From contig JAQTNC010000007.1 of assembly GCA_028714475.1 (NCBI GenBank), positions 1 to 44,792 of the forward strand: a DNA stretch of 44,792 bases, written 5' to 3'. The position numbers were made by a program, and so were the translations under genes. The DNA is from Patescibacteria group bacterium. Lineage in GTDB: Bacteria > Patescibacteriota > Patescibacteriia > SG8-24. Of the stretch, positions 1 through 44,792 are shown piece after piece. The notes beneath the pieces were generated by a model. That model did no database searches and was not told the origin of the DNA. It was given only the letters and a program-made list of their open reading frames with translations. Within the stretch, counting starts at the first letter, position 1. Every line of letters starts with the position of its first letter.

Positions 1-1689
1 GCCGCCCAGGTCTTGGGCGGGCCGGCGCCCGCCGTGGCCGGCACCTCGCAGACGATGACCGCGACCGGCCTGTCGGCAAACACGCACTATTATTTCGCCA
101 TGAAGACCCAGGACGAGGTGCCGAACATCTCGGCAATCTCGACTTTACCCTCCCTCTCCACGCTGGCCACGGCCGACATCATCGCGCCCGCGGCCGTCAC
201 CACCCTCGCGACCTTGGCCGCGACGGCCTCCTCGATCGATCTCACCTGGACCGCGCCCGGCGACGACGGCGCCTCCGGCACCGCCGCCCTCTACGACATC
301 CGCTACTCGACCGCGCCCATCACTACGCCCGCCGAGTTCTCGGCCGCGTCCCTGGTCTCGGGCGAGCCGGCGCCCGCCGTGGCCGGCACGGTACAGACGA
401 TGACCGTAGGCAGCCTCACGGCGAGCACGACCTACTTCTTCGCCATGAAGACCCAGGACGAGGCGCCGAACATCTCCGCCGTTTCGAACCAGCCCTCCCT
501 GGCCACGCTTGTGGCACCCGACGTTACCGCGCCCGCGGCCGTTACCACCCTCGCGACCTCGGCCGCTACGGCCTCCACGATCACGCTCACCTGGACCGCG
601 CCCGGCAACGACGGCGCCTCCGGCACCGCCGCCCTCTACGACATCCGCTACTCGACCGCGCCCATCGTCACGCCTGCCGACTTCACGGCCGCCGCGCTGG
701 TCTCGGGCGAGCCGGCGCCCGCCGTGGCCGGCACCTCGCAGGCCATGACCGTGAGCGGCCTCACGGCGAGCACGACCTACTATTTCGCCATGAAGACCCA
801 GGACGAGGTGCCGAACCTTTCGCCCGTCTCGAATGTGGCGAGCCTTGCTACCACCACGGGCGGCGGGGGCGGAGGCGGGGGCGGAGGCGGAGGATCTGGG
901 GATACGACGGGGCCGAACATCTCCTTGGTCAAAGCCGTCTTGATCACGGCAACCACGGCCGCTATCACCTGGCAGACCGATGAACAGGCGGACTCACTCG
1001 TGCGCTTCGGTCCGACCGACGCTTACGGCGGCACGGCTTCAGACACCGTCTTCGGGGTGAATCACTCGGTGCCGCTTATCGGACTGACTCCGATCACGAC
1101 CTATCACTACGCGGTCTGTTCCAAAGACATGTTAGGCAACCAAAGCTGTTCCGGCGAATACGTGTTCAAGACTCTCTCGGCCGGGGCGGCCCTATCGGGC
1201 TCGTACGGCGTGGTCGAAACGCTCGCGTCGGCGCCGACGATAAACATCGATCACGGATGGATGGCGCCAGCCGGCGCGAAATTGCCCTGCGTCTCGGGAA
1301 CGCTCATCAAGCTGCCCAGTGACGGCAATCCGGCGACCCAAGCTGACTCCGCCGTCTATTACTGCGGGGCCGACGGCCAGCGGCACGCCTTTACGGACAG
1401 GAAGACGTATCTTAGCTGGTACAATGATTTTTCCGGCGTCAGCATCGTCAGCGCGGCGGAACTCGCGGCCATACCTCTCGGCGACAGCGTGACGCACCGC
1501 CCGGGCAAAGGGATGCTCAAGATTCAGACCGACCCGAAGGTCTATGCCGTCGCCAAGGGCGGAGTCTTGCGCTGGTTGGCGAGCGAAGCGGTCGCCCAGG
1601 CGCTTTACGGCCCGAATTGGAACAAAATGATCATCGACATCTCCGACGCGTTCTTCACCAGTTACGCTGTCGGCGACCCGATCCGGTAA
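1..1689 (+). CDS. Fibronectin type III repeat surface protein (5' truncated by window edge)
   Basis: The reading frame is open to base 1, so the N-terminus and any signal peptide lie outside. The visible part holds the end of one FN3 module and two complete near-identical modules with a 345-bp (115-residue) period: matching positions are 31/376/721 and 289/634. A poly-glycine linker (about 859-897) leads to a fourth, divergent FN3-like module (about 900-1180). The last ~165 residues (about 1195-1689) contain the motif YYCGADGQRHAF and a W-Y-x-D-F-S segment; I recognise this as a conserved C-terminal domain frequent in Patescibacteria surface proteins, function unknown. FN3 arrays usually act as extracellular spacers or binding modules, so a cell-surface role is inferred. 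The near-identical modules suggest recent duplication or gene conversion. Confidence 0.85.
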   Translation, partial: AAQVLGGPAPAVAGTSQTMTATGLSANTHYYFAMKTQDEVPNISAISTLPSLSTLATADIIAPAAVTTLATLAATASSIDLTWTAPGDDGASGTAALYDIRYSTAPITTPAEFSAASLVSGEPAPAVAGTVQTMTVGSLTASTTYFFAMKTQDEAPNISAVSNQPSLATLVAPDVTAPAAVTTLATSAATASTITLTWTAPGNDGASGTAALYDIRYSTAPIVTPADFTAAALVSGEPAPAVAGTSQAMTVSGLTASTTYYFAMKTQDEVPNLSPVSNVASLATTTGGGGGGGGGGGGSGDTTGPNISLVKAVLITATTAAITWQTDEQADSLVRFGPTDAYGGTASDTVFGVNHSVPLIGLTPITTYHYAVCSKDMLGNQSCSGEYVFKTLSAGAALSGSYGVVETLASAPTINIDHGWMAPAGAKLPCVSGTLIKLPSDGNPATQADSAVYYCGADGQRHAFTDRKTYLSWYNDFSGVSIVSAAELAAIPLGDSVTHRPGKGMLKIQTDPKVYAVAKGGVLRWLASEAVAQALYGPNWNKMIIDISDAFFTSYAVGDPIR

Positions 1690-1704
1690 ATCGAGCGGCG
1701 CGCG

Positions 1705-1843
1705 CTCCGCTCGGGGAAGAACAGGGGGCGATCGGGGCTAAAAAATGTTCTTGCCCGACCTTGTGGAGGGCCAACAGGTGCGCCCCTCGACTCCGCTACG
1801 CTCCGCTCGGGGAAGAACGGGAGGGAATCCGCTCGGGGAAGAA
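1705..1843. repeat. REP-like intergenic repeat cluster
   Basis: The motif CTCCGCTCGGGGAAGAAC occurs at 1705-1722 and 1801-1818, with a partial copy at 1828-1843. The stretch 1781-1818 pairs CCCCTCGACT with CGCTCGGGG and belongs to the same family as the palindromes at 20240 and 25806. No gene is seen in 1690-1922. Confidence 0.6.
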
Positions 1844-1861
1844 AATCAGGCGCGCCAAACC

Positions 1862-1891
1862 AAAACACCCCACCGTATCAGGGCGGGGCGT
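1862..1891 (-). terminator. Rho-independent terminator of the PAS gene
   Basis: Read on the minus strand, a 10-bp stem (arms 1891-1882 and 1874-1865, two G-U pairs) is followed by a short T run. It lies 31 bp past the PAS gene stop. Confidence 0.65.
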
Positions 1892-1922
1892 TTTTGGCTT
1901 CGGTGTTTTGTATCGACTTCAC

Positions 1923-2492
1923 TTACCGCCTTTTTTTACCCCCCCGCTTTTTCGACCCGCCCTCCAGGAGCGCCAGTCGTTCCTCAAGCGCCTTCGTCCT
2001 TTGGATGACGCGCTCCTCAAGTTCCTTCGAGTAGGACGCAAGTTTCTCTTCGAGCATCTTCTGTTTCGTCACGTCCTCCATGGCCAGAATGATCAGTTTG
2101 GGCGACTTCTGTTTTTTAAGTAAAGGCTCGAATACCTCGCGGGCGTTCATGAGCATTATTTTTTTCCCCACGACCGGATACTCATGCTCAATCTCGAAAT
2201 CCCGGAAGAACGATTGTTTAGGCAACACTTCCTCGAGTAGTCTCTTAAGCGCTGGAACGTTCCACTGGCCCTTTCCCAACTTGTATATGAGCTGGCCTTC
2301 GGTGTCCTTGGCCAAGGTCTGGAACGTTCGGTAGAACGCCTCGTTGGCCGACATGATGCGCAGCTTGTCGTCAAGAATCAAAAACGGCTCTCGGGCGGTG
2401 TCCACAACATGACGGATGTAGGTCCATCCGGTTGTCCAGATTGTATCAGCAGAAAAGCGTTCTGCAGCGCTCGTTTTTACGGATTTATTCAT
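1923..2492 (-). CDS. PAS-domain protein without an output domain
   Basis: A 189-residue cytoplasmic protein. Residues ~27-135 form a PAS domain (EPFLILDDKLRIMSANEAF is a typical PAS N-terminal beta-hairpin with the N-E-A-F segment) ending in a PAC-like stretch (IILAMEDVTKQKMLEEKL). A coiled coil of ~35 residues and a basic tail (KKRGGKKRR) follow. There is no histidine kinase, GGDEF, HTH or other output module, so it is either an orphan sensor or a partner that docks through its coiled coil. It is transcribed divergently from the two-PAS histidine kinase 168 bp away, which makes a functional pairing plausible but unproven. PAS family membership is clear; the ligand is not predictable. Confidence 0.8.
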   Translation of the reverse strand: MNKSVKTSAAERFSADTIWTTGWTYIRHVVDTAREPFLILDDKLRIMSANEAFYRTFQTLAKDTEGQLIYKLGKGQWNVPALKRLLEEVLPKQSFFRDFEIEHEYPVVGKKIMLMNAREVFEPLLKKQKSPKLIILAMEDVTKQKMLEEKLASYSKELEERVIQRTKALEERLALLEGGSKKRGGKKRR

Positions 2493-2505
2493 TGGGTTGA
2501 CGGTT

Positions 2506-2542
2506 AATTGTTAATCTGACCTAAGATTACACCAATTGTTAA
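2506..2542. promoter_or_regulatory. Direct repeats in the divergent PAS/kinase intergenic region
   Basis: AATTGTTAA occurs at 2506-2514 and 2534-2542, just upstream of the minus-strand PAS gene. The 28-bp offset is not a whole number of helical turns. It could be an operator; evidence is only the repetition and position. Confidence 0.25.
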
Positions 2543-2598
2543 AAAATATCCAGACATAAGCCGTTAAACACGGGTTTTGAGCTTAAAACCACCCAGGG

Positions 2599-2627
2599 TT
2601 CCACAGGAACATAAAATGCGTTATACT
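2599..2627 (+). promoter_or_regulatory. Probable promoter of the histidine kinase
   Basis: TTCCAC (2599-2604), 17 bp, then TATACT (2622-2627). The -35 is weak and the -10 is good. The predicted leader is about 25 nt and lacks a clear Shine-Dalgarno. Confidence 0.45.
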
Positions 2628-2659
2628 ACATAAATCCTAACAACATTAACGATCATGTT

Positions 2660-4231
2660 GTGCGTAGCAAAGTCAAGTCAGCCAAACCGCTTGCGCCCGG
2701 CAAACCAAGGGCGAAAACAAGGGAGGATTTAGCCTCGTTCGAGCATACCTGTCGGCGCGTCTTTAGGGTGATTAAGGACGGCGTCCTGCTGGTCAACGCG
2801 AAGACGGGCTCGATAGAGGAGAGCAACCCCAGCCTGCTCAAGATATTGGGATGCACCAAGAAGGAACTGCTGAAAAGGAAAATATGGAGCATCGGATTTT
2901 TGGACGGCCCGCTGTCCAGCCAAGCGGCTTTCGGCCGGCTGAAGCGTGGGCATCAGGTCAGCTATGAGCATCTGCAGATCCTAACCAAGCGGAGACAGCG
3001 CCTGGGCGTGAATCTGGAATATGCCTTCTATCGCGCTGGCGACATCGAAGTCGTTCAATTCAACATTCGCGACATCACCGAGCGCCGGCGTCTGGAAACC
3101 GCCCTGCAGGAACGCGAGGAGCGGTACCGAAAAATTTTTGACAACAGCCAACTGGGCATAGCGATCATCTCCTTGGATCTTCGTATCTCCAAGATTAACC
3201 AGGCGTTCACCCGTATCACCGGTTACGATGAGACTGACATGAAGAGGCTGGCGCTGACGGACATCACGCATCCGAGCCATTTGTCGGCCGAAAAGAAAAT
3301 CCTTCGGGGCTTAAGGAACTGCGCCAACGGTGATTATCATGTCGAGCAGCGTTACATCGGGAAACGGGGCAACGTGGTTTGGGCCAACACCCATATCAGC
3401 GCCGTGTGCGACAAGGACGGCAAACCGATGTATTTTCAGACGATCATCGAGGATATTACTGAACGCAAGCAGATGGAGGCGGAGCTCGAGGAACAGAACC
3501 TCCGGAGCATCGAAAAGGAAAAGACGATTCAGAAGCTGAAGGACGAATTCATCTTCATCGCGGCGCATGAGTTGCGCACTCCCGTCACGGCCATTGGTTG
3601 GGCCATGGAATTGCTCAAGGAAGGTCAAGAGAAAAGCGGCGTTAAAACGTCGGAATCAACGGAAATCATGGATATTCTCGTCGAGAATACCAAAAGGCTC
3701 AACAACCTGGTCGCTGAACTGCTGGAGGTCTCGCGCATCGAGTACGGCACCTTCAAGGTTGTCCCGGAGAAGTTCGACCTCGCGACCGTTATCGATCGGG
3801 CCGTGTTGTCCGTCAAGCCGCTGGCTAAAGAAAAAGCCGTCAGCGTCAAGGTCATTCCGGTATCGGCCGGTTTCCCCGAGGCTTTTGCGGATCCGATTCG
3901 CGTTTATGAGGTCCTGACCAACCTGCTCACGAACGCCATCAAATACAACAAAAGCGGCGGCAACGCCACCGTTCGCGCCAATGAAGGCAAGACGGAACTG
4001 CAGGTCAGCGTCGAAGATACCGGTTTCGGTCTTAACGCCGAAGACATCCCGAAGCTTTTCCACAGGTTTTCGCGCATCGAAAGCGATGAGACCGCAAAAA
4101 TCGGCGGTACTGGCCTCGGCCTGTTCATCGTCAAGCAGGTCGTCGAACGGATGGGGGGAAGCGTTTTGGTAGCGAGTCCCGGTCGCGGGCAGGGGGCAAC
4201 CTTCACCTTCAGCCTGCCGAAGGCCAAGTAA
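2660..4231 (+). CDS. Soluble PAS-PAS sensor histidine kinase
   Basis: 523 residues with a GTG start; the ATG at 2655 is in another frame and no in-frame ATG precedes. Domain order: PAS 1 (~30-140, ending NIRDITERRRLE), PAS 2 with PAC (~150-275, ending IIEDITERKQME), a coiled linker, HisKA with the H-box AAHELRTPV (phospho-acceptor His303), and HATPase_c with N-box NAIKYN (Asn425), DTGFGL (Asp453) and GGTGLGLF (from Gly482). All catalytic boxes look intact. No membrane segment is seen, so it should sense an intracellular signal through its PAS domains. No response regulator is adjacent; the cognate partner must be elsewhere. It is divergent from a PAS-only protein and ends at a bidirectional terminator shared with engB. 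Confidence 0.93.
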   Translation: MRSKVKSAKPLAPGKPRAKTREDLASFEHTCRRVFRVIKDGVLLVNAKTGSIEESNPSLLKILGCTKKELLKRKIWSIGFLDGPLSSQAAFGRLKRGHQVSYEHLQILTKRRQRLGVNLEYAFYRAGDIEVVQFNIRDITERRRLETALQEREERYRKIFDNSQLGIAIISLDLRISKINQAFTRITGYDETDMKRLALTDITHPSHLSAEKKILRGLRNCANGDYHVEQRYIGKRGNVVWANTHISAVCDKDGKPMYFQTIIEDITERKQMEAELEEQNLRSIEKEKTIQKLKDEFIFIAAHELRTPVTAIGWAMELLKEGQEKSGVKTSESTEIMDILVENTKRLNNLVAELLEVSRIEYGTFKVVPEKFDLATVIDRAVLSVKPLAKEKAVSVKVIPVSAGFPEAFADPIRVYEVLTNLLTNAIKYNKSGGNATVRANEGKTELQVSVEDTGFGLNAEDIPKLFHRFSRIESDETAKIGGTGLGLFIVKQVVERMGGSVLVASPGRGQGATFTFSLPKAK

Positions 4232-4246
4232 TAGGGTGACATAGTA

Positions 4247-4280
4247 AAAAAGCTTTCGCCGTAATAGGCGAACGCTTTTT
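4247..4280. terminator. Bidirectional terminator between kinase and engB
   Basis: A near-perfect palindrome (arms 4247-4260 and 4267-4280, one mismatch, 6-nt loop) has A-rich and T-rich ends on both sides, so it can terminate both convergent genes. Confidence 0.85.
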
Positions 4281-4300
4281 GTTTGACTCGCATTCAAGAT

Positions 4301-4885
4301 TCAAGGCTTGACCCCGTGCGCGCGCACCGTCCGCTCGATGGCGTCGCGGATTTCGCCGAGGCCCTTGCCGGTAACGGTGGAGTGGGGGATGAACTCGACG
4401 CCAGGATATTCGGTTTTGAGCCGCCGCAGGGCGAGAGTGACGTCGGAATTAGAAATCTTGTCCACCTTGTTCACGATGACGACGAGCGGGATTTCCTGTT
4501 CCTGCAGTTGGCGGAGGACATAATGGTCGCGGTCCGTGAGGCCGAGGCGGGCGTCCACGATGAGCAGGACGAGCTTCAGCCGGTCGGCGTTCGAGAGGTA
4601 GTCGGCGATCATTGGGCCGAAGCCTTCGCTCTTCGCGCGCTTGGCGCGGTGGAAGCCGTAGCCGGGCAGGTCAACGAGAAGGTAGCGGCCGTCGAACTCG
4701 TAGAGGTTGATGGTCTGGGTAAGGCCTGGCTCGGAGCTCGTGCGGGCGAGGTTCTTCGCGCCGGCGAGATGGTTGATGAGCGAGGACTTGCCGACGTTCG
4801 AACGCCCGACCATGGCGATCTGGGGGCGGTTGGTTTCCGGGATGTCGGCGGCGTTCACGACGCTTTTCAGGAATTTGGCGGGCAT
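4301..4885 (-). CDS. engB: Ribosome-biogenesis GTP-binding protein EngB (YihA/YsxC)
   Basis: A 194-residue TRAFAC-class GTPase of normal family length. It shows G1 GRSNVGKSS (27-35), the switch I region with PGLTQTINL, G3 DLPGYG, G4 NKVDK and a G5-like S-T-V segment. EngB proteins are needed for late assembly of the large ribosomal subunit; that role is inferred from the family. It lies 26 bp downstream of the small ferritin gene on the same strand, so the two are probably co-transcribed, although no functional link is evident. The ATG start follows the usual N-terminal pattern (KFLKSVVNAADIPE). Confidence 0.95.
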   Translation of the reverse strand: MPAKFLKSVVNAADIPETNRPQIAMVGRSNVGKSSLINHLAGAKNLARTSSEPGLTQTINLYEFDGRYLLVDLPGYGFHRAKRAKSEGFGPMIADYLSNADRLKLVLLIVDARLGLTDRDHYVLRQLQEQEIPLVVIVNKVDKISNSDVTLALRRLKTEYPGVEFIPHSTVTGKGLGEIRDAIERTVRAHGVKP

Positions 4886-4911
4886 GTGTTTGTTCCCGAG
4901 TGGCTTGCGTA

Positions 4912-5202
4912 TTAATACTTCCCACCAGTCAACCCTTCAACTTCCTTCCGCCCCTTTTCCAGTTCGTTAATTTGCTCTTGGTCGAGGCCAAGCAGGAGCG
5001 CCTGGAATTCGCCGACGTGCGTTTTTTCTTCCTTGGCGATGTCGGCCAGTACGGCCTTGATTTTCTCGTTGTTGGTCATGGCCGCCATCTGTTCATAGAG
5101 GCTCACGGCATCGAGTTCGGCGATGATGCCCGCTCGCAGGATTTCCTTGTCCAATTCCGGACCCTTAATCTTCTGGAGCTCGAAGGGAATCGTTGAAAGC
5201 AT
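4912..5202 (-). CDS. Small ferritin-like protein of the encapsulin-associated type
   Basis: 96 residues, predicted to form two helices. The first carries AELDAVSLYEQM and the second AKEEKTHVGEF, giving the Glu and E-x-x-H iron ligands of the EncFtn/rubrerythrin-like family. From memory, the sequence resembles the ferritin domain fused to the N-terminus of the archaeal Pyrococcus-type encapsulin, including the closing EV-E-x-LTG. EncFtn proteins are half-ferritins that pair to build a di-iron ferroxidase site and usually work inside an encapsulin shell. No encapsulin gene is within the window: upstream lies a divergent flavodoxin-like gene and downstream is engB. Whether a shell gene exists elsewhere is unknown. 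The iron-binding assignment is solid; cargo status is inference. Confidence 0.82.
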   Translation of the reverse strand: MLSTIPFELQKIKGPELDKEILRAGIIAELDAVSLYEQMAAMTNNEKIKAVLADIAKEEKTHVGEFQALLLGLDQEQINELEKGRKEVEGLTGGKY

Positions 5203-5406
5203 AGGTATATGTTGTTATGTGATTTAACGACATAATATTAGCATATCGGCGTCAGATTTTGAATTGTTGGTTTTTGTCGGCGGCGATTAGATATCCGGAG
5301 GCGACGCCAAAATTGATGGCCGAACCGCCGTGTTTCGGTCTGCTTTTGATTGAGCAGGATTTTGTTGTAAAATGTAAACACATTCGGTCGCGACGGCCGG
5401 AGCAGG

Positions 5407-5412
5407 TAATAT
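5407..5412 (+). promoter_or_regulatory. Candidate -10 element giving a near-leaderless mRNA
   Basis: TAATAT lies 9 bp upstream of the ATG at 5422, so the transcript would start within about 3 nt of the start codon. No convincing -35 is visible. Nothing else is seen in 5203-5406. Confidence 0.35.
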
Positions 5413-5421
5413 AGAGCCTTT

Positions 5422-6138
5422 ATGTCCGACAGCCCAAAATCCGCCGCGCGGCAACGACTCGACGTCACCATCGAGCATCTCCGCGGCAAGCGGCATTGCC
5501 TCCTCATCACGACCTCGAACCGCTGGCGCGGCGAGGGCGGCGACGTGCCGAAAAGCACCCAGTTGGCGCAGCGGATCCTCGCGGCTCTGCCGCCCGGCCA
5601 GGCCGAGATCATCGATGCCACCGCGCTGAACATCTATCCCTGCGAGGGCAACGTCTCCACGGTGAAAGGCAACAACTGCGGCGTCAAGAAATGTCATCTG
5701 CGCGACGCGGAGAAGAACCCGACGGGTAACCACCGCTGTTGGGCGAGCTTCAACAACCCGGACGACGAGCTTTGGCGCGTGAGCAAGGCGCTGTTCGCGT
5801 CCGACTGCGTGGTCTTCTTCGGCTCGATCCGCTGGGGGCAGATGAATCAGATGTATCAGAAGCTCATCGAGCGGCTGACCTGGATCGAGAACCGCGTGAG
5901 CAGCCTGGGGGAGGACAGCCTCGTCAAGGACATTGACGCCGGCATCATCGCCGTCGGTCAGAACTGGAACGGTCGGACCGTCATCGAGACGCAGCGGCAG
6001 GTGTTGGGTTTCTTCGGCTTCCGCGTCGTGGAGGCGCTCTGCTGGAACTGGCAGTTCACCGACGACCCGCACGACGAGACTCTCGAATCCTATAATCGCG
6101 CCATAACCGAGTTCCGGCAGGCGTTTTTAGAAAACTAA
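5422..6138 (+). CDS. Flavodoxin-fold NAD(P)H-dependent FMN reductase family protein
   Basis: 238 residues. After an ~25-residue lead the sequence enters a flavodoxin-like Rossmann fold: strand HCLLITTSNRW followed by a loop that would hold the FMN phosphate, then a second strand ending near DATALNIYPCEGN. Further on come SDCVVFFGSIRWGQMNQMYQKLIERL and AGIIAVGQNWNG, typical of NADPH-dependent FMN reductases and multimeric flavodoxin WrbA-like proteins. Five Cys lie between residues ~74 and ~110 (CEGN, CGVKKC, HRCW, SDC); whether they bind a metal is not clear. The substrate is unknown. It precedes the M15 peptidase by 29 bp. Confidence 0.75.
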   Translation: MSDSPKSAARQRLDVTIEHLRGKRHCLLITTSNRWRGEGGDVPKSTQLAQRILAALPPGQAEIIDATALNIYPCEGNVSTVKGNNCGVKKCHLRDAEKNPTGNHRCWASFNNPDDELWRVSKALFASDCVVFFGSIRWGQMNQMYQKLIERLTWIENRVSSLGEDSLVKDIDAGIIAVGQNWNGRTVIETQRQVLGFFGFRVVEALCWNWQFTDDPHDETLESYNRAITEFRQAFLEN

Positions 6139-6167
6139 TCAGACCTGCTTACGTGTTCGATCATCGC

Positions 6168-6857
6168 ATGCTGACTTTTCACCGACCAAGCGCCGCCGTT
6201 CGCCGTACGCTCTTAGCGGGTGCGGCGGTTTTGGCGTTGGTTGGCGTTGGCGCGGCTTGGGTGATGGGGGATCAGGCGGAAGCGGAAGTTGTGTCGCCCT
6301 TGGCGACGGAACCGCGGCCGACACCTGAACCCTCGTCCGAACCGGTCGCGATGTGCGTTGAGACTCCGCTCGCCGACATGAACCTGCCCACGGCCATAGA
6401 TGCAAATTTTTTGGCGCAGGTTAATTACTGTTTCCTGCCGGCCGCGGCGGTTTATGGATACGACCTGCGCGTCACTTCCGGTTTTCGCACTGTCGCCGAG
6501 CAAAATCTGCTTTATGAGCAGGGGCGGACCGAGGACGGTCACGTCATCACCGAGGTACGGGGCGGCCGGAGCGTGCACAATTTTGGTTTCGCCGTGGATG
6601 TGGCGGACGAGCGGCGCGGCTATCGCATCAATTGGGATCGGCTCGGCCGGATTGCGGCGTACTGTGGCCTTGAGCAGAACGAGGAAGGGGATCAAGCACA
6701 TTTCGCGCACCGCGCCGGACTCACCATCGAGCAGTTCCAGGCCGGACAGCGCCCGCCGACGCTTGTTTTGCCCTGTGCCAACATGGACGACCGCGCCCTC
6801 GCTGGCGAGCCGCTGACGCGCCAAGACCTTCAGGATTGCGGCGCGCCGGAGTTTTAG
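6168..6857 (+). CDS. Membrane-anchored M15-family peptidase (VanY-like D,D-carboxypeptidase)
   Basis: About 229 residues from the ATG at 6168; a GTG at 6153 would add five residues and neither start has a clear Shine-Dalgarno. An N-terminal hydrophobic segment (TLLAGAAVLALVGVGAAWV) anchors or exports the protein, followed by a Pro-rich linker. The catalytic domain has SGFRT, then SVHNFGFAVDVA, the S-x-H-x-x-G-x-A-x-D signature, with zinc ligands His137 and Asp144, and a third ligand, His178, in DQAHFAH. Family M15 enzymes trim peptidoglycan stem peptides. The fold also covers endolysin-type L-Ala-D-Glu peptidases, so the exact bond cut is not certain. Cys residues near both ends may form disulfides outside the membrane. 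Confidence 0.88.
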   Translation: MLTFHRPSAAVRRTLLAGAAVLALVGVGAAWVMGDQAEAEVVSPLATEPRPTPEPSSEPVAMCVETPLADMNLPTAIDANFLAQVNYCFLPAAAVYGYDLRVTSGFRTVAEQNLLYEQGRTEDGHVITEVRGGRSVHNFGFAVDVADERRGYRINWDRLGRIAAYCGLEQNEEGDQAHFAHRAGLTIEQFQAGQRPPTLVLPCANMDDRALAGEPLTRQDLQDCGAPEF

Positions 6858-6898
6858 CGGAACGCCGCCAGCGCCCGCTGTCTAAGGAATATTCGGGG

Positions 6899-6932
6899 TT
6901 GACCCGTCATGGAATATGAGCCATGTTATATT
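6899..6932 (+). promoter_or_regulatory. Possible promoter for the GHKL/HExxH gene
   Basis: TTGACC (6899-6904) is followed by AT-rich sequence with candidate -10s at 6922-6927 (17-bp spacing) or TATATT at 6927 (22 bp, too far). A second TTGACA lies at 6948-6953. The rest of 6858-7059 shows no gene, only a short GACGAC/GTCGTC dyad near 7020. Confidence 0.3.
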
Positions 6933-7059
6933 TGGTTCTTTTGTTGCTTGACAACGGCATCGGCCTCGTCGCGAAGGCGGCGCTGCGCCCGCAAACCGTT
7001 CAACCATTTCGGTCGGCGACGACAGACAAACGTCGTCAGACAGGATGAAGGAGATAGTC

Positions 7060-8571
7060 ATGTATCTGGCCATCAGGAATCGCGGCACTACGCCGCGCAT
7101 TCGACTGGAGCTGTTTGGGTTGAGTCCGAAGCGCGGCCGGCAAGACCGGCAGTTCATCGGCAATAAGGGGTCGGGAGCGAAGCTCGCCCCGCTAGCGGCC
7201 ATGCGGTTTGGCCTTGATCTGCACATCGCCTCATCAGACAGCGAAGGTCCCTACGTGCTGCACTATGAGACAGAGCTGGTCAGTGACGGCGTCTGCGAGG
7301 ACCAGCGCGTGGTGTTCGTCTACGAGCAGCCTGGGACGTCGTCAGTCGTGAGGAAGCCCTCACAGGTGGCGTTGGGTTCCTTCCTTGATTGGGACCGACC
7401 CATTGAGGAAGATGAAAGCGCCCCCTTCAAGGTGATTAGGGAATACGTCGCTAACGCCATTGACGAGGATCCGGGTTTCTCGATTGAATATGTGGACCAT
7501 CCGGAACCGGCGCCGAACGGTGAGACGGTCGTTTACCTCCGGCGAACGCCGGAGGTCGATGCCATCTTCAAGACGCCGGAACGGTATTTCAAGTTTCTTG
7601 CTTCCGGACCAACGAGCATGGCTCTTGCCACCCTGCGCGGCTTCGGCCAAATCTACTTGCGGTCGGATCCGGATCATTGCCGTTTGTTCATCCGCGGTGT
7701 CTTGGTCAGCTGCTGCGAAGTGATATTCAGCAACCCGCTTTTTGACTACTCCCTGGACGACACTGACCTTCTGTCCGAGGAACGGGTCTTGCGCAGTCCG
7801 TACGAGTATCAGACGCGGGTTGGACAGATGCTGGCCCGTTTGGAAAGTCCGGTAACGGCCCGACTCATCCTCGAAGGCGTCAAGCGGGGTTCAGCTGATT
7901 ACGAAATTGGCTGTCTGAGCCGGATTCCCGACATCAGCGCCGCGGCCAAAGACATCTGGAGAGAGGCCATGGAGCAGGTGTATGGCTCGCCGGTTTGCGT
8001 CGGCACGTCATCGCGCAACACTAACGAAACCGCCCATCAGAATTACGGCTATGTCGTGGTGAGCAGCGATTTTGCCTCGCTGGGGCGATTCCTGCTGAAG
8101 CTCGGCTACCCCAAGGCTTCGGGCGTGGTGTCAAACGTCAGTGACGACAGCGACTATCGGCGCTTGCGTTTGGCGGATTTTGATGAGGCCAGCCGGAGGC
8201 GTTTCCTCGGCGCGTGGCGGCTGTTCGCCCGACACTTCCCTGAACGCGCTGGCCTCCCCGTCGTTTTCCTTTATCCGCTCACGGAAAAGGGCGCGAGGTA
8301 TTCCGGCGTCTCGGACATAGGCGGTCAGCGGTTCAACGTCATCGGAATCGTGACGCGTTCGTCGAGTGAGTTGCCCCAGGCAATCGACCTGCTGAAAACG
8401 ATGATTCACGAATCTCGCCATTGCGTTACCAAGGTTGACGATTTCGAGCGGGCGTTCGTTGCGCAATCGGACCGTGACAACCTCAGGCTGATTCTGCATG
8501 CTGAAGGGCAGTTTGTCTTTGATGAGGACGAGACAGTCCCACCAGAACAGCCGACCTTCACGGATCCGTAA
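7060..8571 (+). CDS. Uncharacterised protein with GHKL-type N-box and C-terminal HExxH motif
   Basis: 503 residues. The ATG at 7060 is preferred over 7045 because AAGGAG at 7048-7053 sits 6 nt before it. Residues 5-9 (IRNRG) and 34-42 (GNKGSGAKL) match a glycine-rich pattern I know from uncharacterised phage and plasmid proteins annotated as Hsp90-like ATPases. Residues 124-136 (VIREYVANAIDED) give the GHKL N-box E-x-x-x-N-A-x-D, with Glu128, Asn132 and Asp135. Near the C-terminus HESRH (450-454) is a zincin-type HExxH, followed by an acidic tail. It could be an ATP-dependent metalloprotease-like or RIIA-like protein; no function is established. No transmembrane segment is seen. It has a terminator hairpin downstream and faces the deoxyribosyltransferase-like gene, both probably accessory. 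Confidence 0.6.
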   Translation: MYLAIRNRGTTPRIRLELFGLSPKRGRQDRQFIGNKGSGAKLAPLAAMRFGLDLHIASSDSEGPYVLHYETELVSDGVCEDQRVVFVYEQPGTSSVVRKPSQVALGSFLDWDRPIEEDESAPFKVIREYVANAIDEDPGFSIEYVDHPEPAPNGETVVYLRRTPEVDAIFKTPERYFKFLASGPTSMALATLRGFGQIYLRSDPDHCRLFIRGVLVSCCEVIFSNPLFDYSLDDTDLLSEERVLRSPYEYQTRVGQMLARLESPVTARLILEGVKRGSADYEIGCLSRIPDISAAAKDIWREAMEQVYGSPVCVGTSSRNTNETAHQNYGYVVVSSDFASLGRFLLKLGYPKASGVVSNVSDDSDYRRLRLADFDEASRRRFLGAWRLFARHFPERAGLPVVFLYPLTEKGARYSGVSDIGGQRFNVIGIVTRSSSELPQAIDLLKTMIHESRHCVTKVDDFERAFVAQSDRDNLRLILHAEGQFVFDEDETVPPEQPTFTDP

Positions 8572-8580
8572 GCTTACAGC

Positions 8581-8609
8581 GCGGCCGCCCTCTTGCTCGG
8601 GGCGGCCGC
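8581..8609 (+). terminator. GC-rich terminator-like hairpin
   Basis: A perfect 10-bp stem (8581-8590 with 8600-8609) lies 10 bp after the stop of the preceding gene. The downstream T run is weak, so termination efficiency is uncertain. Confidence 0.55.
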
Positions 8610-8654
8610 ATTATTTATCCTCATTCTGAAAATTGATGGCATGAAGGCCTTAAC

Positions 8655-8698
8655 AAAAACGACGCCCGTCCATCCGAGAACCGGATTTCGGGGCGTCG
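8655..8698 (-). terminator. Terminator of the deoxyribosyltransferase-like gene
   Basis: On the minus strand an 8-bp stem (8698-8691 with 8667-8660) encloses an inner CCG/CGG dyad and is followed by five T residues. Confidence 0.75.
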
Positions 8699-8739
8699 TC
8701 GTGTTGCGCCGTCGACAGAGGCGTTCGCGCTGCCCGCCA

Positions 8740-9354
8740 TCACATGATGAACGGACTGCAGGCGGGCTTCGTGACCGCGTTGGCTTTGGCGCCAGGGCCT
8801 TGCCGTTTGGCCTTCGGCTTCTTTTTCGCGCCTTGACCGGTCAGCGAACGGTGATTGGTGCCTAGTTTGGCGCGTCCACCGTGGCTGGCGCCTAGCTTCA
8901 CGCGCACCAACGACGGAAACTGCGCGGCTATTTCCTCGAATCGCGAGAACCTGATGACCGACGGGATGTCGGTGCCGACATTGGCGTCGCTTTGCGCGGT
9001 CATCCTCTCAATCAGCGGGTGACATCGGCTTCGCATGGCCAATATGGTCGGCTTGCCCCGGGCATGGAAATACCCGATCTCGAAACCGCGACCCTCGCTG
9101 GCCTGACCGTCATTGAAGATGGCCAGCAGCGCGTCGCACCTGTTCATCAGGGCCAAGCCCCGATCGGCGACCTCGGTCCAGGACAGCGCGTCAGGACCTT
9201 CGAACTTCCAGCCTCGGACATCCTCGGCAAGACTGAAGACTTGGTAGCCGCGTTGGCGGAGCAGTCGGCCAAGAGCATCGAGGCGTTGCTTTACCTGGGA
9301 GACATGTTCGCCGGTAAAACGGTACGCCAGGAAAATTTTTCTCACTGTCATCAA
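8740..9354 (-). CDS. Nucleoside 2-deoxyribosyltransferase-like protein with basic tail
   Basis: 204 residues with a good Shine-Dalgarno (GGAGG, 7 nt before the ATG). The first ~115 residues match the nucleoside 2-deoxyribosyltransferase/Rcl fold: KIFLAYRF, then CDALLAIFND with Asp74, and EGRGFEIGYFHARGKPTI with the probable catalytic Glu92. This family cleaves or exchanges the N-glycosidic bond of deoxynucleosides or nucleotides, and the same fold is used by some NAD- or nucleotide-processing immune effectors. From ~150 on, the protein has an unusual Lys/Gly-rich tail with an internal KLG-x-x-H repeat (KLGASH and KLGTNH), possibly nucleic-acid binding. It may take part in salvage, or act as an effector with the neighbouring GHKL-like protein; the latter is speculation. 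Confidence 0.7.
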   Translation of the reverse strand: MMTVRKIFLAYRFTGEHVSQVKQRLDALGRLLRQRGYQVFSLAEDVRGWKFEGPDALSWTEVADRGLALMNRCDALLAIFNDGQASEGRGFEIGYFHARGKPTILAMRSRCHPLIERMTAQSDANVGTDIPSVIRFSRFEEIAAQFPSLVRVKLGASHGGRAKLGTNHRSLTGQGAKKKPKAKRQGPGAKANAVTKPACSPFIM

Positions 9355-9455
9355 AAGACCTCCACCCCGAACCTAACACCCTTCCCGCCAAATGTCAATC
9401 GTTCCGAGCGGCTCGTCGTCTTGGTTTCGAGGTCGCCAGCCCCGCCAAAACATGA

Positions 9456-9503
9456 TATAATAACGTTACTTAAGCATCTTTACGTAACGGCCATATCAGG
9501 CCG
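9456..9503 (+). promoter_or_regulatory. Promoter and inverted repeats upstream of the FIST gene
   Basis: TATAAT (9456-9461) predicts a start near 9468. The inverted repeat CGTTAC/GTAACG (9464-9469 and 9484-9489) covers that start, and CGGCC/GGCCG (9488-9492 and 9499-9503) follows in the ~54-nt leader. These could be an operator or a leader hairpin. The -35 is not obvious. Confidence 0.5.
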
Positions 9504-9521
9504 TAATAATGGGAAAGTCTT

Positions 9522-10952
9522 ATGAATACTCCAAAATGGGTTTTGCCGGTGGCCATTGCGGTCTTGGGCCTGGCCAGCTTGTCGGCGGCGCTGGTCGTCG
9601 TGTTCCGCGCCGTCGGGCCGCGGCAATCTCAACTCACCCTCGTGTCCAAGCCGGCTCCGGTGGTCTCGGTCAAGCAGCTTGAAGGCACCGAGGTCGGCAC
9701 CGGATCGAGCGGCAACGACGACCCCAAGGTGGCGGTTGAGGAGGCGGCGGACATGGCCCTGAAAGACAAGAAGATGACGCCGGATTTTGCCGCCGTGTTC
9801 GTCAACGCGGGTACGGATGCCAGCGCGGTCTTTTCGGAGTTGCGTCAGAGATTCGGCGAACAGATCAAGATTTTCGGCGGCACGTCCTCGGCGCGCGCCG
9901 TCATGTCGGACAAGGGCATGATCGCCATCGAGGGTCAGGGTTTCAGCGAGGAATACCGTCAGGCGCGCAAGGGCCTGGTCATGATGACCGTGGCGTCAAA
10001 GGACATCACCTTCGGCGTCGGGACCGCACGCATCTCGGAGCATGCCTCGTCACAGGAGGCGGGCGCCGCCGCGCTCCGCGAGGCCTTGAAGAGCATCGGC
10101 AAGACGGAGGCCGATAAGCCCAACGTCATCCTGATGACGACCATCCGTCCGGAAGAAGACAACGTGATGGCTGGCATCGAGCAGGTGATGGGCAAGGACG
10201 CCGTCATCTTGGGCGGCACGGCCGGCGGCCCCAACTTTGCCGTTTTCGGCAAGGACGGCGCCTATAATGACGGCGTTTCCATCGCCGTGTTGTTCACGGA
10301 CCTGCCCGTCGGCTGGACGTTCAGCAACAGTTTCGATACGCCCGACCTTCGTTACGGCGTCGCCACGAAGGTTGACGGCATGGAGCTCATCGAAATAGAC
10401 CATCGCCCGGCGCTTGACGTGCTCGACGAATGGCTCGACGGTGAGATCACGCGGATTCATTCCGAAAACAGCGATCCGCGGTTTGTTAGAGATTTCTTGG
10501 CCGTGCACCCCTTGTATCGGAAATTCATGTCGGCGGACGGGCAGGCATACTTCATCATTTCGCATCCGTGGCCTAAGGACGAGAAGATGGTCGGGCGAAC
10601 GCTCATGACCGCGACGCACATCAAGGAAGGGGAGACGGTCTTCCTGGGCCGCGGCAGCCTTGACCAGATCATGAACGGCATTGCCAACTTGCCGGGCACG
10701 GCCAAGCGCAACGTCGGCATGGACATCAATGAACAGCCGGTGCTGGCGTTGGGTTTCGTCTGTAACGGCGCCCTCGGTGCCTTGCCGGAAGAGGAGCGCA
10801 TGAAGTTGCCCAAGCTGGTCGGAACGGCGACCGGCGGGGCGCCCTATCTCGTCGTTTATTCCTACGGCGAACAGGGGCACTTGCCGGGCTACGGCAATGC
10901 CCACGCCAACCTCTCCGCCTCGTTCCTGGTCATCGGCAGCGGCCAACGCTGA
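9522..10952 (+). CDS. Membrane-anchored FIST domain protein
   Basis: 476 residues. An N-terminal hydrophobic helix (residues ~5-30) precedes a ~40-residue linker and then FIST N and FIST C domains. FIST features visible are FGGTSSARAVMSDKG, ILGGTAGGPNF, the C-terminal GALGALPEEE stretch and a final SYGE-HANLSASFLVIG strand. FIST is a ligand-binding sensory domain, usually cytoplasmic and fused to kinases, cyclases or chemoreceptors, and proposed to bind small ligands such as amino acids. Here it is alone and, judged by the N-terminal helix, displayed outside the membrane, which is unusual. The helix could be a cleaved signal peptide, but no clear A-x-A site is seen. It ends at a perfect bidirectional terminator. 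Confidence 0.85.
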   Translation: MNTPKWVLPVAIAVLGLASLSAALVVVFRAVGPRQSQLTLVSKPAPVVSVKQLEGTEVGTGSSGNDDPKVAVEEAADMALKDKKMTPDFAAVFVNAGTDASAVFSELRQRFGEQIKIFGGTSSARAVMSDKGMIAIEGQGFSEEYRQARKGLVMMTVASKDITFGVGTARISEHASSQEAGAAALREALKSIGKTEADKPNVILMTTIRPEEDNVMAGIEQVMGKDAVILGGTAGGPNFAVFGKDGAYNDGVSIAVLFTDLPVGWTFSNSFDTPDLRYGVATKVDGMELIEIDHRPALDVLDEWLDGEITRIHSENSDPRFVRDFLAVHPLYRKFMSADGQAYFIISHPWPKDEKMVGRTLMTATHIKEGETVFLGRGSLDQIMNGIANLPGTAKRNVGMDINEQPVLALGFVCNGALGALPEEERMKLPKLVGTATGGAPYLVVYSYGEQGHLPGYGNAHANLSASFLVIGSGQR

Positions 10953-10995
10953 AAGGGCGACTGACGCGAATCATCATTTGGTTGATCAACATGTC

Positions 10996-11019
10996 AAAAC
11001 CGGCCGCGAGGCCGGTTTT
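10996..11019. terminator. Bidirectional terminator
   Basis: A perfect 10-bp palindrome (AAAACCGGCC, GCGA loop, GGCCGGTTTT) lies between the convergent FIST and nucleotide kinase genes. Confidence 0.9.
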
Positions 11020-11047
11020 GCGTCGCTCACGGTTGTGGTGCGGTTCG

Positions 11048-11602
11048 TCAGGCGCCGGATGACTGAAGCAGTCGGTCGACCTGCGCGTAAAGCGCCGTCA
11101 GGTCCCCGGCGTTGTCGAGGCGCACGTCAGCCTCATCGCTGATTTCGTGGATCGCGGCCTCGGTCGGCAGTTTCTCGTTGGCCGCGAATTCCTCCCAGGA
11201 CATGTTCTTCTCGTTTTCCTTCTCGCCACGGTTGCGGATGCGCTCGAAACGGAGGCGTTCCGGCGCGCTGACAAAGACCAGGCGGAACCCGGGCAGCTTC
11301 TTCAGGTGCACCATGTCGGCCGGTCGTCGGATGCCGTTCGCGACGACGATGGCCGACGGGTCGTGTCCACAATCCCTCGCGACGATGCGGGCGTAAAGGT
11401 CCTCGCCGTAGCTTTGCCGCGTGATGACGGAAAACGTCGCCAGGTTCTCCCGCGTCGTCGTCACGTCCAGGCGATGTAGGCAGTCGAACATCGCGGTCGA
11501 GAACTTATGCACTGTAGCGTGGTGTTTTTCCACGAGATAGTTGGCGACCGTGTCCTTGCCCGCGCCAATCTCTCCCGTCAGGCCGATGATGATTTTCGGC
11601 AT
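11048..11602 (-). CDS. P-loop nucleotide kinase (dephospho-CoA/dNMP kinase-like)
   Basis: 184 residues. The Walker A motif GEIGAGKDT (10-18, Lys16) is followed by a substrate-binding region (HKFSTAMFDCL) and a lid-like segment rich in Arg/Lys/Glu (ERIRNRGEKENEKNMSWEEF). The pattern fits the dephospho-CoA kinase/deoxynucleoside monophosphate kinase group of P-loop kinases. It starts 3 bp downstream of the dCMP deaminase gene on the same strand, and that deaminase makes dUMP, so a (deoxy)nucleotide kinase role is favoured over CoA synthesis. The exact substrate cannot be told from the sequence. Confidence 0.75.
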   Translation of the reverse strand: MPKIIIGLTGEIGAGKDTVANYLVEKHHATVHKFSTAMFDCLHRLDVTTTRENLATFSVITRQSYGEDLYARIVARDCGHDPSAIVVANGIRRPADMVHLKKLPGFRLVFVSAPERLRFERIRNRGEKENEKNMSWEEFAANEKLPTEAAIHEISDEADVRLDNAGDLTALYAQVDRLLQSSGA

Positions 11603-11605
11603 AGG

Positions 11606-12136
11606 TTAAGCAGCGACCTCGGCGGTCTTTTTCGCCTCGTCTTCAGTGACATGGCGGAGCGGCGCGGCGACGATTTCCGAGGCGTGTTCCGACCAGCCCG
11701 GTGCCGGTTCATACAGCACGAACTCGATGCCGGCCTCCTTGCACCATTCGACGATGTCCGAGGCGCGGTAGATGGCGCCGGCGACGATGCGCTTGACGCC
11801 GCCGACCGCAATTTTCTTGAAGCAGTGGTAGCAGGGCGAGGCGACGGTGTAGAGCGTCGAGCCGGCCGTGGCCACGCCGCCGACCGCCGCGACCTGCAGG
11901 ATGCAGTTCTCCTCGGCGTGGACGGTGCGGATGCAGTGGCCTTCCTCCAGCTTGTGGCCGGCTTCGCTGTCGCAGTGCGCCATGCCCGGCGGCGCGCCGT
12001 TGTAGCCAGTGGAGATGATGCGCTTGTTTTTTACCAGCACGGCGCCGGCCCGCAGCCGGTCGCAGGTGGAGCGCGAAGCCACGATCTTGGCGATGGTCAT
12101 GAAGTAGTCGTCCCAGCTTGGGCGTTGGCAGGTCAT
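11606..12136 (-). CDS. Deoxycytidylate (dCMP) deaminase
   Basis: 176 residues, the usual length for this family. It begins RPSWDDYFMTIAKIVASRSTC, typical of dCMP deaminases. The zinc site is H-A-E-E-N (His73, catalytic Glu75) plus SPCYHC (Cys102, Cys105); TGYNGAPPGMAHC supplies the substrate loop. The enzyme converts dCMP to dUMP for dTMP synthesis. It is first in a two-gene minus-strand unit with the P-loop kinase, a coherent pyrimidine deoxynucleotide module. The ~35-residue C-terminal extension after the core (SEHASEIVAAPLRHV...) looks lineage-specific. Confidence 0.93.
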   Translation of the reverse strand: MTCQRPSWDDYFMTIAKIVASRSTCDRLRAGAVLVKNKRIISTGYNGAPPGMAHCDSEAGHKLEEGHCIRTVHAEENCILQVAAVGGVATAGSTLYTVASPCYHCFKKIAVGGVKRIVAGAIYRASDIVEWCKEAGIEFVLYEPAPGWSEHASEIVAAPLRHVTEDEAKKTAEVAA

Positions 12137-12280
12137 AGGTGGGTCATATTTCGGACGCCGAAAGGCGCAATTACTGGCAGTTTAGCGCACGGCGTGGAAG
12201 GGCGCAATCAGCATCGGGAGTAATCGCGGGGTCATTGGCCTGGATTTTGCCGCCCCTTCTTTTTATAACCAGCCGCCGTC

Positions 12281-12309
12281 TTGGGCTTAGGTTGTGGATG
12301 GGATATAAT
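12281..12309 (+). promoter_or_regulatory. Promoter of the SLT gene
   Basis: TTGGGC (12281-12286), 17 bp, then a consensus TATAAT (12304-12309). The start is predicted near 12316, about 9 nt ahead of a mini-ORF. Confidence 0.65.
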
Positions 12310-12324
12310 GCTTCTGCCACTCCG

Positions 12325-12357
12325 ATGTTCATGCTGAAAATGGCAAAATTATGCTGA
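12325..12357 (+). CDS. Putative 10-codon leader peptide overlapping the SLT start
   Basis: ATG at 12325 (or 12331) opens a frame that ends at a TGA (12355-12357) overlapping the SLT start codon at 12351. The 5' ends are near duplicates: ATGCTGAAAAT occurs at 12331 and 12351. This could be a coupled leader or a start-site duplication. Translation is unproven. Confidence 0.3.
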   Translation: MFMLKMAKLC

Positions 12358-13871
12358 AAATAGCTGAAAAACTGCTAATTTATCTGGGTTTTGCGTTTTG
12401 CCTGACCATGGGAATGCCGGGTATGGCTTTGGCTAGCGAAAACGGCGGAGAAACGGGCGCGGCCTTGCCGACGGCAGCTGACGCCGTCGAAGCCCCCGCG
12501 CCCCCGCACCGCCTGACGGCTCTTGAGGCGGTCGGACAGGCCAAGAAGCTGCTCCAGCAGGAGCTCGACAAGCGCGTCGTGGCGCGGGGCGGCAAGGCCA
12601 AGACATACGAAGTTTCGGCGGCTTGGGCCGAGGTGGTGTTGGCATTATGGAATCGCGAGACCGACGAGATCCATCTTTTTTCCGGAGCCAAGCGCGGTTC
12701 AAGCCTGCGTCTGGACGCCGCCGGTGCTCCGAAAGTTCGCGTGACGCTGTCGTCCGGACTGCTGTCGCGCTATGCCGTTGATGACGGCAAAAGCGTGGTG
12801 GTGGGATTGATTTATCCGCTTCTGGAGGAGAAAGGGAAGGGGAAGAACGCCTATTTGGAAGCGACGGAAATCGTCTATGTGCCTTACTCGTCCGCCTTGC
12901 GCACGCCGGAAGTGCTGGCGGCCGGTTCGGATTACCTGTCGTTCCGCATTCAGGACGCCATGGCTGACCTCCGCGCCAAAGGCACCCGTTCCGTGGCTCA
13001 CCCCGACCGTCTTCTGGTTGACGTCATCGATCCTTACCTGGTCAAGTCGGTCATGATTATCGAGCACACGAACCAGCGCCAGTTGCTGTCGCTCGACGCG
13101 CCGGAATCGGAGGTGGCGTATTTCCTGGCGCGGCTCGGGTTGAACGGCGAGGCGGCTTATGACCAGGCCGTGTCCAGTGCCGGCGCCGCCGGTTTGGTGC
13201 AGTTCATCCCGTCCACGTATAAACGGCTCGTGGCCACGCGTCCCGACTTGGGCCTCATCGCCAGTTTCGAGGTCGGCATGGCTGACCATCGCAACGCCAT
13301 CAAGGCGGAAATCGCCTATCTGGACGCCTCGCTCGCCGACATGCCGGAGAGCCTGCAGGCCGCGTGCCTGGCCGACCCGGTCAAGGCGTCGGAGATTTTG
13401 GCCGCCGCCTATAACGGCGGTTCGGTGCGCGTCCGTCGCGCCTACGCTCTTTGGGGCGACGAGCATTGGTTCGAATCGCACGCGGCGGAAATCAACCGGC
13501 TGTCGGGCAGGAACGAGGCGCTCATCGATTCCATTGAACTGGCCAAGCGGCAGCTCAAGAAGGCGGTGTCCACCAAGGACAAGAATAGCCTGAACGCGAA
13601 GATCGCCAAGGAAAGGAAGGAGCGCGCGGAGGTGCTGGCTCGGCTGGCGGAGGTTCAGAGGGCTAGCCTCAAGGACGAGACAGTTTGGTACGTCGCCAAG
13701 CTGAAGAAGGTGTACGGCATGTTGCTCGCCGGGATGTTCGCCACGCCGCAGGTACCAAACAACGCCCTGCCGACGCCGGTTGCCGCGGCGGCTTTGCCTT
13801 TGTCCAGCCAAATCGCCTCGACTACCGGTGCCGTCTGCTTTTCGGACGGCGGCTGTGCGGCTATTCAATAA
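12351..13871 (+). CDS. Secreted lytic transglycosylase-like (SLT) protein
   Basis: 506 residues with an N-terminal signal peptide (hydrophobic segment ~8-26, MALASE cleavage region). The N-terminal half is an unassigned domain. The SLT domain (~230-375) has SVMIIEHTN with the catalytic Glu238, SSAGAAGLVQFIPSTY (the G-L-x-Q-x-x-P-x-T box) and ILAAAYNGG (the A-Y-N-x-G box). These enzymes cleave the MurNAc-GlcNAc bond of peptidoglycan, forming the 1,6-anhydro product. The usual E-S motif reads E-H here, which is less common. A coiled coil rich in Lys/Glu (~390-440) and a low-complexity tail ending in a Cys pair follow. It may serve wall remodelling or insertion of a pilus or secretion apparatus. 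Confidence 0.88.
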   Translation: MLKIAEKLLIYLGFAFCLTMGMPGMALASENGGETGAALPTAADAVEAPAPPHRLTALEAVGQAKKLLQQELDKRVVARGGKAKTYEVSAAWAEVVLALWNRETDEIHLFSGAKRGSSLRLDAAGAPKVRVTLSSGLLSRYAVDDGKSVVVGLIYPLLEEKGKGKNAYLEATEIVYVPYSSALRTPEVLAAGSDYLSFRIQDAMADLRAKGTRSVAHPDRLLVDVIDPYLVKSVMIIEHTNQRQLLSLDAPESEVAYFLARLGLNGEAAYDQAVSSAGAAGLVQFIPSTYKRLVATRPDLGLIASFEVGMADHRNAIKAEIAYLDASLADMPESLQAACLADPVKASEILAAAYNGGSVRVRRAYALWGDEHWFESHAAEINRLSGRNEALIDSIELAKRQLKKAVSTKDKNSLNAKIAKERKERAEVLARLAEVQRASLKDETVWYVAKLKKVYGMLLAGMFATPQVPNNALPTPVAAAALPLSSQIASTTGAVCFSDGGCAAIQ

Positions 13872-13983
13872 GGAAATAGGTTTGTATTGCTACAGGCGCG
13901 GCGCGAACCGTGCACGGAAATGAGCATTTTCACGGCCCAGGTGTTCGGCGAGCGGTAGCCGATTTGACGATAAGCGGAAACCA

Positions 13984-14016
13984 CTGCTAATTTTGTTAGC
14001 AGAGGTTCTTTTTTTT
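13984..14016 (+). terminator. Hairpin with T-run before the 14040 gene
   Basis: A 7-bp stem (CTGCTAA/TTAGCAG, 13984-13990 and 13996-14002) is followed 6 nt later by a run of eight T residues. It lies 113 bp after the SLT stop and directly before the next gene's Shine-Dalgarno, so it may terminate the SLT transcript or act as a leader attenuator. Confidence 0.5.
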
Positions 14017-14039
14017 GGCCGTTTGGCCGGGAGGTATCC

Positions 14040-14705
14040 GTGACACCATTCGGACACGATGCGAAGACGGTGCTCCTGGTCGGCCGCCGCTACGAGCCGA
14101 ACCAGATGATTCTCGGCGCCATCCAGGTCGTTGACGCCTTTAGGGCAGCTCTTGGCGAAGACGCCGCGGATTCACGACTTGTTTTTTGCGAGCCAGGCGA
14201 CACGCGACCCAGTTGCCGCTGGCCGCAACCGGGACGCGAACGCTTCTGCGCCTTTTGGAGGGAAGCCCTGGAGCATTGGGACGCGGCCTTCACCTATGTC
14301 CGCGTCAGCCTGGGCCCGCTGACGTTTCAGCCGATGCTGTTGGGGTCAATCGTCCTCGATGAGCTTTCGCTCTCGACCCGACGAATGGCCGCCGAAGCCG
14401 GCCTCGATGACGTTCTGGATCCGCGCCCCCTCATCAGCGTTGCCGGAGCCAGCCAAGGCGACACGGCCAGCCTGCTGGCGGAGGACGCGGTGCGGTTGAT
14501 CACGGGGTTTGTCGAGCAGCATCTTGCGCACCTGCGTCTGCAGGTGCGGGGGGTCAGGGCCGGCGACATGGACGTGCCGGTCTATCTGATGGAGATGGTC
14601 TTTCCTCACGATGTTTACGGACAAGGCGTTGGTCAAATCCGAGCGGCGTTGCCGCGCGGCGAAACTCAGCCTCGCGCCGAGGCCCGTACTCGTTTGCTGT
14701 CGTGA
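14040..14705 (+). CDS. Uncharacterised protein, tandem paralogue A
   Basis: 221 residues with a GTG start, supported by GGGAGG about 5 nt upstream. I do not recognise the family. It is soluble, with no signal peptide. Visible landmarks are VLLVGRRYEPNQM, a W-rich middle (RERFCAFWREALEHW), RPLISVAGASQGD, and near the end VYLMEMVFPHDVYGQG. The order and spacing of these landmarks match the next gene (paralogue B), including the F-P-H-(D/E)-x-x-G-x-G ending, so the two are probably an ancient tandem duplication. Each has its own Shine-Dalgarno, and a strong terminator separates them. Confidence 0.6.
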   Translation: MTPFGHDAKTVLLVGRRYEPNQMILGAIQVVDAFRAALGEDAADSRLVFCEPGDTRPSCRWPQPGRERFCAFWREALEHWDAAFTYVRVSLGPLTFQPMLLGSIVLDELSLSTRRMAAEAGLDDVLDPRPLISVAGASQGDTASLLAEDAVRLITGFVEQHLAHLRLQVRGVRAGDMDVPVYLMEMVFPHDVYGQGVGQIRAALPRGETQPRAEARTRLLS

Positions 14706-14721
14706 TTTCTGCGACAGCCAG

Positions 14722-14752
14722 GTCGCCGGTTTGAACGCCGGCGACTTTTTTT
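14722..14752 (+). terminator. Rho-independent terminator
   Basis: A perfect 8-bp GTCGCCGG/CCGGCGAC stem (14722-14729 and 14738-14745) is followed by seven T residues, 17 bp after the stop of paralogue A. Confidence 0.9.
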
Positions 14753-14771
14753 GACGCGGGGCTATCGCTCA

Positions 14772-14800
14772 TTGACAATATTTTCGGAATGCAGCAAGAT
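14772..14800 (+). promoter_or_regulatory. Promoter of paralogue B
   Basis: TTGACA (14772-14777), 17 bp, then CAAGAT (14795-14800). The -35 is perfect and the -10 weak. The terminator just upstream supports independent expression. Confidence 0.45.
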
Positions 14801-14846
14801 TCAGCCAGTTTTGGTCCTTGTCAGGACTGCCATGAAAGGAGGCCGC

Positions 14847-15503
14847 ATGGCCGCCAAGAAACCGCGACGATTTGAGTTGGACATAACCCTGCTCCGGTAC
14901 CGGAGTGACGCCGTGCTCGACTGCTCCCTCAAGCTGATTGACGCGCTCACGGCGAGACGTGCCGAATCGCTGGAATGCGAACTCGAACGCCAGCCGACCG
15001 GCGGCCTCATCCGGGGTTTTTGGCCAACCGGCCTTCGTCACGCCTTCCATGATTTTTGGGGCGAGGACTGGTACGGCCATTACGGCGCTCACGACGAATT
15101 CACCAGCTTGATCGTCGGGACAACCGTCGTCACGGCTCGGTTGAACGGCGACCTGCAGGGCTACCTGCGCCGAGCGGCGGACATATGCCGTGGCCGGGTT
15201 GGTGTCGGTGACCGCCGTTTGGCTGTCCAAGGCGTCGTCAACCCGAAACCGCGCCTGACCGTTTCGTTAGGGAACGTCGGCGGCGCCTCCAACAGCCCAG
15301 CCGGACAGTACGGCCTCGCTGAACTGACGAGCATCCTATCGGCGGCCGGTTTGGACAGCATCTTGGTCACTCGGGTTCACGAACCAGGCCAGGACGGCGT
15401 TCAGAAGATCGACATGTCCTTTCCTCACGAACAGTTTGGCGATGGGCAGGAAACGGTGACCTTCTTGGTGACGCCAGCCAGCGAGGGCGCCCAAAAAGAA
15501 TGA
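14847..15503 (+). CDS. Uncharacterised protein, tandem paralogue B
   Basis: 218 residues. The ATG at 14847 is preferred because AAGGAGG ends 4 nt before it; 14832 is an in-frame alternative ATG and 14751 an in-frame TTG. I do not recognise the family. It has a basic start (MAAKKPRRFELDITLLRYR), an aromatic middle (HAFHDFWGEDWYGHYGAHDEF), PRLTVSLGNVGG and a closing IDMSFPHEQFGDG that matches paralogue A. No membrane segment is seen. The His- and aromatic-rich centre could bind a ligand or metal, but no known motif is present. Confidence 0.6.
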   Translation: MAAKKPRRFELDITLLRYRSDAVLDCSLKLIDALTARRAESLECELERQPTGGLIRGFWPTGLRHAFHDFWGEDWYGHYGAHDEFTSLIVGTTVVTARLNGDLQGYLRRAADICRGRVGVGDRRLAVQGVVNPKPRLTVSLGNVGGASNSPAGQYGLAELTSILSAAGLDSILVTRVHEPGQDGVQKIDMSFPHEQFGDGQETVTFLVTPASEGAQKE

Positions 15504-15524
15504 AGGTTCGTCGCCTGATATCTT

Positions 15525-15549
15525 GGGGTCGGCGCGTCCGGCCCCTTTT
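15525..15549 (+). terminator. Rho-independent terminator
   Basis: An 8-bp stem with one G-U pair (15525-15532 and 15538-15545) is followed by four T residues, 21 bp after paralogue B. Confidence 0.75.
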
Positions 15550-15551
15550 GT

Positions 15552-15591
15552 TTATCCATATATTTCTTGAGCTTATTTGAGCTTATCCACA
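15552..15591. other. Duplicated 10-mer and DnaA-box-like 9-mers
   Basis: TTGAGCTTAT is tandemly repeated at 15567-15586. TTATCCACA at 15583-15591 equals the E. coli DnaA box consensus, and TTATCCATA at 15552-15560 differs by one base. There is no AT-rich unwinding element and no dnaA/dnaN nearby, so this is not called an origin. Confidence 0.3.
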
Positions 15592-15607
15592 ATTTTGCGC
15601 GTGAGGG

Positions 15608-15650
15608 TTGACGAGGCTTGGGTTTTATGGTAACGTCATAATTACGTCAT
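15608..15650 (+). promoter_or_regulatory. Promoter with ACGTCAT direct repeats
   Basis: TTGACG (15608-15613), 17 bp, then TAACGT (15631-15636). ACGTCAT occurs at 15633-15639 and 15644-15650, one helical turn apart and overlapping the -10, which would suit a repressor site. The predicted leader to the next gene is long (~125 nt) and includes a CCGC/GCGG hairpin near 15741-15754. Confidence 0.4.
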
Positions 15651-15768
15651 TAGTTCGACAAGGGACCTAGCCGCGATAAATACGCGTTCGACAGGCCATG
15701 CGACTGTGCACGTTTTAAAGGTCGTCTAGTCAAGTAAAGTCCGCAAAGAAGCGGAAAAATACGTTGTT

Positions 15769-15966
15769 ATGGCCCATGATTTCCAGGCTGGCCCGCGCCC
15801 GCCGCGGCAGAAGGTGGATGTTTCCGCCCTCGGCCTCAAGTGTGCGCAATGTCAGACTCCGATTACGGAGCTGCCGTTCCAGCCTGACCCGAACCGCGAC
15901 GTGTATTGCGACAACTGCAATCGCGCTCGCCGCCAGAGCTTCGGTCCTCGCGATTACTCGCGTTAA
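15769..15966 (+). CDS. Small zinc-ribbon protein (CxxC-x18-CxxC)
   Basis: 65 residues. A Pro/Arg-rich N-terminus is followed by two Cys pairs, Cys25/Cys28 and Cys47/Cys50, separated by a segment with LPFQPDPNRDVYC. This layout matches small zinc-ribbon proteins that are very common in Patescibacteria (CxxC ... F-x-P ... R-x-V-Y-C-x-x-C); their role is unknown, with nucleic-acid binding assumed. The basic tail (RRQSFGPRDYSR) fits that idea. It is a stand-alone unit with its own promoter and a strong terminator 18 bp after the stop. Confidence 0.8.
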   Translation: MAHDFQAGPRPPRQKVDVSALGLKCAQCQTPITELPFQPDPNRDVYCDNCNRARRQSFGPRDYSR

Positions 15967-15984
15967 ACCGAATTGGCAGACAAG

Positions 15985-16012
15985 GCCGCCCCGATACGTC
16001 GGGGCGGCTTTT
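15985..16012 (+). terminator. Rho-independent terminator
   Basis: A perfect 8-bp stem GCCGCCCC/GGGGCGGC (15985-15992 and 16001-16008) is followed by TTTT. Confidence 0.9.
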
Positions 16013-16016
16013 GATT

Positions 16017-16142
16017 GGCGGCCGCTGAATCCGGCGCGCTGCGCATGTCTTCGCTCGTTCGGCGTTCCGGCGCACTGCTAAGTGCGCCTCACGCCCTCAC
16101 TTGCTCCAGCCATGCGCATTGCATCCAGATTCAGCGGCCGCC
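16017..16142. repeat. 126-bp palindromic element with 15-bp terminal arms
   Basis: The ends are a perfect 15-bp inverted repeat (16017-16031 and 16128-16142). Inside are a second pairing, TGCGCATG with CATGCGCA, and a central GCGCAC/GTGCGC hairpin (about 16070-16087). It sits between convergent genes. No target-site duplication or second copy is seen. Confidence 0.6.
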
Positions 16143-16191
16143 GCATGGTTCAAAAGTACGCTAGCACGACATGCATGGGGGGGGTGAAATT

Positions 16192-16222
16192 AAAAACCAC
16201 CGGCGGTGGCCGGTGGCTTTTT
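16192..16222. terminator. Bidirectional terminator after the LOG gene
   Basis: An 8-bp stem CCACCGGC/GCCGGTGG (16197-16204 and 16209-16216) is flanked by A5 and T5 runs and lies just past the minus-strand LOG gene stop. Confidence 0.85.
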
Positions 16223-16231
16223 CCTTACTGT

Positions 16232-16978
16232 TTAAAAGTACGGGCGCGGTTCGGATTTGCTGACGATCTCGAAGGCCTCCTCAGCCGTGTCCACGAGATG
16301 GAACAGTTCTAGGTCACCCCGATCGATGTAGTTTTCCCGAAGCATGACGTCGCGCATCCAGTCGACCATCCCGCCCCAGTATTGTTTGCCCATGATGACG
16401 ATCGGCACGCGCACCGCCTTCTTGGTCTGGATGAGCACGAGCAGTTCCAAGAGCTCATCGAGCGTGCCGTAGCCGCCGGGAAAGTAGATGTAGGCCTGCG
16501 CCGAGGCCTTGAGCATCACCTTCCGGGTGAAGAAGTAATAGAAGCCGCGGAAGCGCTTGACGAACGGGTTGATGCGCTGTTCCTTGGGGAGCTCGATGTT
16601 GAGGCCGATGGATTCGGCACCCGCTTCGGTCGCGCCGCGGTTGGCCGCCTCCATGATGCCCGGACCGCCGCCGGTCACGATGGCGAAACCGGCCTCGCCG
16701 AGCATCTTGCCGAGCCGTCGGGCTTCCGCGTAATGGTAGTGATTAGGCGGGGTGCGCGCCGAGCCGTACACGGCCGCGACTTTCTTGTCCTTGAAGTTCG
16801 CGAGAAACTCGAAACCTTCAACGAATTCGCCCATGATGCGGAAGATGCGCCAGCTCGCGCCGCGGCGGAAGTCGCCGTAATAGGCGTCGTGGCCGGCCTC
16901 AATCGGGATGGGGAACGGTTGGGCGGTTGGTGTTGGCGGAATTGCGCTCTCTGTCGCTTGATTTGGGTTGTCGCTCAT
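16232..16978 (-). CDS. LOG-family protein (Rossmann-fold nucleotide-binding, TIGR00730-like)
   Basis: 248 residues, long for the family because of an ~50-residue N-terminal extension rich in Pro and Thr. Core motifs are VAAVYGSAR, IVTGGGPGIMEAANRGA and YFPGGYGTLDELLE; the last two form the P-G-G-x-G-T-x-x-E active site of phosphoribohydrolases. LOG proteins release a free base from nucleoside 5'-monophosphates, with cytokinin activation as the known plant and bacterial example; the natural substrate in Patescibacteria is not known. A minus-strand TATAAT (17027-17022) with AAAGGAAAA in the ~37-nt leader supports the ATG used. Confidence 0.9.
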   Translation of the reverse strand: MSDNPNQATESAIPPTPTAQPFPIPIEAGHDAYYGDFRRGASWRIFRIMGEFVEGFEFLANFKDKKVAAVYGSARTPPNHYHYAEARRLGKMLGEAGFAIVTGGGPGIMEAANRGATEAGAESIGLNIELPKEQRINPFVKRFRGFYYFFTRKVMLKASAQAYIYFPGGYGTLDELLELLVLIQTKKAVRVPIVIMGKQYWGGMVDWMRDVMLRENYIDRGDLELFHLVDTAEEAFEIVSKSEPRPYF

Positions 16979-17021
16979 AGCTTTGTTGCGCGGCGATTAT
17001 TTTCCTTTGGCCACTGAATTA

Positions 17022-17027
17022 ATTATA
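17022..17027 (-). promoter_or_regulatory. -10 element of the LOG gene
   Basis: The minus-strand consensus TATAAT, about 43 bp before the start codon. The -35 region (CCGCAG) is poor. Confidence 0.5.
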
Positions 17028-17077
17028 TCACAAAAGCCCCGGCTCTGCGGGACCTTGTTTTTAGGATAATTTCGAAC

Positions 17078-17138
17078 CCCTTCGACTCGCTACGCTCGCT
17101 CAGGGAATATAATAATATGCCCTGAGCCTGTCGAAGGG
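17078..17138. repeat. REP-like palindrome upstream of the LOG gene and past era
   Basis: CCCTTCGAC...GCTCAGGG (17078-17105) is inverted as CCCTGAGC...GTCGAAGGG (17120-17138) around a short AT-rich loop. It is a relative of the CCCCTCGA...CGGGG elements found elsewhere in the window. It lies 8 bp after the era stop codon and may also end that transcript. Confidence 0.7.
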
Positions 17139-17145
17139 CATTCCT

Positions 17146-18045
17146 TTACTCAAACCTCTCCGGCCAGCGTTCGTCCACGCGTACCTCGAGATCCAGGAAA
17201 ACCTTACGGCCGGTGACGATCTCGATTTCCTTGCGCGCGGTGGCGCCGATTTCCTTGATCATGCGTCCCTTGTGCCCGATGATCATCCTTTTGTAGCGCA
17301 GGGCGGTGGTGAGGATGATTGCCTTCACGTAGAGCATGCCATTTGGCCGGTCGGCGGTCTCGTCGATTTCCACGGTCGTCGTGTACGGCAGTTCGTCGCC
17401 GAGCGCGTTGAAGATTTTCTCGCGGACGAGTTCGGCGAACCAGAAGTCGTTGTCAACGTTGGTGAGCTGGCCTTCGGGATAGAGCGGCACGCCTTCGGCC
17501 GGCAGAATCTCGAAGATGGCCTCGAGGAGCGGCTTGATGCCCTTGGCGTCCACAGCGGAAATTTCCACGACGCGATCGAACTCGTCGCTCCAGACGAGGT
17601 ACTCGTCCTTGAATGGCTGTTGGCGGTCGGACTTGTTGAGGACGAGGATTTTCGGCACGCGGGCGAGAGCGACCAGGCGGTGAATGGCCTTCTCCTCGTC
17701 GCCGACGTGACGCGTGGCGTCAACGACATAGAGCATGGCGTCCACGCCGGCGAGCGAATCGCGGACCTTCTCATTGAGGAGCGAGGTCAGCGTGTCCGGC
17801 ACGTGCGTGAACAGGCCTGGCGTGTCGGCGAAGACGATCTGGCCGCGCGGGTCGTGGACAACGCCGTGGATGACGTCGCGCGTGGTCTGTGGCTTCACCG
17901 AGGTGATGGCGATTTTGGTGCCAACGAGGGCGTTCAGAAGAGTGGATTTGCCGACGTTCGACCGGCCGACAATCACAACGAGGCCGTTCTTCTTTTCCGG
18001 AGCGGCTTCGGCCTTGGCGGTCGGGCGTTTCTTTGAGGTAGTCAT
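17146..18045 (-). CDS. era: GTPase Era
   Basis: 299 residues, the normal Era length. A ~20-residue basic/Ala-rich lead precedes the GTPase domain: G1 GRSNVGKST (27-35), a switch I with KPQTTRD, G3 DTPGLF, G4 NKSD and G5 SAVDAKG. The C-terminal KH domain shows IIGHKGRMIKEIGATARKEIE. Era binds the 3' end of 16S rRNA and is required for small-subunit maturation. A minus-strand promoter TGGACA-N17-TAGGCT lies 9 bp before the ATG, so the mRNA is probably leaderless. It stands alone rather than in the rnc-era or ybeY-era arrangement of many bacteria. Confidence 0.96.
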   Translation of the reverse strand: MTTSKKRPTAKAEAAPEKKNGLVVIVGRSNVGKSTLLNALVGTKIAITSVKPQTTRDVIHGVVHDPRGQIVFADTPGLFTHVPDTLTSLLNEKVRDSLAGVDAMLYVVDATRHVGDEEKAIHRLVALARVPKILVLNKSDRQQPFKDEYLVWSDEFDRVVEISAVDAKGIKPLLEAIFEILPAEGVPLYPEGQLTNVDNDFWFAELVREKIFNALGDELPYTTTVEIDETADRPNGMLYVKAIILTTALRYKRMIIGHKGRMIKEIGATARKEIEIVTGRKVFLDLEVRVDERWPERFE

Positions 18046-18054
18046 ATCGGGTGT

Positions 18055-18083
18055 AGCCTAGCGGAAAAACCGCAACTTGTCCA
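18055..18083 (-). promoter_or_regulatory. Promoter of era, near-leaderless
   Basis: On the minus strand: TGGACA (18083-18078), 17 bp, TAGGCT (18060-18055), then 9 bp to the ATG. Confidence 0.5.
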
Positions 18084-18104
18084 GAGTGCGGCCGGGATCA
18101 AGTC

Positions 18105-18201
18105 TGTACGGTTGACCTTTGTCACCCTTAGCGTACACCGGAGTCACCAATCATGGTTAGCCGTACAAAGCCTTGACAAAACGGCATATTTATGTTATTG
18201 T
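18105..18201 (+). promoter_or_regulatory. Promoter with TGTACGG/CCGTACA dyad
   Basis: TTGACA (18173-18178), 17 bp, TATTGT (18196-18201), the best sigma-70-like match in the window. Upstream, TGTACGG (18105-18111) and CCGTACA (18161-18167) form an inverted pair, with GCGTACA (18131-18137) between. These could be operator half-sites for this gene or era. Confidence 0.6.
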
Positions 18202-18230
18202 TTCCACGCCTATTATTAATCAACATTCCC

Positions 18231-18812
18231 ATGAAAGCTAAATTTGTCGTGGCGATTGTCGTCGCGGCGGTCGTGGTCACGGCCAGCGTGACTTGGCTCG
18301 TCGCCTCGAAAACAGCCGTTAATTACGTCGCGCCGGAGGTGCCGATACATGAATTGGCGGCCGCGCCAACCACGCCAGCGGTAACTTCACCCGGCACCGT
18401 GACGATTTCCGGCCTGACCTTCGAGTTGCCGGCCGGTTGGGTGACGCAGGAAGTCGTCGATCAAAAGAATGCGGTCAGCACTTGGCAAGAAGCCAAGATT
18501 AAAGTGCCGGATCCTAAATATAACGTGATTATCCCAGTTGATGTCGCCAAACAAAGCGACGCGATTGTCAAAATCGTCAACGAGGAGAATAAGCCGATTC
18601 AGACCCTGCCGACCGGCGACGCAATATATGGTGAGGCGTGTGCGCCCGCCCTGGGCTGCTACTACGTGAAACATGGCGATACCTTATATCTGGTGTCGTT
18701 TAACGAACCCGAAAGCGATCAGCCGGCGCCAGCGAACCTCGAGGGGCCTTGGTTCCCCGACACGACCGTCACTCAAGCCGAGATACTGAATTTCGTTGCC
18801 ACCGTCAAGTAA
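18231..18812 (+). CDS. Small exported or membrane-anchored protein of unknown function
   Basis: 193 residues from the ATG at 18231. The earlier in-frame ATG at 18192 overlaps the -10 element and cannot be in the transcript. An N-terminal hydrophobic helix (KFVVAIVVAAVVVTASVTWLV) is followed by an Ala/Pro/Thr linker and a globular domain of ~135 residues starting TVTISGLTFELPAGWV. That opening, together with a Cys pair in YGEACAPALGCYYV, resembles small extracytoplasmic beta-rich domains, but I do not recognise the family. It is monocistronic with a strong promoter and a strong terminator, so it may be abundant. Confidence 0.65.
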   Translation: MKAKFVVAIVVAAVVVTASVTWLVASKTAVNYVAPEVPIHELAAAPTTPAVTSPGTVTISGLTFELPAGWVTQEVVDQKNAVSTWQEAKIKVPDPKYNVIIPVDVAKQSDAIVKIVNEENKPIQTLPTGDAIYGEACAPALGCYYVKHGDTLYLVSFNEPESDQPAPANLEGPWFPDTTVTQAEILNFVATVK

Positions 18813-18822
18813 AATGATTTTC

Positions 18823-18855
18823 AAACGCCGTCGCCTTGAGGGGCGGCGGCGTTTT
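18823..18855 (+). terminator. Rho-independent terminator
   Basis: A 13-bp stem with one U-G pair (18823-18835 and 18842-18854) is followed by T residues. The A run at the 5' side could let it serve rlmD too. Confidence 0.85.
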
Positions 18856-18872
18856 GATGTTAGCGTTGCGAG

Positions 18873-20198
18873 TCATTTCAGCTCCAACAGTGTGACCAAT
18901 TCCACATGCGGCCCGTGGGGAAAGAGGTCGAGGGCGGTGGCTTGTTTGAGTTGGTAGGCTTCGCCGAGGATTTTCCAGTCGCGGGCGAAGGAGTCATGGT
19001 TGCAGGAGACGTAGATGATTCGTTCGGGTTTCTTTTCGACGAGCAGGCGCGCGACTTTCGGATGCAGGCCAGAGCGCGGCGGGTCAACGACAACAACATC
19101 GGGCTTTTCGTTTTCCCAAGACAGAGATTCAGCCGCGGCGGCGTGGAATTCGGCGTTCCTCACGCCGTTCAGTTCGGCATTCTTTTCGGCGACTTCGATG
19201 GCCGCGGCGTCCAATTCCACGCCGACGACGCGTTCGGCGAGGTCGGCAAGTCCAATGCCGAAAAAACCGACGCCGCAATACAAATCCAAAATCATAGCGG
19301 CAGGGTTTACCCCTGCACCACAAACCAATTGCTTCACTACCTCCAACATCTTCCCGGCCATAATCGTATTCGTCTGGAAAAATGAGTTCGGCGGGATGAT
19401 GAAGGTTTTGCCGCCGACCGCTTCGCGTAGGAACGGTTCGCCTTTGAGGACGCGCATTTCGGCGGCGACGGACAAGTCCGTGATGGTCGGATTGATTCCG
19501 TGAATGAGTGTCGTCGCGAAGGGCGAGAGGGCGGCAATTAATTCCTTTTCCGCTGGCAACGGCCCGACCGAGGTCACGACCATGATGAGCCGCTCGCCGG
19601 TGTTCTTGCCTTCTCGGATGACAATATAGCGGGCGTAGCCGGTGTATTTGACGCCGTCCCAAGGTTCGATTTTGTTATCGCGCATCCAATCGCGAAAGAC
19701 GGCGACGGCTTTGGTGGCGTCTGGCGACAATAAGTGACACTCGGTTAAATCGAGATAACTGTTCCATCGGCCCGGCTCCTTCAACCCGACTTCTCCGCGC
19801 CAGCCGACGCAGTAATCCATGCGGTTGCGGAAGCCGTAGAGTACAGGGCAGGGGATGACTTCAATAATAAGTCCGCCGAGGCCAGCACTGACGAGTGAGC
19901 GGTTAACGAGCCGCCGCTTCATCTCCAATTGATAGCCGTAATCGAACTGTTGCCAGACACATCCGCCACACTTGCCAGCGAAGGCGCAACGCGGCGTCGT
20001 ACGGTGCGGCGACGGTTTGGTGACGCGTGCGATTTGGAATCTTTTCACGCCCTGTTGACGCTTGACCAAAACACCTTCGATTTCCTCGCCGGGCAGGGTA
20101 AAATAGGCGCAGGCCGGCCTTTCGTTGACCAGTCCGCAGCCGCGTCCTTTGCGGTCGATGTCCGTTATCTCGAATGTAGCGTGATCGCCGAATTTCAT
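18873..20198 (-). CDS. 23S rRNA (uracil-5-)-methyltransferase, RlmD/RumA family
   Basis: 441 residues starting at MKFGDHATFEITDIDRKG, an OB-fold TRAM-like domain. A longer in-frame extension upstream reads through a repeat element and is rejected. Cys residues in CAFAGKCGGC match the C-x5-C-x2-C part of the [4Fe-4S] site of RumA-type enzymes. The methyltransferase domain has ILDLYCGVGFFGIGLA for AdoMet binding, VVVDPPRSGL, and VSCNHDSFARD containing the catalytic Cys. The closest families methylate U1939 or U747 in 23S rRNA or U54 in tRNA; the Fe-S ligands favour an rRNA enzyme, but the exact uridine is not assigned. A conserved F-P-H-G-P-H-V-E motif closes the protein. Confidence 0.9.
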   Translation of the reverse strand: MKFGDHATFEITDIDRKGRGCGLVNERPACAYFTLPGEEIEGVLVKRQQGVKRFQIARVTKPSPHRTTPRCAFAGKCGGCVWQQFDYGYQLEMKRRLVNRSLVSAGLGGLIIEVIPCPVLYGFRNRMDYCVGWRGEVGLKEPGRWNSYLDLTECHLLSPDATKAVAVFRDWMRDNKIEPWDGVKYTGYARYIVIREGKNTGERLIMVVTSVGPLPAEKELIAALSPFATTLIHGINPTITDLSVAAEMRVLKGEPFLREAVGGKTFIIPPNSFFQTNTIMAGKMLEVVKQLVCGAGVNPAAMILDLYCGVGFFGIGLADLAERVVGVELDAAAIEVAEKNAELNGVRNAEFHAAAAESLSWENEKPDVVVVDPPRSGLHPKVARLLVEKKPERIIYVSCNHDSFARDWKILGEAYQLKQATALDLFPHGPHVELVTLLELK

Positions 20199-20239
20199 GA
20201 GGGAAAAGTAGTTGTTTAATTCAAGAAAGTCAACCGTTT

Positions 20240-20431
20240 GTTCTGCCCCGAGCGAAGTCGAGGGGCAGAACCAATAATATACGTCCGGCCGTGCGGGGTC
20301 GCCCTTACGGCACGCTCGTCCGCTCCAGCGGCGGCCTTCGCTCACGTCGCCGACCCGCGTCGCCCCTCGCAAGCTCGGGGACCAAGCCGACGCGGGCGTC
20401 GAGTGGCCTTAAAGGGCGACCCCGCACGGCC
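20240..20431. repeat. Two-copy ~190-bp structured intergenic element, copy 1
   Basis: It starts with a perfect 10-bp palindrome GTTCTGCCCC/GGGGCAGAAC (20240-20249 and 20262-20271). A second perfect inverted repeat has 20-bp arms (20287-20306 and 20412-20431) 105 bp apart. Copy 2 is at 25806-25995. No gene is seen from 20199 to 20561. The remainder of that gap (20432-20561) has no clear structure. Confidence 0.85.
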
Positions 20432-20561
20432 TTAACAAGAACCAGGCATTCACAACTTGATAGTCATATGCGCTCGGCCTGCGGACGGCGACAAGGTCTT
20501 GTCGCCGGGCCTCGCGAAATGAAGTCATCTTGTCCGCAAGGTGTGCTTCGCACGATATATT

Positions 20562-21074
20562 ATGTCCCGTGATTTCGTCCTAGTCCTCGACAACATCCGC
20601 AGTCTCTACAACGTCGGTTCCATGTTCAGAAGCGCCGACGGTTTTGGCGTGAAGAAGATATACCTCTGCGGCATCACCGGCACGCCGGAACAGCACGGTG
20701 TGCAGAAGGTCGCACTTGGGGCGGAAAAGTCCGTGTCATGGGAACATCGCGCCAGAACTTGGGCCGTGGTCGAGGAATTGAAACGCCAAGGGTATTTCGT
20801 CGTCGGTTTGGAAAAAGTGCCGGGAGCAATTTCGCTCCATGATTTTAAACCGCCGAAAAACAAATCCCTCGCCCTCGTCGTCGGCAACGAAATCCGCGGC
20901 CTCACGCCCGCACTCCAGCGCCGCCTCGACGCGGTCGTCTATATCCCCATGTCCGGCGTCAAGCAATCCTTCAACGTCGCCGTCGCCGCCGGCGTGGCGA
21001 TGTATGAGTTGGCGTCTTTACACAAAAGAGGTTTCCGTCATTCCGGCGAAAGTCGGAATCCAGAGAGCATTTAA
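20562..21074 (+). CDS. SpoU/TrmH-family RNA 2'-O-methyltransferase
   Basis: 170 residues from the ATG at 20562. All three SPOUT knot motifs are present: motif 1 LDNIRSLYNVGSMFRSADG (with the conserved N and R), motif 2 ALVVGNEIRGL and motif 3 IPMSGVKQSFNVAVAAGVAMYE. The protein lacks the extra N-terminal domain of RlmB and resembles short TrmH/TrmL-like enzymes that methylate ribose in tRNA or rRNA; the target is unassigned. The last ~15 residues (GFRHSGESRNPESI) are encoded by an intergenic-type repeat and are not part of the fold: the repeat appears to have overrun the original stop codon. Confidence 0.92.
   Translation: MSRDFVLVLDNIRSLYNVGSMFRSADGFGVKKIYLCGITGTPEQHGVQKVALGAEKSVSWEHRARTWAVVEELKRQGYFVVGLEKVPGAISLHDFKPPKNKSLALVVGNEIRGLTPALQRRLDAVVYIPMSGVKQSFNVAVAAGVAMYELASLHKRGFRHSGESRNPESI
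21037..21063. repeat. REP-type element overlapping the 3' end of the SpoU gene
   Basis: GTCATTCCGGCGAAAGTCGG with a GAAA-loop hairpin (21040-21047 and 21052-21059, one G-T pair). This motif is a common intergenic repeat type; here it is translated as RHSGESRNP. Confidence 0.7.
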
Positions 21075-21090
21075 TAACCCAATTACTAGT

Positions 21091-21288
21091 ATGTCTAAAT
21101 CTGATGAAATCTTTGACAGGTTGACGAAAATGAATATTTACATGCGTGAAAATATGATTACCAAGGATGCATTGAAGCAGTTCGAAACAAGAATAACCAA
21201 TTTAATTCAGGAGTCCATCCAGAGGTGTGACCGCATTAGAGAGGCGTACGATAATAACGGTAATAATAAAACACATGACGAAATATAG
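21091..21288 (+). CDS. Small helical protein preceding the SEC-C gene
   Basis: 65 residues, predicted almost entirely helical (EIFDRLTKMNIYMRENMITKDALKQFETRITNLIQE), with a heptad-like pattern that suggests a short coiled coil. I do not recognise a family. Its last 14 bases overlap the SEC-C gene start at 21275, so the two are probably translationally coupled. The base composition is visibly more AT-rich than the surrounding genes, as is the next gene, pointing to joint acquisition. An antitoxin or adaptor role for the neighbour is only a hypothesis. Confidence 0.55.
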   Translation: MSKSDEIFDRLTKMNIYMRENMITKDALKQFETRITNLIQESIQRCDRIREAYDNNGNNKTHDEI

Positions 21289-22105
21289 AGTAAATGAACA
21301 GTGTCCATGTGGCAGTCAGCGCAAGTACAAGAAATGCTGTAAAGACAAGCCGAAAGATCCGTCTGAGGCTGTGGCGAAGTTTGATTGGCGCCATCGCGCC
21401 GTAACGGCGATTGCGCAGCCGTGTGTTTCACCATTGGGCAAGAAGCTGGAAGTCGGAGATCCGGTAGTTCAAATATCACGCATAAAGATGGGCGATAAAA
21501 TAATTGGATTTGGCGCGGTGTCAGCTCCGGCTCTGTTTTTAAGCCTGTCAAAAAAAGCACACTTGTCTGCCGTTTCGTTGTTGAATAACCCGAATCTCGT
21601 GGCAGAACGTGAGGGAGCGCCATCGTTTGCGGAAGCTGGTTTGTTGTTCGATTTCTTTGAGCAGATGATGGCGGCCGTTGTTTTTTCATACACCTCGATA
21701 GAATCCTTCACCAACATCGCGGTGCCAGAAGGTTTTTTACACGAGGAGATTAGGACAGATGGCCGCTGTACGGAAAGGTACGACAAAAGCCAGATTGAAC
21801 GTAACCTGAAACTGTCAAGAAAATTGGAACTACTACCTAATTGGTTGGAGGACGGAGCGGGTGCGTGTCCCAAAGGCACATTATTATGGGATAGGTTCAA
21901 GAAGCTGGAAACTCTCCGGGATCGAATCATTCATCTTAAGAGCGTTGACCTAAAGAACGCCAAAGGCGATGACCCCGTTCCAGATTCCATTTGGCAGGAG
22001 TTGATTCAAGTGCCAGAGACCTATCAGGTTGCCTTTGACCTGCAAAAGCATTATGTAGGTAATAAATGTCCACGGTGGATGTGGAAATTTGAGCAGGATA
22101 GCTAG
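21275..22105 (+). CDS. SEC-C zinc-finger protein with HEPN-like domain
   Basis: 276 residues from the ATG at 21275 (a GTG at 21227 is possible but would put 16 residues ahead of the SEC-C motif). The N-terminal SEC-C zinc finger is CPCGSQRKYKKCC (Cys10, Cys12, Cys21, Cys22). A mostly helical region follows: FFEQMMAAVVFSYTSIESFTNIAVP resembles the first helices of large HEPN-like proteins, and LRDRIIHLKS has the R-x4-H (Arg215, His220) expected of the HEPN RNase active site. SEC-C plus HEPN-like proteins are found scattered in mobile and defence contexts, and an RNase-type effector is plausible. Composition is AT-richer than the neighbours. The HEPN assignment rests on these motifs only. Confidence 0.65.
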   Translation: MTKYRVNEQCPCGSQRKYKKCCKDKPKDPSEAVAKFDWRHRAVTAIAQPCVSPLGKKLEVGDPVVQISRIKMGDKIIGFGAVSAPALFLSLSKKAHLSAVSLLNNPNLVAEREGAPSFAEAGLLFDFFEQMMAAVVFSYTSIESFTNIAVPEGFLHEEIRTDGRCTERYDKSQIERNLKLSRKLELLPNWLEDGAGACPKGTLLWDRFKKLETLRDRIIHLKSVDLKNAKGDDPVPDSIWQELIQVPETYQVAFDLQKHYVGNKCPRWMWKFEQDS

Positions 22106-22134
22106 ACTATCTACCTTGTTCGCGCGGTTTTTGT

Positions 22135-22140
22135 TATACT
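22135..22140 (+). promoter_or_regulatory. -10 element of the GT2 gene, near-leaderless
   Basis: TATACT ends 9 bp before the ATG at 22150, predicting a leader of about 3 nt. No good -35 is seen. Confidence 0.45.
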
Positions 22141-22149
22141 GCCGTCAGT

Positions 22150-22920
22150 ATGCCCAAGCTTTCGATCGTCATCCCGACCTATAACGAGGAGAAGTACCTG
22201 CCGCTTCTTTTGCGCTCCATCAAGGCCCAGATTTTCACGGATTTCGAGGTCATCGTGGCGGATAACGACTCGACGGACAGGACGCCGGAAATAGTCCGCG
22301 ATTTTGGCGTGAAGCTCGTGAAAGGCGGCCCACACCCGTCGATCGGCCGCAATCGCGGCGCGGAAGCGGCGGTCGGCGACGTTCTACTGTTCCTCGACGC
22401 CGACGTCATCCTGCCCGACCCATGGTTCCTGCAGATGACGGTGGCGGAATTTGAGAAGCGCCAACTCGACGTGGCGACGTGCAAGATCGAGCCGATGTCG
22501 TCGAAACCCATCGACAAGATCTATTACGCGACCTTCAACTATTACATGTGGGTCACGCAGGCGACCGCGCCGCACGCCCAGGGCTGCTGCATCTTCGTTC
22601 GGCGCCAGTTCCACGCGGCTCTGAACGGGTTTGACGAGGCCATCAAGCTGGCCGAGGATCACGATTACGTCGAGCGGGCCGCGAAAATCGGCAAGTTCGC
22701 CGTCCTCGAGTCTTACAAGATTCCGGTGTCCGTGCGCCGCTTCGACCGCGACGGTAGGCTGAACATCGCCATCAAGTATCTGATCGCGGAACTGCACCTG
22801 CGTACCAAGGGCAGCATCAAGTCCGACAAGTTCAATTACACCTGGGGTTATGACGGTTCGGCCGAGCCGAAGCCTAAACGAAAGAGCGTGTTAAGCAGAT
22901 TGAAACGTCATTTGAATTAG
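22150..22920 (+). CDS. Family 2 glycosyltransferase (GT-A fold)
   Basis: 256 residues. It begins KLSIVIPTYNEEKYLPLLLRS, the classic GT2 nucleotide-sugar strand, then VIVADNDSTDRT, and the D-x-D metal site in LLFLDADVILP. A later AEDHDYVERA is the acidic acceptor or catalytic-base motif. There are no strong membrane segments, although YATFNYYMWVTQA is hydrophobic. The basic C-terminus (KPKRKSVLSRLKRHLN) could lie on the membrane surface. GT2 enzymes of this length usually add a sugar to lipid carriers or surface glycans; donor and acceptor are unknown. No other glycan genes flank it. Confidence 0.9.
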   Translation: MPKLSIVIPTYNEEKYLPLLLRSIKAQIFTDFEVIVADNDSTDRTPEIVRDFGVKLVKGGPHPSIGRNRGAEAAVGDVLLFLDADVILPDPWFLQMTVAEFEKRQLDVATCKIEPMSSKPIDKIYYATFNYYMWVTQATAPHAQGCCIFVRRQFHAALNGFDEAIKLAEDHDYVERAAKIGKFAVLESYKIPVSVRRFDRDGRLNIAIKYLIAELHLRTKGSIKSDKFNYTWGYDGSAEPKPKRKSVLSRLKRHLN

Positions 22921-22999
22921 AGACATAGACACATAGAGACGGAGAGACATAGAGATTAGATGTCCTCCTCTCTGTCATTCTGTCTCTCTGTCACTCTCA
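22920..22999. repeat. Purine/pyrimidine tandem-repeat hairpin
   Basis: A purine-rich arm of degenerate GAGACATA-type units (22920-22958) faces a pyrimidine-rich arm of TCTGTC-type units (22962-22999), giving a long imperfect hairpin. It fills the gap between the GT2 gene and the oxidoreductase operon. Confidence 0.65.
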
Positions 23000-23007
23000 A
23001 CCCAACT

Positions 23008-24138
23008 ATGTCCGAAAAAATGTTCATCATCGGCAATGAGGCGCTCGGTCGGGCCGCGCGAGCGGCTGGCGCCCGGGCCTTCTACGGCTATCCGATCACG
23101 CCGACCTCGGAGGTGGCCCATTACTGGGCCAAACAGGCCTGCTCCGAAAAAGGGGTCAAGGACAAACTGGTTTTCCTGCAGGCCGAGGACGAGACCGGAG
23201 CCGGGTTCATGCTGATCGGCGGCGTGCTCGCCGGCACGCGGTCGTTCACCGCGACCGCCGGCCCGGGACACGTCCTGATGCAGGACGCCTTCGCCATGGC
23301 CGAAGCCATGCGCGTGCCCGTCGTCGCTTACATCAACCAGCGCGGCGGCCCGTCGACCTCGACGGTCATCTACTCGCAGCAAGAGGTCAACTTGGCCTGT
23401 TACGGCGGCAACGGCAACGGCTACCGCGTCGTCTACTCGCTGGCCACCCTGCAGGAGATGTACGACTACGGCATCAAGGTCTTCAATACCGCCTGGAAAT
23501 ACCGCTTTCCGACTTTTCTGCTTGGCGACGGTTACTTGGGCAAGATGATGGGGGAGGTTGAGGTCTATGCGCCCGAAGAGCGCGGCATTAAGATGGAACC
23601 GACCGAAGCCTACATGTTGGAAAGGAATCGGACGAGACCAATGGCCGAGATCATGCCTGAGCCAAATTATCAGTTGCGATCCGTCGACGGCGTGGATTAC
23701 GACTGCTATCGCAACTGCCTGAATATGGAAGAACAGGCGATGGCGGTCAACACCGAGATCAAGGCGGCCTTCGACTTGGTGGCGCCGGAGATCATCGAGT
23801 ATGAGGAATACGGCGACCAGGACGCCGACGACCTCATCGTGGCCCATGGCATCGTTTCGGCCGCGGCCAAGGTGGCCATCGATGATTTGGCCAAACGGGG
23901 GGTCAAGTCACGCCTGTTCCGGCCGATCACCCTCCGGCCATTCCCGGTCGAGGAACTGCGCCGCGCCGCCAAGACCGCAGAACGGATTATCGTGCCGGAG
24001 TCGGCCGATAACCAGCTGGCGCGCATCATCAAGGACGCGCTCTGCGGTCACATTCAGGCCCCGATCGTCGAATACGGCCGACCGTGTGCCAGCATCCTGC
24101 CGCGCGAGATCGCGGACTTGGTCACTTCGAAAAAGTAA
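23008..24138 (+). CDS. 2-oxoacid:ferredoxin oxidoreductase, alpha subunit
   Basis: 376 residues from the ATG at 23008; the in-frame ATG at 22960 lies inside the repeat hairpin and is rejected. Domain I (pyrimidine-binding) has GNEALGRAARAAGARAFYG followed by YPITPTSE, the signature of PFOR-type alpha subunits, and FTATAGPGHVLM. GGPSTSTVIYSQQE follows. Domain II is the C-terminal Rossmann-like part (DDLIVAHGIVSAAAKVAIDDL...LRPFPVEELRRA). It works with the next three genes to oxidise a 2-oxoacid plus CoA to acyl-CoA, CO2 and reduced ferredoxin. Subunit order A-B-C-D matches KorABCD/VorABCD types; pyruvate, 2-oxoglutarate or branched-chain substrate cannot be decided from motifs alone. Confidence 0.9.
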   Translation: MSEKMFIIGNEALGRAARAAGARAFYGYPITPTSEVAHYWAKQACSEKGVKDKLVFLQAEDETGAGFMLIGGVLAGTRSFTATAGPGHVLMQDAFAMAEAMRVPVVAYINQRGGPSTSTVIYSQQEVNLACYGGNGNGYRVVYSLATLQEMYDYGIKVFNTAWKYRFPTFLLGDGYLGKMMGEVEVYAPEERGIKMEPTEAYMLERNRTRPMAEIMPEPNYQLRSVDGVDYDCYRNCLNMEEQAMAVNTEIKAAFDLVAPEIIEYEEYGDQDADDLIVAHGIVSAAAKVAIDDLAKRGVKSRLFRPITLRPFPVEELRRAAKTAERIIVPESADNQLARIIKDALCGHIQAPIVEYGRPCASILPREIADLVTSKK

Positions 24139-24149
24139 CGCGCCCGCAT

Positions 24150-24875
24150 ATGAACGACCAAGACATCAAACTGGCCTTCCCGAAGTGCGCGCGGCTCGCA
24201 TCCAAGCCGCACAAGTTCTGTCCCGGCTGTGGGCATCCTGAAGTGCTCAAGGCCCTGGGTTTCGCCATCGACGAGCTGGGCCTGCAGAAGAAGACCGCTT
24301 TCGGCGTGGACATCGGCTGTTCGCTGTTGGCCTGGAATTATTTCAATCTGGACAGCATCGAGACCCATCACGGCCGGACCATCCCGACCATGGTCGGATT
24401 CAAGAAAGCGAACCCCGACGCCATCTGCGTAGCTTATGTCGGTGACGGCGGGGCCTACGCCATCGGCGCCGGACATTTCCTCAACGCCGCCATCCGCAAC
24501 GAGAACATCACGGTCATCGTGGTCAACAACGCCGTCTATGCCATGACCGGCGGTCAGGAAGCTCCGACCACCCTGCCGGGCATGAAGGTGGCGACCGCGC
24601 CCTGCGGCGCCGACCAGTACTACATGCATGCTCCGGAGCTGGTCCGCAACGTCAACCCGACGGCTTTTGTCGCCCGCGGCATCACCACCATCCAGGTTGG
24701 CCTGCGCAAGATGATTAAGGAGGCAATCCAGCATCAGCTGGACGGCAAGGGTTTCTCCTTCGTCGAGGTCTTGTCGCAGTGCCCGCTCAACTGGAAAACC
24801 ATGGACAAGCCCCAGGCGACCTTCGACTTCCTGGAGAAGGAAATGGCCAAGACCTATCCCGTGAAATATTACTGA
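24150..24875 (+). CDS. 2-oxoacid:ferredoxin oxidoreductase, beta (TPP) subunit
   Basis: 241 residues. It carries KFCPGCGH near the N-terminus (cluster/TPP loop Cys) and the thiamine-diphosphate motif starting GDGGAYAIGAGHFL and ending VIVVNN. The C-terminus (QCPLNWKTMDKPQATFDFLEKEM) follows Kor/Vor beta subunits. It holds the TPP cofactor and joins the alpha subunit to form the active site. It begins 11 bp after the alpha stop codon. Confidence 0.92.
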   Translation: MNDQDIKLAFPKCARLASKPHKFCPGCGHPEVLKALGFAIDELGLQKKTAFGVDIGCSLLAWNYFNLDSIETHHGRTIPTMVGFKKANPDAICVAYVGDGGAYAIGAGHFLNAAIRNENITVIVVNNAVYAMTGGQEAPTTLPGMKVATAPCGADQYYMHAPELVRNVNPTAFVARGITTIQVGLRKMIKEAIQHQLDGKGFSFVEVLSQCPLNWKTMDKPQATFDFLEKEMAKTYPVKYY

Positions 24876-24882
24876 CCGCCCT

Positions 24883-25437
24883 ATGTCAGAACCATTCAAG
24901 ATCATCATCTGCGGCGAGGGTGGCCAAGGCGCGTTGTCGGTCGCGGAAATCGTCGCCCGCGCGGCCTGGATGCACGGCAAGAAGGCCGTCTGCATGCCTT
25001 ACTTCAGTACCGAGAAGCGTGGCGGGGTCTCCATGGCTTACGCCCAAATCGGCGACGAACCGATCGTTTACCCGAAGTTCAGCGAGGCCGACCTCTGGGT
25101 GGCTCTCTCTCAGCGTTCGGTTGACCGCATCCATAGCTACCTGAAGCCGGACACCAAGTGCATCGTCAACAGTTTTCTGGTCAAAGACGTCTCGACGCTC
25201 GAGGGCCACGAGGTTCATGAGATTGACGCCACGCGCATCGCCAAGGAGGAGCTGAAGAAGCCCCGGACCTTCAACATGATCGTCATGGGCGCGATGCTGC
25301 GCTTGATTCCCGGACTCGACAAGGCCGCTTTCAGCGAGGCACTGGAGAGGCAGTTCAAGGATAAGTACGAACGCGACCCATCGCTTCGCGAGATGAATCA
25401 AAAGGGTTTCGATGTCGGCTACGAGCTGATCAAATGA
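24883..25437 (+). CDS. 2-oxoacid:ferredoxin oxidoreductase, gamma subunit
   Basis: 184 residues. The start, KIIICGEGGQGALSVAEIVARAAWM, is the G-x-G-G-Q-G loop of POR gamma domains, followed by YFSTEKRGGVSMAYAQIG. The gamma subunit contributes to CoA binding in this enzyme class. Its ATG is 7 bp after the beta stop. Its stop codon overlaps the ferredoxin-subunit start in the sequence ATGATTATG. Confidence 0.9.
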   Translation: MSEPFKIIICGEGGQGALSVAEIVARAAWMHGKKAVCMPYFSTEKRGGVSMAYAQIGDEPIVYPKFSEADLWVALSQRSVDRIHSYLKPDTKCIVNSFLVKDVSTLEGHEVHEIDATRIAKEELKKPRTFNMIVMGAMLRLIPGLDKAAFSEALERQFKDKYERDPSLREMNQKGFDVGYELIK

Positions 25438-25730
25438 TTATGGCCAACAACATCAAAGTTGACTTGAACGACCCGGCGCGTTTCCGGCCGGTGGTCGCGG
25501 AGAACGATAAGCATCGTAATACGCGTTTCTTGGGGCTGTGCAAGAGCTGCGGCGAGTGCGTGGTCAAGTGCCCGGTCAAGTGTATTTCCTGGGATCCAAA
25601 AGAGCTCGGACAACTCGGCGAGCCCGCGATCATCATTGACGTCGACAAGTGCATCGGCTGCGAGATTTGCGAACAGATTTGCCCGGATTGCGCCATCGAG
25701 ATCACGAACAAGCCGAAACCCAAAACGTAG
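25434..25730 (+). CDS. 2-oxoacid:ferredoxin oxidoreductase, delta (2[4Fe-4S] ferredoxin) subunit
   Basis: 98 residues (the ATG at 25440 would drop two residues). Two complete clusters are seen: CKSCGECVVKCP and CIGCEICEQICP, each C-x2-C-x2-C-x3-C-P. It transfers electrons from the TPP site to external ferredoxin. The 4-nt ATGA overlap with the gamma gene implies translational coupling, and the same ATGATTATG junction is used between pduL and ackA. Confidence 0.92.
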   Translation: MIMANNIKVDLNDPARFRPVVAENDKHRNTRFLGLCKSCGECVVKCPVKCISWDPKELGQLGEPAIIIDVDKCIGCEICEQICPDCAIEITNKPKPKT

Positions 25731-25771
25731 CGGCGCGAACCTGCCGCTCGCCACAAGTATCAAAAAATGTC

Positions 25772-25794
25772 ATCCTCCGGCTTGACCGGAGGAT
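25772..25794. repeat. ATCCTCCGG hairpin, dispersed-repeat type
   Basis: A perfect 9-bp inverted repeat (25772-25780 and 25786-25794, loop CTTGA). Just before it, GTAGCGGCGCGA...CGCC...CACAA resembles the copy at 29860-29888. This opens a 533-bp gene-free stretch (25731-26263) filled with structured elements. Confidence 0.65.
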
Positions 25795-25805
25795 CCATTC
25801 AATAT

Positions 25806-25995
25806 TTCTGCCCCGAGCGAAGTCGAGGGGCTGAACGACAACAACGTCCGGCCTGGCGGGGTCGCCCTTACGGCACGCTCGGCCGCTCCAGCGGCGGCCT
25901 TCACTCACGTCGCCGTCCCGCGTCGCCCCTCGACAAGCTCGGGGACCGAGCCGACGCGGGCGTCGAGTGGCCTTAAAGGGCGACCCCGCCCGGCC
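25806..25995. repeat. Two-copy ~190-bp structured intergenic element, copy 2
   Basis: Same order of parts as copy 1 at 20240: CCCCGAGCGAAGTCGAGGGG, then long arms 25850-25869 and 25976-25995 with one mismatch, enclosing a CCCCTCGACAAGCTCGGGG palindrome. The copies are in the same orientation and differ at scattered positions. Confidence 0.85.
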
Positions 25996-26143
25996 GAGCG
26001 AAAGGAAGGCGATTCTTCCGCAAGGAATACTTTAATCCTATCCTAAGCGGAGCCATATCTTGTGGTGTGATACACGACTTAACATCAATACCGACAGTAT
26101 ACGCAGGCCGAAAAAACGCGCAAGCGCGTCAGGGGGCGGCGGG

Positions 26144-26175
26144 GTTCTGGCCCTCGACTACGATCGGGCCAGAAC
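26144..26175 (+). terminator. Hairpin possibly ending the oxidoreductase transcript or shielding the next gene
   Basis: A perfect 10-bp stem GTTCTGGCCC/GGGCCAGAAC (26144-26153 and 26166-26175) is followed by a T-rich stretch. A small GCGC hairpin precedes it (about 26117-26128). Confidence 0.45.
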
Positions 26176-26200
26176 GTTTCTTCGTATAGCCAAGATATGC

Positions 26201-26257
26201 TAAAATTATCAGGATGGAAGCCTAACTTTATAACCTTTCGTTTGTTAACTTTATAAC
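26201..26257 (+). promoter_or_regulatory. Promoter region with duplicated TAACTTTATAAC
   Basis: An extended -10, TGC-TAAAAT (26201-26206), lies upstream. TAACTTTATAAC occurs at 26223-26234 and 26246-26257, and each copy contains a possible -10. The second lies 6 bp before the ATG and would give a leaderless mRNA. Confidence 0.45.
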
Positions 26258-26263
26258 TCCCAT

Positions 26264-29116
26264 ATGACCACCACCCACGACAGCAGTCGTAGCATGGTCG
26301 CCAAGAGGATCGCCTTTGGCGCGGGGATCGGGGCACTCATGACGGTCGCCGCGCTCGGCATCGGCATTGGCGTCCTGCGGGCGCAGGAGGCGGCCGAGGC
26401 GCAGTCAGGCCAAGATGTCCAATCTGGCGGCTCGCCGCCGGGCGTCCAGCAAAGCCCGACCGAGGCGGAAATCGCCGCCTTCGAGCAGGAACAAGGCGCG
26501 CCGATGGAAGCATTCAACGACGCCCCGGTCGAGTTGCCGCCGTACGAGGAACCTGGCAGCGTGCCCCCAGAGGTGCGTGCGCTCGTCCCGGAGAAGGACC
26601 TCATCGACCTCAACTGCGCGATGACGCGCTGGAAGAGTGGCAGTTTCTTTGCGGCCATGGATGCGATCAAGACCTACATGGTGCCGGCCGCGCAGAAGGC
26701 TCTAAATGCCGGCATTGACCTGCCGGTGCCCGACACCGCCGGCATGAAGGCCGAAGGCAACAGCCGCATCGCCGCCATCTGCGCCGCCAAGACGCTCGAC
26801 GACGCCCAGCAGTTGACCAAGGACTTCGCTCGGTGGGGCCGCGACCAAGGCGCCGAGCAAATGAGCGGTCAGCGTACGGTCATGAGCGAGAAGATGAAGG
26901 CTCAGGGCGACCTCATCAAGGTCAAAGTCAACGAACAGCTCCAGCCGTTCATCGATCAGGAAACGGCCAAGATCTCGCCGGACATCGAGGCGCGAGCCCA
27001 AAGCATCGTTAACAGCATCCTTGCCCCATGGAAGAGCGCCGGGCTGACCGGCGCGCCGTCGGGCACACCGCCGACCGAGGCGGAAATCACCGCCCAGGTC
27101 GAGGCCCAGCTCCAGCCGTACATCGCCCAGAAAAAAACCGAGATCGAGACCAAGATCAAGGCTAAGGCCCAGACCATCGTCGCGCCGGAGACCAAGCGGC
27201 TCCAGGCCATCGGCGCGATTTTCGAGGGCATCGGCCAGAAGATTGACGCTTACATCAAGTCGCACGAGGGGGCTTACGGCAACAAGTACAAGAGCCAGGC
27301 GCTGAAGCTGCGCAAGAACGTCATCATCGCCTTGCTCGACAAGAACGTTGCCGAAGCGACGAAGGCGATTGACGCCAATGCGGCGCAGTTGGATGCCGCC
27401 AAGAAAGCCGATCCCAAGGCAAAGAGCGCGGCCGATCTCAAGGCCGAACTCAAGACGGACCGCAACGCCGTGGTCACCAAGATGACGGCGGCCGTGAATG
27501 CCGACGACGAGTTCGCGCTCTCCCAAGCGTTGGATGATTTCCGGAATAAATGGGACGGCATCCAGGCGGCCGGCGAGAAGTCCGCCGCCGAGGCCGTGGG
27601 CAAAATCTGTACCGCCGCCACGCCGCAGTTCGCCGCCGCGGTCAAGAAGATCGAGCCCACCATGGCGAAAATCCAAAGCATCCTGAACCAATGCCAAGGT
27701 CAGTCCACGACCGACTGCCTCAAGGTCAATGAGTTCGCCGACCGGCTGGACACCGTGAACACCAAGCTCGGCGACCTCAAACTCGAGATGGGATTCGCCA
27801 GCCAGCTTTGCGCGGAACCGACGCCGGATACCGCCGCCCTCTTCCCGCTCCTTGAGAAGCTCCAGGCCGACGGCGAGGACGCGCGCATCTACGGCGAAGC
27901 GCTCATGGCAGAAAAGCGCCAAGCGCTCGCCGACACCGGCAAGTCCGCCTGCGACCAGGCCCTGCCCCAGCTCGCCGCCGCCCAGCTTGAGCTCAAGGGC
28001 GATGATCTGGTCATCCTCAAGAACAACCTCGACCGTTGCGCAGGCAAGGCCACGGATGAATGTTCGGTCGTCAACGGAGTTCGTTCGCAGTACGACCGGT
28101 TCAACGGCCAGGTCAAGACGTTCGTGGATAACGTGAACAAGGTCGTGGCCATGTGCAAGGGCGCAAAAAACATCCAGAACGTCGATGATCTGTTTTCGAC
28201 CCTCTCCGACCTGAACGATCAGGGCGACGAGTTGCGCGGTCTGGCGGCGGATCTCAAGGCCGATCAGGCCGAGAACTCCGGCGGCAAGGCCTACTGCCGT
28301 TTCGTCAAGGAAAAGATGCAGTTCGCCAAGGCGACCGTTAGTCAGAACCTCCGCGTCGTCCTTGACCTCACGCAACGATGTCAGGCCTCGGCCAACTGCA
28401 AATCCATGAAGGTCATTCAGGACAAGGGCGCCGATCTTCGCAACCGAGCGCAGGGTCTGCTCAACAACGATATTGCGACCGTTGAATCGGCGTGCGCCAA
28501 CAAGGATCTCGGCACGTACGGCCCACAACAGATCAAGGATTTCATCACCGGTCCCGCCGACCGCGTCAAGAGCCAGGGCGAGGCGCTGGATGCCGAGGCC
28601 AACGCGTTCAAGGCCGAGATAGAGGCCGCCGTGAGGGGTGTTCAGGCCGGCATCTGGATCGAGGCAGAACAGGAAGTTGCCAGTTTCATCAAGCCGATCG
28701 GGACGCGGCCCGCCACGAACACGAAGGAGATCAACCCGCCATGGCGGCCGCCCTATTACGGCACCGGCGACTGGTATCTGGCCGCGGGAGGCGAGTGGCT
28801 CAAGTACAGCTTCACCGTTCCCAAAGCCGCCAAATACTCGTTCTGGATTCGCGACTACGTTGACAAGTTCCAAGCCCGCGGCATCCGGCGCGTCATCGTG
28901 GAGATTGACGGTAAGCGCTACGCGGTGACCGGCGAGAACGACCGCAACCCGCAGGGCGACAAGGGGACGTTCGCTTGGCACAAGGTCGGTTCGGGCATCC
29001 AGCTTACGGCCGGGGCACACACGCTCACGATCACGAAGGAGAAAACGACCGCGGGCGCGGCCATCCTCGACGCCTACTACTTCACTTCCGGCAGCGAGAC
29101 GCCGGCGGAAAAATAA
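26264..29116 (+). CDS. Large exported protein with coiled coils, three C4 helical repeats and a C-terminal beta-sandwich
   Basis: 950 residues. An N-terminal hydrophobic segment (~15-40) anchors or exports it. A Pro/Glu-rich stretch is followed by long helical coiled coils with an internal duplication (LQPFIDQETAKI / LQPYIAQKKTEI). Then come three ~115-residue helical repeats with matching cysteines: C449-C477-C485-C516, C563-C592-C600-C631 and C678-C706-C712-C744. From ~795 a beta-rich domain starts IWIEAEQEV and ends ILDAYYF, resembling CBM6/35-type carbohydrate-binding modules. The spaced Cys suggest intra-repeat disulfides outside the membrane. A stalk-like surface protein that binds glycan is inferred. 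I know no family with this combination. Confidence 0.7.
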   Translation: MTTTHDSSRSMVAKRIAFGAGIGALMTVAALGIGIGVLRAQEAAEAQSGQDVQSGGSPPGVQQSPTEAEIAAFEQEQGAPMEAFNDAPVELPPYEEPGSVPPEVRALVPEKDLIDLNCAMTRWKSGSFFAAMDAIKTYMVPAAQKALNAGIDLPVPDTAGMKAEGNSRIAAICAAKTLDDAQQLTKDFARWGRDQGAEQMSGQRTVMSEKMKAQGDLIKVKVNEQLQPFIDQETAKISPDIEARAQSIVNSILAPWKSAGLTGAPSGTPPTEAEITAQVEAQLQPYIAQKKTEIETKIKAKAQTIVAPETKRLQAIGAIFEGIGQKIDAYIKSHEGAYGNKYKSQALKLRKNVIIALLDKNVAEATKAIDANAAQLDAAKKADPKAKSAADLKAELKTDRNAVVTKMTAAVNADDEFALSQALDDFRNKWDGIQAAGEKSAAEAVGKICTAATPQFAAAVKKIEPTMAKIQSILNQCQGQSTTDCLKVNEFADRLDTVNTKLGDLKLEMGFASQLCAEPTPDTAALFPLLEKLQADGEDARIYGEALMAEKRQALADTGKSACDQALPQLAAAQLELKGDDLVILKNNLDRCAGKATDECSVVNGVRSQYDRFNGQVKTFVDNVNKVVAMCKGAKNIQNVDDLFSTLSDLNDQGDELRGLAADLKADQAENSGGKAYCRFVKEKMQFAKATVSQNLRVVLDLTQRCQASANCKSMKVIQDKGADLRNRAQGLLNNDIATVESACANKDLGTYGPQQIKDFITGPADRVKSQGEALDAEANAFKAEIEAAVRGVQAGIWIEAEQEVASFIKPIGTRPATNTKEINPPWRPPYYGTGDWYLAAGGEWLKYSFTVPKAAKYSFWIRDYVDKFQARGIRRVIVEIDGKRYAVTGENDRNPQGDKGTFAWHKVGSGIQLTAGAHTLTITKEKTTAGAAILDAYYFTSGSETPAEK

Positions 29117-29129
29117 CTCCTGAAACCAT

Positions 29130-29759
29130 ATGTGGAATAAATTGCCAATTCGAAACAGGGGTCTTAGGTCCGTTCTCGCCGTATTCGTGGGCGTCGGGCT
29201 TATGACGACGGCCGTCTACGCCGCAACAACCGCCAGCTCCAAGCCCATCAAGATGCCGGCCATCAAGGGCAAGCCGACGGTCACGAAGCTCGCCGCACCG
29301 CCGAAGCTCACGGGAGTGCTCAAGGAACTGGACGACCTGACGATTGATGTTCCGGTGCTCGACCTGTCGGCGTCGCCGATTCCTGACCTCAAGTTGTCGT
29401 CGCTCGCCGTGCTCGTGCCAGAACTGCCAAGCAGGGGGGAGTTCAAGAATTTGGCCACGCCGGTGGATACCGCCGTTCAGCCGGAGGTCAACATTGAGAT
29501 ACCAGCACTCGACATCGAGATGCCGACGACGGGTTCGGAGGGCGCGACCGGCGGCGTCGTAGCCGCGCCGGAAACCGGCGCGCCAACGGGCGAGACCGGC
29601 GGTGCGCCTTCGGGCAGCCAAGGCGGTTCGCAGTCAACGGAAGTGAACGCGACCAACTGCGCCCAGTTCGCTTCCATGCCGAGCGTCCAATACTGCAGCT
29701 CGGTTGCGGATCCGAACGGCGCCACACTTTGCACCTCCTGCAAGAACGGGGGTTTCTGA
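29130..29759 (+). CDS. Exported low-complexity protein with a C-terminal Cys cluster
   Basis: 209 residues. It has a signal-like N-terminus (RSVLAVFVGVGLMTTAVYA-AT), a Lys/Pro-rich section, then Asp/Leu/Pro-rich beta-like repeats (DVPVLDLSASPIPDLKLSS), an acidic Gly/Thr/Ser linker, and a compact end with four Cys (NCAQF, QYCSS, LCTSC). It starts 13 bp after the 950-residue protein, so both are probably one operon and may act together at the surface. No family is recognised. Confidence 0.65.
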   Translation: MWNKLPIRNRGLRSVLAVFVGVGLMTTAVYAATTASSKPIKMPAIKGKPTVTKLAAPPKLTGVLKELDDLTIDVPVLDLSASPIPDLKLSSLAVLVPELPSRGEFKNLATPVDTAVQPEVNIEIPALDIEMPTTGSEGATGGVVAAPETGAPTGETGGAPSGSQGGSQSTEVNATNCAQFASMPSVQYCSSVADPNGATLCTSCKNGGF

Positions 29760-29784
29760 AGCCAGTCAGCCGAACATGACAAGA

Positions 29785-29813
29785 AACGGGCGCGCCACGA
29801 GCGCGTCCGTTTT
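29785..29813 (+). terminator. Rho-independent terminator
   Basis: An 11-bp stem with one G-U pair (29785-29795 and 29801-29811) leads into a short T run, 25 bp after the stop. Confidence 0.8.
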
Positions 29814-29839
29814 GAATGTGGTAAAATTTATACATGGGC

Positions 29840-29886
29840 TATAATTGCGAAATACAACCGTAGCGGCGCGACCCTGTCGCGCCCCA
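29840..29886 (+). promoter_or_regulatory. -10 element and leader repeat before pduL
   Basis: A consensus TATAAT (29840-29845) without an evident -35. The leader contains a GGCGCGA/TCGCGCC hairpin (29865-29871 and 29877-29883), the second copy of a short repeat also present after the oxidoreductase operon. Confidence 0.45.
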
Positions 29887-29895
29887 CAAATAATT

Positions 29896-30477
29896 ATGGA
29901 TGAGTTAATGAAAAAAGTCCGCGTCGAGGTGTCGGCGCGCCATGTGCATCTGTCGCAAGCCGATCAGGACAAGCTGTTCGGCCCGGGTTATCAGATGAAA
30001 ATCCTCAAGGAGCTGTCCCAACACGGGCAGTGGGCGGCCGAGGAAACCGTCATCGTGCGGGGCCCGAAAGGCGAACTCAAGCTGCGCAACCTCGGTCCAT
30101 GCCGCGCCGCTACCCAGGTCGAGCTGTCGCGCACCGATTGTTTTGCCCTCGGCGTGCCGGCGGTGCTGAAATTATCCGGCGACTTGGAAGGAACGCACGG
30201 TTGCCGTTTGATTGGTCCGGCTGGTGAAGTGGAACTCCCGCAAGGGGTCATGGTGGCTCTTCGGCACCTGCACATTTCCGACACGCAAGCGGCCGAGCGC
30301 GGGCTCAAGAACGGCGACAAGATCAAGGTGCGCGTCGGCGGACCGCGAGGTTTAGTGTTCGAGGAAATAAACGTTCGCACCAACCCCGACTTCGACGCGT
30401 CCATTCATCTCGACACGGATGAAGGCAATGCGGTCTGGGCCGACGTTAAGGGCGCGACAGGCGAAATCGTTGAATGA
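29896..30477 (+). CDS. pduL: PduL-type phosphate acyltransferase (phosphotransacylase)
   Basis: 193 residues from the ATG at 29896; the in-frame ATG at 29845 overlaps the -10 element. The duplicated beta-barrel halves carry the zinc-site histidines: ARHVHLS (His16, His18) and LRHLHIS (His124, His126). Conserved GPKGEL and GCRLIGPAG segments follow the family. PduL enzymes exchange CoA and phosphate on acetyl- or propionyl-CoA. No N-terminal encapsulation peptide is present, so this is a free cytoplasmic enzyme rather than a microcompartment cargo. Its stop overlaps the ackA start, making an acyl-CoA to acyl-phosphate to ATP pair. Confidence 0.92.
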   Translation: MDELMKKVRVEVSARHVHLSQADQDKLFGPGYQMKILKELSQHGQWAAEETVIVRGPKGELKLRNLGPCRAATQVELSRTDCFALGVPAVLKLSGDLEGTHGCRLIGPAGEVELPQGVMVALRHLHISDTQAAERGLKNGDKIKVRVGGPRGLVFEEINVRTNPDFDASIHLDTDEGNAVWADVKGATGEIVE

Positions 30478-31628
30478 TTATGATTCTCGTCATCAACTCC
30501 GGCAGTTCCAGTCTTAAGTTTCGACTGTATGACGACCTCCTGCGCGAACTCGCCGGTGGGTTGATTGAGCGTTTGGGACAGAAAAACTCCTTCATGGAAT
30601 GGCAGGTGGGCGTGGCGAAGAAGCGACGCGATTATTCGAACGGCATCGAGAACCACGAACGCGGCTTGGTCGAGGTGTTCGCCACGCTGAAGCAAGCGGG
30701 CTTCAATCCCGTCGAGATTGCTTCGGTTGGCCATCGCGTGGTGCACGGCGGCGAGGAATTCGTCCGGCCGACGATCGTGACCAAGACAATTCTGAAACGG
30801 ATCGCCGAATACAACCGCCTCGCGCCGCTCCACAACCCCGCCAACCTCAAGGGCATCGCCTCGTGCATGAAGTTGCTGCCGCGCGCTAAAAACGTCGCCG
30901 TGTTCGACACGGCGTTCTATCGAACCCTGCCGGACTACGCGTACATGTATGCCTTGCCGTGGGATTATTACCGCCAGTACCGCATCCGTAAGTACGGCTT
31001 TCATGGCATCTCGCACGAGTACGTGACGCGGGAAGCGGCGAGGCTTTTGAAAAGACCATACTCAAAACTGAAACTCGTTTCCTGTCATCTCGGTTCCGGC
31101 GCGTCGGTGACGGCGGTCAAGAACGGCCAGGCAGTCGAAACAACCATGGGGTTCACGCCGCTTGAGGGCCTCACCATGTCCACGCGCTGTGGCGACATCG
31201 ATCCGGCCATACCGACGTACCTGATGCGCGAACTGGGGCTGACCGCCAACCAGGTTGATGACGTCCTGAACCGCAAGTCAGGAATTTACGGATTGACCGG
31301 CTTCAAGGACCTGCGCGACGTGCTCACGGCCGCCGGCGAACGCGTGCCGGGTTACAGGATGAAACGCAAGGTGACGCCGGAACTGCGCCGCCGTTGTCGG
31401 CTCGCGCTCGACGTCTTCTGTTATGACATCGCGCGCTACATCGGTCAGTTCGCCGCCGTCATGGGCGGCATTGACGCGGTCGTCTTCACGGCCGGAGTGG
31501 GGGAGCGCAGTGAAATCATCCGTCGGCGTGTCTTGAAATTCATCTCGTTGCCTAAAAAGGCGAAAGTCCTGGTCGTGCCGACCAATGAGGAATTGATGAT
31601 TGCGCGGGAGACGCGGCGGCTGGCCTGA
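30474..31628 (+). CDS. ackA: Acetate kinase
   Basis: 384 residues (the ATG at 30480 gives the more usual start MILVINSGSSSLKF). ASKHA-fold motifs are VINSGSSSLKF, GHRVVHGG, DTAFYRTLP, YGFHGISHEYV, LVSCHLGSGASV, TMGFTPLEGLTMSTRCGDIDP and TAGVGERSEIIR; all key residues look present. It transfers phosphate from acetyl-phosphate to ADP. With PduL and the 2-oxoacid:ferredoxin oxidoreductase 5 kb upstream it can complete a route from a 2-oxoacid such as pyruvate to acetate with ATP formation, a typical energy source in fermentative Patescibacteria. Confidence 0.96.
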   Translation: MIMILVINSGSSSLKFRLYDDLLRELAGGLIERLGQKNSFMEWQVGVAKKRRDYSNGIENHERGLVEVFATLKQAGFNPVEIASVGHRVVHGGEEFVRPTIVTKTILKRIAEYNRLAPLHNPANLKGIASCMKLLPRAKNVAVFDTAFYRTLPDYAYMYALPWDYYRQYRIRKYGFHGISHEYVTREAARLLKRPYSKLKLVSCHLGSGASVTAVKNGQAVETTMGFTPLEGLTMSTRCGDIDPAIPTYLMRELGLTANQVDDVLNRKSGIYGLTGFKDLRDVLTAAGERVPGYRMKRKVTPELRRRCRLALDVFCYDIARYIGQFAAVMGGIDAVVFTAGVGERSEIIRRRVLKFISLPKKAKVLVVPTNEELMIARETRRLA

Positions 31629-31655
31629 CGGACGCGGATCGCATCGGCGTTTTGA

Positions 31656-31684
31656 TTGACAAAGCGTTGATTTTGTGGCATAGT
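31656..31684 (+). promoter_or_regulatory. Promoter of the zinc-knuckle gene
   Basis: TTGACA (31656-31661), 17 bp, then CATAGT (31679-31684). The leader of ~25 nt has no clear Shine-Dalgarno. Confidence 0.55.
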
Positions 31685-31715
31685 GTATAAAACATAATCA
31701 TCAATATATTTTCGT

Positions 31716-31991
31716 ATGTTCGGATTTGGTTCACGAGAAACCGGTGTTGAAAAGTGCCAACACGGCGTTCCCAAAGGAGAGACTTGCCGCGAGTGCGTGG
31801 ATCAGAAGGGTCAGTTGTTGAGTGTGAAGGAGGTCATGGAGCTCGAGACCGCGAACACTTGTCCGCACGGCAAGAATTATCTCGACTGTCCTGAATGCAA
31901 AAAAAGCGGCTGGCAACCGTTGCTTCACGGGCAGATGCCCCCGGGAGAGCTTGATCGGCTGTTAAAAGGAGAGGACAAAAAGGACGAGTAG
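31716..31991 (+). CDS. Small protein with two CxHG-x(5-6)-CxxC zinc knuckles
   Basis: 91 residues. Two copies of the same Cys/His unit are seen: C14-x-H16-G...C24-x2-C27 and C49-x-H51-G...C58-x2-C61. Each can provide a complete C-H-C-C zinc site. Between them lies a helical, acidic linker (SVKEVMELETAN), and the C-terminus is charged. I do not recognise a named family. It has its own promoter and a GC hairpin downstream. Such small zinc proteins usually bind RNA, DNA or partner proteins; nothing here decides which. Confidence 0.7.
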   Translation: MFGFGSRETGVEKCQHGVPKGETCRECVDQKGQLLSVKEVMELETANTCPHGKNYLDCPECKKSGWQPLLHGQMPPGELDRLLKGEDKKDE

Positions 31992-32027
31992 GGCCTCCGT
32001 AAGCCGAACCACAGAATGACCAATAGT

Positions 32028-32050
32028 ACCGCGGCCTGACCGGCCGCGGT
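32028..32050 (+). terminator. GC-rich terminator-like hairpin
   Basis: A perfect 9-bp stem ACCGCGGCC/GGCCGCGGT (32028-32036 and 32042-32050) with a 5-nt loop, but a poor T run after it. Confidence 0.6.
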
Positions 32051-32075
32051 TATAGTATGGGCGGGTTTAGCCAAT

Positions 32076-32136
32076 GGCTGTTAGTCGGTAGCGGTGTCGC
32101 GCTGATGACTACTACTGACCAGCAGCTACTGACTGG
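32076..32136. repeat. Tandem-repeat hairpin (GGTAGC/ACTACT type)
   Basis: Degenerate units GTTAGTCGGTAGC face ACTACTACTGACC and AGCAGCTACTGACT, allowing an imperfect hairpin. A GGGCGGG/CCCGCCC pair (32059-32065 and 32154-32160) flanks it. It is the same kind of structure as at 44592, 35688, 38149 and 22920. Confidence 0.5.
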
Positions 32137-32220
32137 ATAGGTGCTTGATTATGCCCGCCCGTAAGTTTAATATATGTAACGCAAGCCTTGACCGGCCAAG
32201 CCGGCCCTGATTTTGTTTTG

Positions 32221-33864
32221 ATGTTCTCCCGCCTGCTCAACATCAAGTCCCACACCGTCGTTTCCGCCGCCGCCGTTCTTGGGCTGGCGTCGCTTTTGAG
32301 TCGGCTCGCCGGCGTCATCCGTGACCGGTTGCTCTCCGGCCAGTTCGGCGCAGGCGCGGATCTCGACGCCTACTACGCCGCTTTCCGTGCGCCGGATTTC
32401 ATCTATTCGCTGTTCGTCTTCGGCGCCATCAGCGCGGGTTTTATCCCGGTTTTCGCCGCTTATGTCAAGAATGCCGAAGCTGAGAACGCATCCGACGACG
32501 ACCGCGCCTGGGATTTGGCTTCGCGCGTCTTGACCGTGCTCGGTCTGGCCTTGGCCGCGCTGGCCGGCCTTGGTGCCCTGCTCGCTCCCTGGTTCCTGCC
32601 GGCACTGACGCCGGGCTTTTCCCCTGAACAGCAGCAACAGACGATTGAGCTGACGCGCATCATGTTCCTTTCGCCGGTTCTGTTGGGGTTGTCCGGCGTG
32701 TTGGGCGGCATCCTTCAGACCTACCGGCGTTTCCTGGTTTACTCGATCGCGCCGATTCTCTACAACGTCGGCATTATTTTCGGCACGCTTTTCCTGGCGC
32801 CGGCCTTCGGCATCCGCGGCGTTGCCTTCGGCGTCGTCCTCGGCGCGCTCCTGCATTGCGCCGTCCAGCTCTGGGCCTGTCTTGCGTTCGGATTCCGTTT
32901 CCGCTTCCGGCCCGATCCGCGCCACGACGGCGTGCGCGACATCGTCCGTCTCATGCTGCCGCGCACCGCCGGCTTGGCCGTGAGCCAGATCAACCTGCTC
33001 ATCCTCACCGGCGTCGCCTCGACGGTCGGTGTCGGTTCCATCGCCGTCTTCAATCTCGCCAATAATCTCCAGAGCTTTCCGGTGAACATCCTCGGCGTCT
33101 CCTTCGCGGTCGCGGCCTTTCCGTTTATCGCCGACTTGGCTGTCCGCGGCCGCCACGACGAGATGGCGGAATCGTTCTCCCGCACCGTGCGCAACGTGCT
33201 TTTCACCATCGTGCCCGCCACGGTTTTTTTCCTGCTCCTGCGCGCGCAGATCGTCCGCGTCGTCCTGGGCAGCGGCCGCTTTGACTGGGCCGACACGATT
33301 GATACCGCCGACGCCCTCGCCTTCTTCACCTTGTCGCTTTTCGCCCAGGCGCTCCTGCCGCTCGTGGTGCGCGTCTTTTTCGCCGTCAAGGACGCGGTGA
33401 CGCCGCTTCTCGTCGGCGTGATGGCGGTGATCTTCGAGCGGACGCTCGCTTGGTGGTTCATGTCGCGCGGCCTCGGCACGCCCGGCTTGGCCTTGGCTTT
33501 TTCCGTCGGGAGCATCCTCAACCTGGTTGCGTTATGGATTTTCCTGCGTCTTCGGGTGGGCAGCCTGCGCGAGGCCGCCATCTGCCGTTCGGTGGCGGTG
33601 ATGAGCGTCGGCGCCTTGATCATGGCGGTCGTCATGCAGGCCGCCAAATACGCCGTCGCCCCGCTCGTGGACATGCGCTCGTTTGTCGGCATTTTCCTGC
33701 AGGGCGCGGTGGCCGGAACGCTCGGCCTCGCGGCGTATTTCGGCCTGACCTGGCTCGCGGGCAGCGAGGAGGCGCAAGCCGTCGTCGAGATGTACCGTCG
33801 GCGGATGCGGCCGGTGCCGGTCACGGGCGTGCGCCAGGAGGACGGCAACATCAATCCTGAATGA
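32221..33864 (+). CDS. murJ: Lipid II flippase MurJ (MviN)
   Basis: 547 residues from the ATG at 32221; an upstream TTG at 32188 would add 11 unlikely residues. It is a multi-pass MOP-superfamily transporter with about 14 hydrophobic segments. Family features are the N-terminal LASLLSRLAGVIRDRLLSGQFG, DAYYAAFRAPDFIYSLFVFGAISAGFIPVF and later VSQINLLILTGVAS. MurJ moves lipid-linked peptidoglycan precursor across the membrane. The C-terminal ~30 residues are charged and cytoplasmic. It lies 7 bp upstream of lepA, probably as one transcript. Its presence, with the SLT and M15 enzymes, indicates a peptidoglycan wall. Confidence 0.93.
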   Translation: MFSRLLNIKSHTVVSAAAVLGLASLLSRLAGVIRDRLLSGQFGAGADLDAYYAAFRAPDFIYSLFVFGAISAGFIPVFAAYVKNAEAENASDDDRAWDLASRVLTVLGLALAALAGLGALLAPWFLPALTPGFSPEQQQQTIELTRIMFLSPVLLGLSGVLGGILQTYRRFLVYSIAPILYNVGIIFGTLFLAPAFGIRGVAFGVVLGALLHCAVQLWACLAFGFRFRFRPDPRHDGVRDIVRLMLPRTAGLAVSQINLLILTGVASTVGVGSIAVFNLANNLQSFPVNILGVSFAVAAFPFIADLAVRGRHDEMAESFSRTVRNVLFTIVPATVFFLLLRAQIVRVVLGSGRFDWADTIDTADALAFFTLSLFAQALLPLVVRVFFAVKDAVTPLLVGVMAVIFERTLAWWFMSRGLGTPGLALAFSVGSILNLVALWIFLRLRVGSLREAAICRSVAVMSVGALIMAVVMQAAKYAVAPLVDMRSFVGIFLQGAVAGTLGLAAYFGLTWLAGSEEAQAVVEMYRRRMRPVPVTGVRQEDGNINPE

Positions 33865-33871
33865 GCGGCCT

Positions 33872-35683
33872 ATGAATGATATCCGCAATTTCTGCATCAT
33901 CGCGCACATCGACCACGGCAAGTCCACGCTGGCCGACCGTTTGCTTGAGGCGACCGGCACGGTGACGAAGCGCGAGATGCGCGACCAGTTGCTCGACCAG
34001 ATGGACATCGAACGCGAACGCGGCATCACCATCAAGCTTCAGCCGGTCCGCATGAATTATTCGTCCGGCGGCAAGGACTGCGTCCTGAACCTGATCGACA
34101 CTCCTGGTCACGTGGATTTCACCTATGAGGTGTCGCGGTCGCTCGCGGCGGTCGAAGGCGCCATCCTGCTTGTGGACGCGACGCAGGGCGTCCAGGCGCA
34201 GACCATCGGCAACCTTTACCTGGCGCTCGACCAGGATTTGGCCGTCATTCCGGTCGTCAACAAGATAGACTTGCCGAACGCGGACCGGGACCGCACGCGC
34301 GACGAGATTGTCCACCTGCTCGGCTGCCGGCCAGAAGACATCCTGTATGCTTCCGGCAAAACCGGCGTTGGCGTGCCGGAAATCCTCGAGACGGTCATTA
34401 AACGCGTGCCGCCACCGGCTGGCGAAACCAGCCGACCGCTCCGCGCCCTCGTTTTTGATTCGACCTATGACCCATACAAGGGCGTCGTCGCCTTCGTCCG
34501 CGTCGTGGACGGTGAACTGCGCGCCGGCGACCGCCTGCGTCTGGCGGCCGGCAACGTGACGAGCGAGACGCTGGAGGTCGGGTATTTCAAGCCCAAGATG
34601 AAAGCCGCTGACCGACTCGTCGCCGGCGACATCGGCTACATCGTTACCGGCCTCAAGGACATCGAGTCCTGCCGCGTCGGCGATACCGTGACCGTGCCGA
34701 ATTTCCGCGAGCTCGGCGTTACGCCGCTTCCGGGCTACAAGCAGATCACCCCGATGGTGTTCGCGGGCATCTTCCCGCAGGAAGGCGACGAATTCGACAA
34801 GCTGCGCGAGGCGATGCTCAAGCTCAAGCTGAACGACGCCTCGCTCACCTTCGAGCCGGAGCGCCAGACCGCGCTCGGTTTCGGCTTCCGCACCGGCCTG
34901 CTCGGCTTGCTCCATCTGGAGATCGTCCAGGAGCGGTTGAAACGCGAGCATAATCTCGACGTCGTCGTGACCACGCCCTCGGTCGCCTACCGCGTGGAGA
35001 AAACCGACGACACGAGCATGGTCGCCAAGAGCCCGCAGGACCTGCCCGACCGCACGAACATCCGTTCCATCGCCGAACCGTGGGTCAAGGCCGACATCAT
35101 CGTGCCGCGCGAATTCATCGGCGGCGTGATGGCGCTCGTGCAGGAGAAGCGGGGCCTTTACCGCGACACCGAATACATGACCGCCGAGGCCAGCTCCGCC
35201 AGCCGCGTGCTCCTGCACTACGAGTTGCCGCTCTCGTCCATTCTCGTGGATTTTTATGACCGGCTGAAGAGCGCGTCGTCCGGCTATGCCTCATTGAGCT
35301 ACGAGTTCCTCGATTACCGCCCGGCCGACGTCGTGAGGATGGATATCCTCGTGGCCGAGGAGCCGGTCGAGGCGCTGGCCTCCATCGTTTACGAGGACGC
35401 CGCCGCGCGCATCGGCCGGCGCATCTGCGAGACGCTCAAGGAGTCGTTACCGCGCCAGCAGTTCGAAATCAAGATCCAGGCGGCCATCGGCGCGAAGATC
35501 GTCGCTTCGGAACGCCTGGCGCCATATCGCAAGGACGTGATAGGATACCTGTCTGGCGGCGACTGGACGCGCAAGCAGAAACTGCTCAACAAACAGAAGA
35601 AAGGCAAGAAGCGCATGGCGAAGCAAGGCCGCGTCGAAATCCCGCCGGAAGTCTTCTTTAAGGTGCTTAAGAAAAAGGAGTGA
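33872..35683 (+). CDS. lepA: Elongation factor 4 (LepA)
   Basis: 603 residues, the standard length. The GTPase domain has AHIDHGKSTLADRL, ERERGITIK, DTPGHVDF and NKIDLPNAD. The EF-G-like domains II, III and V follow, and the LepA-specific C-terminal domain ends with SGGDWTRKQKLLNKQKKGKKRM. LepA acts on stalled or assembling ribosomes. It follows murJ by 7 bp. A tandem-repeat hairpin begins 5 bp after the stop and may terminate the pair. Confidence 0.97.
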   Translation: MNDIRNFCIIAHIDHGKSTLADRLLEATGTVTKREMRDQLLDQMDIERERGITIKLQPVRMNYSSGGKDCVLNLIDTPGHVDFTYEVSRSLAAVEGAILLVDATQGVQAQTIGNLYLALDQDLAVIPVVNKIDLPNADRDRTRDEIVHLLGCRPEDILYASGKTGVGVPEILETVIKRVPPPAGETSRPLRALVFDSTYDPYKGVVAFVRVVDGELRAGDRLRLAAGNVTSETLEVGYFKPKMKAADRLVAGDIGYIVTGLKDIESCRVGDTVTVPNFRELGVTPLPGYKQITPMVFAGIFPQEGDEFDKLREAMLKLKLNDASLTFEPERQTALGFGFRTGLLGLLHLEIVQERLKREHNLDVVVTTPSVAYRVEKTDDTSMVAKSPQDLPDRTNIRSIAEPWVKADIIVPREFIGGVMALVQEKRGLYRDTEYMTAEASSASRVLLHYELPLSSILVDFYDRLKSASSGYASLSYEFLDYRPADVVRMDILVAEEPVEALASIVYEDAAARIGRRICETLKESLPRQQFEIKIQAAIGAKIVASERLAPYRKDVIGYLSGGDWTRKQKLLNKQKKGKKRMAKQGRVEIPPEVFFKVLKKKE

Positions 35684-35687
35684 CGAC

Positions 35688-35744
35688 AGCCGTAAGCCGT
35701 AAGCTGTAAGGCTTATGGCTTACGGCTTAGGGCTTATGGCTAGG
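35688..35744. repeat. Tandem TAAGCCG-type hairpin
   Basis: Units GCCGTAA GCCGTAA GCTGTAA face GGCTTAT GGCTTAC GGCTTAG GGCTTAT; both arms are seven-base tandem repeats and pair with each other. A close relative lies at 38149. It may act as a terminator after lepA. Confidence 0.7.
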
Positions 35745-35806
35745 CCGTCAAAGCTCCGCAAATCGGCCGAGGTGTGTGCCCCGACCATTCGATAAACCAC
35801 CCATTT

Positions 35807-35941
35807 ATGAAAATCACCATCGGCAAGAAAGTCATCCGTCAGAGCCAGTTGAAGCGCATCGTCTGGATCGCCATCACTGCTTTGGCCGCCGTGGCCATGG
35901 TCATCGGCATGGCCGCTCCGGCGTTCATGGGCGGCAACTAG
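35807..35941 (+). CDS. 44-residue single-span membrane peptide
   Basis: The ATG at 35807 opens 44 codons ending in TAG, 9 bp before recJ. The first ~17 residues are basic and polar (MKITIGKKVIRQSQLKR), then one hydrophobic span (IVWIAITALAAVAMVIGM) and a short AAPAFMGGN end. This is the classic layout of a small inner-membrane peptide with its N-terminus in the cytoplasm. No family is recognised. Tight spacing to recJ suggests co-transcription. Coding status rests on the clear topology and spacing. Confidence 0.55.
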   Translation: MKITIGKKVIRQSQLKRIVWIAITALAAVAMVIGMAAPAFMGGN

Positions 35942-35950
35942 GCCTCGCTT

Positions 35951-37738
35951 ATGGCCAGGATGCGCTGGCGACTAGCGCCGCCGCCGCCCGACGAGGTTCG
36001 TGAGCGGTTTCCCGAATATCCGGCCTCGGTCGTCCAGATGCTTTGGAACCGCGGCCTCGCCACGCAGGAGGCCGTGGACGAGTTTTTGTTGCCTGACTAC
36101 GGTCACGACCTGCATGATCCATTCCTGTTTCGCGACATGCGTCGCGCCTGCGAAAGGGTTTGGCTCGCCATCGAGGCAGGGGAGCGCATCGTCGTCTATA
36201 CCGACTATGACGCGGACGGCGTGACTGGCGCGGCGGTGCTCGTGACCGCCCTTCAGGCGCTCGCGAAAGGCCTTGGCCGCGACTCGGCAACCATCGACAA
36301 GTACATCCCGCATCGCGAAAAGGAAGGCTACGGCGTGAAGCGCGAGGCCGTCGAGGCGTTGGCCGCCGCAGGCATGAACCTCCTCATCACCGTCGATTGC
36401 GGCATCGGTTCCGCGGCGGAAATCGTCAGGGCGCGGGAATTGGGCGTGGAGGCCATTGTCGTTGACCACCATCAGGTGCCGGAAAAGCTGCCGGATTGCC
36501 TCATCCTGCATCCGCTCGTTCGCGGCGAGACTTATCCGTTCAAGTGTCTGGCGGCCGTCGGCGTCGCTTATAAGTTTGCCGTTGGCCTGATGCGTTTTGC
36601 GGAAGAGCGCGGCCTGAAATTCGAGACGGGCTTCGACAAGTGGCTGCTCGACCTGGTTGCCATCGCCACGGTGACGGATTTCATGCCGCTCATCGGGGAG
36701 AACCGGACGCTCGAGAAATACGGCCTCGTTGTCCTCAACAAGACGCGGCGTCCTGGCCTGAAAAAAATAATCGAACTGGCCAGTCTGAAGCCGGGCGCGA
36801 TCGATACCGTGGCCGTGGGCTACTACATCGGCCCGCGCATCAACGCCGCCTCGCGCATGGATCATGCCGACGTGGCTTTCGCGACGGTCATGGCCGCGAC
36901 CGACGAGGAGGCGGATGAATTGGCCCATCGTCTGGAGCGGCTCAACTCTGATCGTCAGAAATACTCCGACGAGATCACTCTCGCCGCAAGGGCGGACGTG
37001 ACGGCGGTCGGCCCGCGGCGCATCCACTTGCTCGCCGGTGACGGCTGGTCGCCGGGCATCGTCGGTCTCATCGCCGGCAAGCTCGTCACGGAAACCGGCG
37101 TGCCGGTCTTCGTCTTCGGGCGCGACGGCGACCGTTATGTCGGCTCCGGTCGAAGCATTCCGGAATTCGACGTCATGGCGGCGCTTGAGAAGGTCAAGCC
37201 GTTCGTGGCCCATTACGGCGGCCATCGCCAGGCCTGCGGGCTGACCATCGAAGGCGAGGCGAATTACCTGGGTTTCCGCGACGCGATGACGGCTTATGCC
37301 GACGAGACGCTGGCCGGCCAGGATTTGCGGCCGACCCTGGAGATTGAAGGCGAGATCCAGCCGGAAGAGATCAACTGGGAACTGATCGACTGGCTGAGCC
37401 GCTTTGAGCCATATGGCGAAGGCAACCGTCGGCCACGCTTCCTGCTCCCCGGCCTGAAACTGTCCGGCGCGGATTTCGTCGGCCGCGAAGGGAAACACGC
37501 GCGGCTGACGGTGCGCGACGCGAACGGGAAAACGCGTCGGCTCATCGGTTTCGGCTTGGCGGCTCCCGCTGCCGAGTTGAAAATGGGGGACTTGGTGGAT
37601 GCCGTCGTTGAAATCGGCGTCAACGAATGGAATGGCAGCCGCGAGATTCAGCTCAAGGCCGTGGATTTTCATCTTGCCGAAACGAGCCGAGCGGCGGCGT
37701 CATCAAAAGAGCGGCAATTAGCCGAAAAGACCATATGA
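35951..37738 (+). CDS. recJ: Single-stranded-DNA exonuclease RecJ
   Basis: 595 residues, normal length. The DHH core has motif I DYDADG (Asp85 onward), ITVDCGIG, the DHH motif VDHHQVP (Asp172) and a later GPRINAASRMDHAD. The DHHA1 domain shows GDGWSPGIVGLIAGK and GSGRSIPEFD, with HYGGHRQACGLTI. A C-terminal OB-fold follows (FVGREGKHARLTV). RecJ degrades 5' ends of single-stranded DNA in recombination and repair. Its stop codon overlaps the RNase HI start by ATGA. Confidence 0.95.
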   Translation: MARMRWRLAPPPPDEVRERFPEYPASVVQMLWNRGLATQEAVDEFLLPDYGHDLHDPFLFRDMRRACERVWLAIEAGERIVVYTDYDADGVTGAAVLVTALQALAKGLGRDSATIDKYIPHREKEGYGVKREAVEALAAAGMNLLITVDCGIGSAAEIVRARELGVEAIVVDHHQVPEKLPDCLILHPLVRGETYPFKCLAAVGVAYKFAVGLMRFAEERGLKFETGFDKWLLDLVAIATVTDFMPLIGENRTLEKYGLVVLNKTRRPGLKKIIELASLKPGAIDTVAVGYYIGPRINAASRMDHADVAFATVMAATDEEADELAHRLERLNSDRQKYSDEITLAARADVTAVGPRRIHLLAGDGWSPGIVGLIAGKLVTETGVPVFVFGRDGDRYVGSGRSIPEFDVMAALEKVKPFVAHYGGHRQACGLTIEGEANYLGFRDAMTAYADETLAGQDLRPTLEIEGEIQPEEINWELIDWLSRFEPYGEGNRRPRFLLPGLKLSGADFVGREGKHARLTVRDANGKTRRLIGFGLAAPAAELKMGDLVDAVVEIGVNEWNGSREIQLKAVDFHLAETSRAAASSKERQLAEKTI

Positions 37739-38145
37739 GCAAATTGGTTATTCATACCGACGGCGGCGCGCGCGGCAACCCCGGCCCCGCCGGCCTCGGC
37801 GTCTTCATTCAGGACGAAAACGGGCGCGTCGTGAAGGAGCACTCGCGCTATCTCGGCGAGACCACTAACAACCAGGCCGAATACCGGGCTCTCGTGGACG
37901 CGCTCGAACACGCCAAGGAGCTCGGCGCGACGGAGGTGGAGTGTCTCCTCGATTCCGAACTGGTCGTGCGTCAGATGAACGGGCAATACAAGGTTCGCGA
38001 CGCCGACCTCCAGCCGCTTTTTCTCAAGGTCTGGAATCTGTCAACCGGGTTCCGCAAGGTGACCTATACTCACGTCCGCCGCGAGTTCAACAAGGACGCG
38101 GACAGGCTGGTCAACGAGGCGATTGACAGGCATTTGCGGGGGTGA
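37735..38145 (+). CDS. rnhA: Ribonuclease HI
   Basis: 136 residues from the ATG at 37735. The catalytic carboxylates are all present: Asp9 in HTDGGARGNPGP, Glu49 in NNQAEYRA, Asp73 in LLDSELVV and Asp123 in NKDADRLVN. The protein lacks the basic handle loop of E. coli RNase HI and resembles the shorter type found in many Gram-positives and archaea. It cuts the RNA strand of RNA/DNA hybrids. The 4-nt overlap with recJ implies translational coupling of two nucleic-acid processing enzymes. Confidence 0.93.
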   Translation: MSKLVIHTDGGARGNPGPAGLGVFIQDENGRVVKEHSRYLGETTNNQAEYRALVDALEHAKELGATEVECLLDSELVVRQMNGQYKVRDADLQPLFLKVWNLSTGFRKVTYTHVRREFNKDADRLVNEAIDRHLRG

Positions 38146-38148
38146 GGA

Positions 38149-38203
38149 AGCCTTAAGCCGTAAGCCATTCCTTATAGCTTATAGCTTACGGCTGACGGCT
38201 TTT
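38149..38203. repeat. Tandem TAAGCCG-type hairpin, second locus
   Basis: CCTTAAGCCGTAAGCC faces GCTTATAGCTTACGGC and GACGGC, again two arms of degenerate seven-base repeats, ending in TTTTA. It can terminate the recJ-rnhA transcript. Confidence 0.65.
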
Positions 38204-38207
38204 ATGT

Positions 38208-38213
38208 TATAAT
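38208..38213 (+). promoter_or_regulatory. -10 element of the surface-protein operon, near-leaderless
   Basis: A consensus TATAAT ends 8 bp before the ATG at 38222, so the mRNA should start within about 2 nt of the start codon. Confidence 0.55.
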
Positions 38214-38221
38214 AATAATGT

Positions 38222-39898
38222 ATGGAGACGGCTTTCAGCCGCCTTAAGATTCGACTCGTGACAGCCGGCGCGGGCGCGGTTGTTGGTTTTTTGTTGCTCG
38301 CGTTTCCGGCTCATGCCGGAGCAATGGAGAACGTCACCGGTTGGCTTTGGTCCGGGACGGCCGGCTGGATTTCGATGAACTGCACGAATTTTGGTACCTG
38401 CGCCACTTCGGATTACGGCGCGAATCTTGATTACGCGGCCGGCGGCGGCAGTTCCGGAGAACTGACCGGCTGGGGCTGGTCGGAAACGTTCGGTTGGGTC
38501 TGTTTCGGCAAAACCTGCCCGGACGACGTCAAGAACCCGGAGAACACGCCCCAGAATTACGCCGAGCTTAGGGAGTACGTGGACGACGGCACGCCGGGCG
38601 GTCGGCATTGGCAGTTCTACGGCTGGGCCCGCATCCTGAACATGGGCGCGAACGGCTGGCTGTCGCTCAACTGCTATAACGAGACTCACGGCGCCTGTGC
38701 CGGCAGCAATTATTACGTTTCCTACGACATCAGCACGGGTTTCTTCTCGAACGTGACCGATGTCGCCAATCGCGACCGCAACCATTACGGCTGGAGCGGC
38801 AACAGCGACGGCACGGGCATCGGTTGGGTTGATTTCAGCCTCGCGCATGGCAATTGGGCGCCACCCGTCGTCGGGCCGGTCATTCGCCCGGAAGGCGTGT
38901 ACGAGCCGGCCGGCTCGCTGATTCCCGGCACGCACCCGTCGCAATTCGAGATTCGCTTGCCGAGCGTCTCTTCCCCGCAGAATTTCCTGCTGGAATGCGT
39001 GCTCAGCCTGCCGAATGGCGTGAAGCGCATCTTGAGCAAGCCGGTCGAGAGCGTCTGGTTCAACGTGGCGGAAAGTTTCCTTTACCAAGTTCCAGCTTCT
39101 GATCGCGGCACTGATGCCATCCAGCGCGGTAAGCTTTGGTACATCGAGACCTGCCGATTGCTCGACAAGCCGGGGACACAGGCTTGCGTTGCCGATGACG
39201 ATTGCGTGAGCGGCTTTTGTCGTCCCGACCCGGCGCTGCCAAGCGGCCCCAACCTTTGCCGGGCGGTGGCCGATGCCTCGACGCCGAAGCCGCTTTATAT
39301 CCATGATAACCGTTGGAGCCTTTACGGAGCCGATGACGATTTCTATCGCGCCGTGAAATGCTACGCCACCTTCGCCGATCAGTTCTTCCGCAACGCCAAC
39401 CGGTGCGATTTCGCCGGCGACGCCAGCTTCAGCATGGCCATGAGCAAGGGCATTCCCATCGAACGCGATTGCCACAACGGCGTGGACGACGACCTCAACG
39501 GCCTCACGGACTGCGAAGATCCCTTCTGCAAGGGCATCTCGTATTTCTGCAAGCCGGAGGAAAAAAGGCATCTGCCGACGCGTTGCATTTGGTCCGAGGC
39601 CGGTCAGCAGATCCCGCGGTGCGGCGACCTTACGTATAAGCGCAGCAACCTCTGCTGTAATGACCAGCCGGATGAGCAGGGCTCGAACTTCCATTACGTC
39701 GTGGACGCGATGGAGTGTGAGTACGGCAACCCGGCCGACGGTTACTTTGACTGTGACTGCCAGACGCAGGAGGATTTTGACGCCAACCCGAACGACGATT
39801 GTTACGCGCCGGGCCACCAGTCGGGGAACTTCTGCTGCGAACGCATCACACAATGGCCTTCCGGCGACGTCATCGGCAGCCGGGTCATGAAGAAATGA
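38222..39898 (+). CDS. Exported Cys-rich protein with GWxWS-type Trp repeats
   Basis: 558 residues with a signal peptide (VTAGAGAVVGFLLLAFPAHAGA). The N-terminal third holds four Trp repeats of the GW-x-W-S...GW-I/V form: GWLWSGTAGWIS (~40), GWGWSETFGW (~83), GWARILNMGANGW (~134) and GWSGNSDGTGIGW (~190). These are common in Patescibacteria surface proteins, function unknown. A middle beta-rich part follows, then Cys-rich modules including one D-D-D-x-N-G...D-C repeat (HNGVDDDLNGLTDCEDPFC) like those in the next gene. It begins an operon: the 1563-residue gene starts 1 bp after its stop. A role in a pilus or adhesive surface structure is inferred from pilM downstream. Confidence 0.75.
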   Translation: METAFSRLKIRLVTAGAGAVVGFLLLAFPAHAGAMENVTGWLWSGTAGWISMNCTNFGTCATSDYGANLDYAAGGGSSGELTGWGWSETFGWVCFGKTCPDDVKNPENTPQNYAELREYVDDGTPGGRHWQFYGWARILNMGANGWLSLNCYNETHGACAGSNYYVSYDISTGFFSNVTDVANRDRNHYGWSGNSDGTGIGWVDFSLAHGNWAPPVVGPVIRPEGVYEPAGSLIPGTHPSQFEIRLPSVSSPQNFLLECVLSLPNGVKRILSKPVESVWFNVAESFLYQVPASDRGTDAIQRGKLWYIETCRLLDKPGTQACVADDDCVSGFCRPDPALPSGPNLCRAVADASTPKPLYIHDNRWSLYGADDDFYRAVKCYATFADQFFRNANRCDFAGDASFSMAMSKGIPIERDCHNGVDDDLNGLTDCEDPFCKGISYFCKPEEKRHLPTRCIWSEAGQQIPRCGDLTYKRSNLCCNDQPDEQGSNFHYVVDAMECEYGNPADGYFDCDCQTQEDFDANPNDDCYAPGHQSGNFCCERITQWPSGDVIGSRVMKK

Positions 39899-39899
39899 T

Positions 39900-42800
39900 A
39901 TGACGCGCCGCATTTTCGCCACTTCCATCGCTCTGACTTTCGCCGGTTTGCTCCTCATGGCGTGGTTGGGTGTGCCCCGTCCTGCCGCCGCGATGATCGC
40001 ATCGTCGCCTTGCCCCGGCAACGTATGTGCCGATTTCCTGACCATTGGCGGACGGCGCGTGGATTACTGGTACACCCAGCACGTGCGGCCAGACGGGCAG
40101 TTCCGGATCCGTTTTTCCCTGAACGGCACCTATTCGAGCAGCCAGCTCATCTCGTTCATCGTTTTCCAGATGCCGTCGTTCGATTCTTGGGACAAGCTGG
40201 CCAACCCCGATCCGACCAAGAACGCCACCTATCTTCCGGAGGAAGGGGTGACGCTTGATCGCACCGCGTACGAGCGGCGCGCGTCCAGCGGCTGCGCTAC
40301 GGCCTGCTGGGTCGATTTCGTCATGTCGGTCAAGTATTCGGGTCTGGCGGAAGGGGAGCATTCCTTTAACGTTTATGTCGTGCAGAACGGCGCTTCCGGC
40401 GGGCGCAACGGCATCAAGTTCTACGCCGATGCCGGCGCGCCGTCGAACACCGACGAATCGGAAATTTGGGCCGCCATGTCGGGGATGGATTATCCTTGCG
40501 CTGACCTCGGCGGCGGACAGCCCATTGATAACGACCTCAACTTCCTGCCGAACTGCCAAGATCCGAAATGCGACGGTCAACCCGGCAGTCGGACGCAGAC
40601 TTGGAAGAAATGCGAGATTCCTGAACGCACGTGCAACGACGCTTTTGACAACGACGGCGACGCCAGCCCGGACTGCAAGGACCAGGACTGCAACGGACGC
40701 CAAGGGTATCCGCCCATGCAGCCGCCGCCCCTGCCGCCTCTCGCCGACCCGCCAGCGTACTGCCAATGGCCGAACGAGCGCGGCGCGCCCGGTTCGCTGA
40801 ACGGCACCACGCCGTGTGACGACAAGTTTGACAACGACGCCGACGGGCGCACGGATTGCGTTGACAACCGCGAGTGGACGCCGGCGACCGGCGAACAGTT
40901 CTACAACGTCTATCTGGCCGCCTCAACGCCCGGTGGCCTGGCGTTCCCGTCCTCGGACGCCAACATCTGCTGGCGCCAGTCCTCTTACGGCTGTCCGTTG
41001 CGGGAGGTCTGTACCCTGGCGGACAATGATGTGGCGACAGCTTTTGACGATGACGTCGATCAGAGCTACGTTCATGTCAATTACGATGCCAATCCGGTGA
41101 GCGGCGCCGGTTGCCGCGATTATGATTGCGCGGGCGCCCCGAGCTGTCCGGCGCACGAGAACGAGGAGGTCAAGGCCGACGGCACTCGCGTCCAGAACGA
41201 CTGCCAGTGCTTTGACGGCGTTGACAACGACCTCGACCATCTCATCGACTGTGCCGATCCGGATTGCCTCGGCGCCGAATGTGCCACCTTGCCGGGTCGC
41301 ACCTGCTACGACAAGGAATTCGACCTCGGCCAAAAAATCCAGCTTTGCGGCAACTTCATCAACAACGACCGCGCCCAGCCGATTGACGACGACGGCGACG
41401 GCCCGCCGAACTGCCAGGACTCCGACTGCAAGGGCAAGTTCGGCAACTGCGGCCCATGCCCGAAGCGCGAGGATTTCACCTACGCCGCCTGTGCCGACGG
41501 CGAGGATAACGACGTCAACGGCCAGGCCGATTGCCGCGACGCTAAATGCCGCGTGGGCAACAAGATCGGCGACCTCACGAACGCCGCGGTCTGCTCCGGC
41601 GCGGAGAATTCCCCGGACATGTGTTCGGACGGTTTTGACAACGACTCGAACGGAAATGCGGACTGCGGCGACTCGAGCTGCGCCGGCCAAGCGGCGTGGC
41701 CGATGTACGGCTATCTCAACACGCATTATTTCTGTGGGCCAGAAAACAACGCCGCCGCCTGCAGCGACGGCTTCGACAACGACGCTGACGGCAAGATTGA
41801 TTGTCAGGATTCCGACTGCTGGGGAAAAAACGGATGCGATGCCGGCGACTGGGGCAAGGCCGCGTGCCTCACCGACGCCGATCGCTACGATCCGGTGTCC
41901 GGCTGGAAGTATTTTTCCGAGGTTGACCCGACGGTCGGCGTGAAAACGCGCCGCATTGCCCACGTGAATCAGGCTGATGTCATCGACTTCAATGGCGTGA
42001 GCGATTACTCGTCCGTCACCATCATCGTCGGCGACAACACCGATCCGGCCAAGCATTATCCGTACGCCGACAGCGCCGGCTGCACGTTGCAGGGGGCCGA
42101 TGCGGCGCTCTTCGGCACGACCATCGTGCCCGGCAGCGCCATCATGATTTTCAACAAGAATCCCGGCGTCGCCGTTAACGGCTTCAGCTTCAGCCTCCGG
42201 TGTGTCACGCCCGGCACGCCGGTGCCCGCCCGGCGCAACTATCCTATCGGCGTCTCTGTCCTGCGGATGACCGGAGATGCGGAGTATGGTGACCTGCAGT
42301 TCGGCACCAGCCTGCTCGAAGCGACCCCACCGACCGTCGTGCGCATCGAGAGCGAGGGCGCGGTGGGTGGCTCGGTCCGCGTGCCGTACGGCGGCGGCTT
42401 CTCCTTCCGCGTCGTGGCCGACGATCCCGGCGTGGGCGACGACACGACCGGCATCTGCCGCTGCGGCTTGGCGATTGACGGCGATTACACGCCGACTGGC
42501 GCTTTCGATTCCGCCACGAACGAATGTCTGGTTGAGCCGGGCGGACAATATGCCACCTGGCGTGACGATCGTCAGTCTGACGGGACTGATTTGCCGGATT
42601 TGGCCCCGCTCTCACTCGAGATGTATGCCCGAGACGGTGCCGACAACGAGAGCGGTTGGCAGGCGGCCGGGAGCCTCGCCATCAACGTGACGCCCATCGT
42701 GACGCCAGGCGAGGAGCTCAAGATGGTCTCCCCGAAAGCGCCGTTCTTCGCCGGCAAGGCGGACACGCCTGACCGCCTGAGTTTTTCCGTCGGCTTCACG

Positions 42801-44591
42801 ACCGCCCGCAACGACCGCTTCGGTCCGACCTGCGAGATTTATGTCCGCGATCAGGACGGCAACGTCAAGTATGCCGCCGGACACGGCCCGTTCGGGCCGA
42901 CGGCGACGGTCGCGGCCATCGGCGGCCTCGGCAACACGGTGCGTTGTGAAGGCGAAATCACCGCCCCGGACGAGTTCCCGACCATCTCGCTCACCCAAAG
43001 CGGCACTTACCACCTGACCGTGGCCATCGCCGACGCGGACGGGGATTATGTTGAATCCAACCGCCAGGTCTTCTACTTCTGCCCCACGGTTCCCAAGGCC
43101 ACCGATCCCGGCTCACTCGACACCGAAGTCGAGCCGATTGACGTGTGCCATTGGGCGGACCTCGACGGCGACGGCGCCACTGAGGGCTTTTTCACCACCC
43201 TCTATACCCCGACGCCGCAGGCCTGCGACAACTGCGTCAACCTGGACAATCCCGGCCAGGAGGATGCGGACATGAACGGCGTCGGCGACGAGTGCGAGAA
43301 CCTCGGCCGTTGCGAGGTGGATAAGGACATCGTCTGCACGCACGACTCTTGGGATTTCCCCGTCTGCCCCGTTAACGACCCGAACTGCTGCAACGGGAGC
43401 AACTGCTGTCCCGCTGGGGACAAGACGGACGCGACCTGCTGCCCGGGACCATCCATCAATCCGGATCCGCTCGTCCAGCCGCCGACTGACCCGCCGACCT
43501 ACCGCGACCCGCAAGCCTGCTTGAGCGACTGGGGGCTTTGCTCCTGGACCGGCGAGGTCTGCTTCATGAAGAACAATAACCTCGACTGCCCGGGCCCCGG
43601 CGTCTGCTCCCTGACTGGCGCGTCTTGCAAGGAGGCAACCATGGTGCCGGCCGAATGTGGCGAGTGCATCGGCGAGGAGGTCTGCCTCCAGCTCACCTAC
43701 CCATGGATCCAGGCGAAGCAGGGGAATGTCTTTTCCGGCAAGTCCATCAAGGCCCGCGAGGACGCCCCGCTCAAGAACGCCACTTTCTGCATCACGGCCA
43801 AGGACACCATTCAGTCCTTCGCCAGCGAATCCTGCACGAAGACTCCAGAAGAGGTCGCTCAGGATAAGTACACCGACCTGACCCTGCCTAAGCCGCGCAA
43901 CGCCTACTCGACGCCCCTGGGCCGGATCGACATCAGGGGCCTGCTGGCGGGTCGGTACGGCGAGGTCATTACGTTGACGCCGACCGAATTCAACAATTCC
44001 GCCGTCTTTCCTCCGGCGGACGGCCTGCAAGGGCGCGTGTACGTCGTGGAAGGCGATCTTACGGTTGGCCAACCCGGCGACCCGCCCCTGGTCATCAGGA
44101 ACGGAGGCCCGGGCGAGCCGCCCGTGAGCGGCACGGGCACGGTCGTGATTAAGAACGGCAACCTGCTGTTCAACCGTGACGTGGTCTATGAGGGGCCGAA
44201 TTTCGCGACCAGCCTCGTCTCGCCGGACCAGATCGCCTCCCTCGGCTGGATCGCCCTTGACCAAACGGATTCGACCGAACCGACCTACGGTCAGCGCGGC
44301 AACGTCCTCGTCCACAAGGACGTTCAGCGTCTGGACGGCGCGATATATGCCGGCGGCCAGGCGGGCTTCTATTCCGTGGCCGCACCGGACACGGACAGCC
44401 CGTTGCCGCTCACCGTGAACGGGCTGATCGTGGCGCGGCAATTCCACTTCAGCCGGTCGTACAAGAGCAAGGAGCGCGGCTCGGAGCAGGTTCTTTACGA
44501 CGGGCGCGCCGTCGCCAACCCGCCGCCGGGTTTCGCGGATATTGCCAAATCCCTGCCCCTGTTCGGCTCCGCGCCAATCATCATGCAGTGA
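39900..44591 (+). CDS. Giant exported protein with DNDxDG metal-binding-like repeats and a Patescibacteria-type C-terminal domain
   Basis: 1563 residues. A signal peptide (SIALTFAGLLLMAWLGVPRPAAA) and an N-terminal beta domain precede about eight repeats of the form D-G-x-D-N-D-x-D-G-x-x-D-C-x-D-x-D-C (roughly residues 205-650), similar to MopE-type metal-binding repeats. Two or more Ig-like or beta-sandwich modules follow (~660-1060). A thrombospondin-3-like segment (DNCVNLDNPGQEDADMNG) and a Cys-dense stretch come next (~1105-1280). The last ~310 residues (VYVVEGDLTVG, GTVVIKNGNLLFN, GLIVARQFHFSRSY, YDGRAVANPPPGFADI) match a C-terminal domain I associate with PilX-like proteins of Patescibacteria. 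Probably a calcium-stabilised adhesin or pilus-associated protein. Confidence 0.75.
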   Translation: MTRRIFATSIALTFAGLLLMAWLGVPRPAAAMIASSPCPGNVCADFLTIGGRRVDYWYTQHVRPDGQFRIRFSLNGTYSSSQLISFIVFQMPSFDSWDKLANPDPTKNATYLPEEGVTLDRTAYERRASSGCATACWVDFVMSVKYSGLAEGEHSFNVYVVQNGASGGRNGIKFYADAGAPSNTDESEIWAAMSGMDYPCADLGGGQPIDNDLNFLPNCQDPKCDGQPGSRTQTWKKCEIPERTCNDAFDNDGDASPDCKDQDCNGRQGYPPMQPPPLPPLADPPAYCQWPNERGAPGSLNGTTPCDDKFDNDADGRTDCVDNREWTPATGEQFYNVYLAASTPGGLAFPSSDANICWRQSSYGCPLREVCTLADNDVATAFDDDVDQSYVHVNYDANPVSGAGCRDYDCAGAPSCPAHENEEVKADGTRVQNDCQCFDGVDNDLDHLIDCADPDCLGAECATLPGRTCYDKEFDLGQKIQLCGNFINNDRAQPIDDDGDGPPNCQDSDCKGKFGNCGPCPKREDFTYAACADGEDNDVNGQADCRDAKCRVGNKIGDLTNAAVCSGAENSPDMCSDGFDNDSNGNADCGDSSCAGQAAWPMYGYLNTHYFCGPENNAAACSDGFDNDADGKIDCQDSDCWGKNGCDAGDWGKAACLTDADRYDPVSGWKYFSEVDPTVGVKTRRIAHVNQADVIDFNGVSDYSSVTIIVGDNTDPAKHYPYADSAGCTLQGADAALFGTTIVPGSAIMIFNKNPGVAVNGFSFSLRCVTPGTPVPARRNYPIGVSVLRMTGDAEYGDLQFGTSLLEATPPTVVRIESEGAVGGSVRVPYGGGFSFRVVADDPGVGDDTTGICRCGLAIDGDYTPTGAFDSATNECLVEPGGQYATWRDDRQSDGTDLPDLAPLSLEMYARDGADNESGWQAAGSLAINVTPIVTPGEELKMVSPKAPFFAGKADTPDRLSFSVGFTTARNDRFGPTCEIYVRDQDGNVKYAAGHGPFGPTATVAAIGGLGNTVRCEGEITAPDEFPTISLTQSGTYHLTVAIADADGDYVESNRQVFYFCPTVPKATDPGSLDTEVEPIDVCHWADLDGDGATEGFFTTLYTPTPQACDNCVNLDNPGQEDADMNGVGDECENLGRCEVDKDIVCTHDSWDFPVCPVNDPNCCNGSNCCPAGDKTDATCCPGPSINPDPLVQPPTDPPTYRDPQACLSDWGLCSWTGEVCFMKNNNLDCPGPGVCSLTGASCKEATMVPAECGECIGEEVCLQLTYPWIQAKQGNVFSGKSIKAREDAPLKNATFCITAKDTIQSFASESCTKTPEEVAQDKYTDLTLPKPRNAYSTPLGRIDIRGLLAGRYGEVITLTPTEFNNSAVFPPADGLQGRVYVVEGDLTVGQPGDPPLVIRNGGPGEPPVSGTGTVVIKNGNLLFNRDVVYEGPNFATSLVSPDQIASLGWIALDQTDSTEPTYGQRGNVLVHKDVQRLDGAIYAGGQAGFYSVAAPDTDSPLPLTVNGLIVARQFHFSRSYKSKERGSEQVLYDGRAVANPPPGFADIAKSLPLFGSAPIIMQ

Positions 44592-44661
44592 GTAGCAAGT
44601 AGCTAGTAGTGAGTAGTCAGTATGCCTGTAACGACTAGCTACTAGCTAACTGACCGCTGAC
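44592..44661. repeat. Tandem GTAGCTA/TAGCTAC-type hairpin
   Basis: Degenerate AGTAGCA, AGTAGCT, AGTAGTG, AGTAGTC units face ACTAGCT, ACTAGCT, AACTGAC, CGCTGAC, forming an imperfect hairpin right after the 1563-residue gene. It may terminate that transcript before the pilM promoter. Confidence 0.6.
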
Positions 44662-44674
44662 CCCAAAAAAGGTG

Positions 44675-44699
44675 TATAATATATATGAACTAAGGAGGA
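44675..44699 (+). promoter_or_regulatory. -10 element and Shine-Dalgarno-like site ahead of pilM
   Basis: A consensus TATAAT (44675-44680) without a good -35. AAGGAGGA (44692-44699) is a strong ribosome-binding sequence but lies ~40 nt before the pilM ATG. A CCGCA/TGCGG hairpin sits between them, and AAAGGG is close to the ATG. Confidence 0.5.
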
Positions 44700-44739
44700 A
44701 AGGAATCCACAGCCGCATGATGCGGCCACGAAAGGGATT

Positions 44740-44792
44740 ATGGGCTTGTTTGGACCGAAAAAAATGAGTTATGTCGGCGTTGACTTGGGAGT
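44740..44792 (+). CDS. pilM: Type IV pilus assembly protein PilM (start only)
   Basis: Only the first 17 codons are in the window: MGLFGPKKMSYVGVDLG. A short basic/aromatic lead followed by V-G-V-D-L-G is the phosphate-1 motif at the start of PilM's actin-like (SHS2/FtsA-type) fold. PilM is the cytoplasmic ring protein that binds PilN. This suggests that pilN, pilO and other pilus genes continue to the right. The call rests on a short stretch and on context. Confidence 0.7.
   Translation, partial: MGLFGPKKMSYVGVDLG

Follow-up and report, generated by a model that had tools for sequence, protein, structure and literature searches.

The gene at positions 7060–8571 of the window (the whole stretch of 44,792 nucleotides that was analysed, from a Patescibacteria group bacterium) encodes a 503-residue protein in which residues 1–162 are assigned with strong confidence to a circularly permuted GHKL (Bergerat) domain and residues ~358–489 with good confidence to a zincin-type fold. 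Homology, the permutation, the fold class of both ends and a branch-specific metal site were computed, and the labels "ATPase" and "protease" are predictions.

The open frame comprises 503 codons and a stop on the forward strand, and its ATG at 7060 agrees with the point at which the relatives begin (MKYLKI...) when they are aligned. The gene and its signals are as follows.

7060..8571, forward strand: gene for the 503-residue protein, made up of the permuted GHKL domain, a middle region and the zincin-like domain (open frame and relatives)
7048..7053, forward strand: AAGGAG ribosome-binding site, six bases 5' of the ATG at 7060 (sequence)
8581..8609, forward strand: strong terminator-like hairpin of 11 pairs, followed by ATTATTTATC (sequence)

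Because relatives at 27–44% identity occur in 8 other related genomes, neither the gene nor its motifs are products of chance, and the frame is a real gene. The genome that carries it is tiny, at 1.4 Mb. Pfam and NCBIfam scans of the native protein and its relatives gave no match.

The named relatives come from Patescibacteria assemblies (Parcubacteria SG8_24, an Uhrbacteria bacterium, a Paceibacterota bacterium and others). The gene is present in 6 of the 10 genomes of its own family, in 2/2 of the second family of the order and in 1/45 in the remaining class sample, and a mixed-profile search that covered 380 genomes from the whole phylum recovered the window's own copy alone. Distant relatives are frequent in phages, including a huge phage of 595 kb and the cultured Stenotrophomonas phage Sonora and Synechococcus phage Ssp-JY42, where the protein is annotated as "HATPase"; one scan found relatives on 149 IMG/VR stretches, and a plasmid search found no match to the family. 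The phage relatives belong to PHROG 8203 (phrog_8203), of unknown function, and phrog_6077 also matches, which bears out the mention, in the sequence-only reading, of related phage proteins with no described function.

Conservation was read from an alignment of 67 sequences, 6 bacterial and 61 from phages. Residues G20, G34, G37, G39, R127, E128, N132, D135, E240, R242, E451, H454 and D461 are invariant (67/67), and N7 (66/67 rows), G9 (64/67 rows), K24, I33 and K41 are nearly so. Residue 7 (window 7078–7080), Asn in those 66 sequences, stands in the place of the adenine-contacting Asp of GHKL proteins. Residue 450 is His in every bacterial row and Glu in 61/61 phage rows, and position 471 carries an acidic side chain in 9/9 bacterial sequences and a hydrophobic one in 61/61 phage rows. 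A tree split the bacterial from the phage proteins by one branch with 100/100 support, and the family consists of a Patescibacteria branch, with HExxH and an acidic residue 471, and a large phage branch, in which the motif reads EExxH and residue 471 is not acidic. Because the tree separates these branches once, the difference at 450/471 represents a single event and not repeated covariation; the tree is unrooted and gives no order of age for the two states. The motif positions given by the sequence-only reading were exact (GNKGSGAKL at G34–L42, E128/N132/D135 and HESRH at H450–H454), and of the residues on whose conservation among homologues it had staked its case, E128, N132, E451 and H454 are invariant and H450 is bacterial only.

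Hsp90, gyrase, MutL, histidine kinases and RIIA are built on the GHKL fold, and canonical GHKL proteins carry their motifs in the order N-box, G1, G2, which our alignment also showed for RIIA. In the 503-residue protein the order is G1-like (7–9), G2 (33–41) and N-box (128–135), and the linear GHKL order is absent. The domain contains the following elements.

7060..7545, forward strand: circularly permuted GHKL (Bergerat) domain, residues 1–162 (AF2 pLDDT mostly 90–97; rotation tests)
7063..7086, forward strand: first strand with the G1-like motif xxNxG (N7, G9; canonical Asp replaced by Asn; alignment)
7120..7182, forward strand: ATP-lid/G2 segment, residues 21–41, with K24 and IGxxGSGxK (invariant glycines; rotated alignment to IGQFGVG of HtpG/Hsp90)
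7423..7467, forward strand: N-box helix, residues 122–136, with R127, E128, N132 and D135 (AF2 helix; invariance in 67 rows)

Both the alignment and the AF2 model place the N-box E-x3-N-x2-D on helix 122–136. The G2 box with its lid is also present as IGxxG[ST]GxK, its glycines invariant and, after rotation, in register with IGxFGxG of Hsp90. The G1 box, D-x-G-x-G, is degenerate (N7-x-G9, with the second Gly missing); judged from sequence, the exchange of Asp for Asn together with the missing Gly may give a different nucleotide specificity. No N-box was overlooked upstream of the ATG, since the frame closes 36 codons before it and none lies within those codons.

Scored against RIIA, a native-order profile of residues 1–162 reached 43.4 and aligned at the N-box only, a rotated profile reached 58.1 and aligned from the N-box through G2, and a doubled profile reached 56.9 with an alignment that crosses the junction. 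The reversed control profile scored 15.8, and a set of 60 controls, rotated profiles in which the G-block columns had been shuffled, scored 43.4 ± 0.4, with a maximum of 46.5. When the rotated profile was compared with all PDB sequences, 29 of the 31 matches were Hsp90, HtpG, Grp94, MORC or sacsin chains, at modest E-values (0.06–0.9), and in the printed alignments the N-box, G1 and G2 were all in register. In the native-order PDB control both halves matched GHKL proteins separately, with the target order reversed (query 13–59 to MORC2 77–121, 16–46 to HtpG 125–154 and 102–132 to Hsp86 31–62). Rotation brought no gain beyond the N-box against a mixed Patescibacteria HATPase_c_3 set; the permutation claim is therefore carried by the RIIA and PDB tests.

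The AF2 model of the whole protein (mean pLDDT 89.5) shows, in order, strand 2–8, helix 39–49, four strands at 54–104, the N-box helix 122–136 and strands 141–145 and 155–161. Foldseek matched it to an RIIA protein in the viral library BFVD (E 1.8e-3, probability 0.97). A Foldseek search of the PDB with the full protein under sequential alignment found no significant GHKL match and topoisomerase VI-B only weakly, a poor score that is expected for a permutant because Foldseek aligns sequentially. This result, together with a Pfam scan in which the native and five rotated single sequences gave no HATPase match (profiles were needed), might be taken to mean that the N-terminal part is not GHKL and that its N-box and glycine-rich segments are a chance likeness. 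The rotation tests, shuffled controls, PDB enrichment and invariance of the key residues make that reading very unlikely. With its motif order reversed and alignable after rotation, the protein is therefore a permuted GHKL relative and not a canonical member of the group.

The permuted domain is followed by a middle region in two parts, and a profile of the transducer region (163–300) had no match to RIIA.

7627..7794, forward strand: beta-rich region, residues 190–245, containing the invariant E240 and R242 and resembling a transducer in position only (alignment, AF2)
7798..8154, forward strand: helical middle region, residues 247–365 (AF2)

The remainder of the chain is accounted for by the zincin-like domain and its putative metal site.

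8131..8526, forward strand: zincin-like (minigluzincin-type) domain as modelled, residues 358–489 (model pLDDT 92; Foldseek; Wss1/WLM profiles)
8407..8421, forward strand: HESRH, residues 450–454, on helix 441–457 (AF2, alignment)
8440..8442, forward strand: D461, invariant in both branches (alignment)
8470..8472, forward strand: D471, candidate third metal ligand (acidic in 9/9 bacterial and hydrophobic in 61/61 phage sequences)

Modelled by itself, at pLDDT 92, the domain forms a helix, three strands, the HESRH helix and a last helix; in the AF2 model helix 441–457 comes after strand 423–431, a zincin layout whose full HExxH is found in the bacterial branch only, the phage proteins having EExxH. 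The top 9 Foldseek PDB matches were all metallopeptidases or HExxH metalloenzymes, so that the HExxH enrichment among them is complete at weak E-values (0.16–2.5), and the matches include selecase, the ChlB HExxH oxygenase domain, abylysin, Pfu carboxypeptidase and aureolysin. The best PDB profile matches were Wss1 and a WLM protease, with HExxH in register, and Pfam profile matches include SprT-like, DUF2268 (predicted Zn protease) and WLM. Position +6 after HExxH reads D, D, H, Y, G and G in the bacterial rows, and the third His of the Wss1 type is thus not conserved. D461 is invariant yet also kept in the EExxH branch, whereas the acidic residue 471, on the next helix, occurs only with H450; D471 is a candidate that probably fits a gluzincin-type third ligand.

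For the bacterial branch we predict peptidase activity, a reading toward which we lean slightly. The domain could instead be a pseudo-zincin in both branches, serving the permuted GHKL switch as a binding or dimerisation module in the manner of the variable C-termini of RIIA. The phage branch, by far the larger sample, keeps E451, H454 and D461 without H450 or the acidic 471, that is, the fold and not the canonical site, and the missing Wss1-like +6 ligand points the same way. We regard this as possible but doubtful, since 9/9 bacterial members keep both HExxH and the acidic 471 at 27–44% identity, a pattern that is difficult to account for if no metal chemistry takes place. A mononuclear metal centre serving a different reaction, such as that of a facial-triad oxygenase, would agree with the Foldseek match to 8s5f (alpha-ketoglutarate-dependent oxygenase HExxH domain; probability 0.72 for the full protein, and 0.90 with rmsd 3.7 for the domain), and the E/H/D set of the phage proteins could bind iron. 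This alternative is unlikely: the peptidases selecase and abylysin rank equal or higher in Foldseek, and the sequence profile matches are proteases.

In the phage branch the domain is unlikely to be a canonical protease and is more probably a remnant with a metal-binding or regulatory role on a switch that still works. The analysis identifies phrog_8203 (loci L026–L122, for example L026:3613-4785) as a family of permuted GHKL proteins whose zincin-like C-terminal domain carries EExxH(x6)D. This C-terminal domain is missing from some relatives (for example L023 and L024). One member on a phage contig (L114:1153-2814, 554 residues) has a degenerate HExxH site (SYEQLK) and a C-terminal extension of ~120 residues without counterpart in other members. 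Of the two assignments made in the sequence-only reading, the GHKL-type ATPase domain was supported as a fold by the profiles and rotation tests, the reversed motif order having been missed in that reading; HESRH does lie in a zincin-like domain by model, Foldseek and profiles, with the complete HExxH confined to the bacterial branch.

In relatives the gene mostly stands after tsaD-tsaE, sometimes separated from them by a lytic transglycosylase gene, and it faces pilB and ftsH, often convergent downstream. The tsaE context was found at loci from several genera (L012, L014, L016, L017, L156, L157 and L158), which suggests that the gene is a stable part of the chromosome and not mobile. The window copy, which stands behind a VanY-like peptidase gene, represents a moved context, because tsaE of its genome sits on another contig. 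Also in the window are a sensor-like protein with FIST_N/FIST_C domains (9522–10952) and, not far off, a PAS histidine kinase-like gene (2660–4231). Among 82 phage loci there was no conserved partner gene and no cluster in more than 5 loci, and defence profiles, including those of PADLOC, did not match the window protein.

The window copy also neighbours a nucleoside deoxyribosyltransferase-like gene (8740–9354, minus strand), and nucleotide monophosphate kinase-like and dCMP deaminase-like genes adjoin at 11048–11602 and 11606–12136 (minus strand). These neighbours favour a role in a nucleoside-processing or other local accessory system, and the sequence-only reading had proposed such a functional link. 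However, the gene at 8740–9354 is convergent with that of the 503-residue protein, none of these genes lies near any relative, the relatives stand after tsaD-tsaE and opposite pilB, and tsaE is elsewhere in the window genome. We rejected the link, which is extremely improbable, because the neighbourhoods of relatives hold no deoxyribosyltransferase-like gene.

We propose that the 503-residue protein could act as a single-chain ATP-driven switch. The chain would start at the G1 strand, continue through the lid, the G2 helix and the sheet, and reach the N-box helix only afterwards. If the domain behaves like those of Hsp90, MutL and RIIA, bound ATP would shut the lid and cause the protein to change shape or to form dimers, with E128 as the putative general base and N132 and D135 contributing to the Mg/ATP site. 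The stretch that contains the invariant E240 and R242 would then pass the nucleotide signal to the minigluzincin-like domain, in which a catalytic zinc would be bound by H450, E451, H454 and probably D471. Opening or closing of this domain to substrate would place proteolysis of a target under nucleotide control. We infer that the protein binds and hydrolyses ATP, dimerises, binds zinc and cleaves a target, and that these activities are coupled; no conserved partner gene in the neighbourhoods points to a substrate. The model as a whole, in which a minimal metalloprotease of the bacteria is gated by ATP and the phage proteins have a non-canonical metal site, is in our judgement evenly balanced. 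Only tentatively do we extend it to a chromosomal gated protease of a Patescibacteria order and a protease-dead phage switch, possibly on opposite sides of a phage-host conflict.

No permuted GHKL domain and no GHKL-zincin fusion was described in the papers of the one open library searched. A circular permutant that occurs in nature would reveal the connections that the GHKL fold can give up while keeping its site, and the permutation would explain why the widespread phrog_8203 escaped Pfam-type annotation. The zincin fusion, intact in bacteria and altered in phages, would constitute a testable ATP-gated protease and supplies a function hypothesis for a phage family without one.

The closest known family is phrog_8203 (profile length 394), which has the same architecture, motif order and invariant residues; its profile matches the 503-residue protein in part only (E 7.9e-4) and phage members down to 1e-150. 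It differs in that the first His of HExxH is Glu and residue 471 is hydrophobic, and in being shorter and on a separate branch. Hsp90/HtpG and MORC have all three motifs in register with the rotated family profile but differ in their canonical order, the Asp in G1 and the absence of an attached protease-like domain. The minigluzincins selecase and abylysin and the Wss1, WLM and SprT-like zincins share the helix, three strands, HExxH helix and last helix, with weak fold and profile matches, whereas the domain described here is fused to an ATPase domain and does not conserve the Wss1 +6 His. Phage RIIA (T4 rIIA and relatives) shares the N-box RE...N..D, the S/T-K lid and IGxxGxGxK but has its N-box before G1/G2 and belongs to different PHROGs; the family matched no RIIA PHROG (only 8203 and 6077), and no neighbour, rIIB included, was conserved in the 82 phage loci. 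RIIA combines an N-terminal GHKL ATPase with a variable C-terminus in phage counter-defence (PMC7824862). Shedu VcSduA and paraMORC-HEPN likewise place a GHKL domain before an effector enzyme (PMC12137116, PMC3710099), but their effectors are nucleases, unlike the zincin-like domain, and the window protein has no PADLOC match. Control of an effector by a GHKL domain is an established design; in VcSduA the GHKL domain controls the attached effector, and ATPase and nuclease residues are both required for defence (PMC12137116). Because the motif order of the 503-residue protein differs from that of both, VcSduA and RIIA support the logic of gating and not membership.

Follow-up and report, generated by a model that had tools for sequence, protein, structure and literature searches.

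A predicted secreted stalk protein with four-cysteine helical repeats, and its adjacent partner gene, in Patescibacteria

The stalk gene and its downstream partner

The window, i.e., the whole 44,792-nucleotide stretch of contig JAQTNC010000007.1 that was analysed here, contains a reading frame that is open across 950 codons and encodes a product of 950 aa (Table 1). The gene is single-copy in its own 1.4-Mb genome. Read from its sequence, the protein consists of a signal peptide, a C-x54/55-C module, three homologous repeats with four cysteines each (C4 repeats) and a CBM-like C-terminal domain. It has 14 Cys in total, Cys118 and Cys173 of the N-terminal module (the head) and the three quads of the repeats. 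Both head cysteines are present in all ten aligned members of the family, with the spacing C-x54/55-C, and cleavage sites of the A-Q type (cut between A and Q) recur by eye in most relatives of the stalk protein.

Table 1. Features of the stalk gene and the partner gene (positions in the window).
Feature	Position	Strand	Basis
Putative secreted C4-repeat stalk protein, 950 aa	26264..29116 (stop included)	+	ORF; homologues sharing the Cys pattern
Predicted signal peptide, residues 1-40, cleavage after A40	26264..26383	+	By-eye sequence reading
N-terminal module, residues 105-195, Cys118-x54-Cys173, CAMTRWKSG motif	26576..26848	+	Alignment
Cys-free helical rod (predicted), residues 196-440	26849..27583	+	AF2 helices 178-257, 272-320, 323-371, 389-412
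C4 repeat 1, Cys 449/477/485/516	27584..27928	+	
C4 repeat 2, Cys 563/592/600/631	27929..28273	+	
C4 repeat 3, Cys 678/706/712/744	28274..28633	+	
CBM6/35-type beta-sandwich tip (predicted), residues 795-950	28646..29113	+	Foldseek, VIA, weak Pfam CBM_6, alignment
Partner protein, 209 aa: N-terminal membrane segment, conserved LDxSxSPxPxLKLS segment, Pro-rich linker	29130..29759	+	13 bp downstream
Four-Cys C-terminal tail of the partner	29643..29756	+	

A gene for a small partner protein lies directly 3' of the stalk gene on the same strand, with a gap of 3-38 bp, at all nine loci where this could be tested. Its conserved segment has the consensus LDxLxxxAPxFDFSxSPLPxLKLSxLNL, and the four-Cys tail is found in eight of nine partners, the one from G008 ending before it. 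No second convincing copy of the tail was found in the source genome, and the idea that it is a general sorting signal was rejected, since every strong match in 17 genomes was a partner. A profile of the partner matched 16 of 380 genomes of the class at E 0.01. Seven of these matches are strong (E <1e-30) and all adjoin C4-repeat genes, one in G005 has an E of 1e-11, and eight are weak (E 0.001-0.009), of which that in G209 adjoins a C4 gene. It was this profile alone that led to the divergent stalk member upstream of the G005 partner, which the profile of the large protein had missed; this member has 554 aa and retains the C-x54-C head, whereas its Cys beyond the head differ. The N-terminus of one partner (L031), KKGFSVVQ, is reminiscent of prepilins; a Pfam scan of eight partners gave no pilin family in any of them. 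Judged from its adjacency, shared orientation and co-occurrence, the small partner forms a two-gene cassette with the stalk, and we favour, with some reserve, that it is a dedicated subunit or tether.

Further along the window two adjacent ORFs (38222-39898 and 39900-44591) encode products of 558 and 1563 aa with signal-like segments at their N-termini and with 28 and 76 Cys (~5%). They have no Pfam match at E 0.01 and are probably secreted.

The C4 repeats and their predicted fold

The sequence-only reading of this locus had described three helical repeats of ~115 residues at residues 449-744 with the pattern C-x27/28-C-x5/7-C-x30/31-C, and the spacings as well as the homology between the repeats confirm it. 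The quads are spaced 27-7-30, 28-7-30, and 27-5-31, with 46 residues between repeats. When residues 440-790 were shuffled 200,000 times, three such quads were never obtained and two only in one shuffle. Profiles of repeats 1, 2, and 3 (8, 8, and 7 sequences, respectively) align with one another along almost their whole length, with pairwise hhalign probabilities of 98.4, 98.6, and 97.9, and still of 96.8, 97.0, and 95.1 when the Cys are masked, while the N-terminal and coiled-coil regions, used as a control, reached no more than 4.5 against the repeats. The N-terminal Cys module was also considered as a degenerate C4 repeat and rejected (hhalign probability at most 0.5). As shuffling fails to reproduce the quads, as the profiles match even with the Cys masked and as the rest of the protein does not match, the quads are, on this sequence evidence, true ancient repeats and not chance spacing. 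Their age is indicated by the fact that a BLAST self-comparison of the stalk protein gave no internal repeat and that the stalk gene has no tandem repeat at the DNA level. It could be argued that Cys happen to fall at these distances within an ordinary coiled-coil protein, as the composition is coiled-coil-like and PDB sequence searches with the helical parts returned coiled-coil background only (best E 5.8e-4). The shuffles and the masked homology already refute this, as does the conservation of the quads in relatives from several families of the class, which leaves chance a negligible probability.

Across the family (see below) 23 quads passed the spacing filter, with arms of 27-28 and 29-31 residues and a turn of 5-9. 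The count leaves out repeat 3 of L032, where C2 and C3 are lost, repeat 1 of L027 (C1-x34-C2), a repeat-like stretch past the L027 stop codon, and L058, whose Cys are spaced differently; contig ends truncate L009 and L026. The earlier statement that the repeat belongs to no named family holds for the libraries searched. In a Pfam scan of all 23 repeats no family covered the C4 repeat and hits were scattered, and PHROGs and NCBIfam had no family for it either. The best Pfam family was Spectrin_Anc-1_2 (PF24615), found in three of the 23 with an E of 5.2e-4 at best; window repeat 1 had no spectrin hit. The openly accessible journal literature that was searched gave no description of a C4-stalk family. 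The family is thus undescribed in the libraries and literature searched.

AF2 models were made from an alignment of five sequences, for the whole stalk protein (mean pLDDT 69.4, pTM 0.37) and for residues 416-790 alone (mean pLDDT 75.6, pTM 0.48), and the two agree on the helix layout. In the shorter model the helices span residues 445-477, 483-516, 523-592, 598-633, 638-669, and 674-708. Each repeat begins with an antiparallel hairpin of helices A and B, joined in repeat 1 by a five-residue turn, and the helix at 523-592 is continuous over 70 aa, serving both as third helix of repeat 1 and as helix A of repeat 2; between repeats 2 and 3 the helix is broken by 4 residues. The closest PDB structure in a Foldseek search with the repeat model was alpha-spectrin repeats 15-17 (E 0.04, prob 0.82), at a TM-score of only 0.21-0.24. 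VIA aligned 92-93 residues of repeat 2 with designed three-helix coiled coils of the antiparallel type at Z 12.0-12.5 and an rmsd of 1.7-1.8, which supports a three-helix bundle but not kinship, as helical bundles often reach Z values of ~12. A Foldseek search of viral models returned tail proteins and CBM-like structures at low TM-scores and was judged uninformative. On these models each C4 repeat is probably a disulfide-stapled three-helix (A-B-C) bundle, and a long rigid stalk can reasonably be inferred.

The model, which is of moderate confidence, places the Cys of each hairpin at the helix ends, C1 and C2 at those of helix A, and C3 and C4 at those of helix B. C2 and C3 adjoin the turn; C1 and C4 are located towards the open end of the hairpin, at a distance of 28 and 31 residues along the two arms. 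C1-C4 with C2-C3 is the only pairing that fits the predicted hairpin: C1-C2 or C3-C4 pairs would have to bridge over 40 A of helix, and no single antiparallel register serves both C1-C3 and C2-C4. One natural relative has lost such a pair, as the hairpin of repeat 3 in L032 is ~16 residues shorter, lacks its tip along with both C2 and C3 and keeps both C1 (670) and C4 (720). The number of Cys is even in every member with an ORF uncut by a contig end, i.e., 14 in most members, 12 in L032, 8 in the divergent G005 protein, and 6 in the short G209 ORF. The earlier proposal of two disulfides per repeat thus gains support from the predicted topology and from the coupled Cys loss in L032, and two disulfides are probably formed; the fold, however, is predicted to be three-helix and not two-helix. 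The Cys could also form crosslinks from one molecule to the next in a fibre, or coordinate metal at subunit contacts, and the two close pairs of the hairpin, C2/C3 and C1/C4, are separate and might be used by a dimer. We regard this as quite improbable, as the loss of C2 together with C3 and the retention of C1 together with C4 in L032 are most simply explained by pairs within the repeat, and as a single metal site cannot take up all four Cys of a repeat when the pairs are ~42 A apart (28 residues x 1.5 A).

In favour of oxidative folding we count three DsbA-like (Thioredoxin_4) matches in the source genome and the Cys-rich ORFs of the window; neither VKOR nor DsbB, either of which could have recycled DsbA, was found in the source genome, which counts against it. 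We rejected a connection of VKOR with the cassette, as VKOR matches occur in four of nine cassette genomes versus nine of 12 others. A published survey describes an MdbA-like thiol-disulfide oxidoreductase family that is enriched among CPR bacteria and in some cases lies next to VKOR (PMC6744442).

Relatives, constant head and exchangeable tip

The Cys pattern was recovered in relatives within the class, which we take to be ABY1. Near relatives gave matches in five of 95 genomes, the source genome included, with G003 matching by the CBM domain only. A profile search of the class found the cassette protein in eight of 380 genomes, a patchy distribution. Across the phylum three of 379 genomes matched at E 0.001, one of them the source genome; the other two matches cover 75-79 profile positions (E 3e-4 and 6e-4) in ORFs without a BLAST match to the query and were rejected as helix background, so that no convincing member beyond the class was found in these 379 genomes. 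The repeat profile matched ten of 229 class genomes at E 0.01, where those in G151, G159, and G219 (E 0.002-0.004) were rejected as weak, and the profile of the N-terminal module matched two of 67 (G000 and G034) and added no new member. Against genome contigs the single stalk protein as query gave no related locus and an alignment query gave four, L032 coming from that scan; viral contigs searched with the alignment query gave no related locus, and tblastn against plasmids and phages no match.

All 14 Cys are matched in position in the window protein and in L030, L031, L033, L010, and L024, the last with its N-terminus split by a frameshift. L025 and L026, read separately, also match the 14 Cys, and the two seem to be parts of a single gene split over two contig ends. 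The G209 relative is only 504 aa with one repeat, followed by a repeat-like stretch past the stop codon and a short partner-like ORF; at positions 10075-10687 of that locus (L027) the C4 stretch after the stop is in frame and precedes the partner-like ORF, as in a decaying or split cassette. A second member in G008 (L009, 9051-10388) lies on the contig of L008/L033 and is truncated by the contig end at its first repeat Cys, the paralogues being ~22 kb apart.

The tip had been described as a CBM-like beta-sandwich starting with IWIEAE (residues 797-802), and this agrees with the matches of residues 795-950 to CBM6/CBM35 structures by Foldseek and VIA. VIA gave Z 14.0 for 2cdp_B (rmsd 2.3 over 120 residues) and Z 12-13 for CBM35 and CBM36 entries, and residues 795-942 superpose on solved CBM6/35/36 beta-sandwiches. 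The tip shares with these modules the N-terminal EAE and C-terminal LDA(Y/F) positions, presumably Ca-site-like, but differs from them in its own conserved loop, W-R-P-(P/A)-x-x-G-x-G in the alignment, in not being joined to a hydrolase, and in scoring below the Pfam cut-off: CBM_6 (PF03422) reaches 21.9 bits for the whole protein and 26.2 for the domain, with a gathering cut-off of 28.9. Glycan binding by the tip seems fairly likely.

The CBM is carried by six of the eight members with a visible C-terminus (window, L030, L031, L033, L024, and L025), a count that leaves out the short G209 and divergent G005 proteins. L010 has an unrelated C-terminal domain in its place, and L032 has no tip domain. 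The replacing domain in L010 (7436-9976, G001) has no Pfam family. A CBM-like tip, 61% identical, is also found in G003 (L011, 2924-4927) on a different helical protein without C4 repeats, which on sequence evidence is tip swapping; G129 has a weak match to the CBM. The three repeats and the tip are each dispensable, as the CBM is missing from L010 and L032 and the G209 ORF has one repeat. What is constant across cassettes is the head and the partner, and what varies is repeat number and tip, as one would expect of a tethered stalk whose tips can be exchanged. The sequence-only reading did not include the partner, the C-x54/55-C module or the finding that relatives exchange or lack the tip, and as the CBM is exchanged or absent in relatives, a glycan-binding tip is weakened as the defining function of the family.

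A possible role at the cell surface

As modelled by AF2, the C4 stalk would resemble spectrin and alpha-actinin repeats, which are tandem A-B-C helical repeats of ~106-115 residues with a helix continuous between neighbours. It differs from them in being bacterial and, as predicted, secreted, in having two Cys pairs per repeat and in lacking a sequence-family match for the window repeat. CHCH (twin CX9C) proteins and alpha-hairpinins are short twin CX3C or CX9C hairpins with C1-C4 and C2-C3 disulfides and arms of ~3-9 residues. A helical hairpin stapled in this way is what the C4 repeat would share with them by prediction. The C4 arms are far longer, however, at 28-31 residues (x27-28 and x29-31 across the 23 quads that passed the filter), a third helix packs on the hairpin, and no CHCH or alpha-hairpinin family was among the Pfam hits shown for the 23 repeats. 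A stalk with a binding tip is a known design, which here is built from a repeat without a named family. Periscope proteins and Embp-like stalk adhesins are likewise reported to present a binding domain on a repeat stalk of variable length (PMC8201768; PMC9704523; PMC9302970), but they are surface proteins of other bacteria with other repeats, whereas the C4 stalk is probably anchored by a separate membrane partner. The type IV pili of Saccharibacteria are surface appendages proposed for host binding in Patescibacteria (PMC12206443); Pfam gave no pilin or pilus-machinery similarity for the stalk or for the eight partners scanned.

Most probably the large protein is exported, loses its signal peptide and is folded oxidatively. 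By prediction, C1-C4 and C2-C3 disulfides would staple both ends of the A-B hairpin. Helix C would run into helix A of the next repeat to give a spectrin-like rod, which the staples would stiffen against unfolding under load. We know of no earlier stalk that gains stiffness from disulfides at both ends of every helical hairpin. The partner may anchor the assembly by its N-terminal membrane segment and may use either the conserved segment or the Cys tail to hold the constant N-terminal module of the stalk. The stapled rod would set reach and stiffness, and the variable distal end (mostly the CBM, elsewhere another domain or nothing) would project from the cell and bind a ligand outside it, most likely a polysaccharide carried by another cell or by a surface. 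Taken as a whole, this reading of a secreted, disulfide-stapled and partner-tethered stalk with an exchangeable tip has about even chances of being right. Adhesion to a host or surface is a plausible hypothesis, though we would place it somewhat below even. It is tempting to speculate further that Patescibacteria of the ABY1 class hold their ultrasmall cells on the host by a two-component surface structure, in which a stapled spectrin-like rod of adjustable repeat number has its C-x54/55-C head docked on the dedicated membrane partner and carries interchangeable recognition tips; all of this together is unlikely to be correct in every part.

The main rival is that the CBM binds wall or capsule glycan of the cell itself, the rod being a strut or spacer between membrane partner and wall. 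CBM-type modules serve self-attachment elsewhere, the membrane-anchored partner is constant while the tip varies, and the G001 member is adjoined upstream, on the same strand, by a gene for a PGA_cap (capsule-synthesis) protein. Yet L032, without a CBM, and L010, with another domain, keep rod and partner, and therefore wall binding via the CBM cannot be the shared role; we consider self-anchoring a minority possibility, at perhaps one chance among several. It is less probable still, and rather doubtful, that the stalk serves secreted hydrolases by trapping extracellular polysaccharide close to the cell. A gene for a GH42/GH10-like protein of 342 aa does lie immediately upstream of the G034 stalk gene and a homologue lies ~5 kb from that of G309 (for most other relatives the comparison of neighbours covered BLAST of locus against locus and a name-free listing), but there is no linked hydrolase among the part of the window ORFs that was scanned, and the stalk protein has no catalytic domain by Pfam.

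Little is known about how most Patescibacteria recognise and hold their hosts, and most of their surface proteins lack annotation. The stalk and its partner offer a defined and testable gene pair, with a constant head plus partner, a stapled rod and an exchangeable tip, and if the tip binds a specific glycan this would be a clue to the as yet unknown partner with which an uncultured lineage associates. The C4 repeat itself is potentially useful as a rigid, disulfide-locked helical building block.

Finally, the window has a ~150-bp interspersed repeat in two copies that are 94-97% identical (20281-20431 and 25844-25995), the second of which precedes the stalk gene by a few hundred bases.
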